Positions 1 through 64,000 of a stretch of 64,000 bases of DNA are shown here, piece after piece. The notes under the pieces were generated by a model, which saw nothing but the letters and a program-made list of their open reading frames with translations, searched no databases and was not told the DNA's origin. This stretch comes from Candidatus Dependentiae bacterium (lineage in GTDB: Bacteria > Babelota > Babeliae > Babelales > JACPOV01), in contig JACPOV010000008.1 in the NCBI GenBank assembly GCA_016191325.1, positions 1,160,351-1,224,350 of the forward strand. The letters are read 5' to 3'. The translations under genes were made by a program, and so were the position numbers. Position 1 is the stretch's first letter; every line of letters starts with the position of its first letter.

Positions 1-597
1 CACTTCGCCTTCGGCAATAATGATCTCTTTGAGCACATTATGAAATGAGATTGCATGCTCAATCGCTTCGCGAAATGATTGGGTTCCAACAGGTAAAATT
101 AAAAATTCCTGGATGCGTAATTTGTTATCCGCATGCGCGCCGCCGCTGATCATATTAAATAAAGGAAAGGGAAGCGTAACGGTTTCTGCTCCGCAAAGAT
201 TTGCGATCAGTTCGTACGGTTCTTGTTGGCATAAAAATGCTTGAGCGCGCAATATTGCAATACTTGCTGAAAGCATCGCGTTTGCGCCAAGTTTGCTTTT
301 ATTTTCGGTGCCATCAAGGCTTATCATTAATTGATCAAGTTCAATTACATTCGGCTCGAGCCCGATAATTGCATCCGATATTTTATTTTCTAAAATTTCG
401 ATCGCTTTTCTAACGCCGTTTCCTGCCAAGCGATCTCCGCCATCACGCATTTCAAATGCTTCGTATCGGCTGCGCGATAATCCTTCAGGAACTGAGGAAT
501 AAAATGACGAGCCATCCTCCAAAAAAAGTTGGCATTCAATTGTGGGAACGCCGCGTGAGTCGAAGATTTCTCGACCTTTTAATTTAATAATTTTCAT
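1..597 (-). CDS. eno: Enolase, N-terminal part (cut by window edge)
   Basis: Phosphopyruvate hydratase converts 2-phosphoglycerate to phosphoenolpyruvate in glycolysis. The 199 codons inside the window give the enolase N-terminal domain (GREIFDSRG near residue 8, LDGTENKSKLGAN near residue 105) and the start of the barrel (GGAHADN followed by IQEFLI, near residue 155). The start ATG at 597 follows AAAGGA at good spacing. Odd point: the catalytic loop normally reading PSGASTG is here PEGLSRS. The Ser that helps bind the second magnesium is kept, but most of the loop differs. The C-terminal catalytic residues lie outside the window. Identity is certain; full activity is not. Confidence 0.95.
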   Translation of the reverse strand, partial: MKIIKLKGREIFDSRGVPTIECQLFLEDGSSFYSSVPEGLSRSRYEAFEMRDGGDRLAGNGVRKAIEILENKISDAIIGLEPNVIELDQLMISLDGTENKSKLGANAMLSASIAILRAQAFLCQQEPYELIANLCGAETVTLPFPLFNMISGGAHADNKLRIQEFLILPVGTQSFREAIEHAISFHNVLKEIIIAEGEV

Positions 598-716
598 GTT
601 TCACCATCCTTTTTTGATCTTGAGCATACCGTATTGCCAAGTATTGCTGCTAGTGAATGAGCCTCAAAAGAAAAAAAGGTACTAATTTCAGGCATATTAT
701 TAAAAAAATAGATAAC

Positions 717-745
717 TTGATTGCGTAAATCTAGTTTGTTATCTT
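717..745 (+). promoter_or_regulatory. Candidate sigma-70 promoter for dps
   Basis: TTGATT (717-722), a 17-base spacer and TATCTT (740-745). A start site near 752 would leave a leader of about 25 bases before the dps ATG at 777, which also argues against the upstream ATG at 759. Sequence match only. Confidence 0.45.
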
Positions 746-776
746 ATAACTAAAAAAAATGAGAAGGATCTTTTTT

Positions 777-1256
777 ATGACAGTTCACGTCAATATCGGA
801 ATTCCAGAAAAAAATCGCGCCGCAGTATGCAAGTTTCTGCAAGTACTGCTTTCTAACGAGTTTTTACTTTACACCAAAACGCTCAATTATCATTGGAACG
901 TCGAGGGGCGCCAGTTTCATGATTTTCACGAATTTTTCAAAGAACAATATGAGCAAATGCTTGATATTGTGGATGAAGTAGCTGAGCGGATCAGAAAATT
1001 GGGCCATAAATCATACGGCACAATGGGACAGTTCTTAAAAGTAACAACGTTAGAAGAACACCATGCGGATAAAATGAGCGATCTAGAAATGATTAAAGAT
1101 CTACTGCACGCTCACGAAGCAATTATTCAAGAATTGCGCAAAGATCAAGATAAGGCAATGGAACTTGGGGATCAAGGTACCAATAATTTTTTAATCAGTA
1201 TGATCGAATCGCATGAGAAAATGGCATGGATGCTTCGCGCGCATTTGGTAAAATAA
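777..1256 (+). CDS. dps: Dps-family ferritin-like DNA-binding/iron-storage protein
   Basis: The family forms 12-mers that oxidise and store iron using peroxide and protect DNA in starvation or oxidative stress. The 159-residue length is typical. Visible signatures are LNYHWNVEG (ferroxidase His) and DEVAERIRKLG (acidic ligands) on the paired helix, then a four-helix bundle pattern to the end. The start at 777 is preferred over 759 because AGAAGGA (762-768) lies about eight bases upstream of 777. It is monocistronic with its own terminator, next to the divergent eno gene. In an intracellular bacterium it would be a main defence against host oxidants, which is inference. Confidence 0.93.
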   Translation: MTVHVNIGIPEKNRAAVCKFLQVLLSNEFLLYTKTLNYHWNVEGRQFHDFHEFFKEQYEQMLDIVDEVAERIRKLGHKSYGTMGQFLKVTTLEEHHADKMSDLEMIKDLLHAHEAIIQELRKDQDKAMELGDQGTNNFLISMIESHEKMAWMLRAHLVK

Positions 1257-1281
1257 TTTTTCTAACATGCATAAAATATAG

Positions 1282-1310
1282 AAAAGCGCGCTAATTTGCG
1301 CGCTTTTTCA
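1282..1310 (+). terminator. Rho-independent terminator of dps
   Basis: An AAAAGCGCGC / GCGCGCTTTT stem with a six-base loop, ending in a T run, 25 bases after the dps stop codon. Confidence 0.85.
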
Positions 1311-1360
1311 TTTTGTGCTAAACTTACTTTCGTTCTGTGCATCATTTTAGAAAGGGACTT

Positions 1361-1804
1361 ATGAAATATGCTTCAGCACGAGCTTCAATTTTTTTACTTT
1401 TATCCATCTTGTCATTTGGTCATGATGCGAAAGCAATGACTCAGCAATTTTCAAGATTTTATCGTAATACTTTTTACAATAGAATTGAGGGTGATCATAT
1501 TCGTGCCTTAGTTCAGACGAATGTTGGACACAGCGTCCGCATAGGAAAAAAACGTTTCTTTAAAAAAAGAGGTTTTGGTCCAGGTGGGCAAGCTGTCCTA
1601 TTTGATCCAGAGTTATCGAGGTTCAATCGGGCTGTTTATTTGTGCCTTAATCACAGAAAAACGAAAACCGGCAAGTGGGACATTCGTGTTAAGGAACAAC
1701 TCTATGAACGCCCGAATAATATTCATGTGCAATCTGTTCTTTCGAATGAATCTCCTTTTGGAATTATCAAAGCAACCACACAGCCAGAAACTTCTTTAGA
1801 TTAA
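1361..1804 (+). CDS. Small secreted protein, GFGP family (unknown function)
   Basis: A 147-residue protein that I do not recognise. Residues 1-25 form a signal peptide (charged start, SIFLLLSILSFG core, cleavage near AKA before MTQ). The start at 1361 follows AAAGGG; an in-frame ATG-like codon at 1337 has no such site. The mature part is basic and contains TNVGHSV and a GFGP motif that align with TNVSKYI and GFGP in the next gene (1925), so the two are divergent paralogues. It probably acts outside the inner membrane. No catalytic motif is visible. Confidence 0.75.
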   Translation: MKYASARASIFLLLSILSFGHDAKAMTQQFSRFYRNTFYNRIEGDHIRALVQTNVGHSVRIGKKRFFKKRGFGPGGQAVLFDPELSRFNRAVYLCLNHRKTKTGKWDIRVKEQLYERPNNIHVQSVLSNESPFGIIKATTQPETSLD

Positions 1805-1924
1805 TCGAGTAATCAATTAATCATCAAAACTGTTTTTTTTGCAGTTTCTTCAATTGATTATTAAATAATAGCATTGCTTGTTCCTAATTGTTTATTCTGA
1901 AAATGAGCAAGAAAGGGATGGGCG

Positions 1925-2677
1925 ATGCGACCGCATTATTTGATGATTTGTTGTTTATTATCAATTTTTGCTTTTCAGCTTTCGTTTGCGCAATTATATG
2001 ATGAAGATATCGAACGGCTTATGCTTACCAATGTTTCTAAATACATTGTGCTTGGTCACGTACTATTTCGTAAAGTTGAAGGTTTTGGGCCAACATTTTC
2101 TACTCTTCAAGCGCTTAGTGACCCGAGACTCTATTTTCTAGTGCCAGAATTTATTGTTTTTCATAAAAGGCGGGATCAATCTTGGGTTGTTGAAGATACT
2201 CCCGCTCATCTTGCACTGCCGCTCAGTAAAAAACAATTAAATTATAGAATGGCTAACCCACTGCCAATAATAGGTTTAAGATCAGTGCTTGGTGAATCAA
2301 TTACGCGAGAAAAGAGCGGTCTTGATTGGTTTTTTACAAAAAATAAAATAACGAGAAAAATAGACAAAGCGTTAAGAATACAGAAGAAGATGGAGAGCAA
2401 ATTCGAAGTTCATGAACAACGTTGGTTGAATCGAGAAAATGTTACGCGCTGCGTTGAACGCTTTAAATCCATGAGTGAAGAAACAAAATGCACGCATCCT
2501 GATCTTTTAAAATCTGCATCCCTAAAGGGCTCAGGTCGCTTTAAATTCTCATCGCAAAGTTCTAGAACCATTAAAAGAAATGGAAAATGCTCACGCAAAA
2601 ATAGCAGAAATTTTACGCTCAAAAAAGGAGATTTTGAGCGTTATATGCTATCCCAAAAGCAAGAAAAATCAAATTAA
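1925..2677 (+). CDS. Secreted protein, GFGP family (unknown function)
   Basis: A 250-residue protein with a clear signal peptide (residues 1-22, CCLLSIFAFQLSFA then QLYDED). The first half carries the TNV and GFGP motifs shared with the upstream gene at 1361. The second half is an additional, highly basic Lys/Arg/Ser-rich tail with predicted helices, absent from the shorter paralogue. AAGGGATGGGCG precedes the ATG. Its last four bases overlap the convergent aspS gene, with no terminator visible between them. Function unknown; the basic tail could bind nucleic acid or membranes, which is speculation. Confidence 0.75.
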   Translation: MRPHYLMICCLLSIFAFQLSFAQLYDEDIERLMLTNVSKYIVLGHVLFRKVEGFGPTFSTLQALSDPRLYFLVPEFIVFHKRRDQSWVVEDTPAHLALPLSKKQLNYRMANPLPIIGLRSVLGESITREKSGLDWFFTKNKITRKIDKALRIQKKMESKFEVHEQRWLNRENVTRCVERFKSMSEETKCTHPDLLKSASLKGSGRFKFSSQSSRTIKRNGKCSRKNSRNFTLKKGDFERYMLSQKQEKSN

Positions 2678-4440
2678 GATTGGGATTGCTTCATTCGTAA
2701 CCCATATTCACGCAATCTTTTTTCATCAACTGGTGTTGGCGCATCCATTAACGGATCGTGGCCACGCGCAGTTTTTGGAAATGCGATCACTTCTCTTATT
2801 GAGTGGGTATTAGTAAGAAGCATGATGAAGCGATCGATGCCGATTGCCAAACCGCCATGCGGAGGAAAGCCAAGCTCTTGCGCTTCCAATAAAAAGCCGA
2901 ACTTATTTTCTGCTTGTTCTTTTGTCATGCCAAGCATTTCAAATACGGCAGATTGGCGCTCCGGATCGTGAATACGAATTGAGCCGCCCCCAAGTTCTAC
3001 GCCATTAAGTACGATATCGTATGCACGTGCTTTAATTTCGCCGGGAGTTTTTCCCTGCCAGCCAGCTTGTGGCGCCGTAAACGGATGATGCTTTGCAACC
3101 CATTGGTTTGCTTCTTTATTAAATTCAAACATAGGAAAATCGGTAATCCACAGAAAATTAAGTTCGCCTTCTGGAATCATCCCCAATTCTTTTGCCACCT
3201 GGCAACGAAGACGGCCGAGCGTTTCCCAACTTTCATCGTATGGGCCAGCAATAACAAAGAGAACATCGCCTTTTTCTAAAAGGGGCAATTGTTTCTTGAG
3301 GCGCTCAAAAAAATCTGCCGGTAAAAATTTTGAAACTGGCGATTCAAGAGCATTCTGTTCGCCAACTTTAATCCAGAGCATTCCTTTTGCGCCAACTTGT
3401 TGCGCTTTTGCTACCCAGCCATCAAGCTCTGATCGTGAAAATTGTGCATTTTTAAGATACAAACAACCTATTTTTCCGTTTGCTTTTAGTACCGATTGTA
3501 AAAAACTGAGTTGAGTATCGGCAAAAAGAGTGGTGATATCGTTAATTTTTAGCTCATAACGCACATCAGGTTTATCAGAACCGTAGGTGGAAAAAGCTTC
3601 GTCGTATCCCATTCTTTTTAATGGAAGATTGAGTTCAATTTTGAAGACTTTCTTCATTATAAATTGAAGCATTCTTTCAATAACTGATTGGACATTTTGT
3701 TCATCGATGAACGACATTTCCAAGTCTAATTGCGTGAATTCCGGCTGGCGATCCATTCGAGTATCTTCATCCCGAAAACAACGAGCAATTTGATAATAAC
3801 GCTCAAAACCTGCGGCCATTAACAATTGCTTATAAAGCTGGGGAGATTGCGCAAGGGCATAAAACGATCCCGGCTTAATACGAGAAGGAGTAAGAAAGCC
3901 GCGTGCACCTTCAGGCGTATCTTTAGTTAAAATTGGGGTTTCCATATCGTAGAAACCTTCTTGATGCAAAAAATCACGCATTGCAAAGAGAACATCATTA
4001 CGAACGGTCAAATTTCGCTGCATCTGAGTGCGACGCAAATCTAAATAACGATATTTTAAGCGCAATTCTTCATCAACATCATTTTCATCAAGATTAAATG
4101 GCAGCGCTTTTGCTTTATTGAGAATTTCCAATTTGTTAACTTGAATTTCCCATTTTCCTGTTGGTAAATCTTTATTGGCTGTCTCTCCAGAACGTTCTAC
4201 CACCTTGCCGGTAATAGAAATAACAAACTCTGAGCGCAACGCGTGCGCTTCTTTATGCGCTTGCTCAGAAAATGCTGGATTGAAAACGAGCTGAACTATG
4301 CCGCTGCGATCTCGCAAATCAATAAAAATAAGTCCCCCATGATCTCTGCGGCGAGAAACCCACCCAGAAAGGGTAACGCTTTTATTTAGATGCGATTCGT
4401 TTATTAATCCACAACCTGTGGTGCGGCTATAGTATTGCAT
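2674..4440 (-). CDS. aspS: Aspartate--tRNA ligase
   Basis: Class IIb synthetase charging tRNA-Asp in the cytoplasm. In order it has the N-terminal OB-fold (GWVSRRRDHGGLIFIDLRD), motif 2 (CFRDEDTRMDRQPEFTQLD, about residue 215), the bacterial insertion (GAD) domain at about 290-420, and motif 3 (GGLAIGIDRFIMLL) near the C-terminus. The 588-residue length is normal for the bacterial type. The ATG at 4440 is chosen over 4449 because AAGGA lies nine bases upstream of 4440 but touches 4449. Whether it also makes Asp-tRNA-Asn (with GatCAB) cannot be judged from this window. Confidence 0.97.
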   Translation of the reverse strand: MQYYSRTTGCGLINESHLNKSVTLSGWVSRRRDHGGLIFIDLRDRSGIVQLVFNPAFSEQAHKEAHALRSEFVISITGKVVERSGETANKDLPTGKWEIQVNKLEILNKAKALPFNLDENDVDEELRLKYRYLDLRRTQMQRNLTVRNDVLFAMRDFLHQEGFYDMETPILTKDTPEGARGFLTPSRIKPGSFYALAQSPQLYKQLLMAAGFERYYQIARCFRDEDTRMDRQPEFTQLDLEMSFIDEQNVQSVIERMLQFIMKKVFKIELNLPLKRMGYDEAFSTYGSDKPDVRYELKINDITTLFADTQLSFLQSVLKANGKIGCLYLKNAQFSRSELDGWVAKAQQVGAKGMLWIKVGEQNALESPVSKFLPADFFERLKKQLPLLEKGDVLFVIAGPYDESWETLGRLRCQVAKELGMIPEGELNFLWITDFPMFEFNKEANQWVAKHHPFTAPQAGWQGKTPGEIKARAYDIVLNGVELGGGSIRIHDPERQSAVFEMLGMTKEQAENKFGFLLEAQELGFPPHGGLAIGIDRFIMLLTNTHSIREVIAFPKTARGHDPLMDAPTPVDEKRLREYGLRMKQSQS

Positions 4441-4480
4441 GAAATTCATTCCTTGCTAAAATTTCGAGCTCTAGCAGCCA

Positions 4481-4510
4481 GCTTATCAGAAAGAGATCTT
4501 CCTGATAAGC
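4481..4510 (-). other. Perfect 9-bp inverted repeat between OMP gene and aspS
   Basis: GCTTATCAG and CTGATAAGC flank a 12-base loop just after the stop of the outer-membrane gene and before aspS. No T run follows on either strand, so it may be an mRNA stability or processing hairpin or a Rho-assisted stop rather than an intrinsic terminator. Confidence 0.5.
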
Positions 4511-4521
4511 CGCTTATTTGT

Positions 4522-6732
4522 TTAGTATCTGTATTCAAGGCCAACGTTGAGCGTGAACGCCGTATCAACGCCAAGTAATGGCAATTTATCGTCGGTAATA
4601 CCAGTAACGTCGACGTTATCAAGAATTTTTAACTGATCTTTGCTCAGCGGTGTACCTTTAATATCTTTATAATGCGCTCCTGGGAAGAATACTGAACCAA
4701 CCAAGAAGCCTTTAAGATCTTTGATCAATTCAACATCTATGAATGTATTGATTTCGGTTCCTAGGAAGTTTCTTGCAAAATCTGTCGGAGAGCTTTGGCC
4801 GGTTGCCACATCAAATTTCTTCGTGTGGAATGTTTGCCAATAGGTCAAAATATTTGGGCGCACGCCAACGGTACGTTTTGTTTTAGGGAACCAGTTCACG
4901 CTGCCGCCCACGAACATCAAGTTGGTAAATCCGCTCACGAGAGAAGGTAGTTCAGCCAATCCCTCTTCAGGGTTAGGCACGGTTAATGGTCGAGGAATTC
5001 GCCCAGCACCGCCTAAGAAGAACGCACTTTGCACACGGTTACCAGAATACAATTCTTGCAAACCAATAAATCCTTTGAAATTGCCATCGACAAGCGATCC
5101 ATTTGGATCATCCAAATTTTGATTTGGATCTTCGTCACCCGTAGCATAACCGAAGGTTCCTGCGACGCGTACGGTGCGATTTTTCATCCAATATGCAACG
5201 TCAGCAACGATCATCCATCCTTCAAAAATATTGCGATGCGGATTTCTAAAACGATTCAGATCATTAAAGAGCTCAACGCCGCTTGGTAATGTTCCAATGC
5301 GCTGACCGTTTTGCGAAGCATCTTCGGCACTCGTATTAATAATTTGTTGCGCTTGTTTACCTTCAACGCTTGAAGTATCGTAGAACGCTTTAGCAGGTTT
5401 TGCCACGACGTTTGGATCTTGCGTAACTACGCGTGAGTTTACTACAACCACCGTTGCGTTTGGCGCAGTTGGCAATGCAGGGTTTGGAATAAATCTATTT
5501 TCAAAGTCTATGCGATTGCGATCAATGCCAAATACATCTTGCACGCCAAAGTTTTTTGCAAAATCAAATCCGCCTTCCCAATTGCCGTTGGTAAATTCTG
5601 ATGCAAGGCCGATAGTACCAAGCTGTCCGCGTGAATCTGCAGGAATTTCTACAAGTTGCTCAGGCGCACGATTGTACATAATATACGGTTCGAATTGCAG
5701 GAATCCGCATGGTTGGCGAACTGGCGTCCAACGTAAGCGGCCGGCTACCACGAAATTAATTTTTCCTGGCCCGCGTTCTTGATCGAGGCGATGGCCAAAG
5801 TGCTGACCTCGATTCTTGAGAGATGTATTTGAAAAACTTCCGCTCTTATTTTCAAGAATTGCGCCGTAAACATCGTACGTCAATTTTGATGGGAAAAAAT
5901 CACCAGAAAGTTTAAATCCGTATGCGTATTGGTCAATGGTGGTGTCGGAAAAGAAACCAAGGAAACGTTGGCTTACCGCAAATGCAGCACCGAGCGCAAT
6001 CCCGCGGCCTAATTCAAATGGGAATGAACCAAGGGTAAAGAAATGATTATGATTAAATCCAAAAGCAAGTGCATCGTTTATGCAGAATTTAAGCCAGATT
6101 TCACGAATCCAAACCATGTTACGACTGATAAAGTGGCGATGTGGGCCGAAAACGACTTCAAGGAGTTTGATATCAGCATCTGTTGTAGCTGCGATACTTT
6201 CTGCATCTCCCCAAAGATTTTTATTTCGTAACGTGACAAAAAATTCGGTTGAATCATAACCAAGCACTTTTCTGCCATAGAGAAAATCGAAGTTGATATC
6301 GATCGTTGAACGATTGAGAAACAACCAGTCGCTGGTATTGTTATCGTTCAAGAGGTTACTATTTTTTGCAAAAAACGTTTCTGGTTTCCATTTGATTTGT
6401 ATTTTGCCGGTTAAATTTCCAAGATCGAAAGCGAGTGGCGCTTTTGGAGGTAAAACACGTTGATACCGCTGTCTACCTACGGGCTTTTCTGTTTCAAGTG
6501 CGCATGCTTCATACGATGCTGGTGGGGCGCCTACTTCATCAGATACATCAGGCAAATTTTCTTCCTTGCTATTTTGCGTTTGTGGCTCAGCAATCTTTTC
6601 ATAATAAATTTTTGTATCTGCTGGCTTAGCGGTAATAACGGACGCAGCGTTTTCAGCTTGAACAGAATAGAAAAAGAGTGCCGGTGCAAAAACGAAAAAA
6701 ACAAAAAGTGGGGCGCGGGTGGTGAACTTCAT
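4522..6732 (-). CDS. Large outer-membrane beta-barrel protein (putative porin)
   Basis: A 736-residue exported protein. Residues 1-26 are a signal peptide (APLFVFFVFAPALFFYSVQA then ENAAS). A Pro/Glu-rich linker follows, then from about residue 100 alternating polar/aromatic stretches typical of transmembrane beta-strands, such as KIQIKWKPETFF and FEPYIMYNRAP. The last strand is FTLNVGLEYRY, ending in an aromatic residue as BAM-inserted barrels do. It has a lone promoter region upstream (divergent from nfo). Likely substrate transport or a surface role; the family is not identified. The start at 6732 places the signal peptide directly at the N-terminus; the alternative at 6753 adds seven residues. 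Confidence 0.75.
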   Translation of the reverse strand: MKFTTRAPLFVFFVFAPALFFYSVQAENAASVITAKPADTKIYYEKIAEPQTQNSKEENLPDVSDEVGAPPASYEACALETEKPVGRQRYQRVLPPKAPLAFDLGNLTGKIQIKWKPETFFAKNSNLLNDNNTSDWLFLNRSTIDINFDFLYGRKVLGYDSTEFFVTLRNKNLWGDAESIAATTDADIKLLEVVFGPHRHFISRNMVWIREIWLKFCINDALAFGFNHNHFFTLGSFPFELGRGIALGAAFAVSQRFLGFFSDTTIDQYAYGFKLSGDFFPSKLTYDVYGAILENKSGSFSNTSLKNRGQHFGHRLDQERGPGKINFVVAGRLRWTPVRQPCGFLQFEPYIMYNRAPEQLVEIPADSRGQLGTIGLASEFTNGNWEGGFDFAKNFGVQDVFGIDRNRIDFENRFIPNPALPTAPNATVVVVNSRVVTQDPNVVAKPAKAFYDTSSVEGKQAQQIINTSAEDASQNGQRIGTLPSGVELFNDLNRFRNPHRNIFEGWMIVADVAYWMKNRTVRVAGTFGYATGDEDPNQNLDDPNGSLVDGNFKGFIGLQELYSGNRVQSAFFLGGAGRIPRPLTVPNPEEGLAELPSLVSGFTNLMFVGGSVNWFPKTKRTVGVRPNILTYWQTFHTKKFDVATGQSSPTDFARNFLGTEINTFIDVELIKDLKGFLVGSVFFPGAHYKDIKGTPLSKDQLKILDNVDVTGITDDKLPLLGVDTAFTLNVGLEYRY

Positions 6733-6753
6733 ACAATGCAAACCTTCGTGCAA

Positions 6754-7054
6754 ATGCTCAAAATAATGGGTTTATAAATAACCCCAACTATTCTGCCTAT
6801 GAGCAAGCAATGAGCAACAAGCAATTTTTACTCGTGCAATCAAGCTTTTTTGCCGGTACAATGAAATACAGCGGCCTGCCAAGACGGTTTAGGGGGCCCC
6901 GGAAATTTTTATTTTCTGGGAAAAACAGATGTGCGCCAATAACTACTCAATTTTTTACCAAAAATGTGATGAACTATTCAGCGACATTTAAGGATGCTAT
7001 TTATCCTACTAATTTGCGTTATTTTGTCAATTAATGTCATAAAGGAAAAAGCGA
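6754..7054. other. Divergent intergenic region, no gene seen
   Basis: About 300 bases between the divergent OMP gene and nfo. A GC-rich patch at about 6868-6903 (AGGGGGCCCC) stands out, but I find no convincing gene or RNA. It presumably holds the two promoters. Confidence 0.5.
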
Positions 7055-7957
7055 ATGGCAGCCAAAAAGAAACAATCTGAACTCCTGGTTGGAGCGCATA
7101 TGTCCATCGCGGGTGGTTTTTATAAATCTATTGAACGTGCTGAGGCAGTAGGCGGTACGTGTATGCAAATATTTACAAAAAGCAATAAGCAATGGGCTGC
7201 AAAGCATATTGATCCCCAAGACGCGCAAGCTTTTAAGGATCGATGGGCAAATTCTTCAATCCATGCAGTTATTGCGCATGCGAGTTATTTAATAAATATT
7301 GGTTCTGCCCAAGCTACGTTGCGAAATAAGTCAAAGCAAGCAGTGCGTGAAGAATTAGAACGCTGTGCTTTATTAGGCATTCCCGCGCTTGTGCTTCACC
7401 CTGGGGCAGCGGTTGGCAGTTCTGCTCAAGAGTGCATTGAATTGATTGCAGAAAGCATCAATGAAGTTTTTGAAGAATTTGATGGGCCAACAATGCTTTT
7501 GCTTGAAAATACTGCAGGTCAGGGATCGGCAGTTGGAACAACGTTAGAGCAATTAGCAGCTATCTATAATCGTGTACATAAAAAAAAGCACGTAGGCATT
7601 TGCATTGATACGTGCCATGCATTTGTCGCCGGTTACGATTTACGTACGCCAAAATCGTATGATATTTTTTGGAAACAATTTGATGAATTGATTGGGATAG
7701 AAAAATTAAAAGCAATTCACTGCAACGATTCAAAAAAAGATTTAGGTTCAAAAGTGGATCGGCATGATGATATCGGCAAAGGGAAATTAGGAATTGAAGC
7801 ATTTGCGTTGCTTATGAATGATGAGCGCTTTTTTGATGTGCCAAAAATTTGTGAAACTCCAAAGGGTGATCAGGAAGAAGTAAATGATGCGCGCAATATT
7901 TCAACACTTAAAGAACTTTTAACGAGTGCCAGCAAAAAGAAATTACAAAATATTTAG
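7055..7957 (+). CDS. nfo: Endonuclease IV (AP endonuclease)
   Basis: Cuts DNA 5' of abasic sites in base-excision repair, using a three-zinc centre in a TIM barrel. The family's metal ligands are visible in order: GAHMSIAGG, AHASYLIN, LVLHPGAAVG, LLLENTAGQG, CIDTCHAFVAGYD, HCNDSKKDLGSKVDRHDDIGKG split by short gaps, and ICETPKG. The 300-residue length is slightly above the usual ~280 because of a short basic N-terminus. AAAGGA precedes the ATG. It is followed after 14 bases by the first gene of a secreted-protein cluster and may be co-transcribed with it. Confidence 0.96.
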   Translation: MAAKKKQSELLVGAHMSIAGGFYKSIERAEAVGGTCMQIFTKSNKQWAAKHIDPQDAQAFKDRWANSSIHAVIAHASYLINIGSAQATLRNKSKQAVREELERCALLGIPALVLHPGAAVGSSAQECIELIAESINEVFEEFDGPTMLLLENTAGQGSAVGTTLEQLAAIYNRVHKKKHVGICIDTCHAFVAGYDLRTPKSYDIFWKQFDELIGIEKLKAIHCNDSKKDLGSKVDRHDDIGKGKLGIEAFALLMNDERFFDVPKICETPKGDQEEVNDARNISTLKELLTSASKKKLQNI

Positions 7958-7971
7958 TCGGGGAACTGCAC

Positions 7972-8493
7972 GTGAAGTTTTATGCATCAATTAATTCGAT
8001 CATATTTGGATTTTTATTTTCGTGTTCTGTTGCAATGGAAACTCCTCTTGATTTGGAAAAGTCTGCCGAACAAGGAAATGCGATCGCGATTATTCAGATG
8101 GCGTCGAAGAAAAGTATTCAAGGAAAATATAGAGAAGGGTTGGCAATGTTTCAGCGTTATCATATTCGGCTTGCGCAAGATGACGCATGCTGCACAGATA
8201 AATCTCTTGGAATGAGTGCACTTAATCAAATAGAAAAGGTTTTATATAATCAGCAACAAAAAGCATTTTTAGTATACTTTAGAGATTTATCACAAGCAGA
8301 ATATAATAAGCTGTTTCATGAACAATTGGATTGGATCGACAGCAAAATGAAATCTGATGTGCCGCTTCCAGAACCAATGTGGCTTGAAACATATTGTTTG
8401 AGCGAAAATAAAAAAGATTTATTTGTTCCATCTTCAGAGTGGTTTGCTAAGCGGGCTGAAGTGATAACCCAATTTAGATCGAAACTAGGTTAA
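7972..8493 (+). CDS. Small secreted protein, LPxPxW family member 1
   Basis: A 173-residue protein of unknown function and the first of three tandem paralogues. It starts with GTG at 7972 after GGGGAA, 14 bases past nfo. The signal peptide is residues 1-20 (IIFGFLFSCSVA), and the predicted mature end is MET. The mature part begins with AEQGNAIAIIQMA, reminiscent of one Sel1-like helix pair, then RLAQDDACC and PLPEPMW, both shared with the next gene. It is mostly helical with two adjacent Cys. It probably leaves the cytoplasm, where the Cys could form disulfides. No enzyme motif is visible. Confidence 0.75.
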   Translation: MKFYASINSIIFGFLFSCSVAMETPLDLEKSAEQGNAIAIIQMASKKSIQGKYREGLAMFQRYHIRLAQDDACCTDKSLGMSALNQIEKVLYNQQQKAFLVYFRDLSQAEYNKLFHEQLDWIDSKMKSDVPLPEPMWLETYCLSENKKDLFVPSSEWFAKRAEVITQFRSKLG

Positions 8494-8509
8494 TTCATAA
8501 AGGATGCAC

Positions 8510-9067
8510 ATGAAACAAAAGAGTTATTTTTTTATTGTGAATGTAATGATGGGATTTTCACTTTTTGGTATGGAACTGCCAGATACTTTTTCAGCAACAA
8601 GAGAAAAATCAGAGATAGAGTCGAATCCAGTCATACAAAACTTGCTGGAGGTGCCAGTATTGATGAAATTAGCTTTAGGAAAGAGAAAAGCGCAAAATTT
8701 TTCTGAGTCAGTTGTCTACTACAACATGTTTAATTATCGCTTATTGCAAGATGCTGCATGCTGCAGAAATCTTTCACCAAAAGAATTGTGTACAGAGCTT
8801 GAGAAAGATTTTTCGCAAATAGATAATGAGCCTTATGCAAAGTTTGTTGATAAAGCTGACGAAAAATTGATCAGTCAAATTTCACTAGGGGCGCTTGAAT
8901 GGGCTCAGGCAATGAATCGCGAAAAAAAATTGCCTGCGCCAAAATGGGTGCTAGAGTTTCAGCCCACAGTAGAATTTTATCATGAACATCAATGGCAAGA
9001 AAAAAGAAGTGCGGCTCTTGAAAATATAAGAATGGCATTTGAAGATGCATATGAGAGTGATAACTAA
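8510..9067 (+). CDS. Small secreted protein, LPxPxW family member 2
   Basis: A 185-residue paralogue of the preceding gene, sharing RLLQDAACC (RLAQDDACC in member 1) and KLPAPKW (PLPEPMW in member 1) at similar spacing. The signal peptide is residues 1-20 (FIVNVMMGFSLFG), with MEL at the predicted mature end. The ATG at 8510 is preferred because AAAGG lies about seven bases upstream; the ATG at 8504 touches that site. The gap to member 1 is 16 bases, so they are likely one operon. Function unknown. Confidence 0.75.
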   Translation: MKQKSYFFIVNVMMGFSLFGMELPDTFSATREKSEIESNPVIQNLLEVPVLMKLALGKRKAQNFSESVVYYNMFNYRLLQDAACCRNLSPKELCTELEKDFSQIDNEPYAKFVDKADEKLISQISLGALEWAQAMNREKKLPAPKWVLEFQPTVEFYHEHQWQEKRSAALENIRMAFEDAYESDN

Positions 9068-9187
9068 GAAAGCATCACTCCTTTTATCGAGCAGCTCATT
9101 GGTCGAAAATATAATGACGAGCGAAGTTTGGCTCACATCTGTGTCAAAAAATAAAGAAATATTATTCTAAATAAAAAGAAAATTAAC

Positions 9188-17748: not shown

Positions 17749-20443
17749 AAACTTCGAGTGGTACTTTCCAGAGTACCACTTTTTCTAGTGTTTCCCGCAC
17801 TAGTTTTTCAGTTTTTTCCAGTTCATTTTCAGGAACAGAAAGCAATAATTCATCGTGAATTTGAATAACCATTTTGCCGCTCAGGCGATGCTCTTTAAGT
17901 AACTTCTCAATATGAATCATCCCCAATTTCATTAATTCTGCAGCGGTTCCTTGAACGCGCGTGTTGATCGCCATTCTTCGTGCTAAATCAAAAAGATTTT
18001 TGTTCTTTTCATGAATACCTGGCAAATAGCGGCGACGGCCCCAGTAAGTGGTTACGTATCCTTTTGCTTTGGTTTCTTCAACTACTTGTTCCATCCATGC
18101 AGAAACGCGTGGATACTGCGCAAAATAAGTATCAATATATCTTTTTGAATCGTTGAGCGGGATTTTTAAATCTTTCGAAAGTCCGTACGGCGTTAATCCA
18201 TATAAAATACTAAAATTTATTCGTTTACCTACTTGGCGCTGTGCATGCGTTACGTTTTCGCGAGCAACACCAAAAATCTTTGAAGCAGTTTGTTGGTGAA
18301 TATCGATGTTATGCAAAAACGATTCGATTAAATTTTCATCGCGCGAAAATTCTGCCAAAACGCGCAGCTCGATTTGGGAATAATCCGCAGAAAGAAAAAC
18401 GCAGCCCTCTGGGGCTTTGAATGCTTTTCTAATTTGTATATCTGGAAAATTTTCAGAATCGGTTGGGATATTTTGTAAATTAGGATCGGAGCTTGAAAGG
18501 CGACCAGTAGCTACTTGCGTTTGGCTAAAGGTGCTGTGAATTCTTCCCGTTTTTGGATTAATATATTCTGGAAGCGCATCAATATACGTACTTTTTAATT
18601 TGAAAAGCTCTCGATATTTTGCAATGAGGCCTGGAACTGGATGCAACTGCGCAAGTTCTTCAAGCACTTCTTGATCGGTTGAATACCCAGTTTTTCCCGT
18701 TGTCTTTTTTTGCGTTGGTAATTTAAGATGCGTAAAAAGGAGCGCTTCAAGTTGTTTTGGAGAATTGAGGTTGATTTCTTTAAACTCATCGCCGATCAGC
18801 GAAATGATTTTCTCTTGTAAAGCTTTCAAATCTTTTGCAGCACGTTCGCCCAGATCTTCAATTACTTTTAGATCAAGTTCGATACCGACTTTTTCCATGT
18901 CGGTGAGCACTTGTACGAGCGGGAGTTCAATTTCATGATAAAGTTTTTCCATTCCTTTATCTTGTAATTTATGTTCGAGCAATGAAGTGAGCTGCAGGGT
19001 TTGATGCGCATCGGCCGCGCCGTATTCGGTTGCTAATTTCAGCGGCACTTGAGGAAATATTTTATACCCATTATTGGTAACCACATCCGCAAATGAAAGC
19101 ATCGGTTCGCTAAGAAAATGCTCCGATAAATACTTTAGGCCAATCCGCTGCCAATCTTCGGTAATCAGATGTGCAGCAACGAGTGTATCAATTACTAACC
19201 CGCGCACATCGATTCCGGCATTGAAAAAAACTTGAAGATCGAATTTTGCGTGATGCATAATTTTTTTAATGGTTTCATCTTCAAGTAGCGGCTTGAGCAC
19301 AGAAAAAATTTCTTCTTTGGTAAGTTGCGTTTCAGTTGTTTGGTGCGCATACGGAATATAGTATGCAGTTCCCTTTTCCATGCATACCGAAAATCCGCAC
19401 ATGTATCCTTGCATTGGTAGAAGGCCAGCGCCCTCAGTATCGATCGAAACAATTCGCTTGGCTTTAATTATATTGGCAATTTCATCGAGTTGCTCGCGTG
19501 TTGTGACCGTAATAAAATTATATTTTTCCGCATTCGAAAGAGAAATTTTTTGCTGATAAGCCGGAACGCCGCCTTCAGATTTAATTTCTTTAATGAGGCT
19601 ATTAAAATTAAGTTCTTGAAAAAATGGTAACGCTTTCTGCCAATTATTCGCATCGTATTTCCATTCACTCAAGCTTGTATGCAGCGGAATGTAATGCAAT
19701 TTAAAAAGTTTTTCGCTCAGGAAAGCATTTTCCTTATTTTGAGCGAGCAATTGCCGTGTGCGTTCTTTTGGCACGCGTTCAAGATGCGCGTAAAGATCTT
19801 CAAGTGAATTAAATTCTGTAACTAATTGCGTGGCACCTTTTTCGCCAATTCCTTTTACGCCCGGAATATTATCAGAGGAATCGCCAACGATTGCAAAATA
19901 GAAGGGGAGTTTTTCTACCGGAAAACCCATTTTTGCTTCAAACGCAGGGCGATCGATAACGATATCTTTAAACGGATCGAAAATAAGAATTGATTCATCA
20001 ATTGTTTGGCCCATATCTTTATCGGATGTTACCAGAACAATTTTAACCCCATTATTTTTTAATTCTTGGGCAATCGAGTACATCAAATCGTCCGCTTCAA
20101 CGCCGGTTTGTTGGCATTGGCCGATGCCAACCATTTCAGCAAATTGCTGGATAAGTTCTTTTTGGCTGAATAAATCAATCGGAGCTGCTTGCCGCGTTGC
20201 TTTATATTCCGGATATTGTTCGTGCCGAACCGTTTTGCCGCGACTATCCCAAACTAAACTCAAATATTCTGGTTTAAATGTATCGCTTAATTTCTTAAGC
20301 ATTCGGCAGAATCCAAAGACTGCTTGCACTGGAGCGCCGGTGATGGTGTGTAGAGGGCGCATGCTATAATAAGCGCGATACAGAAAGGATGAGCCGTCTA
20401 TTAAAAATAATGTTTTTTTAGGATCGAAGGGTGATTGAGTCAA
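17708..20443 (-). CDS. polA: DNA polymerase I (three-domain)
   Basis: Repair and Okazaki-fragment polymerase, 911 residues, full length. The order is a 5' nuclease (1 to about 290, LFLIDGSSFLYRAYYSM, VTSDKDMGQ, GVKGIGEKGA), then a 3'-5' exonuclease with the DxE motif (SIDTEGAGL), HAKFDLQVF and YGAADAHQ, so proofreading looks intact. The polymerase follows with motif A (DYSQIELRVLAEF), motif B (RQVGKRINFSILYGLTPYG) and motif C (QIHDELLLSV, His-Asp-Glu at about 863-865). It starts with TTG at 20443 after AAGGAA; no ATG lies near enough to replace it. Confidence 0.97.
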   Translation of the reverse strand: MTQSPFDPKKTLFLIDGSSFLYRAYYSMRPLHTITGAPVQAVFGFCRMLKKLSDTFKPEYLSLVWDSRGKTVRHEQYPEYKATRQAAPIDLFSQKELIQQFAEMVGIGQCQQTGVEADDLMYSIAQELKNNGVKIVLVTSDKDMGQTIDESILIFDPFKDIVIDRPAFEAKMGFPVEKLPFYFAIVGDSSDNIPGVKGIGEKGATQLVTEFNSLEDLYAHLERVPKERTRQLLAQNKENAFLSEKLFKLHYIPLHTSLSEWKYDANNWQKALPFFQELNFNSLIKEIKSEGGVPAYQQKISLSNAEKYNFITVTTREQLDEIANIIKAKRIVSIDTEGAGLLPMQGYMCGFSVCMEKGTAYYIPYAHQTTETQLTKEEIFSVLKPLLEDETIKKIMHHAKFDLQVFFNAGIDVRGLVIDTLVAAHLITEDWQRIGLKYLSEHFLSEPMLSFADVVTNNGYKIFPQVPLKLATEYGAADAHQTLQLTSLLEHKLQDKGMEKLYHEIELPLVQVLTDMEKVGIELDLKVIEDLGERAAKDLKALQEKIISLIGDEFKEINLNSPKQLEALLFTHLKLPTQKKTTGKTGYSTDQEVLEELAQLHPVPGLIAKYRELFKLKSTYIDALPEYINPKTGRIHSTFSQTQVATGRLSSSDPNLQNIPTDSENFPDIQIRKAFKAPEGCVFLSADYSQIELRVLAEFSRDENLIESFLHNIDIHQQTASKIFGVARENVTHAQRQVGKRINFSILYGLTPYGLSKDLKIPLNDSKRYIDTYFAQYPRVSAWMEQVVEETKAKGYVTTYWGRRRYLPGIHEKNKNLFDLARRMAINTRVQGTAAELMKLGMIHIEKLLKEHRLSGKMVIQIHDELLLSVPENELEKTEKLVRETLEKVVLWKVPLEVSTRSGRDWFEVTK

Positions 20444-20500
20444 AAGAAAGTTCCTTCAAAAGCGTTTATTTTTGACTATAGCGCAAATTGAACGAATTTT

Positions 20501-21151
20501 CTACGCGCGGCTTTTTTCACGATTATCTTGCCAGATCATTAAACACAGGAGCACACTCAATCCTGCGGCAAAGAAGCACCAAACAGAAACGACCGCATAA
20601 TGATAAAGAAGATACGCGATCGCGTACGATAGAATAACTAAAATGCCAAAAAATTGCGCAACCCGACGCGGTGCAATCAAAAAGGGTAAAAACGTAGCCA
20701 TTAAATAGGCGATTGAACTTAATACTCCGTAATGTTGCGTATAATCAAAATTATAAACAATGTGACGGTGCTCAATAAGTAGGGCAAACGGGGTTGTGAA
20801 TAAATAATAGCCAAAGAACGTGCTCACCATACAGCCCCAAATAACGAGCAGAGAAGATCGGATATTTTTGATCCGGTGATAAAAGACATGCAGGGACAGC
20901 GGAATCCATAGCGGCCATGTGATAAAGGCAAAAAATAGAAATACATATGCAGCCGGATACTGCAAAACCTGTAGAGATGGCCGACCAATAGTTAGCCAAA
21001 CGATACCTTCTGCCGCCTGTTGAAGTGCAAAAAAAATGGGAATGAGGGAAAGCATGCGTTGTGATTTATGGTGAACCAGGCGATATGCAGCTATTCCTAT
21101 GATGGCAAGAACCCCACTCATTGCAAAGCTAGCGGTAGCTGAAAAGCACAT
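20501..21151 (-). CDS. Multi-pass membrane protein, DUF6629-like
   Basis: A 216-residue protein with about seven hydrophobic helices and no soluble domain. The extreme N-terminus MCFSATASF and the motif FFALQQAAEGIVWL resemble the DUF6629 family, whose function is not known; I recall this by pattern and am moderately sure. GGGAG precedes the ATG. It lies upstream of polA on the same strand, with 57 bases between. There is no sign of a transporter ATP-binding site or other catalytic motif. Confidence 0.7.
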   Translation of the reverse strand: MCFSATASFAMSGVLAIIGIAAYRLVHHKSQRMLSLIPIFFALQQAAEGIVWLTIGRPSLQVLQYPAAYVFLFFAFITWPLWIPLSLHVFYHRIKNIRSSLLVIWGCMVSTFFGYYLFTTPFALLIEHRHIVYNFDYTQHYGVLSSIAYLMATFLPFLIAPRRVAQFFGILVILSYAIAYLLYHYAVVSVWCFFAAGLSVLLCLMIWQDNREKSRA

Positions 21152-21299
21152 ACGAACTCCCTTTTTTATAGTGCGGATACATTAGCTTTAACCTATCCTA
21201 GGTGGCCGCGAGAATTAAAGAATTCTCTCTGACAAATGCTCTAACAATTGATACAATGGATACTAATGGAGTAGTTTAAGAGCAAAAAAGGGGTTGAAT

Positions 21300-21626
21300 A
21301 TGCGTATTTTTGCTCTTCTATTGTTGCTGGCTTGCTCGATAAAAGTTTTTGCTTGGCCCAATTATAATCGGGAAAGGGAAAAAGCGCTTGTGGCACTCGC
21401 GTCTTTAAGCGTCAGGTACTGTGATATTTGTGATCATGTGAATACATTAAAGGCAGAGAAAGATACAGCGCACGCGCGCGCTGGGATTGAAGAAGAAATT
21501 AAAAAGAATGAAAAATTACGCGAGCAAGCTTTTGAAAAGTTTGTTAGAGCCCATGGATTGTATAATGCTTCTTGCCCTACGTCGAAAAATTTAAAAGCAA
21601 TAAGCAAACTTGTTAAAGAAACATAA
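21300..21626 (+). CDS. Small exported helical protein (unknown)
   Basis: A 108-residue protein with a signal peptide (IFALLLLLACSIKVFA then WPN) and a charged helical body (coiled-coil-like, about 25-85) containing three Cys, two of them in CDIC. The start ATG at 21300 follows AAAGGGG; an in-frame TTG at 21294 is too close to that site. It is 23 bases before the ABC-F gene and may be co-transcribed with it. No homology recognised. Confidence 0.65.
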   Translation: MRIFALLLLLACSIKVFAWPNYNREREKALVALASLSVRYCDICDHVNTLKAEKDTAHARAGIEEEIKKNEKLREQAFEKFVRAHGLYNASCPTSKNLKAISKLVKET

Positions 21627-21649
21627 CTATAAAATCCATAAGGATAATT

Positions 21650-23551
21650 GTGATTATTATTCGTGATGCGCAACTACAATTGGGCGAACACACCATATTT
21701 CGTGAATTGAGCGCAACGTTTCAGCCTCACCAAAAAGTTGGGCTCGTTGGCCGTAATGGCGCTGGCAAATCCACACTACTTAAAATCATTGCTGGTATGC
21801 AGCACTTTACTGATGGTTCACTTTCTCTTGATAAGCAACAAAAAATTGCGTACATGCCACAAGAGTTGGTGATGCAATCAGAAAAAAATGTTTTTGACGA
21901 AGCGTTTTCCGTTTTTGAACGGTACACCGTCCTTGAAAACCGAATGAAAGAGCTTGAAGATTTATTGACGTCGCAAGAAAACGACGATGCTGCAGATGCG
22001 GTTGAAGAATATGTGAGCGTGCAGGAAAAGCTGGCGCATTTTGATAGAGTGAATGCAGAGCGCAAAACGATGGAAATCTTGCTGGGGCTTGGATTTAAGA
22101 AAGAAAAATTGGAACTGCCGGTTAGTACATTAAGTGTTGGTTGGAAAATGCGTGTACTTCTAGCAAAACTTCTTTTGCAGGAAGCAGATTTTTATCTTTT
22201 TGATGAACCGACAAACCATTTAGATATCGTTGCAAAAGAATGGTTCTTCAATTTTTTAAAAAATGGATCGTTTGGTTATTTACTCGTAACCCATGATCGC
22301 TATTTTCTAGAGCATTGTTGCCCGCAAATTTTTGAGCTCGAGCTTGGGCGAGGAACGCTTTATAACGGTAATTTAACGTTTTATCTAGCCCAAAAAGAAG
22401 AACGACGCTTACAAGCAATTACCAAACGCGAGCGCCAGGATAAAGAAATTTCAAAAAAAGAGGATTGGGCGCAGCGCTGGGGAACCAAAGCTACTAAGGC
22501 AAAAATGGCACAAAGTATGCTTCGGCAGGTTGATCGCATTAAAGAAGAACTTGTTGAAGTTGAGCCGCTTTTACCTTCAATTCATTTAAAATTTCCTGAA
22601 ACAGCACAATCAGGAAAAATCGTGCTGACGGTAAAAAATGTTCAGCATTCATTTGATAACAAAGAACTTTTTAGAAATGTTTCGTGCGAAATTGGCCGTG
22701 GTGAAAAAGTTGCTTTAATTGCGCCAAACGGCGTTGGTAAAACGACTCTTTTTGAGTTGGTTCACGAAAAACTACCGTTGCAAAATGGGTCCATAGAATT
22801 TGGGCATAATGCGGCGCCTGCATTTTTTGAACAGGATCAAACGCGCATCTTAAATCCTAAACTGACTGTTTTTGAGGAAGTGCAAGAATCGTCCCCGACA
22901 ATTTCTGAGCAGATCATTCGCTCATTTTTGGGATCGTTTTTATTTTCTGGTGATGATGTTAAGAAAAAGATTGGTGTATTAAGCGGCGGAGAGCGCAACC
23001 GCGTTGCAATGGTAAAAGTACTTTTAAAAAGAGCTAATTTTTTGCTTCTTGATGAGCCAACTAACCATCTTGATATGTATGCACAAGATATTTTATTGCA
23101 AGCGTTGCAGCAATATACCGGAACTATTCTGATGGTATGCCATGATCACGATTTCATCCAAAAATTGGCCACTCGGATTCTGGAATTGACACCCACCGGC
23201 CTGAATAGTTATAACGGCGATTATGAATCGTATCTTTACGCAAAAAAACACATGCAAAATAATGCGGAGCAAAAAACGATTGCTCCTGCCCCGAAAAAAA
23301 TTGAAGAACATGAGCCTCAGCCTCAAAAACATGAAAATAAAGATCTTTCTGTTTTGCGTAAGCACGTTGCCCAGCTTGAATCAAAGATATTTAAATTAGA
23401 GCAAGAGATGAAAAAGCTGACCGAACAGTTTGCTGATTTGCAATACGGCTCAGATGGTTATTATAAAGCTGAAAAGAAGTTTAAAGAAACACAAAACGAA
23501 TTAAGTCTACGGCTCTCAGAATGGGAACAGCTACTTAAAGAATTGCATTAG
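21650..23551 (+). CDS. ABC-F family ATPase (ribosome-associated type)
   Basis: A soluble protein with two ABC ATPase domains and no membrane domain, 633 residues. Domain 1 has Walker A GRNGAGKST (about 36), signature LSVGWKMRV and FDEPTNHLD. A linker with charged helices follows, then domain 2 with Walker A APNGVGKTT (about 360), LSGGERNRVAM and LDEPTNHLD. A C-terminal coiled coil (about 565-633) resembles the Uup/EttA group, which acts on ribosomes in translation or on branched DNA (Uup). It starts with GTG after AAGGA. Which subfamily it belongs to cannot be settled by eye. Confidence 0.92.
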   Translation: MIIIRDAQLQLGEHTIFRELSATFQPHQKVGLVGRNGAGKSTLLKIIAGMQHFTDGSLSLDKQQKIAYMPQELVMQSEKNVFDEAFSVFERYTVLENRMKELEDLLTSQENDDAADAVEEYVSVQEKLAHFDRVNAERKTMEILLGLGFKKEKLELPVSTLSVGWKMRVLLAKLLLQEADFYLFDEPTNHLDIVAKEWFFNFLKNGSFGYLLVTHDRYFLEHCCPQIFELELGRGTLYNGNLTFYLAQKEERRLQAITKRERQDKEISKKEDWAQRWGTKATKAKMAQSMLRQVDRIKEELVEVEPLLPSIHLKFPETAQSGKIVLTVKNVQHSFDNKELFRNVSCEIGRGEKVALIAPNGVGKTTLFELVHEKLPLQNGSIEFGHNAAPAFFEQDQTRILNPKLTVFEEVQESSPTISEQIIRSFLGSFLFSGDDVKKKIGVLSGGERNRVAMVKVLLKRANFLLLDEPTNHLDMYAQDILLQALQQYTGTILMVCHDHDFIQKLATRILELTPTGLNSYNGDYESYLYAKKHMQNNAEQKTIAPAPKKIEEHEPQPQKHENKDLSVLRKHVAQLESKIFKLEQEMKKLTEQFADLQYGSDGYYKAEKKFKETQNELSLRLSEWEQLLKELH

Positions 23552-23584
23552 CGATCGGCCATTTTTTTGGAGAAGCGAAAACTT

Positions 23585-25390
23585 TTATTCGAGCGTCGCG
23601 GTACCGCCCATAAGTTGCTGATAATAAACAGAACGCTTAATCAATTCATCGTGTGAATAAAAAATGAGATCTTTTTCTTGTGCAATTAATGAAAAATCTA
23701 AAATCCCGACCGCTTTTTCGATTGTTTTTATACGGTGCGCAATAACAATGGTGAGTGCGTTATACGCAAGTTCCAAAATCATTGCAGTGATCGCTTGTTC
23801 GCTTACTTCATCAAGGCTACTTGTTGGCTCATCGATTAAAATTAACGCTGGTTTATAGGCGTTTGCACGCAAATAAAGGCTGGCAAAATTCAACCGTTGT
23901 CGTTGGCCGCCAGAAATAGTGAGCCCGCCTTCGCCAATGAGCGTATCGAGCCCATTCTTTGATTCGAAAATAGTCCATAAGCCGACACGGCCCAAAATAT
24001 CAATTAAATACTCATCGGTATATGTATTCAGTTTTTCTTCTGGCAGCCCAAAGAGTAAATTATAGCGAAGTGAGCCGCGTAAGCTAGAAGCTATTTGCCC
24101 TTGCATTGCAATAAGGGAACGGCGCATATAATCATCGATCGCATAAATATCAATGCCATCGATAAGCACGCTGCCGGTAAGCGGGTTAAGTTGCCCTCCT
24201 AAAATCGAAATCAGCGTACTCTTGCCAACGCCTGAAGGGCCAATAACGCCATAAAGTTTTGAGATTTGTTCTGAATTAACAAAGAGCGATAAGTTGTGAT
24301 GATCAAAGATACTGTTTTGATCGGTATAGGAAAATGAAATATCGTTGGCTACGACCGAAATAGTAGAAGTTGATGCAACTGGCGGAATCATTTCTTCATC
24401 AGATTCTTGAAGAACCGGATAACTTTGTTTGCCAAAGGTTGGCAAGAAAGCAAAAAGATCTTTTATGCGAGTAAGAGAACGAGTCATCGTGCGAATTGGG
24501 CGCTCGAGGCTGATGATGCCATAGGTGCCTTGAATATACATCACCATCAAGGCAATACCATCAACGGCAGTTAAATTACCATGGTGAATATTTCCAAGAA
24601 TATAGGTGCCCAGCAAAAAAACGGTAAATAAATACATAATTTTAATGATGGACCACATCGTGATATTTGCATTCCAGAGGCTGCGTTCTTGGCCAAAAAG
24701 TTTTATGTCGGTCTGCTTGAGCTGATGATTAATTTCATTGCTGGCAAAATATGAGCGTATAAGGTTGATCTGCGACAAATTTTCTTGGCCCATGGCTTTA
24801 ACCGCATCATCAGCATCAATGAGTGTTCGTTCACGCGGAATAATAAAATAGCGAGAAAGCCCCAAATTAAATGCGAGAATTATTGCTAATAAACCCAAAA
24901 GCACAAAGCCGAGCCATACGCTTTCATACATTAACGATATAAGAGCGGTAACGATGCCAGCGCTATATCCCAAAATGTCGATAAGCACCGAATCAAGAAA
25001 GTTTTCATAGGCACGGGAAGCTCGATCAATTTTTCCTAAAACCGCACCCGTTTCACGGTGAGCGTGATACATTGGGTCCACCTGCAAAAGAAACTGATGC
25101 GCATTAAAATGGACGCTGTGAATACAGCGCAATTGCAGCGTCGAGTTCAATTTACGAACGAAATCCTGAAAAACTATCGAGCCGAGCCATGCTATCGAAA
25201 AATAAGCGAAATAATCATAGCGCTTGGCTGTAAATACCCATCCCAAAATAATTGGGCTTACGGTGTCGAAAATGTTTATACACGCCTCGCCAGCAGAGAT
25301 AATAAAGACGCGCCATTTTTGGAGCCAAATAATGTGCCACCATGGTTTTTCAAAGTCCACATGGATAATTGGCGATTTTGTGCGCGGCAT
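23585..25390 (-). CDS. ABC exporter, fused permease and ATPase
   Basis: A 601-residue half-transporter of the type I exporter fold (MsbA/multidrug/lipid family). Residues 1 to about 320 hold about six TMs with the coupling-helix region. The ATPase follows with Walker A GPSGVGKST (about 385), signature LTISGGQRQRLN, Walker B ALILIDEPTSSLD and the H-loop IVIAHR. It would work as a homodimer. Substrate unknown; lipid or peptide export is possible. AAAAGGAG precedes the ATG. It is convergent with the ABC-F gene, with 33 bases between. Confidence 0.93.
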   Translation of the reverse strand: MPRTKSPIIHVDFEKPWWHIIWLQKWRVFIISAGEACINIFDTVSPIILGWVFTAKRYDYFAYFSIAWLGSIVFQDFVRKLNSTLQLRCIHSVHFNAHQFLLQVDPMYHAHRETGAVLGKIDRASRAYENFLDSVLIDILGYSAGIVTALISLMYESVWLGFVLLGLLAIILAFNLGLSRYFIIPRERTLIDADDAVKAMGQENLSQINLIRSYFASNEINHQLKQTDIKLFGQERSLWNANITMWSIIKIMYLFTVFLLGTYILGNIHHGNLTAVDGIALMVMYIQGTYGIISLERPIRTMTRSLTRIKDLFAFLPTFGKQSYPVLQESDEEMIPPVASTSTISVVANDISFSYTDQNSIFDHHNLSLFVNSEQISKLYGVIGPSGVGKSTLISILGGQLNPLTGSVLIDGIDIYAIDDYMRRSLIAMQGQIASSLRGSLRYNLLFGLPEEKLNTYTDEYLIDILGRVGLWTIFESKNGLDTLIGEGGLTISGGQRQRLNFASLYLRANAYKPALILIDEPTSSLDEVSEQAITAMILELAYNALTIVIAHRIKTIEKAVGILDFSLIAQEKDLIFYSHDELIKRSVYYQQLMGGTATLE

Positions 25391-25462
25391 AAACGCTCCT
25401 TTTATTTTTTTGAAACGTTTGCAGTATACGAAAAAAGGAAATTAAACCGCAATTTTTTAATA

Positions 25463-25933
25463 TTACTCTGAGAAAAACGGACAGTGCATATGTGCAATAG
25501 TATCCTTCGCTTGATCCAATTGGGCTCCATTCAGAACTTTTAGGTCTGCAAGGGCTTTTTGATGTTTAAGTATGAAATCGCAGCCTGATGGCGATTTTTT
25601 TTCAAAGCAGGCTTTTCGTTCCTTCAAATAGGTTTCTATTAACAGTTTATCGTTATTGTATTTTTTTGCCTTTTTCATTTGAAGATAAAGTCCTGCGGCC
25701 ATTTGCGGATGTTGGGCTTTAATTTGTCTCATGAGTTGAGGCTCTTTTTGTAATTCTTCGCATGCACGAAAATCATCATTCAAGCATTCTTTTACAAAAT
25801 ATTTTCCTTGAGAAGTCAGTTGGCTTAACTGATTTATGTCCTGCGGATCGATAGTTTTTACGGGTTCATTCACATCCATTGCCAATGTTTGAAATGCCCA
25901 GATGAGAAAAAGAGCTAAGAGTTTGATGCGCAT
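25463..25933 (-). CDS. Small secreted Cys-containing protein (unknown)
   Basis: A 156-residue protein. The signal peptide is LLALFLIWAFQTLA, followed by MDVNE. The mature protein is helical with two spaced Cys pairs of the form C-x7-C (CLNDDFRAC and CFEKKSPSGC). This is reminiscent of disulfide-linked Sel1/Hcp-like helical hairpins, a resemblance I cannot confirm. AAGGA precedes the ATG. It is divergent from the bactofilin-like gene at 26039. No enzyme motif is seen. Confidence 0.7.
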   Translation of the reverse strand: MRIKLLALFLIWAFQTLAMDVNEPVKTIDPQDINQLSQLTSQGKYFVKECLNDDFRACEELQKEPQLMRQIKAQHPQMAAGLYLQMKKAKKYNNDKLLIETYLKERKACFEKKSPSGCDFILKHQKALADLKVLNGAQLDQAKDTIAHMHCPFFSE

Positions 25934-26038
25934 GGTAATCCTTTTTTTAAGAATTTTTCAAATTTTATCAAGCAATTTGATAGGGTGTATATAAAATTTC
26001 TGGCTTTGTTATGCTTATTTTAATCTATAAGGACTCTT

Positions 26039-26581
26039 ATGAATATGGTTAGTTATAAAAAAGTGATGATTTCGATCTTATGCGCTTCTTGGATCGTGCT
26101 TTCTTTTGCAAGGAACTCTACGCAACAGGTTCCTAATCGAAAAACGATCTCGGGGCCGGTTGAGGTGTGCGGCTACGGACAATATAAAGATAGCGTCTTT
26201 CAGCAACGCGTGAACGTTAATGGTAAGCTTGATGTGATCGAGGTGGAATTTCGCAAGGCGATTTCAATCAATGGATCTGTTTTGGCAAAAAATAGTATTT
26301 TTTTTGAGACCGTTGATGTGAATGGTTCAATGGAAGCTGCCGGATCTCATTTTGAAAATACGATTACCTTTGATGGAAAATTATCATTGGAAAATTCCAG
26401 CGCAAAAGAAATTATCGTCGCAAATCACAACAAAAAGAATCAGAGCACATTGATTCTCAAGGGTGCGACCGTCGTGGTCGGCGATATTATATTTGAGGGA
26501 GAGCCTGGAACAGTTGAAATCCGCAAAGGGGCGAAAATCCTGGGATCGGTAAAAAACGGAAAAATTGTAACGAAAAGATAA
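26039..26581 (+). CDS. Exported bactofilin-like repeat protein
   Basis: A 180-residue protein with a signal peptide (ISILCASWIVLSFA, cleavage before RNS) and a body of short beta repeats with recurrent NG/GS turns (VNVNGKLDVIEVEF, ISINGSVLAKNS, VDVNGSMEAAGSHF, ITFDGKLSLENS, KGAKILGSVKNGKIV). This is the pattern of bactofilin/DUF583-type right-handed beta-helix polymers. Classical bactofilins are cytoplasmic, whereas this one appears exported. AAGGA precedes the ATG. A structural or surface role is plausible but unproven. Confidence 0.65.
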   Translation: MNMVSYKKVMISILCASWIVLSFARNSTQQVPNRKTISGPVEVCGYGQYKDSVFQQRVNVNGKLDVIEVEFRKAISINGSVLAKNSIFFETVDVNGSMEAAGSHFENTITFDGKLSLENSSAKEIIVANHNKKNQSTLILKGATVVVGDIIFEGEPGTVEIRKGAKILGSVKNGKIVTKR

Positions 26582-26590
26582 TTATCTTTT
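26573..26590. repeat. Perfect 18-base palindrome spanning two stop codons
   Basis: AAAAGATAA joined directly to its complement TTATCTTTT contains the stop codons of both convergent genes, which end side by side at 26581/26582. It may act as a weak bidirectional terminator. Confidence 0.4.
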
Positions 26591-27244
26591 TTGGCTGCGC
26601 CATCTCATATAACAAAATGCCGCGGGTGCCAAAAGTGAGAAAGCGGTAACGCCAATTCGAAGCCAATTAAATTCTGAGTATGGTTCGACCAGTTTCATTT
26701 CGCCGTTGTTGGTTCTGATAAGTTCAGTAAGATAATAATTCTTAAAGAATCCTTGATTGCAAAATGTTAGTGACCTTCGTTCAGAATTGAGCCCTGAATC
26801 GCCTACTTTTTTATATTTTAGCGTCCCGAATTTCTTGTGATAAATAAATCTGGATTCTTTATTTGCAAGCGCCAGAGCAGCATTGGTGATATTTGGATTA
26901 AAATCTTTTGTTTTTAAATCGAGTGTTCCTGCTACTTTCTTTTCGTCTGAATTAAAGTATTTATAGAAAAAAATTGGTTGAGAGCTGTTATTCTCTTCGG
27001 TCGGAACTAAATAAAGAACGTGTGCACGGCGACCGTTAATTTTTACCGCTTCATAGGCTACTTGGTAATAACTATCTGCAAGAGTCTTGTCGTCATCGGT
27101 TGTTATTTCTATTTTTTTCCAATGCACAAATTCCTGGGACCATTTTTCCGATCCATTTTCATTTGCGATTGCAGGAAAAAGAGGATCTTGCGTGAAAGTA
27201 GATTGCATGAAGAAAATGAAAAAGAAATATAAAAATATATTCAT
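26582..27244 (-). CDS. Exported protein with C-terminal membrane anchor (unknown)
   Basis: A 220-residue protein. A signal sequence (FLYFFFIFFMQSTFT) is followed by a soluble beta-rich region (about 20-185) and one hydrophobic segment near the end (LRIGVTAFSLLAPAAFCYM) with a short basic tail (RWRSQKR). The topology is periplasmic domain, then an inner-membrane anchor with the tail in the cytoplasm. No known domain recognised. It is convergent with the bactofilin-like gene, end to end. Confidence 0.7.
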   Translation of the reverse strand: MNIFLYFFFIFFMQSTFTQDPLFPAIANENGSEKWSQEFVHWKKIEITTDDDKTLADSYYQVAYEAVKINGRRAHVLYLVPTEENNSSQPIFFYKYFNSDEKKVAGTLDLKTKDFNPNITNAALALANKESRFIYHKKFGTLKYKKVGDSGLNSERRSLTFCNQGFFKNYYLTELIRTNNGEMKLVEPYSEFNWLRIGVTAFSLLAPAAFCYMRWRSQKR

Positions 27245-27498
27245 AAAAAACTGATGGCTAAAAAGTTATGAACGTGAAATTGTGGCATTATTTAAAAACA
27301 TTTCCCATCAAAAAGCAAGATAACGTAAATTGCAGACGTTTTGATTTATAGTGATGAACTATGATCTTGATCAACAGTTGCGTACAGTTTGAAAAAAATA
27401 GTTTTATAAAAATAATAAATTAACGCAGTTTTCTTTCTATTTTTGCTTTATACTTACTGTATGTTTTTTAATTATTTATAAGAGATGCTGCGTTATTT

Positions 27499-29466
27499 AT
27501 GTTTGCACAGGTACGTTTACTCAATGGATTTCACGAATCGTTATGGTACGAAGTACCGCATGAGTTAAAAGAGCTCACCGTTGGTATGATTGTAAGCGTT
27601 CCATTGCGTGCGCGTGTGCTGCCTGCATTGATTCAAAAGATTTCGAGCACGCGGCCGAATGTTTCTTGGCAATTACGCTCAATCGAAGGGATTGAAAAAG
27701 TTCCTGAAGATGTGCATTATCAAAAATTTATTAATCAACTTGCGGATTACTATCAACTTTCGCCTCTCTATTTTGCGCAACGTTTACGTTCGTTTTTAAC
27801 GCAAAAAGAGCATGAAATTGAATTAGCGGTAGCTAATTCAAACCTGCCAGAAGCGAAAATAGTAACATTGACCGATGAGCAGGAGTATGCAGTGAATCAA
27901 GTAACAAAAAAGATTGATGGGCAATCGTACTCACCATTTTTACTTCATGGATTAACAGGATCTGGAAAAACGGAAGTATATAAAAAAGCGCTGCAGCACG
28001 CGATTAACAATAAAAAGTCAGCGCTGGTTTTATTACCAGAAGTTTCATTGGCAGTACAATTTACGCAGCTTTTTCGCGTAGCGATGCCCGAGTGCACGAT
28101 TTTTGGATTTCACAGCGCAGTGGGTATAAAAGAAAAGCGAGCGTTATGGCAAGCGCTTGTGCAGGGTGCGCCGCTCATTATTATCGGAGTGCATTTGCCC
28201 GTAATGCTGCCGATTAAAAATTTAGGCATAATTGTTGTTGATGAAGAACATGAAGTTGGTTATCAAGAAAAAAAACATCCGCGTATTAACAGCAAAGAAG
28301 CAGCTCTCGTGCGTGCACAAACCGCATGTATTCCTATAATTCTGGGGTCGGCCACCCCTTCAATCTCTTCGCTGTACGCTGTGCAGCAAAAAGGCTGGCA
28401 ACTTCTTGAATTAAAAAATAGATATGCGGGATCTCTTCCTCGCATTGAAGTGGTTCAATTTGATAAAAATAAAAAAAGGCCAAATTTTTGGGTAAGCAAA
28501 GAGCTCTTTAATGCAATAACCGATAGACTTTTGAAAAAAGAGCAGACGATTTTATTTTTAAATCGACGCGGGCATAGTTTTTTCGTGCAATGCACAAAAT
28601 GCGGCGAGATTGAGCGATGTACACACTGCTCAGTTACCCTTACGCTGCACGATCATGAACAATTATTATGCCATTATTGTGGCTTGAAAAAGCAAATGCC
28701 TCCAGCGTGTGTAGGATGTGGTGCCGATAAAACCTCTTTTTTGAAAAAAGGGATCGGTACGCAACAGCTCGTTTCTGTTATTCAATCTCTTTTTCCATCG
28801 GCGCATATTGAACGGGCCGACGTTGATGCCACCGTGAATAAAAAAAAGTGGCAGCAAACATTAAAATCGTTTCACGATGGGGCGATCGATATTTTGATAG
28901 GGACGCAGACGATCACTAAAGGGTATCATTTTCCAAAGGTGACCCTGGTTGGCGTTATTTGGGCCGATTTGAATTTACATTTTCCTATGTTTAACGCTGC
29001 AGAAACAACGCTACAGCAATTAATTCAAGTGGCGGGCAGGGCAGGCAGAGCGAGCCATGATAGTTTAGTTATTGTGCAAACCATGAGCGAGCATCCGATC
29101 TTTTCGTTTCTGAATGAAACCGATTATATAAAATTTTATGAAACCGAAATGATAACGCGCCAAGAAATCGAATATCCGCCTTATGCGCGCTTTGTAGAGA
29201 TTGAACTTAAGCATACGGATGAAGCAATTGTGGAACGAGAAGCACAGCAACTTGTGCAACAACTTAATGCCAAATCACAATCAACTTCTTTAGCTGTGCG
29301 CGTTTTGGGCCCAGCGCGGCCATTGGTTCATAAAGTGAATAATTTATGTAGCAGAAAAATGTATTGCAAGGCATCAACAATGCTTGCAATACAGCGTCTT
29401 TTTCAATCAATTGATGAAAATAGCTATCAAAGCAGTATCTATTTTACTCCGCATCCGTTGAGTTAA
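27499..29466 (+). CDS. priA: Primosomal protein N' (replication restart helicase PriA)
   Basis: A superfamily 2 3'-5' helicase that reloads the replisome at stalled forks. The 655-residue length is on the short side (often ~730). It has an N-terminal DNA-binding domain, Walker A GLTGSGKTEVY (about 151), the DEEH box (VDEEHEVGYQ), and GSATPS. Eight zinc-binding Cys (CTKCGEIERCTHCS, CHYCG, CVGCG) and GTQTITKGYHFP with QVAGRAGRAS follow. All motifs look intact. Its 3' end overlaps a convergent pseudogene by 23 bases. The preceding 254 bases are AT-rich with no gene. Confidence 0.96.
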   Translation: MFAQVRLLNGFHESLWYEVPHELKELTVGMIVSVPLRARVLPALIQKISSTRPNVSWQLRSIEGIEKVPEDVHYQKFINQLADYYQLSPLYFAQRLRSFLTQKEHEIELAVANSNLPEAKIVTLTDEQEYAVNQVTKKIDGQSYSPFLLHGLTGSGKTEVYKKALQHAINNKKSALVLLPEVSLAVQFTQLFRVAMPECTIFGFHSAVGIKEKRALWQALVQGAPLIIIGVHLPVMLPIKNLGIIVVDEEHEVGYQEKKHPRINSKEAALVRAQTACIPIILGSATPSISSLYAVQQKGWQLLELKNRYAGSLPRIEVVQFDKNKKRPNFWVSKELFNAITDRLLKKEQTILFLNRRGHSFFVQCTKCGEIERCTHCSVTLTLHDHEQLLCHYCGLKKQMPPACVGCGADKTSFLKKGIGTQQLVSVIQSLFPSAHIERADVDATVNKKKWQQTLKSFHDGAIDILIGTQTITKGYHFPKVTLVGVIWADLNLHFPMFNAAETTLQQLIQVAGRAGRASHDSLVIVQTMSEHPIFSFLNETDYIKFYETEMITRQEIEYPPYARFVEIELKHTDEAIVEREAQQLVQQLNAKSQSTSLAVRVLGPARPLVHKVNNLCSRKMYCKASTMLAIQRLFQSIDENSYQSSIYFTPHPLS

Positions 29467-29811
29467 TTTTATCAAGAGCAAATGCTGCGTTTGCTAGCGT
29501 TGTGGTAACGCTCCCGTTTTTAATAGTTTTAGATCCATCGGCGCCTAAATCGATAAGTATAAGACAGGCTTGATGAGAAAAATTACTTCGCGAATCGAAC
29601 GATTCAATTGTTGATTTCAATAACTTCGTGGCTTGTTCGTTAGAAAGATGCATCGAGTTTGGCGTCCGTAAAACATTGAGCCACATTTGGGGATTATTTC
29701 TTTCTGAAGCGGTCGCTAATTCTTTGGTTAAATCCTGTACATCCATTCCATATGCGGCATTATTAAAACGAGCAATAAAAATAAAAGCGGGAAAGTCGTA
29801 GTTGGTTTCAT
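29444..29811 (-). pseudogene. Secreted small protein with apparent frameshift
   Basis: From the ATG at 29811 the first frame encodes a good signal peptide (FPLLFLLLVLI) but stops after 27 codons. The adjacent frame continues from NNAAYG into MDVQDL and 100 further codons, ending at 29444. A single-base loss in a T run near 29765-29785 would explain this. The restored protein has the Gly-Met-Asp junction of other secreted proteins here and is paralogous to the next gene upstream (shared ATKLL and LI-D/E-LGA). It is either a real recent pseudogene or an assembly indel. Confidence 0.65.
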
Positions 29812-29870
29812 GGTACTCAATGAATAAAAGAGTTTAGCAATAGTTGCGTCATTAGCAGTTCATGCGAAGA

Positions 29871-30227
29871 TTATTGTGCATCGGAAGGTTGTGCTGGTGG
29901 CGTTTTTTGTGCTCCGAGCTCAATAAGTTTTTGTTGGATTGAGGAAGTGCCATTGATTCCATCTAATTTGTGTAAAAGCTTCGTTGCATGATTTGCAGAT
30001 ATATCACCTTTTTGTACATATTGAATCATCTTGTACATCGATTTTACATTCTTGTTAGTAAAACATTTAGATAAAAATTCATAAGTTTCTTCTTCGTTAG
30101 GTTTTTTGCAATCTTCTGATTCTGAAGCGATTTCTTTGTTGTTTCTCTTAGCGTCCATACCGTTTATGCAAAAGGAAGTGACGAGCAAAAAAATAACATG
30201 AATTTTAATAGGCGATTTTATCTTCAT
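29871..30227 (-). CDS. Small secreted protein, ATKLL family (unknown)
   Basis: A 118-residue protein. The signal peptide is IHVIFLLVTSFCING, followed by MDAK. The helical mature part contains HATKLLHKLD and LIELGAQK, matching the frameshifted neighbour at 29444. The start is ATG 30227; an in-frame GTG at 30239 overlaps the stop of orn. It is probably translated with orn, since it lies immediately downstream on the same strand. A Pro-rich tail ends it. Function unknown. Confidence 0.7.
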   Translation of the reverse strand: MKIKSPIKIHVIFLLVTSFCINGMDAKRNNKEIASESEDCKKPNEEETYEFLSKCFTNKNVKSMYKMIQYVQKGDISANHATKLLHKLDGINGTSSIQQKLIELGAQKTPPAQPSDAQ

Positions 30228-30238
30228 TTTTACTACCA

Positions 30239-30805
30239 CTAAAGAGATGGAATAAAAAAGTGGGTGCGATAATGTTGTAACTCTTTTATTGATTGCTCAA
30301 TATCTTCCAGAGCTCGATGATTATCAGCTTTTTGAAAATTAATTTTTTCATTTGCTGGGTACCAACGTTTGATTACTTCTTTGATTGATGAAACATCAAT
30401 TAAGCGATAATTAAAATAATTGAGAAGTATTGGCATGTATTTTTGCAAAAATATGCGATCTTGCCATACGGAATTGCCGGCTAAGCGTGCACTATTTGGT
30501 TTGCAGAAAAGTTTTACAAATTCGAGCGTTTCTGCTTCAGCTTGTTCGGTTGTAATAGTGGATTCTTGACTCGCGCGCGTTAATCCTGAAACGCCGTGTG
30601 TTTTTTTGCACCATTCGTTCATATGATCAAGAATCGAATCGGGCTGATGAATTACAAGATGGGGACCGTGTGCAATTAAATTGAGATTACCATCGGTGAT
30701 AATTGTCGCAATTTCAAGAATAACATCGTATTCGATTTCCAATCCTGTCATTTCCAAATCGATCCAGACTAAATAATCATCTCTTTTTGTGATAGCTTTA
30801 TTCAT
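30239..30805 (-). CDS. orn: Oligoribonuclease
   Basis: A DEDDh 3'-5' exonuclease that degrades 2-5-nucleotide RNAs (nanoRNA) left by other RNases. Motifs are WIDLEMTGL (Exo I, D and E), NSVWQDRIFL (Exo II) and DNHRALEDI (Exo III with His). The length of about 188 residues is normal. The ATG at 30805 is preferred; a TTG at 30838 would add eleven residues, and neither has a clear ribosome-binding site. Essential in several bacteria lacking NrnA. Confidence 0.95.
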   Translation of the reverse strand: MNKAITKRDDYLVWIDLEMTGLEIEYDVILEIATIITDGNLNLIAHGPHLVIHQPDSILDHMNEWCKKTHGVSGLTRASQESTITTEQAEAETLEFVKLFCKPNSARLAGNSVWQDRIFLQKYMPILLNYFNYRLIDVSSIKEVIKRWYPANEKINFQKADNHRALEDIEQSIKELQHYRTHFFIPSL

Positions 30806-30913
30806 AGGTTTTTTCGATTGCTTACGAATGGTGTTCAACTATAGCCATTCTCGTTATACACTAATTAATATACTCATACTATCGAAAACGAGCGGATAAG
30901 GGCAAGGAGTTTT

Positions 30914-33151
30914 ATGGATAAAATACGTATTGGCGTGCTTATGGGGGGCAAATCGCTCGAACGCGAAGTTTCATTCAACTCGGGGCGCACCGTTTGCGAT
31001 CATCTTGATACATTCAATTTCGAAGTTGTTCCGCTTTATCAGAATATTACAGGTAAACTTTTTATTTTGCCGCTGCGTTTTTTGCATCGTGGTAAAACAA
31101 CCGATTTTGAGCATCGGCTTGATGCGGAAGCGCAAGCGGTCAGCTGGGACGATCTTAAAAACTTTGTTGATGCAGTATATATAGCGCAGCATGGGCGCTA
31201 TGCAGAAGATGGCACCATGCAGGGATTTCTTGAAGTACTTGGCATCCCATACGTTGGCAGCAAAGTTTTTGCAAGTGCTTTGGGGATGGATAAAATCATG
31301 CAAAAAAAAATACTCAATGCGAGCGGGGTTATGGTTCCGCGCTGCGTAGCGATAAGCGCGCATGAGCTACATCAAAAATTAGATGTACAAACTCTTCTTT
31401 CTGATATGGAAAAAGAAAAAATAATTTTCCCTTGCGTTGTAAAGCCGGCTAAAGAAGGTTCGAGCTTTGGTATTACCGTAGTACATTCTCCCGATGATTT
31501 GCTTGCGGCTATAAAAAAAGCGGCTCATTGCGACAACGGATTGATCCAATCTGTTATTATCGATGAAAAAATAACTGGTATGGAATTTACTACTATTATT
31601 ATTACCGATAATGATGGCAATCTTGTTCCACTTTCTGTAACTGAGGTGGTGCCAAACCCTGCGCTCGAATATTTTGATTATGAACAAAAATATATGCCTG
31701 GAAAATCGGTGCTTTTTACACCTGCGCGTTGTACGCAAGAAGTTTTGGAAAAAATCCAAGAAGCGTGCTGCAAAGTAATGCGTGTGCTCGAATTTAAAAA
31801 CAGCGCACGTATCGATGGAATTTTAGCGCCCGATGGTTCCATCTTTATTATTGATCCAAATACTTTTAGCGGTGCGAGCCCTTCAAGTTTTATGTTTAAA
31901 CAAGCCGCGGAACGCAATATGAGCCACACGCAGCTTATTAATCATTTAATTGAAACTGAGCTACGTGCATATGGTAAACTAAGTAAGAGAGCCGATCTTG
32001 AAAAACGAATGGGAAAAATGGAAGGCGATTCAAAAAAGAGTTCTGAAAAAAAAATACGGGTTGCTGTTTTAATGGGAGGGGCATCTAATGAAAAAGAAAT
32101 TTCCCTTGAATCTGGCCGAAACGTATTTTATAAATTATCGCCGCATAACTATGATGCAATTCCTGTTTTTGTAAATCATCAGCTAGAGCTTTTTATTCTT
32201 GATCAAAAACTTTTGGTTTCAAGTTCAACTGGCGAGATAGAAAAAAATGTAGACCGTGCGCAAAAAATTTCTTGGGCGTCATTGCCCGAGCATGCAGATT
32301 TTGTATTTATCGGGCTGCATGGCGGCGCAGGAGAAAATGGCTCCGTTCAGGGAACGCTTGAAATGTTGGGACTTCCGTATAATGGTTCTTCAGTTCTTGC
32401 CAGTGCGTTGTGCATGGATAAGTGGAAAACGAATTCGTTCTTACGATCAGAGGGATTTGAAGTACCTCGCGGTTTGCTGCTTGAAAAAACTTCATGGGAA
32501 AATGATCAAAAGCGCATAAAAAAAGATCTCGCTGAGCAGGTCGGCGCATTTCCGTATATTGTAAAGCCGCATGATGATGGTTGCAGCGTTATGGTTAGCA
32601 AAGTGAATAACGATGATGAACTTGAGCGAGCAATGCAAACAATTTTTAATCAAGGCAAAACTGCAGCGCTCATTGAAGAATTAGTTGTCGGGATGGAATT
32701 GACCGTTGGTGTGCTTGGTAATCATGAACCTCAAGCATTGCCACCAAGCCAAGCGGTAGTTGCCGGATCAATTTTATCAATAGAGGAAAAATTTTTACCC
32801 GGAGCTGGAGAAAATCAAACTCCTGCATTACTGCCAAAAGCGACATTAGAATATGTTCAGCGCGTTATAGAAAAAGTTTTTTCTGCAGTTGGTTGTAGAG
32901 GATATGCGCGCATTGATTGTTTTTATCAAACGGCCGAGCAGAGCGCAACGGGAAAAGAGCGAGTGGTTATTTTAGAAATTAATACGCTGCCTGGCCTGAC
33001 GCCGGCCACATGTATTTTTCATCAAGCGGCGGAACTTGGCATGAGGCCGATGGATTTTATTAATCAAATTGTTCAGCTCGGCTTGCAAGCTCATGAAGAA
33101 CAATTTGTCGGTGTTTTGGAAAAAACATTAGAAAGTGCAACGGCAAAATAA
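30914..33151 (+). CDS. ddl: Tandem D-alanine--D-alanine ligase (two fused modules)
   Basis: Ligates two D-Ala for peptidoglycan. A single 745-residue protein contains two complete ATP-grasp Ddl copies, about 1-365 and 378-745, joined by a Lys/Glu-rich linker. Copy 1 has GGKSLEREVS, KPAKEGSSFGI, EYFDYEQKYMPG and SARIDG, but its metal-ligand segment reads IIDPNTFSG (usually E-x-N-T-x-P-G). Copy 2 has GGASNEKEIS and the normal ILEINTLPGLTP, but lacks the Y-x-x-K-Y lid, reading SIEEKFLPG. Each copy therefore departs at a different active-site element. GCAAGGAG precedes the ATG. Confidence 0.93.
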   Translation: MDKIRIGVLMGGKSLEREVSFNSGRTVCDHLDTFNFEVVPLYQNITGKLFILPLRFLHRGKTTDFEHRLDAEAQAVSWDDLKNFVDAVYIAQHGRYAEDGTMQGFLEVLGIPYVGSKVFASALGMDKIMQKKILNASGVMVPRCVAISAHELHQKLDVQTLLSDMEKEKIIFPCVVKPAKEGSSFGITVVHSPDDLLAAIKKAAHCDNGLIQSVIIDEKITGMEFTTIIITDNDGNLVPLSVTEVVPNPALEYFDYEQKYMPGKSVLFTPARCTQEVLEKIQEACCKVMRVLEFKNSARIDGILAPDGSIFIIDPNTFSGASPSSFMFKQAAERNMSHTQLINHLIETELRAYGKLSKRADLEKRMGKMEGDSKKSSEKKIRVAVLMGGASNEKEISLESGRNVFYKLSPHNYDAIPVFVNHQLELFILDQKLLVSSSTGEIEKNVDRAQKISWASLPEHADFVFIGLHGGAGENGSVQGTLEMLGLPYNGSSVLASALCMDKWKTNSFLRSEGFEVPRGLLLEKTSWENDQKRIKKDLAEQVGAFPYIVKPHDDGCSVMVSKVNNDDELERAMQTIFNQGKTAALIEELVVGMELTVGVLGNHEPQALPPSQAVVAGSILSIEEKFLPGAGENQTPALLPKATLEYVQRVIEKVFSAVGCRGYARIDCFYQTAEQSATGKERVVILEINTLPGLTPATCIFHQAAELGMRPMDFINQIVQLGLQAHEEQFVGVLEKTLESATAK

Positions 33152-33166
33152 TAAAAGGAAGTAATT

Positions 33167-33418
33167 ATGAAAGATGTATTAGTAGGTTTTTTATTCGTGT
33201 GTTGTGTTCAATTGCAATGCACGGAGCCATTAAAAAGTTGGCAGCAACGATTTGCGCAATTTATTATATCTAAAGATCGTTTCGCACAAGTGCAAAATAA
33301 ACCGGAAGAACTATCTGCGGGCAAATCGCGCGAAAATAATGCTGTACCAAAAAGATCTAAGAGAAAAACAATCAACGACAGATTGGTAGAGATTGCTGTA
33401 AGTTCTTGTTTTGACTAA
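33167..33418 (+). CDS. Small exported basic protein (unknown)
   Basis: An 83-residue protein. The signal peptide is VGFLFVCCVQLQC, followed by TEP; a Cys at the junction could be a lipobox (VQLQC), but the match is poor. The rest is basic and low in features (KRSKRKT). AAAAGGAAG precedes the ATG, 15 bases after the ddl fusion, so it is probably the last gene of that transcript. A strong terminator follows. Confidence 0.6.
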   Translation: MKDVLVGFLFVCCVQLQCTEPLKSWQQRFAQFIISKDRFAQVQNKPEELSAGKSRENNAVPKRSKRKTINDRLVEIAVSSCFD

Positions 33419-33446
33419 AAAAAGCCCCGATAAATTCGGGGCTTTA
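33417..33446 (+). terminator. Terminator after ddl transcript (likely bidirectional)
   Basis: An AAAGCCCCG / CGGGGCTTT stem with a seven-base loop, A run before and T after, between convergent genes. Confidence 0.85.
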
Positions 33447-33462
33447 ATCGTTCTTTTTTTCT

Positions 33463-33792
33463 TTAATCTAAGCCACCCAAGCCTACTTTTTCAGGATTGC
33501 GTGCCGCATATACTAAGCCGATGCTAGCGGCGCCAAGCGTAGCTCCAGGAAGTTTTTGAAAAATAGCTTGCTTTGTGCTGGTAGCGGGTGGGCAATTTTT
33601 CAAACACGGCCATGCACCACCAAATTTCCAAAATGAGTATACGCTTGCCATTCCGCATAATGCGCTGGCACCATAAAGCCAGGTCGAAGCTTTTTTATAG
33701 AATGGTTTTGCGTTATTGTTATTCTCAACTGCGTTTGAATTTTGCATTGCAATACCGCACATTGCTGCTAAAACTAATGCTTTAAATTTCAT
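33463..33792 (-). CDS. Small membrane protein (unknown)
   Basis: A 109-residue protein. N-terminal signal (ALVLAAMCGIAMQNSNA, then VENNN), a hydrophobic segment near 38-55 (WLYGASALCGMASVYSF), two Cys around a Pro-rich turn, and a second weakly hydrophobic stretch (GATLGAASIGLVYAA). TAGGAG lies before the ATG. No relatives recognised. Probably an inner-membrane or envelope component. Confidence 0.6.
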   Translation of the reverse strand: MKFKALVLAAMCGIAMQNSNAVENNNNAKPFYKKASTWLYGASALCGMASVYSFWKFGGAWPCLKNCPPATSTKQAIFQKLPGATLGAASIGLVYAARNPEKVGLGGLD

Positions 33793-33923
33793 AGAGTCTC
33801 CTACTTAAAAGAATACAATTTAGTCTATTGCGCGAACGAACCTAACAAAAGTTGCCGTAAATGAAAAGATATACAAAAAAAGAGGAAAGTTTTTGTGCAA
33901 TTTTTATCTGAGCAGATAAAAAA

Positions 33924-34307
33924 TTAATTGTCATTTGGTTGGAAAGCGTTTTCGATGTAATCGATTTTAAATTTTTCGCCTACTTGATGCACAAGTGCTA
34001 TATCGAAGCGAAGTATGTAATCACGTAGTTTGTTTTCAAGAATATATGAATGCGCAGTTATAATAATTTTTCGCTGCTTTGAAGGAACAATAATTTCTGA
34101 AAGGGCAAAATAATTTGAGGTGCGCGTTTTAACTTCAACAAATACAATCAAATCTTTTTTTTGAGCGATGATATCTATTTCGCCACCCTTTTTTCTAAAA
34201 TTGCGCGCAACTATTGTATAATTATTTGATAAAAGGTGCTGAACAGCGGCATCTTCACCAAGCTGCCCAATTATTTTTCTTGAATTTTGCTCAGAATCGA
34301 TGAACAT
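33924..34307 (-). CDS. YraN family (UPF0102) nuclease-like protein
   Basis: About 127 residues with the PD-(D/E)xK-type core typical of UPF0102: GQLGEDAAVQHL, NFRKKGGEIDIIA and IVFVEVKTR. The family is widespread and its role (suspected DNA processing) is not settled. The ATG at 34307 overlaps the end of the upstream bamD-like gene by 17 bases, so translation is probably coupled; an upstream TTG (34373) would overlap more and gives a non-conserved N-terminus. Confidence 0.9.
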   Translation of the reverse strand: MFIDSEQNSRKIIGQLGEDAAVQHLLSNNYTIVARNFRKKGGEIDIIAQKKDLIVFVEVKTRTSNYFALSEIIVPSKQRKIIITAHSYILENKLRDYILRFDIALVHQVGEKFKIDYIENAFQPNDN

Positions 34308-35172
34308 AATCAGGTTTTTTTTGCGTATTGGAAACGAGCAGGGTTGGCGAGTATCCTGGGAATTTTGATTCAAGAAGTAACGTTTTCTCTTTGAGAAGTT
34401 CTGTATTGCCTTGCAAATGTGCTAAATAAGCTTCCAACTCAAGACACTGTGCATCAAAACGCCCTGTTGGTACAAACGTCTTTTGAATATTTTTCAGCCG
34501 TGCTTCAGCCGCTTTAATATTATGCTGTTTTGCATAAAAGTTGAAAATGCCTTTTTCATGCTCGAAAAGATCGTTATAGCACGTAGTTTGAATTTTTTTC
34601 ACTTCATCGCGGAACGCCTGCTCCAACGATTCTTGTTCTAGATACGCGGTTATCATATCGAGCGTTTTTGTGGTTCTCGTTTGATCGTGCGGGGGTACAA
34701 GTTGAGCATAGAAATTGCAAAGTATTTTTTTATATTCCGCATAATCGCGATCTTTGCTGCCAGGATATAATTTTACATATTCGCGATAGTAACGCGCCGC
34801 CTCTTTCATCTTGCCATCATCAAAATAAATGTCCGCTCGTTCTAGGCGAAGTTGCTGCACTTCTTGTTGGTCGGTGCTCATGATAATAAGTTGATCTATG
34901 ATTTTTTGTCGATCCGATTCGTATCCGCGAGCATAATCGATCGCAAGCCGAATGCGTAATTCCTCGACGTTCAAATCTTTAACGAGTTTATGCTGAATTT
35001 CTTTCTCTCTCTTTGTTTCATCTTGATTTTTTGGGGAAGCATAAGAGACACAGATTTCTTTTTTTGTGCGCGGCTCTTTAAGAATCAACTTTTTTCTATG
35101 ATTCAATCTGCAAGAAGAGAGCGATAAAACCATTATCAGAATGGCAACGGCATACGAATAAATACGATTCAT
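34291..35172 (-). CDS. bamD: Outer-membrane assembly lipoprotein, BamD-like
   Basis: BamD is the essential lipoprotein of the BAM complex that inserts outer-membrane beta-barrels. The 293-residue protein has a lipoprotein signal (MVLSLSSC lipobox, Cys near 21), then TPR-type helices with the family's hallmark stretch YREYVKLYPGSKDRDYAEY and YKKILCNFYAQ. The start is uncertain between ATG 35172 and 35178; no strong Shine-Dalgarno precedes either. It heads a minus-strand pair with yraN. Its presence supports a true outer membrane. Confidence 0.82.
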   Translation of the reverse strand: MNRIYSYAVAILIMVLSLSSCRLNHRKKLILKEPRTKKEICVSYASPKNQDETKREKEIQHKLVKDLNVEELRIRLAIDYARGYESDRQKIIDQLIIMSTDQQEVQQLRLERADIYFDDGKMKEAARYYREYVKLYPGSKDRDYAEYKKILCNFYAQLVPPHDQTRTTKTLDMITAYLEQESLEQAFRDEVKKIQTTCYNDLFEHEKGIFNFYAKQHNIKAAEARLKNIQKTFVPTGRFDAQCLELEAYLAHLQGNTELLKEKTLLLESKFPGYSPTLLVSNTQKKPDYVHRF

Positions 35173-35382
35173 GAGCATGGTAGATGTCTTGAGAAACATG
35201 TTTTAATCAAAATATATCACTTCTAACCCTATCAAAAAAGATGGGTATCGGCAAACGAATCTGAAGCGGCCAGCGTACCCTACTATTTGGCGATAAAAGT
35301 CTATGAAGGGTATAGTAACTGTGTTATGTTGAAACGGTATAGTACCTTCTAACGGTAAAAATAACGTATTTTAAGGCGCACT

Positions 35383-44366: not shown

Positions 44367-44609
44367 ATGTATTATGTTTATCTAATTAGATCAGCTCAAA
44401 TTCCTGAAAAATTTTATGTTGGATATACGATTAATTTGAAAGAACGTCTCGAGACACACAACTCGGGTGGTTCTATTCATACAGCTCAATATAAACCATG
44501 GATTTTGATTATGTACTTGGCATTCGTCGAGATGAAAAAAGCAAAAGAGTTTGAAAAATATCTTAAGTCGCAATCTGGTCGCGCATTTGCCGAAAAAAGA
44601 TTTTGGTGA
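44367..44609 (+). CDS. Small GIY-YIG domain endonuclease (UvrC-N-like)
   Basis: An 80-residue stand-alone GIY-YIG domain: YYVYLIRS (GIY strand), FYVGYTINLKERLETHN (YIG and catalytic Arg) and FEKYLKSQSGRAFAEKRFW. These short YhbQ/COG2827-type proteins often occur in multiple copies and may act as mobile or repair nucleases. The start ATG at 44367 begins directly at the domain; upstream in-frame codons run through repeat sequence and look untranslated. It is flanked by tRNA-linked repeats (44217-44340). Active residues (Tyr, Arg, Glu) appear present. Confidence 0.88.
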   Translation: MYYVYLIRSAQIPEKFYVGYTINLKERLETHNSGGSIHTAQYKPWILIMYLAFVEMKKAKEFEKYLKSQSGRAFAEKRFW

Positions 44610-44661
44610 ATATTATAATTAAAGCAGATCTTTAAACTAAGAAAAAATTAACGAGTCTAAC

Positions 44662-45189
44662 GTGAACATTAAAATATTGTTTTTATTGTTGTTAAGTATC
44701 GCGCAGCAATCTTTTTGCATGGAAACTGGGCCTAAAAAAGAGAATTCTCCTCAATCGCAATTAGAGCAAAATCGTTTCGCGCTTTATCGCATAAATATGA
44801 TTCAATTGATTGACGTTGTATTAATGCAAAGATTGGGACAATATCGTGATACTTTAATTTCTCAGTTGTTTAGCAAAGGGACTTTGCCAAAGGAAGGTTT
44901 TGATCCTATCCAACAGGATTTAATCAAAAACTTCAAATCGTTTAACAAATTTTTTCCCGGCAAAGCCGTTATTGCTGATGAATGGACTGGGGAAGCGATT
45001 GAAAATTTTCGTTTTTCAATGGCGAAAACTAAAATTAGTTTAGAGCAGGAAATTGCGCGCCAAGAAGGTAAGAAGTATATTGCCGATGGAAGAATACAAA
45101 ATAAGCTGCACCCATCGCCCGATTTTTTAGAACTGGTTGCATTGCAATTTTCTTTTTGGTCTTTGAATATGGCCCAATCAAAAAAATAA
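44662..45189 (+). CDS. Small secreted helical protein (unknown)
   Basis: A 175-residue protein starting with GTG at 44662. The signal peptide is ILFLLLLSIAQQSFC, followed by METG. The mature part is helical with a FNKFFPGKAV stretch and an HPSPDFLEL motif loosely like the LPxPxW of the 7972-9706 family. No strong ribosome-binding site (weak GAG). Function unknown; probably exported. Confidence 0.7.
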   Translation: MNIKILFLLLLSIAQQSFCMETGPKKENSPQSQLEQNRFALYRINMIQLIDVVLMQRLGQYRDTLISQLFSKGTLPKEGFDPIQQDLIKNFKSFNKFFPGKAVIADEWTGEAIENFRFSMAKTKISLEQEIARQEGKKYIADGRIQNKLHPSPDFLELVALQFSFWSLNMAQSKK

Positions 45190-45280
45190 TCCTATCTATA
45201 AGCCACAATCTATTTGATTATCCAAGTTTGATTGGCTAATTTAATAGTATTGACAAGAATTCCTAGGAGGTTGCTTGAAT

Positions 45281-45622
45281 ATGCCAATTATAATTATTAA
45301 AAAGCGCAGTCTTATTGCGATGGCGCTGCTTATGTTTTTCACGTTCGGCCTTTATTTCTTTTATTGGCAGTATAAAACTAAACAAGAGATCAATAAGTTG
45401 GGTGGTGAAATACCAACATTTTGGTTTGCGATTATTCCGTTTTTAAATATTTATTTTGATTATCGCTACGCGCAAAATTTTATTAAATTGGTGCGCAAGA
45501 CAGAAGATCAGCTGCTTTTAGTTTTGCTAACGGTATGCTTAGCCTGTTTTCCATTTGTTGGAGCGTTTATTGTGCAATATGAACTTAACAATTACGCAGA
45601 TAAGAGTTTCTCCATGCGCTAA
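45281..45622 (+). CDS. DUF4234-like small membrane protein
   Basis: A 113-residue protein with a basic start (KKRSLIAMA) and about three hydrophobic helices. The sequence FTFGLYFFYWQYKTKQEIN and EIPTFWFAIIPFLNIYF fit the DUF4234 family pattern. AGGAGG (45265-45270) precedes either ATG 45281 (spacing ten) or TTG 45275 (spacing four). Function of the family is unknown. It is followed by a bidirectional terminator. Confidence 0.75.
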   Translation: MPIIIIKKRSLIAMALLMFFTFGLYFFYWQYKTKQEINKLGGEIPTFWFAIIPFLNIYFDYRYAQNFIKLVRKTEDQLLLVLLTVCLACFPFVGAFIVQYELNNYADKSFSMR

Positions 45623-45635
45623 TTACTAAACTTTT

Positions 45636-45668
45636 TAAAAAGGCATCCATTTTCTGGATGCCTTTTTT
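45636..45668 (+). terminator. Bidirectional terminator
   Basis: An AAGGCATCCA / TGGATGCCTT stem with a five-base loop, A run before and T run after, between convergent genes. Confidence 0.9.
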
Positions 45669-45677
45669 GTTCTGATA

Positions 45678-46880
45678 CTATTTTTTTCCAAAAGTGAGCG
45701 CTACTTTGAGCCAATTGTCTTCTCGTTTATCAAAGTGTTTATATGCTTCAATAATATTGGTAAACGGTAATTTTTGCGTGAGGAAAGGTCGCATATCAAT
45801 TTTTCCGTTTTTCACCCAAGAAAGAAGCATAGGTAAATACTTACGGTGATTGCAATCGCCCATCCGAATAGTAACATTTTTTCCGGTCGCTTTTCCTATT
45901 GGAAACGATTCTGATAAATCTGAATAGACGCCAATAATAGAGATCACGCCATTCTTTGCTATCGCATCCACCGCCCATCTAAAAACTTGAGAAGGTCCGC
46001 TTCCTGGAATCCAATTGCCATCATGTATGCGTGTTTTAGGAGCGATCTTTTTTTGTTCTTTTTTAAATTCAGCGCGCATGGCGGGCGAACAATGCGATGC
46101 ATGCTCAGCATCAACGCCAACAGCGTCTATAATTCTTGTTGGCCCTTTTCCTTTTGTGAGTTTTCTAAGTTCTTCTACAGGATTTACTTCATCAAAATTA
46201 ATAATGCGTGCGCCTTGCAACTGCGCAATTTTTAATCGTGATTTAACATGATCGATTGCAAAAATTTGTTTAACACGTAGTTGTTTTAAACAGGCGATCG
46301 CTAATTGACCAACGGGGCCGCATCCAAAAACAGCAACTGTATCGATTGGTGAAACATTTGCCATTTCTACTGCCATATACGAAGTTGGCAAAATATCGGA
46401 TAAAAGAATTACTTGTTCATCGTTCAGTTCGTCAGGTATTTTCACCAAATTTACATCTGCAAAAGGAACGCGAACTTTTTCTGCTTGCATACCATTAAAA
46501 GGACCAGTACCCGCTGGGCCGCCGTAAAAAGCAGTTCCTGCTTCATGGCCATGAGGATTGGCGTTATCACACAATGCATAATGCTCTTCTAAGCAATGGG
46601 GGCACTTTCCGCATCCTATCGTTGATGGAACAATCACGCGATCGCCGATTTTAAAATTGCGTACTTTAGAGCCAATTTTTTCTACGATGCCGACTCCCTC
46701 ATGACCCAGGATGGTTCCCTTCTTCATTCCTTGGATTGTTCCGCGAATAAAATGTAAATCGGTGCCGCAAATGGCGGACATCGTGATTTTCACCAGAGCG
46801 TCAGTTTGATGTTTTAAAGCCGGAGCTTTCACATTCTTTAAAGCAATTTTACCTATCCCATTAAAAACGAGAGCCTTCAT
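45678..46880 (-). CDS. Zinc-dependent alcohol dehydrogenase (MDR family)
   Basis: A 400-residue NAD(P)-dependent medium-chain dehydrogenase. Catalytic zinc ligands are Cys in SAICGTDLHF, His/Glu in LGHEGVG, and a later acidic residue. The structural zinc loop is CGKCPHCLEEHYALC (four Cys). The Rossmann fold has FGCGPVGQLA. It is closer to formaldehyde/sorbitol-type enzymes with a ~400-residue length than to classic ADH (~340). The substrate is not predictable. Its ribosome site is AAAGGAC. It is alone on the strand beside a beta-helix surface gene. Confidence 0.92.
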   Translation of the reverse strand: MKALVFNGIGKIALKNVKAPALKHQTDALVKITMSAICGTDLHFIRGTIQGMKKGTILGHEGVGIVEKIGSKVRNFKIGDRVIVPSTIGCGKCPHCLEEHYALCDNANPHGHEAGTAFYGGPAGTGPFNGMQAEKVRVPFADVNLVKIPDELNDEQVILLSDILPTSYMAVEMANVSPIDTVAVFGCGPVGQLAIACLKQLRVKQIFAIDHVKSRLKIAQLQGARIINFDEVNPVEELRKLTKGKGPTRIIDAVGVDAEHASHCSPAMRAEFKKEQKKIAPKTRIHDGNWIPGSGPSQVFRWAVDAIAKNGVISIIGVYSDLSESFPIGKATGKNVTIRMGDCNHRKYLPMLLSWVKNGKIDMRPFLTQKLPFTNIIEAYKHFDKREDNWLKVALTFGKK

Positions 46881-47095
46881 TTTCTACGTCCTTTCAACAT
46901 TATTCGTATAAATGAAGTAATACAAAAAACTGGGATTGCAATTAAAGATTTCTATCGAGATTCAGAAAAAAAGAATGAATTAATAGACACCGCTTTTTAT
47001 TTTAAAAATGGCCCAGATTATTGATTTCTGATGAACAATCATATGATATTCGAGAAGGCAAAAAGGAATTGATATGAAATTAATTGGAGATTCGA

Positions 47096-48577
47096 ATGAA
47101 TAAAAAATATAAGGTAAATTTACTTACAAAGTTATTAATTTGTTTAAATTTTATTTTCCTTAGTCTTTCATGTTTTTCTGAAGATAGATATTATTCAGAA
47201 AAAATTCCAAGAGCTGCACGTGAGGATGAACAAAATCTTGGTAACTCTGCGATTTCAGGATGCAATAACTGTAATGGTTTTTTTAAGCCGGTGATTCCGC
47301 CAACTTGTATTTGTAATGTAAAGATTCCGTGTGCAGGAACACCCATTACTGCGCCCGTTACCATTTCGTCTCCCGGTTACTATTGTTTGGCAAATGATAT
47401 TACGGGGGGAATAATAATAACGGCTAACGATGTGTCTCTTGATTTGAATAATCATACAATGAGCGGTGCGGGCATAGGATCTGGCAGTGGAATAGTTATC
47501 AACAGTGGTTTCAATAGAAAAGTATTTAATGGACGCATTGTAAATTTTGATAATGGCGTTTCATGCAATCAATCAATGAATACTTTAATTAATGAAGTTG
47601 CCATAAATACATGTTTTGTAGAGGGCATGACGATTACAACGTGCACCGGTACAGTTTTAGATTCCATTGTAATTAACACCATCGGAAATATTGGTGTGCA
47701 TTTTAATGGCATTAATGATGCGAGCCTTATTAAGAATGTGACTGTTTCGAATGCGCAGCAAGGAATTATTTGTGATAATATTTCCAACAGTATTATTGAA
47801 TTCTGTAATATTTTTGACTGTACATCTAATATTTTCCCTAGCTTTGCAAATGCAGGGTTTGCAATTAATGGTGGAAGTTCAAATCAAATTGATAGCTGTA
47901 CGGTAAAGAACTTAAGATCAATAGACTTTCCAGTTGGATTTGTTTTTGATGGGAACGATAATATTGTAGTAAGGAATTGTGTTGCTCAAAATATTACCGC
48001 TTTTTCACCAACTGCCGCATTTGCGGCCGGTTATCTTTGTACACAAGGGGTGGTGGCTAATTATCAGTTTTCTAATTGTTCTGCAGTTGCAATTAGTGGT
48101 GGCGGGTTTGTAGCGGGATTTGAAATGAATGGAAACGTGGGAGTCATCGAGGATTGCATTGCGCAAGATTGCATCGCAACAGCAGTACCGCCGGCTAATG
48201 GCGTTGGCTTTTTCGAGAGCGGCCGTCGCATTAGCCTAACAAATTGCCAAGCATTTAACTGTAGTGGTGCTGGATTTTCAACAAATTCTGGAACACCGGT
48301 ATCGGATGTTACTTTTCAATATTGCCAAAGCACAAACAGTACGATCGGTTTTTTGACTACTATTTCAACGAGCCTTATTGGAAATTGCGTAGCATTCAAT
48401 AATACGACTGGTTTTCAAATTGCAGCAGGAACATCAATTTACCACTGTTTTGCTAGCAATAATGGAACTCACTATGCCGGTGCCGGTGCGGTAAACGTGC
48501 AAAACGCAAATACGCAAGTTGACACGACGGTAGTAGGGCCAACAGGGCCGTTTGCGGGCGCTAACTTATTTATGTGA
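47096..48577 (+). CDS. Secreted parallel beta-helix protein
   Basis: A 493-residue exported protein. The signal peptide is LLICLNFIFLSLSCF (residues ~12-26). A Cys-rich spacer (GCNNCNG, CICN) precedes a long repeat region (about 85-470) of pectate-lyase-like beta-helix coils with NN and Cys ladders (LDLNNHTMSG, FNGRIVNF, NCVAQN, NCQAFNC). The C-terminus ends PTGPFAGANLFM. Right-handed beta-helices of this type are adhesins, tail-spike-like proteins or glycan-active proteins; no lyase catalytic residues are evident. ATG 47096 follows GGAG; ATG 47084 is upstream. Confidence 0.8.
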   Translation: MNKKYKVNLLTKLLICLNFIFLSLSCFSEDRYYSEKIPRAAREDEQNLGNSAISGCNNCNGFFKPVIPPTCICNVKIPCAGTPITAPVTISSPGYYCLANDITGGIIITANDVSLDLNNHTMSGAGIGSGSGIVINSGFNRKVFNGRIVNFDNGVSCNQSMNTLINEVAINTCFVEGMTITTCTGTVLDSIVINTIGNIGVHFNGINDASLIKNVTVSNAQQGIICDNISNSIIEFCNIFDCTSNIFPSFANAGFAINGGSSNQIDSCTVKNLRSIDFPVGFVFDGNDNIVVRNCVAQNITAFSPTAAFAAGYLCTQGVVANYQFSNCSAVAISGGGFVAGFEMNGNVGVIEDCIAQDCIATAVPPANGVGFFESGRRISLTNCQAFNCSGAGFSTNSGTPVSDVTFQYCQSTNSTIGFLTTISTSLIGNCVAFNNTTGFQIAAGTSIYHCFASNNGTHYAGAGAVNVQNANTQVDTTVVGPTGPFAGANLFM

Positions 48578-48617
48578 TGTGCGATTGAGTAAAATAAATT
48601 TGATAAAGGATAAAAAG

Positions 48618-49022
48618 ATGGCGACAACTATTTCAAATAAAGCTTATGCGCATTTAAATCATACGTGGTTAATGCTTAAGGTCACGTATAGTATCCTGTT
48701 TCTCGCAGCTGGCGCTGATAAATTTTTTAATATGGTTACGCATTGGGAAAAATATTTGAGCCCATTTGTGGCCCAACATCTTCCTGCAATGCCGACCTAT
48801 TTTTTATATGTGTTTGGAATTATTGAAATAGGTATTGGTATTATGATTGCAACTAAGTTTACACGACTCGGCGCGTATTTAGGCGCTTGCTCGATTTTTC
48901 TGGTGGTAGTGGACTTGCTTACTACATTTACTTTTTTGGATATCATCGTGCGTGATATTGTTATTATTGTTGGTGCCATTGCGTTGGCACAGTTGACAAC
49001 GATCAAGCAGGATCTTGAATAA
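48618..49022 (+). CDS. Small multi-pass membrane protein, DoxX-like
   Basis: A 134-residue protein with four hydrophobic helices. The first (VTYSILFLAAGADKFFNM) and FGIIEIGIGIMI resemble DoxX/DoxD-like proteins. AAAGGA lies seven bases before ATG 48618. It lies between the beta-helix gene and the tail-fibre-like gene, all on the same strand, and may be part of that surface locus. The family link is tentative. Confidence 0.55.
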   Translation: MATTISNKAYAHLNHTWLMLKVTYSILFLAAGADKFFNMVTHWEKYLSPFVAQHLPAMPTYFLYVFGIIEIGIGIMIATKFTRLGAYLGACSIFLVVVDLLTTFTFLDIIVRDIVIIVGAIALAQLTTIKQDLE

Positions 49023-49079
49023 TATTTCCGATTTAGAAACTGATGAACGATATAATGCTGAGCGATAAAAAGGGATATG

Positions 49080-50606
49080 ATGAATCAAAGATTTTTCTTA
49101 ACGTGCATTGTGATTTTGAATAGTAATCAGTTTATTATCCCTGCTTTATCTGCGAACAATTGCATTAATAATTTTGAACGTCGTAGTTGTATAGATAGTT
49201 TTATCGCTCCAGATGTAATAATAAAAAAACCGGCAGCTCAAGTGAGCATTTCAAATAATGCATTATTTGGATTAGCTGCTATTAATGGAGTTAAGCCGGG
49301 GATTAACAATAGAATTCTTTTAATTGGCCAAACCAATCCGCAAGAAAATGGATTGTGGCTTGCTCAGTTGGGTGCATGGATTCGACCATCGGATTTTTAT
49401 ACGGGAGCGCAAGCCGGTAGATCCTTTATTCAAATTATAGTTATGCCAGCAGATTCAACTACAGATTTTCAATGGATATGCACTTCACCAACGAGCATTA
49501 TTGATACGAATGCAATTACATTTGCGCCTTGCAATTATAGTGATCAATTAACTGCAGCGAATGTGGGAACAGGAACTGCGCAATTTTTCAGAGACAAAAC
49601 AGGAAATACACTTAATTTTAAAACATTAGCGGTGGGTGCGCATCTTGCGTTAGTTAATAATACAAATGATATTGTGCTTAGCGCCGATGCAGCAGCAAGT
49701 AGTAGTGCTAACACCATTGTTGCGCGCGATGTATTAGGAAATTTTAGTGCCGGAACGATTAGCGCAAATCTAATAGGAAATGTAACAGGAAATTTGAACG
49801 GGAATGCAACGACAGCCACTTCCGCGATAACCGCGACAAATTTTACCGGCTCCCTTTCTGGAAATGTAACGGGCACTCAAGGTGCGACGGTGGTCGCTTT
49901 CGTTGGTAGTCAATCCGCTTCAAACATCGTTGGTGCTACCATTGCCGCGAATGCTGCCACGAGTAGCAACACTGCAAATGCAATTGTTAAACGTGATGCG
50001 TCCGGTAATTTCAACACTGGAACCATTACTGCAAATCTGACGGGAGCCGCTTCTCTTAATGTGCTTAAAACAGGTGATACTATGACTGGTGTGCTTACAT
50101 TGCCTAACGGTTCAGTTTCTGCGCCGTCCTTGAATTTTACTGGAAGCACTACAAGTGGTATTTCTCTCGTAGATGGATCATTATCGTTTGATACCACAGG
50201 AACTGAGCGCTTAAAAGTTGGGTCCTCAGTTATTGTGAACGTGCCGTTATTGCTCAAGAGCGTTTTAAATATTCAAGCCACGCAAACGGTTGTGCCAACG
50301 AACAATGGATCTATAACCGTTGCCGGTACTACCGGATTACTTCTCTTAAAACACACTGCAAACATTACAAATTTCACGATTCACTTTCCGCCAAATCCCG
50401 TTGACGGTCAACTATTTACTATTTTGCTTGGTACGAGCAATACTATTTCCCTGATTAATGCAGGCGGCACTGGTGGTGCATCCGTTATTAACGCAATTAC
50501 GAGTCTCAATCCAGGAAGTGCACTCGCAGCGGCCACCAATGGAACTTCAGTAACTTATTTTTATTCAAGTGTGGCAAATAGTTGGTATCGCTTTTTGCGC
50601 GGATAA
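49080..50606 (+). CDS. Secreted tail-fibre-like / adhesin repeat protein
   Basis: A 508-residue exported protein. Signal peptide about residues 1-24, ending PALSA. A domain follows (about 45-155, INGVKPGINNRILLIGQTN, NGLWLAQLGAW), like phage tail-fibre-associated modules. A repeat region then contains ARDVLGNFSAGTISANLIG and KRDASGNFNTGTITANLTG, Gly/Asn-rich GNVTGNLNGNA runs, and TGDTMTGVLTLPNGS, all typical of phage and giant-virus tail fibres. It ends with a beta-rich C-terminal domain. The next gene, 19 bases on, is a putative outer-membrane barrel. ATG 49080 is favoured over 49077 for spacing to AAAGGG. Confidence 0.75.
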   Translation: MNQRFFLTCIVILNSNQFIIPALSANNCINNFERRSCIDSFIAPDVIIKKPAAQVSISNNALFGLAAINGVKPGINNRILLIGQTNPQENGLWLAQLGAWIRPSDFYTGAQAGRSFIQIIVMPADSTTDFQWICTSPTSIIDTNAITFAPCNYSDQLTAANVGTGTAQFFRDKTGNTLNFKTLAVGAHLALVNNTNDIVLSADAAASSSANTIVARDVLGNFSAGTISANLIGNVTGNLNGNATTATSAITATNFTGSLSGNVTGTQGATVVAFVGSQSASNIVGATIAANAATSSNTANAIVKRDASGNFNTGTITANLTGAASLNVLKTGDTMTGVLTLPNGSVSAPSLNFTGSTTSGISLVDGSLSFDTTGTERLKVGSSVIVNVPLLLKSVLNIQATQTVVPTNNGSITVAGTTGLLLLKHTANITNFTIHFPPNPVDGQLFTILLGTSNTISLINAGGTGGASVINAITSLNPGSALAAATNGTSVTYFYSSVANSWYRFLRG

Positions 50607-50624
50607 AAAGGGGAATTGATCGGT

Positions 50625-51566
50625 ATGGAAATAAAAAAAGTTCACCTTTTTTTGTTGTTGGTAAATGGGCAATCCGCCTTTGCGACTTCCTTGGTGTACA
50701 ATATGAAGATTCGCCGCGTTTTTAATGTGAGCGCCATTTTAGGAAGACAGCAAAAAACAAGAATATTAGCGACAGCTGTTCCTATTTTTTATAAGCGGGA
50801 TCGTGAATTTCTAGATACAGCCCGCGCAATAAATTTCACTGAAAAACGATCGACGATTGGCTCATTATTTAATCTTCGCGCTACGTCACCCTTATCTGCG
50901 TGGTGGGGAGAAATAACAACGGGTGTTGAGCATGAGCATTTCAAAACGAGCGGAAGTCAAAATCTTTCGGCATCTCGAACCGGATTTGATGACATCGTTT
51001 TTTCGTCGGGGCATAATTGGTTTCCCAACAAAAAAACACAAGTAGTTTGTTACGCAATAGGTGGTATACCGACCGATTTTAAAGTTGATCCTGTTGATAT
51101 TAACGATACGTTGGTAGGTACTCGTTTTTTTAGTGCAGGTTTTGGATCAGAGCTATCATATGATTTTATTGCAACGCTGCGGCAATCTTGCATTATTATT
51201 TTTCAAAACCGGTTCCTTCATTTCTTTGATAGATCATGGCCATTTCCTGTTGCTGGTAGTAAAGTTCAGCCAGGAAATGTGACCGATTTATTATTAAGTG
51301 TGCAATATCGGATAAAACGCACGCTTTTTGAAGGTGGTTTCAATAGTACAATTTTCACAAATCAAGCGGCGTTATTGCCAAATCAAAAGATCAATGCGCC
51401 CCTTTATGTTCGAAATAGCGGTTACATAACATTTACGCATTTAGTAAAACAGTGTCCGGGGCTTAAAATGCCGCTGCTTATTGGAGCAGGGTTTTCTGGA
51501 GCAAGGGCGACTCTTTTTAAAACCCGCATCATCTCCGGTTGGCTAACCATTAGTACAATTTTTTAA
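50625..51566 (+). CDS. Putative outer-membrane beta-barrel paired with the tail-fibre-like protein
   Basis: A 313-residue exported protein. The signal peptide is VHLFLLLVNGQSAFA, followed by TSLVYN. The body has amphipathic strands with aromatic belts (WGEITTGVEHEHFKT, VVCYAIGGIPTDF, SGYITFTHLV) and ends in Phe (GWLTISTIF), the usual BAM recognition pattern. It follows the tail-fibre-like gene within 20 bases and could anchor or export it; that pairing is inference. The start at 50625 lies about ten bases after AAGGGGA. Confidence 0.65.
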   Translation: MEIKKVHLFLLLVNGQSAFATSLVYNMKIRRVFNVSAILGRQQKTRILATAVPIFYKRDREFLDTARAINFTEKRSTIGSLFNLRATSPLSAWWGEITTGVEHEHFKTSGSQNLSASRTGFDDIVFSSGHNWFPNKKTQVVCYAIGGIPTDFKVDPVDINDTLVGTRFFSAGFGSELSYDFIATLRQSCIIIFQNRFLHFFDRSWPFPVAGSKVQPGNVTDLLLSVQYRIKRTLFEGGFNSTIFTNQAALLPNQKINAPLYVRNSGYITFTHLVKQCPGLKMPLLIGAGFSGARATLFKTRIISGWLTISTIF

Positions 51567-51570
51567 TAAT

Positions 51571-52710
51571 TTATTTTAAATATTTTTTATTTTTAAGTTT
51601 TTCAGGTAATAAACATTCTTTGGTATAAGCTTCATAATTATCACCATAGCCTAAATCTTTCATCAGTTTAGTTGGCGCATTACGAATGTTCATCGGAACT
51701 TGAAGATTCCCGAATTCTTTCACATCGTCTACCGCTTGAAAATAAGCATTATATGAGCTGCGGTTTTTGGGGGCTTTCGCTAAATAACTTACTCCGTGCG
51801 CAAGATTAATTGCGCATTCAGGATAGCCTATTGTTTCTACCGCTCTGAAAACATTGTTTGCCACGGTAAGCCCTTGCGGGTCTGCTAATCCGATATCTTC
51901 AGATGCAAAAACCACCATGCGGCGTGCGATGAATTTTGGATCTTCGCCCGCTTGTACCATGCGTGCTAAATAATAAAGTGCAGCATTTGGCTGGCTAGCC
52001 CGCATTGATTTAATAAAAGCAGAAATCGTATTATAATGTTCTTCCGCTTTTTTATCGTAGCGCAAAGTACTGTTTTGTAAGGTACTCTGTAGATTTGCGA
52101 TAGAAATCTCAGCATAGAGCTTTGATGTATTTTCGAGCATCGATAATGCTTGCCGAGCATCGCCATTTGCCATGCGAGCAAGCCATTCCTTCGCATCGCT
52201 GTTTACATCAAATCCAGTTCTATCAATAATCGCGAACATATCTTCTTGTGTCAATTCATTCAGAACGAATACTTTGCACCGAGATAGTAATGCAGAGATG
52301 ACTTCAAAGCTTGGATTTTCGGTCGTCGCACCTATAAGCGTTAATTTTCCAGATTCTACGTAAGGAAGGAGAAAATCTTGCTGAGCCTTATTGAATCGAT
52401 GAATTTCATCTAAAAAGAGTATTCGTGGTTTGCCTGCGGTGAAAAGATCGTCTTTTGCTTCGATGATCTTTCTAATGTCGTCTTTGCTTGCAGATACTGC
52501 CGATAGTTCATAATAATCTGCGTTAATTGATTGTGCGTAAATACGGGCGAGAGTGGTTTTGCCAACTCCCGGGGGGCCCCAAAGGATAAAGCTAAATAAA
52601 TGCTTTTTTTCTATAGCGACTCTGAGCGGTTTGCCAGGCGCCACCAAATGATCTTGGCCGATAAATTCTATTAAATTTTTTGGTCTTATTTTTGAAGCAA
52701 ATGGTTCCAT
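51571..52710 (-). CDS. rarA: Replication-associated recombination ATPase RarA/MgsA
   Basis: An AAA+ protein acting at stalled forks with SSB and polymerase clamps. It has Walker A GPPGVGKTT (about 46), Walker B RILFLDEIHRFN, the sensor GATTENPSFEV, and a C-terminal tetramerisation region (MVQAGEDPKFIARRMVVFAS, ASEDIGLADP, APKNRSSYNA). At 379 residues it is shorter than E. coli (447), with the N-terminal and extreme C-terminal extras missing, which is common. It is convergent with the barrel gene, with four bases between. Confidence 0.95.
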   Translation of the reverse strand: MEPFASKIRPKNLIEFIGQDHLVAPGKPLRVAIEKKHLFSFILWGPPGVGKTTLARIYAQSINADYYELSAVSASKDDIRKIIEAKDDLFTAGKPRILFLDEIHRFNKAQQDFLLPYVESGKLTLIGATTENPSFEVISALLSRCKVFVLNELTQEDMFAIIDRTGFDVNSDAKEWLARMANGDARQALSMLENTSKLYAEISIANLQSTLQNSTLRYDKKAEEHYNTISAFIKSMRASQPNAALYYLARMVQAGEDPKFIARRMVVFASEDIGLADPQGLTVANNVFRAVETIGYPECAINLAHGVSYLAKAPKNRSSYNAYFQAVDDVKEFGNLQVPMNIRNAPTKLMKDLGYGDNYEAYTKECLLPEKLKNKKYLK

Positions 52711-52886
52711 TTTTTTCTAGCCAAAACTATTGGCCACCTTTCTGAGCAATATAACCTGCATTTATTTCTATTATACTAGAAAACGAATCGTTTGTCTCTA
52801 GGAGATCGACGTGCTGATTAGGTAAAAAGACTGCATTTTCAAGGATTTTTACAGACTTTACTTTTTCTGTAATTCGAAAAAGTTTA

Positions 52887-52895
52887 TGCTATACT
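52887..52895 (+). promoter_or_regulatory. Extended -10 promoter of the ABC-2 operon
   Basis: TGC then TATACT forms an extended -10 (TGnTATACT). No good -35 is visible. It lies just upstream of the leader ORF and its Shine-Dalgarno (52897-52902). Confidence 0.4.
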
Positions 52896-52912
52896 TAGGA
52901 GGTATTTCTTCT

Positions 52913-52939
52913 ATGTCTTATTCTCAATTGGTTAATTAA
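52913..52939 (+). CDS. Short leader ORF (8 codons) upstream of ABC transporter
   Basis: A perfect AGGAGG (52897-52902) is ten bases before an ATG opening the 8-codon ORF MSYSQLVN and a stop at 52939. The ABC ATPase ATG at 52944 is four bases later, in another frame, and has no Shine-Dalgarno of its own. Ribosomes ending the leader could re-initiate on the transporter, giving coupled translation. Whether it is translated is inference. Confidence 0.45.
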   Translation: MSYSQLVN

Positions 52940-52943
52940 AATT

Positions 52944-53675
52944 ATGAATAAACCGTTTTTGCAAGTTATTTCTGTCACAAAAAAATATGATAACTTTGAA
53001 GCGCTTAAGGGTATTTCGATCCAGATAGAACAGGGTGAAGTTTTTACTCTACTCGGTGTAAACGGTGCGGGTAAAACGACACTTTCTTCAATCATTGCCA
53101 CCTTAAAGCCGCCTACAACTGGCGATATCCTTTTTAATGGAAATTCTATCTACAAGGATATTTCAAGTTATCGCCGAGCTATTGGTTTTTGCCCACAACG
53201 ACCAAATTTGAATAATTATTTTTCACTGCGAAAAAATTTAGAATTTGCAGGTCGTTACTTTGGCATGGAAGATGAGCATATTTTATCAATGATAGATGAA
53301 TTGGCTGAGCGTTTTGATTTTAAAAAATACCTCGACGAAAAGCCTGAAGTGCTTTCTGGCGGCTATAAGCAACGCTTCATGTTGGCTAGAACCATTATTC
53401 ATAGCCCCAAGTTGATTATTCTTGATGAACCGACCGTTGCTCTCGATCCTCATATTCGTAACCAATTATGGGATTATATCAAACAGCTAAAAGAGAAAAA
53501 TATTTCTATTCTTTTAACAACGCATTATTTGGAAGAAGCGGAAGTTCTTTCAGATCGTGTATGCGTTCTTGAGCAGGGAAGAATCCGTTTGATCGATACA
53601 CCTGAAAATCTCATGAGATCGTTTCAAAAGAGTAATTTAGAAGATGTTTTTATTCATATGATGCAGCAGGATTAA
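52944..53675 (+). CDS. ABC-2 transporter ATP-binding protein
   Basis: A 243-residue ATPase subunit. Walker A GVNGAGKTTL (about 38-47), Q-loop IGFCPQRPNLNN, signature VLSGGYKQRFM, Walker B KLIILDEPTVALD and the His switch LLTTHYLEEAE. The C-terminal end has the regulatory pattern of NodI/DrrA-type exporters. The permease follows after three bases. The substrate is unknown; lipids, polysaccharides and drugs are typical for ABC-2. Confidence 0.93.
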   Translation: MNKPFLQVISVTKKYDNFEALKGISIQIEQGEVFTLLGVNGAGKTTLSSIIATLKPPTTGDILFNGNSIYKDISSYRRAIGFCPQRPNLNNYFSLRKNLEFAGRYFGMEDEHILSMIDELAERFDFKKYLDEKPEVLSGGYKQRFMLARTIIHSPKLIILDEPTVALDPHIRNQLWDYIKQLKEKNISILLTTHYLEEAEVLSDRVCVLEQGRIRLIDTPENLMRSFQKSNLEDVFIHMMQQD

Positions 53676-53678
53676 AAT

Positions 53679-54467
53679 ATGTTTTTAAGGAAAGATCAAT
53701 TTCAGGTTCTGAAAGAACTGCTGGCCACAGATTTATATATTCTTAAAGGCACTGTACGCGATCAAGTTATAAATTTGTGCATTTGGATGATAAGCATGAC
53801 GGTCGTAAACTCATATTTGATGCCTGCGTTTGGTTTATCGCTTGAATATAGTGCATTTATTTTGGCTGGGCTTTGCGCAAGCGCGGGTCTTTTTGGCATT
53901 TTTCCAAGTGTTGCGAATTTAGTCAGCGATTTTAAAGGTGATCAGGTATATACCTATTACTTAACCTTACCGCTTCCTTCATGGATGATTTTTTTGAGGC
54001 TCATTTTTTATTATGCGCTTAATTTCTCACTGCTTGGAATCCTAGTACTTCCCATTGGTCAATTGCTTATTTGGGATCGGTTTTCACTTAGGCATGTAGC
54101 ATTTGGAAAATTTTTTCTTATTTTTACGTTGAGCTATTTTTTTTATGGAGCGTTTACGCTTTGGATTGCAAGTCGCGTACCTGATATGACAAAAATTGGA
54201 AACGTGTGGATGCGCTTCGTGTATCCAATCTGGTTTTTAGGATGTTTCCAATTTTCTTGGGCCGTTTTGAGAGAGAAATCTCAATTATTTAGCTTTATTA
54301 ATCTTATGAATCCGATTACCTACATCATGGAAGGTATGCGTGCAGCGGTGCTCGGACAGAATGGCTATCTTAATTTTTGGATCTGCTGTTTGATGATTGC
54401 ATTTTTTGGAATCCTTTGCTCATGGCGTGCGATTGTTTTGCTCAAAAGACGATTAGATTTTGTTTAA
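53679..54467 (+). CDS. ABC-2 transporter permease
   Basis: A 262-residue membrane protein with six hydrophobic helices, the last ones including LMNPITYIMEGMRAAVLG, the conserved ABC-2 signature near TM5. It starts three bases after the stop of the ATPase gene and must pair with it. A strong terminator follows directly. No accessory periplasmic subunit is adjacent. Confidence 0.88.
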   Translation: MFLRKDQFQVLKELLATDLYILKGTVRDQVINLCIWMISMTVVNSYLMPAFGLSLEYSAFILAGLCASAGLFGIFPSVANLVSDFKGDQVYTYYLTLPLPSWMIFLRLIFYYALNFSLLGILVLPIGQLLIWDRFSLRHVAFGKFFLIFTLSYFFYGAFTLWIASRVPDMTKIGNVWMRFVYPIWFLGCFQFSWAVLREKSQLFSFINLMNPITYIMEGMRAAVLGQNGYLNFWICCLMIAFFGILCSWRAIVLLKRRLDFV

Positions 54468-54469
54468 CA

Positions 54470-54502
54470 AAAAAAGCCCCGGGAGCTTACCCTGGGGCTT
54501 TT
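54470..54502 (+). terminator. Bidirectional terminator after ABC-2 operon
   Basis: An AAAGCCCCGGG / CCCTGGGGCTTT stem (one mismatch) with a six-base loop, then a T run; the following gene is convergent. Confidence 0.9.
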
Positions 54503-54521
54503 CATAGCTTTAAAAAAAAGC

Positions 54522-54731
54522 TTATTTTTTCTTTTTGCGGAGCATTGGCAAGCCAGTGCGAGCATTTTCAAATACTTCGTAGCCGGTTGGCACTGCATCG
54601 ATCGAATCTTTACCAGCTTTACCTGCAAAATAATAAATCTTTTGCTTGCGGCCGCCAGCTAATTTTACCTCTTTAGTATGCAAATAGTAGGTTTTGCCAC
54701 TCTTTTTAGATTTAGTGCTAAAAGCTGCCAT
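54522..54731 (-). CDS. Small conserved basic protein (unknown)
   Basis: A 69-residue, Lys/Gly-rich protein. The segments STKSKKSGKTYYLHTKEV, GGRKQKIYYFAGKAG and PTGYEVFENARTGLPML look well ordered (beta-rich, nucleic-acid-binding-like) and end in a Lys run. AAGGAG is nine bases before ATG 54731; the longer upstream start is unlikely. I recognise it as a recurrent type of small uncharacterised bacterial protein but cannot name a family. Confidence 0.75.
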   Translation of the reverse strand: MAAFSTKSKKSGKTYYLHTKEVKLAGGRKQKIYYFAGKAGKDSIDAVPTGYEVFENARTGLPMLRKKKK

Positions 54732-54907
54732 CGTTGTAACTCCTTCGTTAATGGTAGTTCTATAATTAATTATTACCACGTAATAAAAATAAAGCTAATC
54801 AATTGGGCAGATAAAATCTAGAAATGAATCTGTCGTTCTGCAATAATCTTAAAACTACCTTGACGGGTAAATGATTTTCGCGTGTGCTAAAGAAAATAAT
54901 ATTAAAA

Positions 54908-55144
54908 ATGAAAGCTTTTCATATGATTGTAATTTTATTTTTATGCTGTTTGGCTGGAAGTTTCCAACTTTTTGGCATGGAGTCTGCATCTACAAATCAA
55001 CCGAAAAGAACTATCGACATAGAGAAAAATGCCAAACAATTTAAGGCGGTGCTGGATCTATGTAAGGAGAAAAGAGCGACGATCGAGAAACACAAACAAT
55101 ACGAAAAAGTGTTACGAGAGATAATCAGTAATTATAAAAAATAA
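54908..55144 (+). CDS. Small secreted protein (unknown)
   Basis: A 78-residue protein. The signal peptide is MIVILFLCCLAGSFQLFG, followed by MES. The mature part is about 50 residues, helical and highly charged (KRATIEKHKQYEKVL). The start at 54908 has no clear Shine-Dalgarno; a GTG at 54884 would extend it by eight residues. It is among the smallest secreted proteins in the window. Confidence 0.65.
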   Translation: MKAFHMIVILFLCCLAGSFQLFGMESASTNQPKRTIDIEKNAKQFKAVLDLCKEKRATIEKHKQYEKVLREIISNYKK

Positions 55145-55159
55145 TAATGAGTTAGCGAT

Positions 55160-55447
55160 ATGAATAAAAGCACACTGCAAATAGGGGCCCACTATCAACA
55201 TTATAAAAATAAAAAGTTCTATAAAATTTTGGCAATTGCATTGAACGCAGAAAGCGATCCGCTTGAATCATGGGTAGTGTATCAGGCTTTATACGACGAC
55301 CCAAATCTTGGATCGCAGCCGGTTTTTATACGATCCGTTGCGCAGTTTACTGAAAATGTGGAATTTGATGGAGAATGCTGTTCTCGATTTCAATTGGTCG
55401 AATCATCATCTATCGATACGCCGCGCTTCATAAGCTCAGCAATATAA
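55160..55447 (+). CDS. DUF1653 family protein
   Basis: A 95-residue protein with the DUF1653 pattern: IGAHYQHYKNKKFYKILAIA, WVVYQALYDDP, FIRSVAQFTENVEFDG and CSRFQLVES. The fold is small and beta-rich; function unknown. It is cytosolic (no signal). Its last 58 bases overlap the convergent gene at 55390, an unusual degree of overlap. Confidence 0.8.
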   Translation: MNKSTLQIGAHYQHYKNKKFYKILAIALNAESDPLESWVVYQALYDDPNLGSQPVFIRSVAQFTENVEFDGECCSRFQLVESSSIDTPRFISSAI

Positions 55448-55962
55448 GGATCAAGCATTTTTTGTCTCAAGCGCTCTGCATAGGCAGCATTCTTCTTTTT
55501 CATCTGCTCTTGATCAAGTTTATAATTCTGGGGAAGATTATTATTAATAATTTGAATATCGGTGCGATATCTTTCGCAGGCGGAATTATGGATACGGGTC
55601 GCTGATCGAGCAAATTTTATAAGATAATTGATAGGTAGCGAAGGAATGAACGGGACAAAGCTTACGCATATTTCCTGGGCACCATTTGTTAGTTCTTTGC
55701 AATCATGATTTATTGTTTTTAATTCTTTAGCTAATTCTTTTGTTGTATCGATGAGATTATTGAGTTGGTCTTTTTCTGTTTTTTGTTTTTTTCTAGATAT
55801 TTGCCAAGAGACAGGATATTTTTTCTGAAAAAAAACGTGCGGCGAGGGTGTTGAGACTTTGTCATTTTCTTCCATCGCATGTGCACATGAATTAGTAAGT
55901 AGTAGGAACGATATAATTCTTAATTGAGAGTTTAGAGCAAGAAAAAATAGTTTTACGCTCAC
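55390..55962 (-). CDS. Secreted helical protein (unknown)
   Basis: A 190-residue protein starting with GTG. The signal region contains IISFLLLTNSCAHA, followed by MEEND. The body is helical (KDQLNNLIDTTKELAKELKT, a coiled-coil-like region at about 70-100) with three Cys. No ribosome site of strength. It overlaps the DUF1653 gene at the 3' end. Probably exported; no family recognised. Confidence 0.65.
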   Translation of the reverse strand: MSVKLFFLALNSQLRIISFLLLTNSCAHAMEENDKVSTPSPHVFFQKKYPVSWQISRKKQKTEKDQLNNLIDTTKELAKELKTINHDCKELTNGAQEICVSFVPFIPSLPINYLIKFARSATRIHNSACERYRTDIQIINNNLPQNYKLDQEQMKKKNAAYAERLRQKMLDPYIAELMKRGVSIDDDSTN

Positions 55963-56066
55963 TTTGGACTTTCTGTTTGAATAAAAAAGTGATTTATTCC
56001 CATAATAATAGCATTATTTTCGCCAAGTGCTATTTTTTCTGTAGGGAATGGGCTGCCGTAAAAACA

Positions 56067-57443
56067 TTATTTACCAACGCAAAATTCTCTAAATACTGCG
56101 TCCATAGCTTGTTCGCTAATAGTTTTTCCCGAAAGTTCGGTCAGTATTTCCAGCGTATCTTTTAATTGTGCAGAGATGAGTTCGTAGGCGATTACAGGTT
56201 TTTCTATCATTCCAAGGAGACTGAAGATGTGCTCTTCGATTTTGAGCAAAATCCGATAATGCCGTTGATTAAGAAGAAATGGTGAATCGACGCGCGAAAA
56301 AAGTTCGTTCATTTTTTTTCCGATTTCAAATTCGAGAGCGGCGATTGTTTCAACTTTTTTTTCGCTGACTAAAAGAGCGGAAGAATTATTTAGTAGATTG
56401 TTCGCTCGAGGCATATCTGTTTTGCTCTCAACGAGAATAATTTTTGCAGGATAATTTTCGTGCAATTCGTTATATACACTTTGTTCTTGAGGAGTAATTT
56501 GCCGCGAACTATCAAGAATTAATAAAATAATATCCGCTTTTTGCGCTTCTATTTGCGAACGCTTGATTCCTTCTTGTTCAATAGAATCGTTTGTTTGGCG
56601 TAAGCCGGCAGTATCAATAAACGTGACGATGCTTCCATGAAGTGTACGTGAACTTTCTATCGAATCTCGCGTCGTACCCGCAATAGGCGCCACGATCGCG
56701 CGCTGTTCTTTAAGAAGCGCATTAAATAGTGAAGATTTTCCAGCATTAACTGAGCCGATCAGTGCAATGCGCACCCCTTGGCGGACGTGATGTTGCTGAT
56801 CAAATGTTTTTTTAATTCGTTCGATCGACGATGAAATTTCTAAAAGCTGTTCTTTGATGACGCCGCCAAACTCCATCTCTTCATCTAAAAATTCAAAACT
56901 CGCTTCGCAATAAGCAAAGCACGTGACGAGTTTTTTCTCAAGGTGCGTAATCCATTGCGAAAAACTGCCGTTCAGCTGCGAAAGTGATTGTTTTAATGCA
57001 AGATGATTTGAAGCGTGAATGAGTTCATTAATTGCTTCAGCTTGCAAAAGATCTATTTTTTTATTTAAAAAAGCGCGACGCGTAAATTCGCCTGGCTCGG
57101 CCAAACGTGCGCCGCATTTGAGTGCGCGCTCAATAATCGCTTCAATTAAGAACGGATTATTGTGGCAGGTAATTTCGATCGTATCATCTCCCGTAAACGA
57201 TTTCGGGCCGTCCATAACCAAGAAAAGTACTTGGTCGATGATCGTTTTATGTTCATCAATAACGTACCCATAATGAACCGTATGGGTGGCAACATTTTCA
57301 AGTGATGCATTGCCGGGCAATTTGCTTAATAATGCAGCAATAGTTCGTGCATGAGTTCCGGAGATGCGCAAAAGTGCAATCGCACCGCTACCGCGCGGCG
57401 TACATTGCGCAATAATCGCATCGTGATCTCGCGAAATTATCAT
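56067..57443 (-). CDS. mnmE: tRNA modification GTPase MnmE
   Basis: With MnmG, makes the 5-(carboxymethyl)aminomethyl group at wobble U34 of tRNAs. The N-terminal formyl-THF-binding domain contains DAIIAQCTPRGSGAIALLRISG. The helical domain holds GTPase motifs GSVNAGKSS (G1), AGTTRD (G2) and DTAG (G3). The C-terminal FCVGK contains the catalytic Cys. The G4 box reads SKTD rather than NKxD, an odd substitution in the base-binding motif. At 458 residues it is normal. It overlaps the jag gene by four bases (ATGA), so the two are translationally coupled. Confidence 0.96.
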   Translation of the reverse strand: MIISRDHDAIIAQCTPRGSGAIALLRISGTHARTIAALLSKLPGNASLENVATHTVHYGYVIDEHKTIIDQVLFLVMDGPKSFTGDDTIEITCHNNPFLIEAIIERALKCGARLAEPGEFTRRAFLNKKIDLLQAEAINELIHASNHLALKQSLSQLNGSFSQWITHLEKKLVTCFAYCEASFEFLDEEMEFGGVIKEQLLEISSSIERIKKTFDQQHHVRQGVRIALIGSVNAGKSSLFNALLKEQRAIVAPIAGTTRDSIESSRTLHGSIVTFIDTAGLRQTNDSIEQEGIKRSQIEAQKADIILLILDSSRQITPQEQSVYNELHENYPAKIILVESKTDMPRANNLLNNSSALLVSEKKVETIAALEFEIGKKMNELFSRVDSPFLLNQRHYRILLKIEEHIFSLLGMIEKPVIAYELISAQLKDTLEILTELSGKTISEQAMDAVFREFCVGK

Positions 57444-58084
57444 CTGGTTAAAACTACCTTAAATCCGCGCAACGGGCGTTTGTAACTTCTTTTGAGTGAA
57501 CAAAGAAGCAGGAACGAAAGATTACGAAAAAGATGACGTTCTCTTTCAACATCTTCAATTACCGGTGAGTTAAAGGTAAAGCGCAACTGATAATTATCGG
57601 TAGTTGTGTTGAATGAAACATTTTCTTTATTGAGCGTTTGCAGTGTTTCTTTCATCCAGCCATTTGCTTGTTCAATCATATCTGGTTGCCAAACATTTTG
57701 AGAACGAGGCTCAAGCGTGCGTTGTTGCTGTGCTTCTGTTTGGCGCTGCTCCTGAATTGCGGGCGGTCGCTGCGATTCAAATCTTCGTTGTTGCGAAGCT
57801 GGATGCTGAACGGGCTGGGTAGCGGGATGCTGCCTTTTTGGTTGTTCAAATTGAGGTTTTCTTTCAGGACGCTTTTGATTTTTATCCGGCGTACGCGCAT
57901 CGCGAAAAGCCGTATGTTCATTGAAGAAAATGCCAACTTTGGCTGATTGGGTGGTCATACCGATAAAATTCTTTTTCGCTTCTTCAAAAACTTTAATTGA
58001 GAATTCTTTAGGTTTGCCAGCAGCTTCCCATCCTTTTTCAATCGCTTTCATGATCGATGAAGCTTCCTGCATAATTGATTTCAT
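57440..58084 (-). CDS. jag: Jag-like (SpoIIIJ-associated) RNA-binding protein
   Basis: A 214-residue protein. The Jag_N domain is at the start (KAIEKGWEAAGKPKEFSIK, AKKNFIGM), followed by a Gln/Pro-rich low-complexity linker (about 65-125, PATQPVQHPASQQR). A C-terminal KH/R3H-like region (about 130-214) ends with LKRSYKRPLRGFKVVL. Jag (KhpB) binds RNA. The usual synteny is yidC-jag-mnmE; mnmE overlaps it here, but yidC is absent upstream, replaced by a tRNA. Confidence 0.85.
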   Translation of the reverse strand: MKSIMQEASSIMKAIEKGWEAAGKPKEFSIKVFEEAKKNFIGMTTQSAKVGIFFNEHTAFRDARTPDKNQKRPERKPQFEQPKRQHPATQPVQHPASQQRRFESQRPPAIQEQRQTEAQQQRTLEPRSQNVWQPDMIEQANGWMKETLQTLNKENVSFNTTTDNYQLRFTFNSPVIEDVERERHLFRNLSFLLLCSLKRSYKRPLRGFKVVLTR

Positions 58085-58303
58085 AATGAACCTTTTTGGT
58101 TAAAAAAATACGTATTCATTGCTGGTGCAAAGTATAAATGAAACGAGTTTTAGCAATGGTATACAACGATAACTTGGAGCATAGTAATAAGAAGTTGGAA
58201 AAACATAGGGTAATAAGAAAGGGGTAAATTCATTTACGCTAGGAACTATTTCTTAATATATCAACCCTATCAAGGGCGAAGATTATACGTGCCAGCTGAA
58301 AGC

Positions 58304-58378
58304 TGGAGCGGGAAACGGGATTCGAACCCGCGACCTTTGCCTTGGCAAGGCAACGCTCTACCGCTAAGCTATTCCCGC
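58304..58378 (-). tRNA. tRNA-Gly (anticodon GCC)
   Basis: On the minus strand the acceptor stem is GCGGGAA/TTCCCGC, the anticodon loop TTGCCAA (GCC), the T loop GGTTCGAATCC, and CCA is encoded (58304-58306). All arms are intact. Confidence 0.97.
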
Positions 58379-58526
58379 GCTCTAATACTGGAAAAATGTT
58401 AGCACATGGAGCACAATTGTCAAACAAAAGTCATTGTTTATACCGAGTCGGGGGGTCGAAATTCTTATTTTTTTTGAAAATTAGGTATAGGTTAGATCAA
58501 AACCTGGTTTTAAGGAACACAAAACA

Positions 58527-59123
58527 ATGATTAATTTTTTGCGCGGCATGGTTCGTTCTATAGAAGAAAATGTTGTTACTCTTGAGGTGCAGGGAGTAGG
58601 TTTTGAACTCATGAGCCCCTCGGCTGCCTCTCTATCAATAAATCAAGAAGCAGAAATGCACTGCTATATGCATTGGTCCGCTGAAAATGGCCCATCTTTT
58701 TTTGGGTTTACTAGTTTGCAGGAGCGCCAGGTTTTTTTACTTATTTTAAAATGCCAGGGAATCGGCCCGAAAATAGCGATTACTATACTTGAGCAAATGA
58801 GCCCAGGCCCGTTCTTGCAGGCGATATTGAACGGCTCACTCGATGCTCTTACTGCCCTCCATGGAATCGGGACAAAAAAAGCAGAACAACTTATTATGCA
58901 ACTGCGCTCGCCAGCAGAAAAACTTCTTTCAAGCGGTAAAATTTCTGCAGATCATATTTCAGGGGGATTGCAATGGAAAGAGCTCGCAGATGCACTTCAA
59001 TCGCTTAATTACTCTCGCCAAGAAATTTCCCAAGTACTTGCAGCCCTTCGCCAACAAGCGCCGGGCGATTCATTTGATCAGCTATTGAGAAAATCGCTTT
59101 CTCTTCTTTCAAAGCAACGGTGA
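58527..59123 (+). CDS. ruvA: Holliday junction DNA helicase subunit RuvA
   Basis: A 198-residue subunit that binds four-way junctions and loads RuvB. It has an N-terminal OB fold (MINFLRGMV, GVGFELM), a helix-hairpin-helix region (CQGIGPKIAITIL and LHGIGTKKAEQLI), and a C-terminal RuvB-binding domain (ALQSLNYSRQEI). ruvB and ruvC are not adjacent. It is likely in a pair with cdsA 16 bases downstream. Confidence 0.96.
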   Translation: MINFLRGMVRSIEENVVTLEVQGVGFELMSPSAASLSINQEAEMHCYMHWSAENGPSFFGFTSLQERQVFLLILKCQGIGPKIAITILEQMSPGPFLQAILNGSLDALTALHGIGTKKAEQLIMQLRSPAEKLLSSGKISADHISGGLQWKELADALQSLNYSRQEISQVLAALRQQAPGDSFDQLLRKSLSLLSKQR

Positions 59124-59139
59124 AATAAAGCAGGTTTTT

Positions 59140-59787
59140 ATGAAGCTATTTTCACAGGAATTCTTCAAAAGAGCGGCTACAGCGTTAGTACTAGGTGCCC
59201 TAATATTTCTAGTCTTTTTTTATACACCCAGGGTGGTTTTTTCCATTCTTTTGGCCACGATATGGGCCTATACTGGGATAATTGAGCTTCCCAGATTGCT
59301 TTCGCCTGCTAGCAGGCTTTTTTTACCTGTATTGATTCTTTATTTGGGCCTCCCTCTGAGCTTTTTGATTTTATTAAATCAAGGGCGGTATCGCTTGGAT
59401 CTTCTTATCCTGATAATACTTGTCGCAGCGTTTGATACGGGTAGCTACATTGTGGGTAAGCTTTATGGCATTCACAAGATCGCTCCAGGGGTCAGCCCAG
59501 GTAAAACCTGGGAAGGTTTGTTCGGTGGCCTAGGAGTTTGCCTGATTTCTTACCTTTTCGTGCTTTATTTTGTGCCCGAGTTAGCGATAATACGCGGTTT
59601 TTTGGGCTTTTTTGCTATCTCTATTGGCGCTTTTCTAGGAGATCTCTTTGAGTCATGGCTCAAACGTCGAGCGGGAGTGAAAGATTCAGGTTCAATTCTG
59701 CCTGGCCACGGGGGCGTTCTAGATCGAATAGATGGGCTTATAGGCGCCAGTTTGGCAATTCTTTTTTTACGTGGGCTTTCTTTCTAG
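59140..59787 (+). CDS. cdsA: Phosphatidate cytidylyltransferase
   Basis: Makes CDP-diacylglycerol from phosphatidate and CTP, the branch point of phospholipid synthesis. The 215-residue protein has about six TMs and the family signature split as SPGKTWEGLFGG, LGDLFESWLKRR, VKDSGSILPGHGGVLDRIDG. It is shorter than E. coli (~285), with the N-terminal TM bundle reduced. It lies 16 bases after ruvA. Confidence 0.95.
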   Translation: MKLFSQEFFKRAATALVLGALIFLVFFYTPRVVFSILLATIWAYTGIIELPRLLSPASRLFLPVLILYLGLPLSFLILLNQGRYRLDLLILIILVAAFDTGSYIVGKLYGIHKIAPGVSPGKTWEGLFGGLGVCLISYLFVLYFVPELAIIRGFLGFFAISIGAFLGDLFESWLKRRAGVKDSGSILPGHGGVLDRIDGLIGASLAILFLRGLSF

Positions 59788-59876
59788 TAAACCGCTCGTT
59801 TATCTGATTTTCAGGTTAGAAATACAGAAAAGGGACATTTTTTATCAATAAATATATTCAGTTATGCAATAAGCAA

Positions 59877-59904
59877 TTGACAAGCCTTTTAAAACGTTTA
59901 TATT
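59877..59904 (+). promoter_or_regulatory. Strong promoter for the secreted protein at 59962
   Basis: A perfect TTGACA (59877-59882), 16-base spacer and TATATT (59899-59904). The following gene has a good GGAGGT site, pointing to high expression. Confidence 0.65.
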
Positions 59905-59961
59905 GGTTATTAACAAGCTAGTCTTGTATGTAAAACTAAAATAAACCTAAATGGAGGTTAT

Positions 59962-60594
59962 ATGAATACATTACGTTATATCGCACTAGGTGCGGTTTTC
60001 TTCAATCTTGCAAACGTGCAAGCTTTCCCTTTTAAAAAGGCGGCAATGATAAGCGTTCCGGCAACTGCGGCAGTTGCAGCTTCAGCTTACGCAGCTAACC
60101 GTTTTGGTTATATGCCTTCTATGCCATCAATATCTATGCCATCAGTATCTGTTCCTTCTATGGAAACAGTTAAGGGTGCAGCATCAGCTGTTAAGGCTTT
60201 TGGTGGTTCTATGATAACTAAAGCAGGTTCTTTTGTTCCAGCTTTCGTTACAAACAACCCTAAAGCGACAGCAGCAGTAGCGTCGGTAGCAGTAGTTGGT
60301 ACTATTGCAGCTCGTTACTTTGTTCGCAATTCTATTGCTAACAAGCTCAATGATGCTTCAAAAGAAGTCGTTGACTCTGCTAAGCAAGCTAACTCAGTAG
60401 TTACTCCAGTTGTTACTAAGCAATCAAATGCAGTTGAAATAGTAGCTCTTCCTGTTTTTAGATCTTTTGATGAAGCAGTACAAGCTGCTAAAAAAGCAAA
60501 AGGCGACTCAGTTGCATTAAATGCTATTAAGACAACCTTAACGAATACTCAACCCCGTTGGTTGAAAAGATTGGTTGACGCAAAGTTAATTTAA
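59962..60594 (+). CDS. Abundant exported protein with MPS repeats
   Basis: A 210-residue protein. The signal peptide is IALGAVFFNLANVQA. A hydrophobic Ala-rich stretch follows, then short MPS/VPS repeats (MPSMPSISMPSVSVPSM, about 49-65) and a second hydrophobic stretch (ATAAVASVAVVGTIAARYF). The C-terminal segment FRSFDEAVQAAKKAKGD matches the start of the secreted protein at 63835 (YRSLDEAVQAL). Function unknown; the strong promoter and TGGAGGT site suggest a structural envelope protein. Confidence 0.75.
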   Translation: MNTLRYIALGAVFFNLANVQAFPFKKAAMISVPATAAVAASAYAANRFGYMPSMPSISMPSVSVPSMETVKGAASAVKAFGGSMITKAGSFVPAFVTNNPKATAAVASVAVVGTIAARYFVRNSIANKLNDASKEVVDSAKQANSVVTPVVTKQSNAVEIVALPVFRSFDEAVQAAKKAKGDSVALNAIKTTLTNTQPRWLKRLVDAKLI

Positions 60595-60619
60595 ATAACT
60601 TAAGCATAGGCTAGCTTAT

Positions 60620-60662
60620 AAAAAGCGCCTGGGAAGAAATTCCTGGGCGCTTTATTTTTTTA
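60620..60662 (+). terminator. Bidirectional terminator between exported protein and hisS
   Basis: AAAGCGCC / GGCGCTTT outer stem and GGAA/TTCC inner stem followed by a T run; the next gene is convergent. Confidence 0.9.
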
Positions 60663-61899
60663 AATACGCAACGAGATCTCGTTGCGCAATCTTTTCTTCT
60701 ATCCCGGTCATCATTGTTTTGACGGTGACTAAGCCCTTTTCTTGTTCTTCTGGTCCGATGATTAAAGCATAATGTGCGCCGAGCTTATTTGCTTTTCGCA
60801 TTGAACTTTTAATAGAATCGCTATCAAGTAGCAATTCTATGCATAATCCACTATCAAAAAGCAGGTCGCCAACCAAAAGCGCTAAATTATGCTGTTCTTT
60901 TGAAAGCGGCACAATCGCATGGAGAGCAGGTTCTTGTGGAAGTTGTAGCGCATTTATTGGTTCAAGCATAAGCATCAGCCGCTCTATTCCGATAGCGGCG
61001 CCAATTGAAGGATAATCATTTTTGCTGCCCAGCATCGTGGCTAGTTGATTATAGCGGCCGCCTCCACAAAAAGTGCTTTGCGCTCCCAAATGTGCAGAAA
61101 CAAACTCAAAGACCGTTTTTTCATAGTAATCGAGGCCACGCACTAGATGAGGCGAGACCGTATACGTAACAGAGAGAATCTCAAGCTGTTCTTTGAGCGT
61201 TTGCCATTCAATGGCGCATTGCTCGCACAAATGCTGCGCGATCGAGGGGGCTTTTCTATAAATTTCTTGGCATTTTGGAGTTTTGCAATCAAAAACCCGC
61301 ATTATATTTTTTTCTTTACGCGCTTTGCAATCATTGCAAATTTCATTCTCATGCTCTGCTAAAAAAGCATAGAGCTTTGGTTTAAAATCAATCCGATCCT
61401 GCGAGCAGCCCAGGAAGTTAATCATTAATGCAAACGTATCTAGTTTGAACGTATTTTGGAAAAGCTGATCGAGTAAACACAATAAAAAAGCATCATGAGA
61501 AATATTTTCCGCACCAATCATTTCTATATTGAATTGGTGAAATTCTCTAAATCTTCCTTTTTGTGGTCGCTCATGCCGGAACATTGAGCCATGCGAAAAT
61601 ATTTTAAATGGTGTGCTCAAATTTCCGTGCTCTAAAAAAGCACGCATAGTTGATGCGGTTGCTTCAGGGCGTAAACAAATTGTATCATTATCCCCAGAAC
61701 TATTGATAGTAAACATTTCTTTAGAAACGATATCGGTTGCAAGCCCGAGCGTTCGCTTAAAAAGATCGGTTGGTTCAAGGATTGGGGTTATAATCTCATT
61801 GAAGTGCGCGCGTCTAAAGTGCGCAGCTGCTGATTTTATAATAAAATTAAAAAGGGTGGTATCTATAATATCGTGCGTGCCGCGAACTTTGGTAATCAT
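60652..61899 (-). CDS. hisS: Histidine--tRNA ligase
   Basis: A class IIa synthetase, 415 residues. Motif 1 (KVRGTHDI), motif 2 (SHGSMFRHERPQKGRFREF, about residue 110), the HisA box (VRGLDYYEKTVFEF), the insertion with CNDC, and motif 3 (IGAAIGIERLMLML). The C-terminal anticodon-binding domain follows. AAAGGA precedes the ATG. All the expected signatures are present. Confidence 0.97.
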   Translation of the reverse strand: MITKVRGTHDIIDTTLFNFIIKSAAAHFRRAHFNEIITPILEPTDLFKRTLGLATDIVSKEMFTINSSGDNDTICLRPEATASTMRAFLEHGNLSTPFKIFSHGSMFRHERPQKGRFREFHQFNIEMIGAENISHDAFLLCLLDQLFQNTFKLDTFALMINFLGCSQDRIDFKPKLYAFLAEHENEICNDCKARKEKNIMRVFDCKTPKCQEIYRKAPSIAQHLCEQCAIEWQTLKEQLEILSVTYTVSPHLVRGLDYYEKTVFEFVSAHLGAQSTFCGGGRYNQLATMLGSKNDYPSIGAAIGIERLMLMLEPINALQLPQEPALHAIVPLSKEQHNLALLVGDLLFDSGLCIELLLDSDSIKSSMRKANKLGAHYALIIGPEEQEKGLVTVKTMMTGIEEKIAQRDLVAYLKK

Positions 61900-62217
61900 T
61901 ACCGGGATCCTTTACGGATGAATCATTTATTCAAAGGGCTTTAATAAGCATCAGTATAACGATACTTTTACCGATTGATACTGTTGCGTGCCGATTTGAT
62001 CGTATTCCATTTTTATGCACTTTGCAAAAAATAGTTGACTTCTTTTTTCAGATAATGGTAGAAAAGAGTCAAGTATCAAAAGAGCAACCCCCGAAAAAAT
62101 CTACGAGGAGGTGAAAGTCCAGAAAAATATTGACGAGCGTGTTCTAAAATTGTTAGAACTCAAATAAGTGTAAGGTAGAGTGTAAAGATGTTTAATGTTT
62201 TCAAAAAAGGAGTGTCC
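61900..62217 (+). other. Long leader region of the major OMP
   Basis: A 318-base stretch with no gene. It holds a possible promoter (TTGACT 62035-62040, 18 bases, TAGAAA) and a perfect 7-bp hairpin GTTCTAA/TTAGAAC with a 5-base loop (62141-62159). The hairpin sits in the presumed 5' UTR and could stabilise the mRNA. A GAGGAGG-like element lies at about 62104-62112. Confidence 0.45.
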
Positions 62218-63819
62218 ATGAGAAAACAATTTCTCATTCCTCTCTTATTACTTGGCGTAACTGTTTCAGCAGTAGCTGATTTCACGAGCCATACTTTCTT
62301 CTCAATTCGTCCTCCATTCCAATCAGCATTTCCTGAAAAAACAACTCTTTTCAGAAATATGCGTGCAAAAGCTAAAGAAGATGGCTGGATGGGAGCAATG
62401 CAAGCGGTAGTATTTGGTGGTCGTTCAACCAAAGGGAAAAAGCTTGCTAAATTCTTTTTGCCTGGTGGAACCCATGCTTCTGGTGCGGTTAATGAACTGA
62501 TCTTTGCGGAGCAAGATGGTGCAACTGGCATCAATGGTGGTGGCGGTACTCCTCCTGCAGTTAACCCATTCTTCCGTGATGTTAATGCTACCAATTTCAA
62601 TATTCAAACAGCTGATAACAACTTTGCGAGCAGAGTTAGTTTCAATCCTCGCCAAACGTACGTTGGTGGTGGATTTGATTGGATTCAATATTTTGGATGG
62701 AATTGCGATCCATGCGATAAGCGCTGGTGGTTTGAAATATCGTTCCCAGTTCTTAACGTTAAGAACGATATGCGTTTGACCGAAACTATCTTAACTCAAG
62801 GAGCAGCTCTCAGCTCAGCTGTTAACTTCAACGTAGAACAAGCGTTCAGTGGTAATACCGGCACAGGTAAGCCATTTGCGAAGGGCGTAACTGGTATAGT
62901 TACTGGTTCTGGATTTAATTTTGGCAAAATTGATGGTTCTCGTTCAAAAACAGGCGTAGCTGACGTTGAAATTAAACTTGGCTATGACTGGCTTTGTGAA
63001 GAAACCTGCTATGCTTACGGATACGTTGGCGTTGTTATCCCAACAGGTAACAAACCAAAAGGTGAGTATGTGTTCGAGCCAATTATTGGTAACAACCATC
63101 ACTTTGGCGTAATGTGGGGCGGCGCATTGGGCTTTGAGCTATGGCGCGGTTGCGATGGCGATAGACACTTAATGTGGAACCTCGAAACAAACGGTCGCTA
63201 CTTATTCCGTAATACTCAAACACGTTCGTTTGATCTTTACAATAAGCAATGGAGCCGTTATTCATTAGTATATACGAGCGCTGCAGATGCTGCTTCATTA
63301 GCACCAATTGAAGGCATCGATCTATTTACGCAAAAAATGCGTGTAAATCCTCGTTGGACATTCGATATGAACTCAGCGTTGACCTTCGATGTTTGCCGTT
63401 GGGAACTTGAAGCTGGCTACAATATGTGGGCTCGCCAATGCGAAAAAGTAAGCCTCAAAACTCCGTGGGCTAATGGAACTGTAGCACTTGTTGGCTTCGA
63501 TAGTCTTTCAGGCGCACCAGTTGCTGCAATTAACCGTGCAGTTACTATTCGCGAAACATTTGCAGGATCAAACATTGTTGCCCCAGCACTTGCAGCAGAT
63601 TATGCAAATAACTCTATCCAAGCAGGCGACATTAACTTAGAATCAGCTGCCGCTCCATGCGCGCTTTCGCATACGATTTATGGTTCAGCTGGCTACAACT
63701 TTGATATGTGCGGATGCTGGCCAATCTTTGCAGGGCTTGGCGGTTCTTATGAATTCGGTTCTTGCAATTCAGTATTGCAACGCTGGATGGTTTGGGGCAA
63801 AATCGGCGTATCCATCTAA
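62218..63819 (+). CDS. Major outer-membrane beta-barrel protein
   Basis: A 533-residue exported protein. The signal peptide is FLIPLLLLGVTVSAVA, then DFTS. The body has aromatic-rich strands with Cys-rich turns (WNCDPCDKRWWFEISFPVLN, CEETCYAYGYVGVVIPTGN, FDMCGCWPIFAGLGG), a domain style I associate with Dependentiae outer-membrane proteins. It ends in WMVWGKIGVSI without a terminal aromatic residue. AAAGGAG lies seven bases before ATG 62218. Pairs of Cys suggest disulfides at the surface. Confidence 0.75.
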   Translation: MRKQFLIPLLLLGVTVSAVADFTSHTFFSIRPPFQSAFPEKTTLFRNMRAKAKEDGWMGAMQAVVFGGRSTKGKKLAKFFLPGGTHASGAVNELIFAEQDGATGINGGGGTPPAVNPFFRDVNATNFNIQTADNNFASRVSFNPRQTYVGGGFDWIQYFGWNCDPCDKRWWFEISFPVLNVKNDMRLTETILTQGAALSSAVNFNVEQAFSGNTGTGKPFAKGVTGIVTGSGFNFGKIDGSRSKTGVADVEIKLGYDWLCEETCYAYGYVGVVIPTGNKPKGEYVFEPIIGNNHHFGVMWGGALGFELWRGCDGDRHLMWNLETNGRYLFRNTQTRSFDLYNKQWSRYSLVYTSAADAASLAPIEGIDLFTQKMRVNPRWTFDMNSALTFDVCRWELEAGYNMWARQCEKVSLKTPWANGTVALVGFDSLSGAPVAAINRAVTIRETFAGSNIVAPALAADYANNSIQAGDINLESAAAPCALSHTIYGSAGYNFDMCGCWPIFAGLGGSYEFGSCNSVLQRWMVWGKIGVSI

Positions 63820-63834
63820 CTGAGAGGGATATAG

Positions 63835-64000
63835 ATGAAGAAACTATTATCATTCTTCATTGTAGCTAGTTGCTTGGCCCAAGGATTGGCGCAGGCTGCT
63901 GTTACTGGGTATAGGTCACTTGATGAAGCTGTGCAAGCACTAAGAGCAGCAGTGGAATCTAGTAATCCAGGACAAGCAAAGGAAGTATTGGATAGGCTTG
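63835..64000 (+). CDS. Secreted protein, DEAVQA motif (cut by window edge)
   Basis: Opening 55 codons. Signal peptide LLSFFIVASCLAQGLAQA followed by AVTGYRSLDEAVQALRAAV, which matches the C-terminus of the protein at 59962 (FRSFDEAVQA). GAGAGGG precedes the ATG. It starts 16 bases after the major OMP, so they probably share a transcript. Confidence 0.75.
   Translation, partial: MKKLLSFFIVASCLAQGLAQAAVTGYRSLDEAVQALRAAVESSNPGQAKEVLDRL

Follow-up and report, generated by a model that had tools for sequence, protein, structure and literature searches.

A Tandem Fusion of Two D-Ala-D-Ala Ligase Modules with Opposite Active-Site Signatures Is Near-Universal in Dependentiae

Introduction

D-Ala-D-Ala ligase (Ddl) is a textbook antibiotic target and is known as a dimer of identical subunits. 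In a 64,000-nucleotide stretch of a Candidatus Dependentiae genome (hereafter, the window), one gene was predicted from its sequence to encode two full Ddl modules joined by a linker, with deviations in their active sites that complement each other. Are both halves of such a protein ligases, and if so, do they have the same job? The question reaches beyond a single locus. An ancient, phylum-wide fused Ddl with opposite fixed signatures is a natural experiment on the weight of each active-site residue, and it bears on how the two sites of a dimer become different. It also yields a concrete prediction on the cell-wall chemistry of Dependentiae (Babelota/TM6), tiny intracellular bacteria that parasitize protists and form a phylum still largely without cultures.

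Results

Two Complete Ligase Modules in One Gene

Both parts of the protein are recognizable as Ddl (table 1). The Pfam domains Dala_Dala_lig_N and Dala_Dala_lig_C are each found twice, well above cut-offs, and either half alone also scores (E values of 4e-23 to 1e-38), confirming the predicted composition of two full modules and a linker. The same solved Ddl structures are matched by both halves over their length. Within one protein, N and C halves are 27–35% identical, and the linker spans 16–29 aa in 57 relatives. Against NCBIfam Ddl subfamily models with cut-offs of 243–262 bits, single halves score 227–237 bits and the whole protein passes by summing its two modules. Curated models of the Van type are not reached, with best single-half scores of 167–195 bits (VanG; cut-off of 495 bits). 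Small ORFs of 100–122 aa flank the fusion gene (window 29444–30239 and 33463–33792 (-)); they have no Pfam match, and some have a signal-peptide-like start.

Table 1. Features of the fused ddl gene, in window coordinates
Feature	Position	Strand	Evidence
Tandem Ddl-Ddl fusion gene, 745 aa + stop, ATG start	30914..33151	+	ORF read; Pfam and NCBIfam profiles
Shine-Dalgarno-like AAGGAG, 4 nt before ATG	30904..30909	+	Read directly
N-terminal Ddl module, aa 1-352	30914..31969	+	Pfam N+C domains; residue alignment; AF2 model
N module KEGSSFG, S150 equivalent retained	31451..31471	+	Residue alignment
N module omega-loop lid FDYEQKY, aa 254-260; Y212, K215, Y216 retained	31673..31693	+	Residue alignment
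N module metal loop IIDPNTFSG, aa 312-320; E270 to Asp, P275 to Ser	31847..31873	+	Residue alignment
Linker, about aa 353-378	31970..32047	+	pLDDT <50 at aa 361-377; dN/dS 1.6 over 26 codons
C-terminal Ddl module, aa 379-731	32048..33106	+	Pfam; residue alignment
C module DDGCSVM (DDGCS aa 554-558), S150 equivalent is Cys	32573..32593	+	58/58 relatives
C module omega loop LSIEEKF, aa 621-627; K215 retained, Y216 to Phe	32774..32794	+	55/55 relatives
C module metal loop ILEINTLPG, aa 686-694, canonical	32969..32995	+	Residue alignment

The AF2 model of the full chain, built on a 24-sequence alignment, has a pLDDT of 86.9 and a pTM of 0.81; only the linker and the C-terminal tail fall below a pLDDT of 50. 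Such a pTM for a two-module chain suggests that the modules have a defined arrangement. Foldseek matches the model one half at a time (VanG, DdlA, TtDdl, and DdlB), with VanG and Ddls as the best folds. Ddl is usually a dimer, and positions conserved across Ddl dimer interfaces have been named (PMC6899670). These positions are largely retained in both halves. On the basis of pTM and interface residues, we infer that the two modules associate in the manner of a Ddl dimer, such that the pseudo-dimer envisaged at the outset would be a covalent version of the usual one.

Opposite Active-Site Signatures in the Two Halves

Residues are numbered as in E. coli DdlB and were compared in an alignment of 40 proteins and then in one of 63. 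The N module of the window protein retains E15, H63, K97, K144, S150, Y212, K215, Y216, R255, D257, and N272; its lid and the Asp in place of the metal-binding Glu are where the original prediction had placed them. Across relatives, E15, H63, K97, K144, S150, Y212, K215, Y216, R255, and D257 are conserved in N halves, with Tyr216 present in all 61. Position 270 of genuine N halves is always acidic (Asp in 58 of 60, Glu in 2; 63-protein alignment). One apparent Gln at this position was rejected as the misaligned C gene of a split pair. P275 is replaced by Ser or Thr in most N halves, and the metal loop is off the family consensus at E270, P275, and T278. In the relative L018, the metal loop of the N half is degraded (DTQPFPN) and the C half is canonical.

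In the C module of the window protein, residues that bind ATP, metal, and the oxyanion are all retained, and its metal loop is canonical, as had been read. The accompanying claim that the lid is absent was too strong; Lys215 and an aromatic residue, Phe216, remain, with Y210, D211, and Y212 replaced by Leu, Ser, and Ile, respectively. The change of S150 to Cys is a deviation beyond those predicted. K97, K144, K215, R255, D257, E270, N272, and P275 are present in C halves without exception. S150 is Cys in every C half (58 of 58), Y216 is Phe (55 of 55), Y210 is Leu (40 of 40), and Y212 is Ile, Met, or Leu, with Gln or Val once each. The deviations are conserved and, as proposed, roughly complementary, falling in the metal/phosphate loop of copy 1 and in the substrate-lid triad of copy 2. 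The N half has the E15-S150-Y216 triad and Tyr lid of enzymes that make only D-Ala-D-Ala, and the C half lacks them (S150C, Y216F, and Y212I). Conversely, the C half has the mark of D-Ala-D-Lac/D-Ala-D-Ser-type ligases, which is Phe or another non-Tyr residue at Tyr216.

In a comparison set of 47 single-module Ddls, mainly from one Clostridia phylum and from plasmids, S150 and Y216 are present in all 47, position 270 is Glu in 46, and position 212 is Tyr in 45. The combination of S150C and Y216F lies outside this set. The lone exception at position 270 (L133; G116:C15:436400-438400) has Asp (LIDINTIPG), and no other strong match to Ddl was found in its genome of 1.6 Mb (G116); Asp at this position is thus compatible with a working Ddl.

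Distribution of the Fusion

Matches to the fused Ddl are found in 87 of 101 Dependentiae genomes, and in 80 of these 87 the junction between halves is in one frame, so a search of other genomes, as originally advised, does recover the fusion. It is full and uninterrupted in 73 genomes (71 in a single alignment; G071 and G099 in two same-frame pieces). In seven further genomes, the junction is in one frame but a contig end, a run of N, or one stop interrupts the fusion. The arrangement had been called unusual. This holds among Ddl at large and not within Dependentiae, where the fusion is near-universal.

The remaining genomes vary. Genomes G037 and G098 encode the halves as complete neighboring genes, which overlap in one genome and lie 5 nt apart in the other, and the split genes keep N-type and C-type signatures, respectively. 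In three genomes, a break leaves just one half visible, and G034 has a decayed C-half remnant. G033 (L068) has an N half only, in a frame of 402 aa, and the 200 nt that separate it from the contig end contain no start of a C half. Its lineage (f6) shows decay of Ddl, and the C half may have been lost naturally here. A seeming 2.5-kb insertion in the N-half lid of G065 was rejected because it is a run of N.

A scan of genome contigs yielded 25 close relatives, nearly all titled Dependentiae, Babeliales, or TM6; one is split (L025) and one truncated (L023). An assembly chimera or frameshift was rejected as the source of the fusion because the same architecture is present in 80 genomes and in most of these 25 loci. 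In 17 of 25 loci, the fusion gene adjoins a divergent oligoribonuclease gene, and PriA often lies further out; this recurrent neighborhood indicates a stable chromosomal locus. Two records labeled as other taxa, L016 ("Epsilonproteobacteria") and L018 ("Parachlamydiaceae"), encode the Dependentiae-type fusion and their labels are probably wrong; L016 appears identical to L041 from phylum genome G031, with equal alignment figures.

Origin and Selection

Maximum-likelihood analysis in quick mode resolves N halves as one clade and C halves as another, each with SH-aLRT support of 100. The two clades likely group together relative to 30 single-module Ddls (SH-aLRT of 95.5), in a tree with limited outgroups and long branches. 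These groupings are most simply explained by a single duplication and fusion that preceded the radiation of the phylum, and the split genes by later fission in at least two lineages. A viral origin was rejected: there was no PHROG match and four matches to viral contigs were distant. Distant Ddl-like genes are present on IMG/VR contigs classed as viral (L148–L151).

Each half has a dN/dS of 0.097 when compared with a congener (88% identical), and the two halves are under equal purifying selection. The linker is unconstrained in the same comparison. Conservation is slightly higher among C halves, with an average identity of 56.3% against 53.9% for N halves. Because the half-specific deviations are fixed over phylum-level divergence and dN/dS is about 0.10 in both halves, they are not attributable to chance or sequencing error. 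The fixed changes suggest that the two halves have had different jobs since before the phylum diversified.

The Only Ddl of the Cell

Neither protein nor Pfam searches found a second Ddl in the window genome (1.27 Mb, 98.9% complete), and no additional stand-alone Ddl was found in 100 other Dependentiae genomes. An ordinary Ddl elsewhere that does the work, named in the original prediction as a possible refutation, is hence absent from this set. MurF and alanine racemase (Alr) are present in the window genome, placing the enzyme in the ordinary pathway from D-Ala to MurF. Genome G035 is without Ddl, MurF, and Alr together, and this joint absence fits a report that Babela massiliensis has lost murein genes (PMC4378268); Chromulinavorax destructans, a cultured member of the phylum, is reported to have them, with the mur pathway complete (PMC6561590). 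Other combinations occur. G004, a one-contig genome, retains a strong MurF match and has neither a Ddl nor an alanine racemase match. Of 68 high-quality Dependentiae genomes, 19 have no alanine racemase, and many of these 19 retain the fused Ddl and MurF.

Discussion

Because a single subunit forms each Ddl active site, a division of labor inside one shared site, one form of the divided labor first proposed, is unlikely; two differently specialized sites are a better fit. Ligands have been reported in both sites of a Ddl dimer (PMC5717164). We give roughly even chances to the explanation that the fused protein is an intramolecular heterodimer with two live ligase sites that differ in acceptor specificity and that arose through one duplication and fusion in the Dependentiae ancestor; its turnover, specificities, and packing are inferred. 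Under this explanation, the ancestral ddl gene would have been duplicated and fused to become the only Ddl of the cell, with each half a complete ATP-grasp ligase site. The N half would combine the triad and Tyr lid of D-Ala-D-Ala ligases with an Asp that takes the place of Glu among the metal ligands. The C half would have its ATP, metal, and oxyanion machinery whole and its substrate lid re-tuned by S150C, Y212I, and Y216F, and would probably join D-Ala to another acceptor or treat D-Ala differently. The dipeptide or dipeptides would be passed to MurF for peptidoglycan.

Two live sites with different acceptor use are favored because the fixed changes of the C half are at positions of acceptor specificity. 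Phe versus Tyr at this site decides between depsipeptide and dipeptide activity (PMC5996685), and DdlB with Tyr216 changed to Phe and Ser150 to Ala gained weak D-Ala-D-Lac activity (PMC7691350). Counting against it, the loss of Y212 and Y210 from the C half goes beyond these Tyr/Phe precedents. It may also be that not every relative needs both halves, given the degraded N-half loop of L018 and the seemingly lone N half of G033. A more specific version, in which a covalent heterodimer is dual in specificity across the phylum, the N half making D-Ala-D-Ala, the C half using another acceptor (D-Lac, D-Ser, Gly, or similar), and precursors being mixed or not ending in D-Ala, seems to us unlikely. 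The true D-2-hydroxyacid dehydrogenase family has one strong match in the window genome and strong matches in just 12 of the 101 phylum genomes, making D-lactate doubtful as a universal acceptor of the C half. If the C half does use another acceptor, the peptidoglycan ends of Dependentiae would be non-standard, and this would have nothing to do with drug resistance.

The suggestion that one half is inactive was not borne out, given the exchange of Asp and Glu at position 270 of N halves (58 and 2), Asp in the only strong Ddl match of G116, the retention of all ATP, metal, and oxyanion residues in copy 2, and equal purifying selection. It can nevertheless be framed in two ways. The C half alone could be the working D-Ala-D-Ala ligase, with the N half binding D-Ala or ATP weakly as dimer partner or sensor. 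Consistent with this, catalytic residues never vary in C halves, which are also the slightly more conserved, and the N-half metal loop is off consensus at three positions and degraded in L018. Yet the N half retains the full substrate triad and lid, including Tyr216 in 61 of 61, and is under purifying selection equal to that on the C half, Asp is tolerated in a sole stand-alone Ddl (L133), and G033 seems to have lost the C half rather than the N half, leaving this explanation rather improbable. The reverse, an N-half ligase with an ATP-binding regulatory pseudoenzyme that does not bind D-Ala as C half, draws on the loss of S150, Y212, and Y216 from the C half only and on the N-only ORF of G033. 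A non-catalytic half would not need R255, D257, E270, N272, K97, K144, and K215, all of which are fully conserved in the C half, and the C half evolves slightly slower; we regard this as improbable.

Alternatively, both halves could make plain D-Ala-D-Ala, the fusion merely tethering a dimer and the residue differences reflecting neutral drift or kinetic tuning. That Ddl is usually dimeric (PMC6899670) is compatible with this, as is the crystal structure of Y216F DdlB (1iow) with ADP and phosphorylated phosphinate, from which Phe does not abolish binding. However, S150C and Y216F are in every C half, in no N half, and in none of the 47 single-module Ddls, and opposite signatures in two paralogous halves would not become fixed over a phylum by drift. 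We consider plain ligation by both halves improbable.

Comparison with Known Systems

The window protein represents a known enzyme family in a new architecture, within a survey of Dependentiae and one Clostridia-containing phylum. In 120 genomes of the latter, no tandem Ddl was seen. Clostridial frames of ~720 aa (L115–L121) were rejected as further tandem Ddls; two consist of a Ddl-like ATP-grasp and a C-terminal region that by eye resembles a peptidase, and the others have one matching stretch. No description of a tandem Ddl fusion was found in the literature searched, an incomplete search.

The C half is like the Phe-type D-Ala-D-Lac ligase LmDdl2 in having Phe at Tyr216 and a non-Ser residue at S150 (PMC7691350, PMC5996685). 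It differs from Phe-type Ddl and Van ligases in the additional loss of Y212, in having Cys and not Ala at 150, and in scores far below VanA and VanG cut-offs. Both modules share with E. coli DdlB (2dln/1iov) the Pfam N and C domains, the Ddl fold, and K97, K144, R255, D257, N272, E15, and H63, but the window protein has two modules per chain, Asp at E270 in the N half, and Cys, Ile, and Phe at S150, Y212, and Y216 in the C half. The bifunctional UDP-N-acetylmuramate--L-alanine ligase/Ddl (MurC-Ddl; NF011171) likewise has Ddl within a fusion protein; it pairs one Ddl module with another enzyme, whereas in the window protein the Ddl module is present twice and MurC is absent. Although its chemistry differs from that of Ddl and the fused Ddl has no known two-step relay or tunnel, the large subunit of carbamoyl phosphate synthetase, like the window protein, has tandem duplicated ATP-grasp modules with diverged roles in one chain.
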